A stretch of DNA of 10,836 bases from Stephanodiscus triporus (lineage: Eukaryota > Bacillariophyta > Thalassiosirophyceae > Thalassiosirales > Thalassiosiraceae), in assembly GCA_036939755.1 (NCBI GenBank), contig JALLAZ010002689.1, positions 1 to 10,836 of the forward strand, read 5' to 3'. Below are positions 1 to 10,836 of the stretch, in pieces (positions within the stretch are counted from its first letter, which is position 1; every line of letters starts with the position of its first letter). The notes below the pieces were generated by a model. The model saw only the letters and a program-made list of their open reading frames with translations, was not told the origin of the DNA and made no database searches. A program made the translations under genes and the position numbers.

Positions 1-349
1 AAAAAAAAAAAACAGGCGAAGAGAGAAAAAAAGGGGGGAGGGGAAATATGGGAGGGAGGGGGGACTTCTCGCGGTAAAATATTATTGGAATAATGGGGTG
101 ACGTCGTGCAGATGTGAAATCTGAATCGTAGAGTATTGTTCGGATTGACGATTCTTTCCACGGAGAAGGTTCGGAGGGACGGCGGGCGGCCGCGGTCTTG
201 AAAATTAAAGTTATTTAGACTTTTTTTACTTACGTACTTATGGTGTATTATTCGAATTTTATATGTCCATCGGAATGACGATAAGTAGTAGTCATTCGAA
301 TAAGAACCCCTTTTGTCGTTAAATCGAAGAGAAGGGTGTATGGTACAAC
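1..349. other. Intergenic, downstream of the ZFWD gene
   Basis: I see no gene here. The stretch opens with an A-run (1-12) and a purine-rich segment with five G-runs (33-38, 40-43, 50-52, 54-56, 58-63) that meets the usual G-quadruplex spacing rule. The rest is AT-rich and probably contains the 3' UTR and polyadenylation region of the minus-strand gene ending at 350. I could not assign a poly(A) signal with confidence. Confidence 0.5.
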
Positions 350-1870
350 CTACAGGCCGAAGTCTCCCGTGATTTGCCACGCTGTCAGCTTGCCGTCGTC
401 CGCCACGGCGTAGAAGGTATTCCCCGGCCCGGGTTGGATGTCGTTCACCGGCCCCACCTCGTGTCCCACGCCTAGGTAGTTGTGCGATATCTTCAACAGC
501 AGGCAAAGCGGCGGATTCGACACGGTCCCCCTGATCATGATGTCGCCGTAGGAGAGGCCGCAAAGCAAAAGCGGATTACCCTTGAGGTCGGACGACAGGG
601 CGATGGCGGTGACGCCCTGCCCGTGCCTTTCCGACGCCACGCACTCCCCGTTGGTCGCGTTCCACACCCGAACGGTCTCGTCGAGGGAGGACGTGAAAAC
701 GAACGACGAGGAGCCGTCCTCGGCGTTGCCGCCCGGGAGCTCGAAGGGCAGGAGTCCGGTGACGGGACCCGCGTGTCCCGCCCCCGACGGTACGATCGGG
801 GCCGCCGCCGCCGCCGACGACGACGGAGTCAACGGCTGCCCGCCGCCGCCGACGCCGCCGACGCCGCCGACGACGTCCCTCCCCACGGCGGGTATCAGGT
901 GCGCCGGCTCCCCCGTCTCCGCGTTCCACAGCCTCACCGTGCCGTCCATCCCGCCGCTCCAGATCGTCGTCTCCCCCGCCGCGAGCGCGATCGACGTCAC
1001 CGCGCCGAGGTGCCCCCCCATCCCCCGTACGTACGCGAATCCGCCCCCCCCCACCAGGCCCGGCGCGTACGTCCACTCGCGCAGTACGCCGTCGGATCCG
1101 CCGCTCCACACACGTCCGTCTCGCTCGCGTACGCACACGCACCTCACCCTACCGGACCCGGCGTACCTCGACGTTACGGGGTGCATCCACAGCTCCAGTG
1201 GCGCGTCGCCGGGCCTGTCGAGGTTCCACCCGTGCACCATCCCCGCGCGCGCGTCCGGCGCCTCGATCGGGGAAGACTCGAACGCCACGAATAGCAGGTG
1301 ACGCGCGGCGACCCGGACGGAGTCGACGGGACCGCCGACGCGATGCTCGAACTCCATCCTCATCGTCCCGGCGGCGTTGTCGTTGCGGTGGTTGTGGTTG
1401 TGGTTGTGGTTGTTGTTGTTATTGATGATGTTGTTTTCGCTGTTGTTGTGGACGTTGTTGGCGTCGTACAGTCGCCACTTCCCGTCGTGCGATCCCGTGA
1501 AAAGCTTGACGTTGCCGTCCGACGCCTCCCAGACCGCGACGCTCGTCGCCCTGTGATGGGATTTGACGACGCCCCCCCCTCGATGCTGACCACCGCCATG
1601 GTGAGCGCGTCGACCCCCGGCTCCGAGTGGCCCGTCCGAGTCCGCGATCCTGTCCGAGACAACGACCGACGCGAGCATCCTGACGACGTGGGAGAAGCCG
1701 CACCTGTCGCCGAGGTGACAGCGCCCGGTCGAGGCGTAGTTGCGGCAGGGGGTGAGGCGCGGCTGGGTCGACGAGGGGGCGTGACCGCCGTGGGCGTGAC
1801 CACCGTGTCGACCGCGACCGCCGCGGCCGCCGCCTCCCCCCCTCCCTCCGAAGGAGGAGGAGGAGGACAT
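350..1870 (-). CDS. CCCH zinc-finger and WD40-repeat protein (ZFWD type)
   Basis: A single-exon 506-residue protein. Residues 1-35 are an RGG/Gly-His-rich leader of the kind found in RNA-binding proteins. A perfect C-x8-C-x5-C-x3-H zinc finger follows (C42, C51, C57, H61). From about residue 106 to the C-terminus there are WD40-like blades, clearest at 122-136, 253-267 (SGGSDG), 303-316 (SGGMDGTVRLWN), 391-404 (SSLDETVRVWN) and 487-500, probably making one seven-bladed propeller. One CCCH finger in front of a WD40 propeller is the architecture of the plant and protist ZFWD family, thought to work in RNA metabolism; the target here is unknown. Two low-complexity insertions sit in propeller loops: Asn/His-rich (138-165) and Gly/Ser/Ala-rich (334-364). 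Codon use is strongly GC-rich. The start ATG fits because it directly precedes the Ser/RGG leader; an upstream exon is possible but not seen. Confidence 0.88.
   Translation of the reverse strand: MSSSSSFGGRGGGGGRGGRGRHGGHAHGGHAPSSTQPRLTPCRNYASTGRCHLGDRCGFSHVVRMLASVVVSDRIADSDGPLGAGGRRAHHGGGQHRGGGVVKSHHRATSVAVWEASDGNVKLFTGSHDGKWRLYDANNVHNNSENNIINNNNNHNHNHNHRNDNAAGTMRMEFEHRVGGPVDSVRVAARHLLFVAFESSPIEAPDARAGMVHGWNLDRPGDAPLELWMHPVTSRYAGSGRVRCVCVRERDGRVWSGGSDGVLREWTYAPGLVGGGGFAYVRGMGGHLGAVTSIALAAGETTIWSGGMDGTVRLWNAETGEPAHLIPAVGRDVVGGVGGVGGGGQPLTPSSSAAAAAPIVPSGAGHAGPVTGLLPFELPGGNAEDGSSSFVFTSSLDETVRVWNATNGECVASERHGQGVTAIALSSDLKGNPLLLCGLSYGDIMIRGTVSNPPLCLLLKISHNYLGVGHEVGPVNDIQPGPGNTFYAVADDGKLTAWQITGDFGL
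1387..1440 (-). repeat. In-frame Asn/His codon repeat within the ZFWD gene
   Basis: On the plus strand this reads as alternating GTG/GTT repeats followed by GTT/ATT runs, giving an Asn/His tract on the minus strand (about residues 138-165 of the ZFWD protein). It lies between the first and second WD blades, probably in a solvent-exposed loop. Simple repeats of this type change length by replication slippage, so the tract may be polymorphic. Confidence 0.75.
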
Positions 1871-2562
1871 CGCTCTATTTTGTTGTTGTTATTTCCCGGT
1901 CGCGGTGTTTTGGCACCAGTGCTGTGTCTGTGTGTGCGCAGGGAGGGGAGGACTTTTTTTCAAGGCTGGTGTGTGATCGTGCACCTCCACCTGGAACCCT
2001 TACAGTTTGATCTAATCCGCGAAGAACTCACTGTCGTGTACATATCGCGAATTCCTCGGTCAAGGAATCGACAGGCAATGTCCCATAAGAAGGCCGCCTT
2101 GAGGAAAGCACATCCAAAAGCGACAAGACAAACGAGACAACTTGGAAACGCCGGAGAGAGCGCCAAACCCAGTGTTCTATGAGTATACAGACAACGAAGA
2201 TGAACTTGATGTCTTGTGCAAAAGTGCTGCAGATGCGTGGAGGAATTGAATGAGAAGCGTGCTGAACCTGTTTGATATTCTTTTTTAGGATATGCAATAT
2301 TTTGGCCGCGAATTCATCTACACGTCTGCGATGCCTGCATTCGAGTCCCGAGAAGCATTTTTTTGCAAACATGTGTGATCTAGCGCTGACACGGAATGAA
2401 ACTGTAGCGATTGACGCAAAGATGTATTCGAGTATGGTCTTATCAAGAGATCAAAACAGGTCTTGCTGTCATTCAACTGACCAATTTGTTTATATCACTG
2501 CTAGGACACGATGTCGTCTTTCGTCAAAGCTCCACATACACCTTTCATTGATTTAACTTCAT
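1871..2562. other. Intergenic region between the ZFWD and cyclase genes
   Basis: This should hold the 5' UTR and promoter of the ZFWD gene (reading left from 1870) and the 3' UTR of the cyclase (ending at 2563). No gene is supported. One stretch on the plus strand (2103-2249) is open for 48 codons with no ATG and a protein-like acidic tail; I treat it as at most a relic exon. No tRNA or rRNA is visible. Confidence 0.45.
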
Positions 2563-3958
2563 TTATCGGCATTTCATCTTACCAGAGCAATAATCATCAC
2601 GGGTTTGCTGGCGCTCTCGTCTTCTTCTCCCTCCGTCCCAATCTTTTCCCTCTTCGTCTATCTTGAGCCAAAATGTTTGTAGGTCTCCCTTTCCTTTTGC
2701 TTTCACAAAGTGCTCTCGCGGGGTTACCCAGTCGCCTGCAATCGTTCACAAACAACGACGACGGAGAGAGCGATTAAAAGGACGATGAACGATAAAGCAA
2801 TACCAGGCAGGACAGCAGAAATGGCATAGTACAAACTAATCAGAACTCGCCTTGCCCTGTTTTTTCAAGCAATTCCGCTGTATCCTTGCTTAAGTGAATC
2901 CTATCCGGCTCGCCCGTACTTTCTATCCTTGATGCCGTGTTCATCGTGTCCCCGAACACATCAAATCTATTGTTCCCTCTTAATACTCCTGCCAAGACAG
3001 GCCCGGAATGTATTCCAATCCTGATTTTTAGTTCGCTGATGCCTGTCATCTCATTTTGCTCAATCAACCTTTTCAAAACCTCATTTGCCTTACTGCGACA
3101 GCGTTGTGCAAACTGCACCAACAATACAGCGTGATCTTCTCGCGGATACGGAGCGCCAGTAGATGCAATGTAACAGTCTCCGACGGTGGAAATATGGAAC
3201 ACATCCATTTCCTTTGCGATATTGTCAAACTCAGAGAAGAGCGACTCCAATAGATCGAATACCTGATTCGCGGTGTGCACGGAGGACCATGACGTGAAGT
3301 TGGAAATGTCCGCGAACATGATTGATGTGTCAGGGAAGCTTGCAGCGATTGGGCTAAAGTCAGCGACGACAGTTGATATGAGTTTTCGTTTCGTCTGAAT
3401 GAAGTCTTGTATACGACGAATCGTTATTAAGTCCGAGCGAGATATGCTATTGTCCGGAAACTTTACATCAGATCCTAAATCTCCGTTCTGATACTCATCG
3501 TCCTCAACGCTGTCGAACACTGTCGTTCTCCTTAAGCTTGGCATATCATCTTTACCACCGCCCCGTGTACGTCGCTCCCTGATTGTTAGTGGGAACGAGG
3601 GTTCAAGAACACTACCTCCCAAAGCCGCGGCGTGGCGATGTCGCTTGTCCGTCCCATCGAGAAGAATTGGGACGCCAACCGAAAAGAGGTATGCCGATGT
3701 TAGAACGGACACCGTCGCCGTTAGGACGTCGACTATACGGCGAGCGGTCGTGTCCACGTGGTCTACGGCGCGCAATAGACGATCGACCCCACAAAAAAAG
3801 ACGACGAGGGCGAGCGATGCCAATAGTGCGACGAGTTGCGTCGTCTTCGTAGCTCGTCCCGTCACCCTGCGAAACTTGACCAGGCCCACCAATATCTGTA
3901 TGGCAATTGAGAAGTATGATATCGCGATGATTAGATCGGATGCATAATATAACGTCAT
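2563..3958 (-). CDS. Membrane class III nucleotide cyclase with ETR1-like sensor domain (two exons)
   Basis: Exons 3958-2851 and 2735-2563 give 426 residues. Three hydrophobic segments (about 8-29, 41-65, 74-100) resemble the ethylene-receptor membrane domain: S7-D8, then Y15-F-S-I in helix 1 and C56-G in helix 2, with similar text in helix 3 (VLTA-x-VS). The copper-ligand His of ETR1 is Arg60 here. An Arg/Asp-rich linker leads to a class III cyclase domain (about 205-400) that would make cAMP or cGMP on the cytosolic side. Metal-binding D217 and D261, and catalytic N340 and R344, are present. The base-specifying pair is S257 and D333; the Asp is adenylate-cyclase-like, the Ser fits neither class. 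With one cyclase domain it should act as a homodimer. Exon 2 supplies the canonical end of the domain (WVTPRE, then KAKGKG-x-LQTFWL), which exon 1 alone lacks. Start uncertain: the frame is open 23 codons upstream without an ATG. A good donor (GTAAGA, at 2582) before the stop leaves further exons possible. Confidence 0.85.
2736..2850 (-). other. GC-AG intron in the cyclase gene
   Basis: A 115-nt intron in phase 1. The donor is CAAG|GCGAGT and the acceptor TTGCAG|GCGAC. Reading through without splicing gives a stop two codons after the donor-containing codon and cuts off the cyclase domain. Splicing restores the family-typical ending GDWVTPRE...KGKGDLQTFWL. No GT donor nearby has the required phase, and the only acceptor after the upstream in-frame TGA is the one chosen. 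A near-perfect match to the extended donor consensus is characteristic of GC-AG introns. Confidence 0.8.
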
Positions 3959-4319
3959 GATGCAATACTTCTCCGCAATTTCGATTGGGAATTGAACATG
4001 TTGTATTGTCGAATTCCTTCCAGTGTTAATAATTAGGACTTGAATCGTACTTCAAGTTGGGGCGGCGGGGTGTACGTGGTCATGTGTCAAACAACAGATG
4101 TTCGCCTTCGATTCCCGAACTCAAACTTCAACGCGACAAAAATATAGAGTAAGTACGAGATTAAGAGGTATTTTGTCGCGGGCCAAAAATCACGATAAAA
4201 TTAGAAGAATGGACACTAAGTGCAGTATTGTTGTTAAATCATTATTTCCTCACTAAACCGGCCCAGCAGAGTATTCAGACAGGTAGAGCATGTGTTTCCC
4301 TTTCGATTGATATATGATA
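3959..4319. other. Intergenic region between the divergent cyclase and transposon
   Basis: Probably the cyclase promoter and 5' UTR. On the minus strand, 3959-4016 is open in frame with the cyclase and contains two Cys (CSIPIEIAEKYCIM just before TLYY). A short open reading frame beginning ATG at 4083 (MTTYTPPPQLE...) lies a further 34 nt upstream. A tiny intron (4017-4050) would join them in frame, but 34 nt is unusually short. Nothing else is supported. Confidence 0.4.
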
Positions 4320-4333
4320 CCCCTAGTGGCAAA

Positions 4334-4361
4334 ATGGCGCGTCATTGTGTATGTGCGCCAT
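4334..4361. repeat. Short inverted repeat near the transposon left edge
   Basis: ATGGCGC (4334-4340) and its reverse complement GCGCCAT (4355-4361) flank a 14-nt spacer. The left arm overlaps the inner part of the proposed terminal repeat. It could be a subterminal transposase-binding palindrome; a chance 7-bp match is also possible. Confidence 0.35.
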
Positions 4362-4479
4362 ATTTACCGTGGTGGGTAACACATCTCCACCAAAATAGTC
4401 GAACCTCTTGCGTTACTTGTCTTATTTCTCCACAACAAGATAGAATTGACGCGACACCTCGTTGCTGGAGCTTGCCAAC

Positions 4480-5466
4480 ATGCCAAAGGTCAACATCCGA
4501 TCGGCAGCTTGTGTGGAAAGGGCCGTTGAACTGTACAAGAAGCACCCAACCTTGTCTGTTCCGCAGTTGATGAAACTTGCGGATTTTCCTGCAAATGAGC
4601 TTGATGATCGTGCCGCGCGCATGTGCATATATCGCCGTATAAAGAAATGGCAGATCACCCCCAAGAGAGATGTATACAAGACGCCTCCTCCCACTACTGT
4701 TGATGTCAGCGGCCAGCAAGGAACATTGTCTTCGGTCACAGCGTCAGCAGTGAGCGTCACAGGTCCACCACAGAAGGTGAAACGCGTCAGAATGACAGCA
4801 GGCGCTGCTCAGACTGTGCGCGCTGCAAAGAAAGTGGCAGCAGACACTCACAAGATTGCATTTAAGCACGCTACAACGGTTTATGCTAGAGAGAAAGAGA
4901 AAACAGATGGCAAGTCGGCGCAATATGTGGTTGATCTTATAAAGAAAGAGTTCAACGTAAGTCTATCTGCAAGAACGATTCAGAGAAAAGTCAAGAATGG
5001 AGAAATTGGCACTTCACCTGTCCGCCGTGGCCCAAAAGGCAGCATTCCAGATATCCATTACAAGAATATTCTCATGGCGTTTGAGTCTTTCGTGACAATC
5101 AGCCAATTGAATGGTAAGGCACGCGAGGCTACCCAAAAGAAGCTCTCCACAAGACTGTGGAAGATGCTTCATCATGATTCCAACGCTCCAATCGGAAGAG
5201 AACATCAGACCTTTCTCAAGCGTGTGTTGAAGGATACTGCCGTCAACCTTCAAGTTGGAAAGGTCAAACATGTAGAGGACAGGCGTGTTCGGTGGACGAC
5301 CTACAAGAACCTTTGCTTATGGTTCGATAACTGGGAACATGACTTGATTGAGTTGGGGTTCGCACATCGCGATCCCCAAACTCAGCAGGTGTGCATCCCT
5401 GAGGATCAGTTAGGAACATCCTCAACTTCGATGAGACATGCTTATCACTGGAACAACAAAACATAA
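4480..5466 (+). pseudogene. Frameshifted, truncated pogo-like (DDE) transposase
   Basis: From ATG 4480 the frame gives 328 residues. The first part has two helix-turn-helix-like regions (about 24-58 and 145-173), a basic stretch between them and an R-R-G-P-K linker (182-186). The region around 270-311 (WFDNWE, then IPEDQ) is the lead-in to a DDE catalytic domain. After Q310 the reading frame loses the family text. One frame over, from 5412, it continues as R-N-I-L-N-F-D-E-T-C-L-S-L, the typical segment around the first catalytic Asp of pogo-type transposases. A single lost base at 5410-5412 explains this. Shortly after (about 5452) the similarity ends in both frames, so the second and third acidic residues are missing. 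The copy cannot encode an active enzyme. The element is probably old or inactivated by deletion; the downstream gene starts almost at once. Confidence 0.75.
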
Positions 5467-5487
5467 AAGAAGTTCATTTTTCTAACA

Positions 5488-7024
5488 ATGAAGGCACCTT
5501 CCCTATGCCGCCACAATCGAGCCTTGCCCTATGCCGCCGCAATCCTTACATTCACCATTCTCAGATGTAGCCTTGCAGTGGCAGCGGTGGCGGACATCAA
5601 TGACTATCCAGCCCCCCTCCAGTGGGCGGTCGAAGTAACCCCTGTCAAGGTCATCGGCCTTGAGCGACGTATCATGGAACAGCCACATGAACGACAGGGA
5701 GGAGAAGAACGATGCCGCATGCCCACCCTCCCGCCCGAACACCACGAAGACGCGTGCGACGGGTCGTCGCAGGCGCACGCCCTGCGACTGCTGGACGATC
5801 ATCCTGAGGCCGTAAACCTTTCCCAGGATGACTTGGACATCATTCATCTGAATATGCCTGAAGAGAAGACTTATATCTGCCCTCCGGAGGAAACGGAGGA
5901 GACGAATTGGGTGGAGGCACGTAGCCTTGGCAATTCGGCTCGTTGGGTGGTTTACAATCGCGCCTCCGGTCCCGTGATCGTATCGCGGCTCGACGCGAGG
6001 GGCGTCGAGGTGTCGGCGACTACGAACAACGACGATGGCGATGACTCGAAGTCGTCTCCGTCTTCGGCAGTTTGGCCCCGCGGCCCGATCTTGCTTCCCG
6101 GATCGATGGCCGTTGTCGAGGGACGACAAGGTCAGTCGTTCGTTGTCAGGGAGTACAAGGAGGTCCTGCTGCCCCCGCCCACAGAGGGCATCCTCGTCGG
6201 TCCGTCGTTCGAGGACGCGAGATCCGTGACGAATGACGGTGTTATGCACGTGTGGGGAAGTCCCGGTCGGATCCTCATGAGGCATCGTATGGGAAACTTA
6301 ATCTTTAGGAATTTATACGGCGCTGAATGTCCTTTGGTGCAATGTCCTTTGGTTCCTTACGATGCTATCCCATTTATGTTGGGAGGAGCAGATGACATGT
6401 GCCCAGGAGTGACAAATGCGCGGGGGGGGATGCCTCGTACGGGGTGAGTTTCATTCGTATTTCATGCCAAATGTGACAAGCATACACTTCTGCGTGTGTT
6501 GATCAGTTCCATTCTATTTGGGCAGGAGAGTCGACAACTCCATTTACGCTTGCAACGTCCTGCTCAAGACATTCGTCAACAAGGTCGGGTGTCCCATTGA
6601 CATCTTCTTCGCCACCCAAGACACAAATCCAGGCGGCGAGGCTGAGGAAGAAGGGGTGGTCTACAGAGATAATCAGTGCAAGTATTTCACCGCTTATCTT
6701 GATCCCCTTGAAAAGCCCTACTCCTCCGAGAATACGTACAATGGTCATTCCTTCATTGCAAGGATGTCCCACGATCAGTCGTTGGTGACGCGCATCGACC
6801 TCAACCATGATGTGGTGACGGATTGCCCGGGACCCAAGAGGCGAGTCGTCAACGCGGCCAACGTGTCCAAAAGAGCGGTTCAGGCGGGGAAACCGCTGGG
6901 AGTTCCCTTCGTCATAGCGCACGCGAATGCCACAAATTGCCACGCTCGCGCGCACGACGGCGTCTGCAGGTCAGTCGATGACAAGGCGGTCGCCAACGTC
7001 ACCTATGCCGTATGCATTTTATAA
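5488..7024 (+). CDS. Secreted protein with two VHL-beta-like modules (two exons)
   Basis: Exons 5488-6443 and 6526-7024 give 484 residues. The N-terminus is a signal peptide with a hydrophobic core at about 13-33 and likely cleavage near A33-D36. Module 1 (about 150-225) has the pattern of the von Hippel-Lindau beta domain: VYNRASGPV, a charged strand (RLDARGVEV), L-L-P-G-S, then G-Q-S-F-V-V-R-E. A low-complexity Asn/Asp/Ser insert interrupts it (179-194). Module 2 (about 326-440) has F-V-N-K-V-G-C-P-I-D-I, later T-Y-N-G-H-S-F-I-A-R and D-C-P-G. In VHL this fold recognises hydroxyproline; whether that holds here is inference. Cys are frequent and partly paired in sequence, fitting an extracytoplasmic location. 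I associate this two-module arrangement with secreted diatom proteins of unknown role. A strong donor at 6970 offers an alternative C-terminus. The promoter or 5' UTR would lie inside the transposon remnant. Confidence 0.7.
5501..5544 (+). repeat. 26-bp-spaced direct repeat in the signal-peptide coding region
   Basis: CCCTATGCCGCCACAATC at 5501-5518 recurs at 5527-5544 with one difference (A to G). The 26-bp offset is not a multiple of three, so the copies are read in different frames: the first gives the polar n-region (S-L-C-R-H-N), the second the hydrophobic P-Y-A-A-A-I. Confidence 0.85.
6326..6353 (+). repeat. 15-bp tandem duplication (CPLVQ/CPLVP)
   Basis: AATGTCCTTTGGT occurs at 6326-6338 and again at 6341-6353, giving two consecutive Cys-Pro-Leu-Val units in the secreted protein (residues 281-289). 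It is in frame, so it looks like a small tandem duplication that added a Cys. Confidence 0.7.
6444..6525 (+). other. Intron in the VHL-beta-like gene
   Basis: An 82-nt intron in phase 2. The donor is ACGGG|GTGAGT and the acceptor TTGGGCAG|GAGAGTC. Without splicing the frame stops at 6445; with splicing it continues RTGRVDNSIYAC into the second conserved module. Confidence 0.85.
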
Positions 7025-7227
7025 ATCGTTTTGATTTGCAACAGTATTAGATCTGTCTAGAGATGAGAGAATATGGACAATGGAAATGTAGAAATGGCAA
7101 TACTGATGTCCACTTTATACCAGATAATAGACAATTCTGTAGTGATACTTATGCATATCAGATAAGTCGTTTCCACCACGGTCCCATCTTCCTCGACTGC
7201 CCTGCTTACTTGATTTCTCCCACGCGA
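7025..7227. other. Convergent 3' intergenic region
   Basis: This lies between the convergent ends of the VHL-beta-like and stathmin-like genes and should hold both 3' UTRs. I see no supported gene; the open frame 7063-7248 has no recognisable features and overlaps the real last exon of the opposite gene. Confidence 0.5.
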
Positions 7228-9271
7228 TTAGGCGTTTCGTTTGAATAGCATAAGACCCATTATGGCTACCGCGATACCACCGACTGCAACGAAGTAGAGG
7301 TTTAAGCCTCCTACCTCGGTGAGGAGGGTAAGGACACTGGCGCGACGAAGGAATTGGCGGTGCTCCTCTTCCACTTCAGACTTGACCTGATACGGAGAAA
7401 GCATTTTAAGTCAAGGTTTTTTTACAGAGACGAAGGAAGGCAAAAGTGAGGCGTTCATTTATCCACACGTACCTCATACTTCGCATCAAACTCCGCATCG
7501 TCGCTCGTGGGCGACGCCGCGAAGAGCTCTCGACCAATGGGACTGCCCTTCCTCTTCTTCGATGCGTTGTCGACTTTCTCGGCGAGATAGCTTTCTCGGC
7601 GCAAGTTTGCCTTATTGATACGATTCTCGATCTCCTCGATATTACTCGTAGTCGAGCCTCGAGGGGACGGTAGCACTTTCTTGGTCGGCATCATTTCCAA
7701 CAGCTGAGCCTCCCTCCTCTCGTTGGCTTCCACAAGCTTCCTCTCGATGTCGATGAGACGCTGGATCTCCTCAAGACCTTTGATTTTGTTGAGCTGCGCC
7801 ACCTTGTCGATCTTGCTCCTATTCTCATCTTGCCTCTCGTCAACCATCGCCTTAAGAATCGCATTCTTCTTCTTGGTAGCCCGCGCCAGCCTCTTTTCGC
7901 TCATCAACTTTAACTCCTTCGCTTCGGCTAGCGACAGTTGCAACGTCTCCTGAGCCCGCATTTGTTTCATATCATAACCACTCTTGATCGACTCCACCTT
8001 GCTCGCAATGATGCCCTCTTTCCTTTCATTAGCAGAGTGCAATTTCGATCGAATCATCTTGCCAATCACTTCGATAGCCTTCTCTTCCTCCTTTTTCCTT
8101 TCGATGACGAGCCGCTCCTTCTTCAATGCCAAGTCCTTCAGAATCTCCTGCTGGTCACGGATTAGGTCTTCGCGACGCTTATTGGCCTGTTCGACCTTAG
8201 TCGTGATCTGTTCGCTCTTCTCCTTGGCCTTTTCGTCCACTAGCTTGCCGACGTCCAACCCTCGACGGAGTTTGTCTTTGGTTTGGGCCGCAATGGCCTC
8301 GATTTTTTCAGCGATCGCCCGCGCCTTTCGCTCCTCCGCCCGCTTCGCCTTATCCTCAATCTCGGCGAGGAGCGCGTGTCTCTGCTCCTCGTCTTGCTTG
8401 AGCGCGTCTGCTGCTTTCTCCTTCTTAGATGCAGCGCACTCGTTCAGACGAGCCGATTGAAGGATTTGATTCATTTCACGACGATGATCGGCGGCAACAA
8501 CCTTCTGTTCGATGCGAGCATCAATCAGCTTCGCGGCGTCTTCGGCGGCACTGAGAGCGAGCTGACCCCGGCTGAGCTTATCCTGGTTGACCATCGCCAG
8601 CTTCTCCTGGTTCTCCAGTTTCATTTCCTCCCTACGCAAATCAGCCGTCAATGACTTGATGTCGATCTTGGTTTCCAGCTCCTTCGCCGACCATTCTTCG
8701 TCTACTTTCGCTTTGGCTCCACGCTGGAGCTTGTCAATTGTGGCCTGAGAAAGTTTTTGCACCCAAGAAGTAGTAGCCTCATTCTTCTTGGCCTCCGCGT
8801 TACTAAGCTTCGAATTAATTCTTGCTTCAAGCGAATTGAGCTTCTCCGCCGCTTGCTCCTTTGACTTTTCGAAGATGGCCTGAGCTTTGGCATTGTGAGC
8901 GGCCACCTTGGAAATGTCAGCGTCCAAAGTATCTTGCTTGCGTTTGTTCGCCTCGTCAATTCTTCTGTTGATGTCTTCCAAGCTAAACGCGTTCCTCGGG
9001 CTATCCGCCAGTCCAGCGAGCCTCATTTGAATCGACGAGGGAATCGTACTTTCCTTGGAAGATCGGAGCGGAGCAATAGCCTGGACGTTAGGAGGTCCGA
9101 AAAAGGATGTTCGTGCCCAATGATGGCAATTTGTACGTTGCAAAGATTGCTGCTCACCTTCTTCTTGATCGGGATTTCGAACGCAACGGACTCGGGAAAG
9201 TCGAGGATCCAATCCTCTCCTGCATCCTTCTTCTCGGCGGCCAATATCGATTCGGGAGGGGTTGAAGTCAT
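7228..9271 (-). CDS. Tail-anchored stathmin-like helical protein with nine 51-residue repeats (three exons)
   Basis: Exons 9271-9158, 9080-7473 and 7386-7228 give 626 residues. Residues 1-68 are a variable leader (MTSTPPES, DWILDFPES); about 72-500 is charged, Ala-rich and proline-free, so one long helix is likely. The motif A-x-x-[RK]-[RK], often ANxRRE, recurs at A82, 133, 184, 235, 286, 337, 388, 439 and 490, exactly 51 residues apart; a further copy at A529 follows a Pro/Gly break. Stathmin-family proteins bind alpha/beta-tubulin through helical repeats in the same 51-residue register, close to the 8-nm dimer length, and carry similar A-E-E-R-R text. The third exon ends with one transmembrane segment (about 602-622) and the short tail FKRNA, the layout of a tail-anchored protein with the helix in the cytosol. 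I infer a membrane-tethered tubulin-binding protein. A generic coiled coil is the main alternative. The start ATG at 9271 is the first in the exon-1 frame. Confidence 0.75.
7387..7472 (-). other. Intron 2 of the stathmin-like gene
   Basis: An 86-nt phase-0 intron. The donor is TATGAG|GTACGT and the acceptor CCGTATCAG|GTCAAG. Unspliced, the frame ends six codons later (VRVDK, stop). Spliced, it continues VKSEVEEEHRQFLRR into the membrane anchor, so the tail anchor depends on this splice. Confidence 0.85.
9081..9157 (-). other. Intron 1 of the stathmin-like gene
   Basis: A 77-nt phase-0 intron. The donor is AAGAAG|GTGAGC and the acceptor AACGTCCAG|GCTATT. It joins the short first exon (ending EIPIKKK) to AIAPLRSSKE. 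The intron is open in the downstream frame, which is why an unspliced reading frame seems to run on to 9350 with unrelated text. Confidence 0.8.
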
Positions 9272-9527
9272 AACTGATTTTGGGAAGAACACTCGGGAGA
9301 AAGGAAAACGACGGAAGGAACGACGAAGGGGTTGTTGGTGAATTATCCACCGGAGGATATCGGAACCAGACGCTTTTTATTTGCTACGTCTAATTCGCTG
9401 GGATCCGATTCGATCGATTGCCTGCGGAGATTGTTGAAGCGGGAGCTGAAAGGGGAGAGACTTGAGAAAAGCCAAGGCAAGGGTGGGAAGAAAAATGAAA
9501 AATCGAAAACTTCTCTGGCCCGCCATC

Positions 9528-9535
9528 TTTCGCGC
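9528..9535 (+). promoter_or_regulatory. E2F/DP-type site (TTTCGCGC)
   Basis: A perfect match to the E2F consensus TTTSSCGC on the plus strand. It is 257 bases upstream of the stathmin-like ATG and 211 bases upstream of the methyltransferase ATG. A second site in inverted orientation lies 19 bases further on. Function is inferred from the consensus only. Confidence 0.45.
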
Positions 9536-9554
9536 ACAGACAGGTCCCCAACCC

Positions 9555-9562
9555 GCGCCAAA
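9555..9562 (-). promoter_or_regulatory. E2F/DP-type site (TTTGGCGC)
   Basis: A second perfect TTTSSCGC match, on the minus strand (extended form TTTTGGCGCGGG, 9552-9563). Together with the site at 9528-9535 it forms an inverted pair in the shared promoter. Confidence 0.45.
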
Positions 9563-9745
9563 ATGCTCGCGCCACCGCGCTTTGGGGGACGACGCCTGCG
9601 CGACGACCGCGGGGGCGCCGCGCTGGCGACGGAGAGGGGGACCGGCGGGAACATCGGCGTTGTGGTGGGCTGTACGAATTCCTACGTACGTTGATAGTTC
9701 CTTGTAAAAAATCTCATATTACTCGGTCGGACCCACCGCGACACG

Positions 9746-10836
9746 ATGGCCCCGCTCGAGGCTGGCTCCCCACCTCGCCACATAATCGTGGCCCCCTTCA
9801 TCCTCTCTCTGCTGATCGCCGCCTCCTCCTCCCCGCATGTCCGCGGATTCACCGTCCCCGACAACGCCTCCGCCACCACGCGTCGGTCCGCCATCGAACG
9901 ATTCCGCGACCTCTCCCTGGCCCCCCTCGTCCTGCCGACGACGACGACGACGACGACGACGACGTTGGTCCTGCCCCCGGATGCATTCGCATCCGGCCTC
10001 ATCTCCCCCGTTTCCCCCGGGGGAGGAGGTGGCGGAGGAGGTGGCGGAGGAGGTGGCGGAGGAGGTGGAGGAGAGACGTCGACGATCACGACGACCACCA
10101 CGCCGATATCCGCATCGTGGCGCGCAGTCGACGGTCTTAACAGCCTCGACTCCCAACGCGAATTCGTATCGTTCGACGAATCGGCCTACATGGCAATGGT
10201 CAACGACAAGAGTCGCACGCCTCTCTTCGAGAGGGCGATAATAAATCGCCTGAATTCCGCCGAGGGCGGTCCGAGCAGTCAGGTGGTACTCGATCTAGGC
10301 ACGGGTCCGTACGCCCTCTTCGCGATAATCGCCGCGAGGGCGGGCGCGGGCAAGGTGTACGCAGTCGAGGCTTCGAAATCCGCGTGTCTATCGGCGAGGG
10401 AGGCGGTGCGCAGGGCCGGATACGAGGGTACGATATTCGTCCTCGGGGGGTATTCCACGGAGTTGGACCTCCCCGACGGCGATCGCGCGGACGTCGCGAT
10501 CGCCGAGATCGTCGGCAGCGTCGCGAGCGAGGAGGGACTCGTCGCGACGATATCCGACGCCTCCGCGCGACTGATGAAAAGGCCGAACGATCCGAATTCG
10601 TGGATACCGAGGGGGGTGCAGACGTTGGCGTCGCCGGCGAGTTATTCCCTCCACAACCTCTTTCGGCCCCCGGCGTTCGATTGGACGAAATTGGAAGGCG
10701 AGCCGGTGAGGTTCAACTGTCGCGACGAGGGATTGCAATTGCTATCGGATCCGATCGTGGTCGAGGACTTGAACTTCGCCGATTTGGGCATGATGAAGAA
10801 GAGGACGAAGGGGGGGGAGGGGGGAACGAATAATAA
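9746..10836 (+). CDS. PRMT-like SAM-dependent methyltransferase, candidate plastid-targeted (3' end outside window)
   Basis: The frame is open from ATG 9746 (A at -3, G at +4) to the window edge: 363 codons, no stop, C-terminus missing. Residues 13-28 are a hydrophobic signal peptide; G34-F35-T-V-P with S/T/A/R-rich text after it resembles the diatom plastid motif with Phe at +1. A nine-Thr run (65-73) and an 18-Gly run (92-109) form a long linker. Around 140-170 comes PRMT-like text (Y-M-A-M-V-N-D-K-S-R-T-P-L-F-E-R-A-I). Motif I is VVLDLGTGP (180-188). E208 (YAVEAS) is the expected ribose-binding acid. E254 and E263 are nine residues apart, the spacing of the PRMT double-E loop that holds the substrate guanidinium. 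I infer a protein arginine methyltransferase or a relative acting in or on the way to the plastid. The THW-loop region that would support this lies beyond the window. Codon use is very GC-rich. Confidence 0.75.
   Translation, partial: MAPLEAGSPPRHIIVAPFILSLLIAASSSPHVRGFTVPDNASATTRRSAIERFRDLSLAPLVLPTTTTTTTTTLVLPPDAFASGLISPVSPGGGGGGGGGGGGGGGGGGETSTITTTTTPISASWRAVDGLNSLDSQREFVSFDESAYMAMVNDKSRTPLFERAIINRLNSAEGGPSSQVVLDLGTGPYALFAIIAARAGAGKVYAVEASKSACLSAREAVRRAGYEGTIFVLGGYSTELDLPDGDRADVAIAEIVGSVASEEGLVATISDASARLMKRPNDPNSWIPRGVQTLASPASYSLHNLFRPPAFDWTKLEGEPVRFNCRDEGLQLLSDPIVVEDLNFADLGMMKKRTKGGEGGTNN
9938..9964 (+). repeat. (ACG)9 codon repeat, poly-Thr
   Basis: Nine consecutive ACG codons encode Thr65-Thr73 of the methyltransferase, in the linker between the presequence and the catalytic domain. 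The repeat is likely to vary in length between strains. Confidence 0.85.
10019..10072 (+). repeat. Poly-Gly minisatellite, 12-bp unit
   Basis: About three and a half copies of a 12-bp unit (GGAGGAGGTGGC) plus flanking Gly codons encode 18 consecutive Gly (residues 92-109). The run forms a flexible linker ahead of the methyltransferase fold. Confidence 0.85.

Follow-up and report, generated by a model that had tools for sequence, protein, structure and literature searches.

A putative tail-anchored diatom protein with stathmin-like repeats in a 51-residue register

Introduction

How many tubulin dimers could a single protein helix line up? A gene of the diatom Stephanodiscus triporus raises this question. 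It lies in a stretch of 10,836 nucleotides, analysed here in full (the window), and encodes a protein in which a short motif recurs nine times in one 51-residue register. A helix of 51 residues is ~76 Å long, and the tubulin dimer repeats every ~80 Å. As far as the available text of the sources goes, vertebrate stathmins bind two tubulin dimers (PMC3694009), the complexes of stathmin-like domains of vertebrates with tubulin are 2:1 (PMC6408325), RB3 with tubulin makes a curved, protofilament-like T2R complex (PMC13224075), and free tubulin is preferred by stathmin, which stabilises its curved form (PMC9666403). In the literature searched on stathmins of diatoms and other protists, which was mostly non-subscription, no diatom stathmin or giant stathmin was recognised, and the single diatom paper that came up mentions stathmin solely in a cited reference.

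Results

Gene and protein

Three exons on the minus strand, translated from the sequence after splicing, give a protein of 626 residues (Table 1), and both introns are in phase 0 with GT..AG ends. The relative P0009, from a T. antarctica that we take to be a Thalassiosira, agrees with the splice between exons 1 and 2, as it reads SVAFEIPIEKK without a break into the segment that follows. Its source, MMETSP0903, is T. antarctica (Bacillariophyta) according to the available part of PMC9927876. The interval that the first-pass annotation had marked, 7473–9080, equals exon 2 exactly, but the gene also has an exon on each side of it, of which the first is short. A protein search of the 21.65-Mb assembly matched only the three exons of this gene, which, as far as this search shows, has no second copy.

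Table 1 Features of the gene and its protein (positions in the window, residues of the spliced protein)
Feature	Position	Strand	Remarks
exon 1	9158..9271	minus	residues 1–38
intron 1	9081..9157	minus	GT..AG
exon 2	7473..9080	minus	residues 39–574; carries all nine motif copies
intron 2	7387..7472	minus	GT..AG
exon 3	7228..7386	minus	residues 575–626 and stop; codes the transmembrane tail (probable)
SVAFEIP	9170..9190	minus	residues 28–34; resembles stathmin N-terminal GQAFELIL
S65-P66	8997..9002	minus	directly before the helix (predicted), near the place of stathmin S38-P39
unit 1	8832..8984	minus	motif A82; step to unit 2 is 49–50 in 13/22 sequences
unit 2	8679..8831	minus	motif A133
unit 3	8526..8678	minus	motif A184
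unit 4	8373..8525	minus	motif A235; absent from P0024–P0026
unit 5	8220..8372	minus	motif A286
unit 6	8067..8219	minus	motif A337
unit 7	7914..8066	minus	motif A388
unit 8	7761..7913	minus	motif A439; sole unit not to pick the stathmin register
partial unit 9	7689..7760	minus	motif A490; proline-free stretch stops at 502
second short module SPR..EEIENRINKANLRRES	7548..7667	minus	residues 510–549, after a proline-containing break
probable transmembrane tail anchor	7243..7299	minus	residues 604–622 (19), then KRNA; mean hydropathy 2.38

Repeat array

The first-pass annotation had read A-x-x-[RK]-[RK] at residues 82, 133, 184, 235, 286, 337, 388, 439, and 490, and the motif was found at all nine with the letters it had given. 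As also claimed, each of the eight steps is exactly 51 residues with no indel within this protein, and the repeat stretch is free of proline (none in residues 67–502). Extra matches to the motif occur at residues 11, 254, 529, and 544.

Residues 71–502 make eight complete 51-residue units (71–478) and 24 residues of a ninth (479–502). Eight full candidate sites are therefore found on the predicted continuous helix (71–502), but the ninth is partial, and the nine tubulin dimers proposed earlier are probably one too many.

When the protein was compared with itself (residues 68–503, lags 3–200), lags 51, 102, and 153 gave the three highest self-similarities, in agreement with the register that had been proposed. 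The protein has a mean BLOSUM62 self-score of 0.51 at lag 51; plain shuffles gave −0.42 ± 0.10, and those keeping the 51/14 helical phase −0.26 ± 0.10. None of 2000 shuffles reached the score of the protein under any of the four schemes, which keep composition, heptad, hendecad, or 51/14 phase. At most four motifs shared one 51-register in the shuffles, compared with nine in the protein. Mean pairwise identity among the units inside the protein is only 19%.

Helix pitch and conserved face

The helix region is charge-rich, with a long K/E/A-rich stretch, and its strongest hydrophobic period is 3.645 residues, which is 51/14. The period is 3.625–3.65 in the ten relatives measured (P0009 left out). 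Among known stathmins it is 3.64 in the engineered stathmin-like domain R4, 3.635 in a four-repeat stathmin-1b of pipefish, and 3.615 in stathmin P0038. Column conservation across the relatives also peaks at 3.645 (permutation p 0.0002). A heptad periodicity of 3.5 was not found in either measure, as hydrophobicity peaks at 3.645 and conservation at 3.5 has a permutation p of 0.26. The seven most conserved unit positions (0, 47, 22, 4, 3, 44, and 25) fall within an arc of ~100 degrees. Among the three that rank next, positions 48 and 19 are at the arc edge (64 and 78 degrees) and position 5 is outside the arc (134 degrees). This pattern is predicted by a straight helix on a 51-residue lattice and not by a left-handed heptad coiled coil; 51/14 could also come from a right-handed coil that mixes heptads and hendecads.

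Unit profile against stathmin

A mean unit profile was scored gap-free along the stathmin helix, with a short window of 26 residues (−10 to +15) and 70 registers. The best register puts the unit alanine on stathmin residue 57 (AEERR) with a score of 4.82, which none of 2000 shuffles reached under any of three schemes (highest shuffle, 3.73). The second register, with a score of 1.73, is residue 108 (NKENR), or 57+51, the same site of stathmin repeat 2, although it is partly expected from the first because the two repeats of stathmin resemble each other. Controls scored 1.54 with reversed stathmin, 1.24 with tropomyosin, 1.63 with TolA, and 1.31 with MukB (the best of 1461 registers). The earlier expectation that a unit profile would match stathmin rather than generic coiled coils was thus borne out with the short window, in which tropomyosin, TolA, and MukB are far lower.

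Two single stathmins scored 4.34 and 4.64 at repeat 1, and 3.58 and 3.68 at repeat 2, respectively. The four repeats of engineered R4 are the four best registers of the profile; in pipefish stathmin-1b, the three leading registers are those of repeats, and the remaining repeat ties for fourth place. With a 46-residue window (−10 to +35), residue 57 still leads with 3.36, reached by 0 of 2000 shuffles (highest shuffle, 3.19). Residue 108 was outside the top four registers when the averaged stathmin helix was scanned with this window, and the second repeats of the single stathmins (1.72 and 1.29) sink near TolA (1.28). The likeness to stathmin is therefore concentrated around the motif.

When the units were tested singly, residue 57 was chosen by eight of nine with the short window and by seven of nine with 51 residues, and unit 8 chose it in neither window. 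Each of the four stathmins put through a circular register test chose residues 57/108, and 4 of 1000 shuffles keeping the 51/14 phase reached the observed score; the second half of stathmin alone preferred residue 104, four residues off. A pattern devised after the fact, [ILVM]..[KR][LIVMA]..[AN]..[RKN][RK], matches seven of the nine units as well as residues 522 and 537. Elsewhere it matches both repeats of stathmin P0119, all four of R4, and two of the four in pipefish P0047; tropomyosin has no match. In phase-keeping shuffles it occurred 0.10 times on average and at most twice.

Whole-domain comparisons

The top Pfam family of the S. triporus protein is Stathmin (PF00836), with an E of 0.0074 and 16.7 bits, below the cut-off of 24.7 bits. 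At E ≤ 10 it is matched by 20 of the 22 family members, the best E being 6.7e-7. Of the eight relatives that were scanned one by one, P0005 alone passes the cut-off (29.8 bits, 6.7e-7), P0002 being just under it with 24.2 bits, and P0009 and P0021 have no Pfam family at E ≤ 1. When the S. triporus protein was cut into nine fragments, Stathmin matched the N-terminal one (E 0.00047, 20.6 bits) and the C-terminal module (E 0.0039, residues 506–549 on profile 32–74), and seven had no Stathmin match. The unrelated family P66_CC scores as well as Stathmin, with an E of 0.002 on one fragment. For a tandem of the unit consensus, Stathmin ranks fourth with 15.4 bits. Decoy tandem repeats made from the consensus gave spurious Pfam matches up to 32.7 bits, some above cut-off, while none of the nine decoys matched Stathmin. 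Because of the decoy matches and P66_CC, the Pfam E-values are to be read with care, and the case for stathmin rests elsewhere.

Searches of PDB sequences with the whole protein and the whole profile did not find stathmin. The comparison of the family with 13 vertebrate stathmins by hhalign, in which both alignments are shallow (Neff 1.8 and 2.0), gave a probability of 2.4% and an E of 0.019. The alignment opens in the expected register, A235 on A57, and then requires gaps. A local HMM built from 101 stathmin hits scored the family poorly. Pfam Stathmin had no match at E ≤ 0.001 in the whole genome, where the controls likewise had none.

Of the earlier claim that the protein is stathmin-like, the register, the helical pitch, the S/T-P site, and the Pfam matches stand in favour, but the whole-domain statistics are weak. 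Judged from sequence, the likeness appears strong at the level of the repeat unit, and common descent with the stathmin family is likely but not proved.

Relatives and constancy of spacing

At least 27 relatives were found, 21 by protein search and 6 by profile search; each search scored the 8000 candidates sharing most words, and the family may be larger. The viral contigs scanned with the family held no relative.

In an alignment of 22 sequences, 160 steps were measurable and 143 were 51 long. Thirteen of the 17 other steps are step 1 (12 of 49 and one of 50), and the four beyond it are 55 (P0009), 28 (P0007), 50 (P0008), and 50 (P0013), where P0011, a near twin of P0013, has 51. The constant unit length predicted for relatives held at steps 2 to 8 (51 in 134 of 138) but not at step 1, which is 49 or 50 in 13 of the 22. 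Likewise, the strict absence of indels holds within the S. triporus protein and is not kept at step 1 in the family as a whole. Unit 1 lacks two residues (step 49) in P0009–P0020 and a single one (50) in P0008; a two-residue loss would rotate the first site by ~160 degrees.

Among 168 aligned units of 21 relatives, 16 were dropped for gaps, and each of the 152 compared scores best against the unit at the same position of the S. triporus protein, which argues that the array predates the divergence of the family. The divergent P0024–P0026 are without exactly unit 4, so that unit 3 leads to unit 5 in exactly 51 residues. After this gap units 6 and 7 follow in 51-residue steps, and the motif after unit 7 also comes 51 residues on, although its unit is cut and weak. 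Over residues 133–490, the indels against P0002, P0003, P0008, and P0009 are 0, 0, 1, and 1, while the shorter C-terminal flank has 5, 9, 7, and 8 against the same four. The constancy of the spacing, with few indels in the array and many in a shorter flank, argues that the spacing is under selection, except at step 1.

Parts flanking the helix

Ahead of the helix, AFEI or AFDI occurs in 5 of 28 sequences. Fourteen begin too late to show the motif, and nine with at least 30 residues ahead of the helix have a different predicted N-terminus, perhaps by reading into an intron. A [ST]-P site precedes the helix in 19 of the 28, with K/R at +3 in 15 of these 19, and the other nine begin downstream of the site. 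Behind the helix, the second short module was kept in all seven sequences examined, at 38–40 residues from motif 9 (39 in S. triporus) and therefore off the 51 register. The C-terminal hydrophobic segment, from its composition a probable transmembrane tail anchor, has a similar counterpart in all five relatives examined (P0002, P0003, P0008, P0009, and P0027); P0001 ends before it.

Comparison with known systems

Like the stathmin family (STMN1-4, PF00836), the S. triporus protein has a 51-residue internal repeat with the core I..KL..A..RR in register, a helix start of the SLEEI/SLEDIN kind, and an S-P site before the helix; AFE[IL] is shared by the five sequences of the diatom family that show this motif. 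Unlike stathmins, which have two repeats, it has eight full and one partial, an extra C-terminal module, and a diatom as host. According to the available text of PMC3694009, the membrane-targeting domain of SCG10, SCLIP, and RB3 is N-terminal, so the probable C-terminal anchor here would be a different solution.

Engineered R4 has four repeats in the 51-residue register with nearly the pitch of the S. triporus helix. It is man-made, however, with only four repeats and without a membrane anchor. In the PDB, R4 is chain I of 4f61 and the stathmin-like domain R1 is chain C of 4f6r, letters that would fit four dimers and one dimer, respectively, if the chains lettered before them are tubulin. The paper tied to R4 is said to be that of Mignot in 2012.

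Repeats have also been gained naturally in animals. Drosophila stathmins reportedly take up to four tubulin dimers, by an account attributed to Lachkar in 2010. These and the syngnathid fish stathmin-1b share with the diatom protein a natural gain of repeats in steps of 51, the steps being seen in the fish, but they are not known to exceed four repeats. The stathmin-1b of pipefishes and seahorses, of ~240 residues, is a natural counterpart of engineered R4. By a looser pattern, and among the 120 matches listed, P0047, P0058, P0060, and P0062 have four repeats in exact 51-residue register, and P0056, P0069, P0071, and P0072 have three pattern matches at 51 and 102.

Discussion

The S. triporus protein is probably a tail-anchored giant stathmin-like protein whose sites, 51 residues apart, would hold a row of about eight tubulin dimers. 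One long straight helix (about residues 70–502) would bear a stathmin-type tubulin site every 51 residues exactly (14 turns); every site would then show the same face, and the spacing would match the tubulin dimer. By analogy with animal stathmins, whose two sites take two dimers, about eight curved α/β-tubulin dimers, perhaps nine, could sit end to end. The N-terminal segment would stand at one end of the row, and the C-terminal transmembrane tail would fix the other end to a membrane, where the row might serve for storage, for delivery, or as a template. Proline-directed phosphorylation at the S/T-P site may switch binding off, as in stathmin. Because stathmin holds curved tubulin, in the available text of PMC9666403, eight dimers would make a long arc.

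Convergence is a rival on ancestry only and is compatible with this mechanism. A tubulin-binding repeat helix could have reached 51 residues through the constraint of the dimer, without descent from stathmin. The weak whole-domain statistics and the shortness of the shared features leave room for such an origin, but we regard it as unlikely, because residues match in register and not spacing alone, and because the S/T-P site and the helix start SLEDIN..A..RK come in stathmin order, preceded by AFEI in five sequences.

The array might instead belong to a golgin-like tether, in which two chains would form a long coiled coil with a membrane anchor at the C-terminus and the repeats would be structural only. 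Golgins are tail-anchored heptad coiled coils, and the long helix and C-terminal anchor of the S. triporus protein, with its K/E/A-rich stretch, resemble them; we know of no golgin with a 51-residue stathmin unit. A mixed heptad/hendecad coil with a 51-residue period (1×7 + 4×11) would be compatible with the pitch taken alone. The periods of hydrophobicity and conservation (3.645, not 3.5), the short-window scores of tropomyosin, TolA, and MukB far under that of stathmin, and the 51-residue phase that survives the loss of a whole unit make such a tether improbable.

Another reading that we hold to be improbable is a ruler for the microtubule lattice, in which the helix would run along a protofilament of an assembled microtubule by a membrane, with one unit per dimer. 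Its appeal lies in the nearness of the length of a 51-residue helix to the dimer repeat, in an anchor suited to a microtubule-to-membrane linker, and in a unit that resembles a known tubulin-binding unit. Against it, stathmin, the closest sequence relative, prefers free tubulin and stabilises the curved form (PMC9666403, available text), and the S/T-P site likewise favours a stathmin-type action on free tubulin.

A single-α-helix spacer or rod without a partner, with the repeats as a relic of duplication, would suit the charge-rich composition but is very improbable, because orthologous units are kept alike and in phase while units within the protein are 19% identical, and conservation follows one helical face, which argues that this face is under selection.

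Returning to a stathmin-like row of dimers, one may imagine a larger role, which we put forward as a tentative and rather doubtful extension. The protein could be a membrane-anchored rack that keeps eight or nine dimers as a pre-formed, curved protofilament on the membrane of an organelle or spindle pole. Cell-cycle kinases would release this protofilament, which would be a store or template for fast microtubule assembly in diatoms. Stathmins would then prove to be far older, and to vary far more, than the animal family suggests. If true, a natural protein outside animals with eight or nine sites in phase would be a molecular ruler for tubulin. Such a protein could push the stathmin family back in eukaryote history, and would offer structural biologists a scaffold for long curved protofilaments.

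Neighbouring open frames

Elsewhere in the window, the plus-strand open frames at 4492–5463, 5485–6444, and 6503–7021 have no Pfam match at E ≤ 0.01. On the minus strand, a single open frame at 350–1870 has a CCCH zinc finger and WD40 repeats, and the frame at 2840–4051 has a guanylate/adenylate cyclase catalytic domain (PF00211, E 9.5e-42) and an N-terminal part like ETR1_N (E 2.3e-8). The plus-strand frame at 9746–10834, open at the end of the window, encodes a protein that resembles methyltransferases (PrmA, E 2.7e-5), and its PrmA domain is preceded by Thr- and Gly-rich runs.
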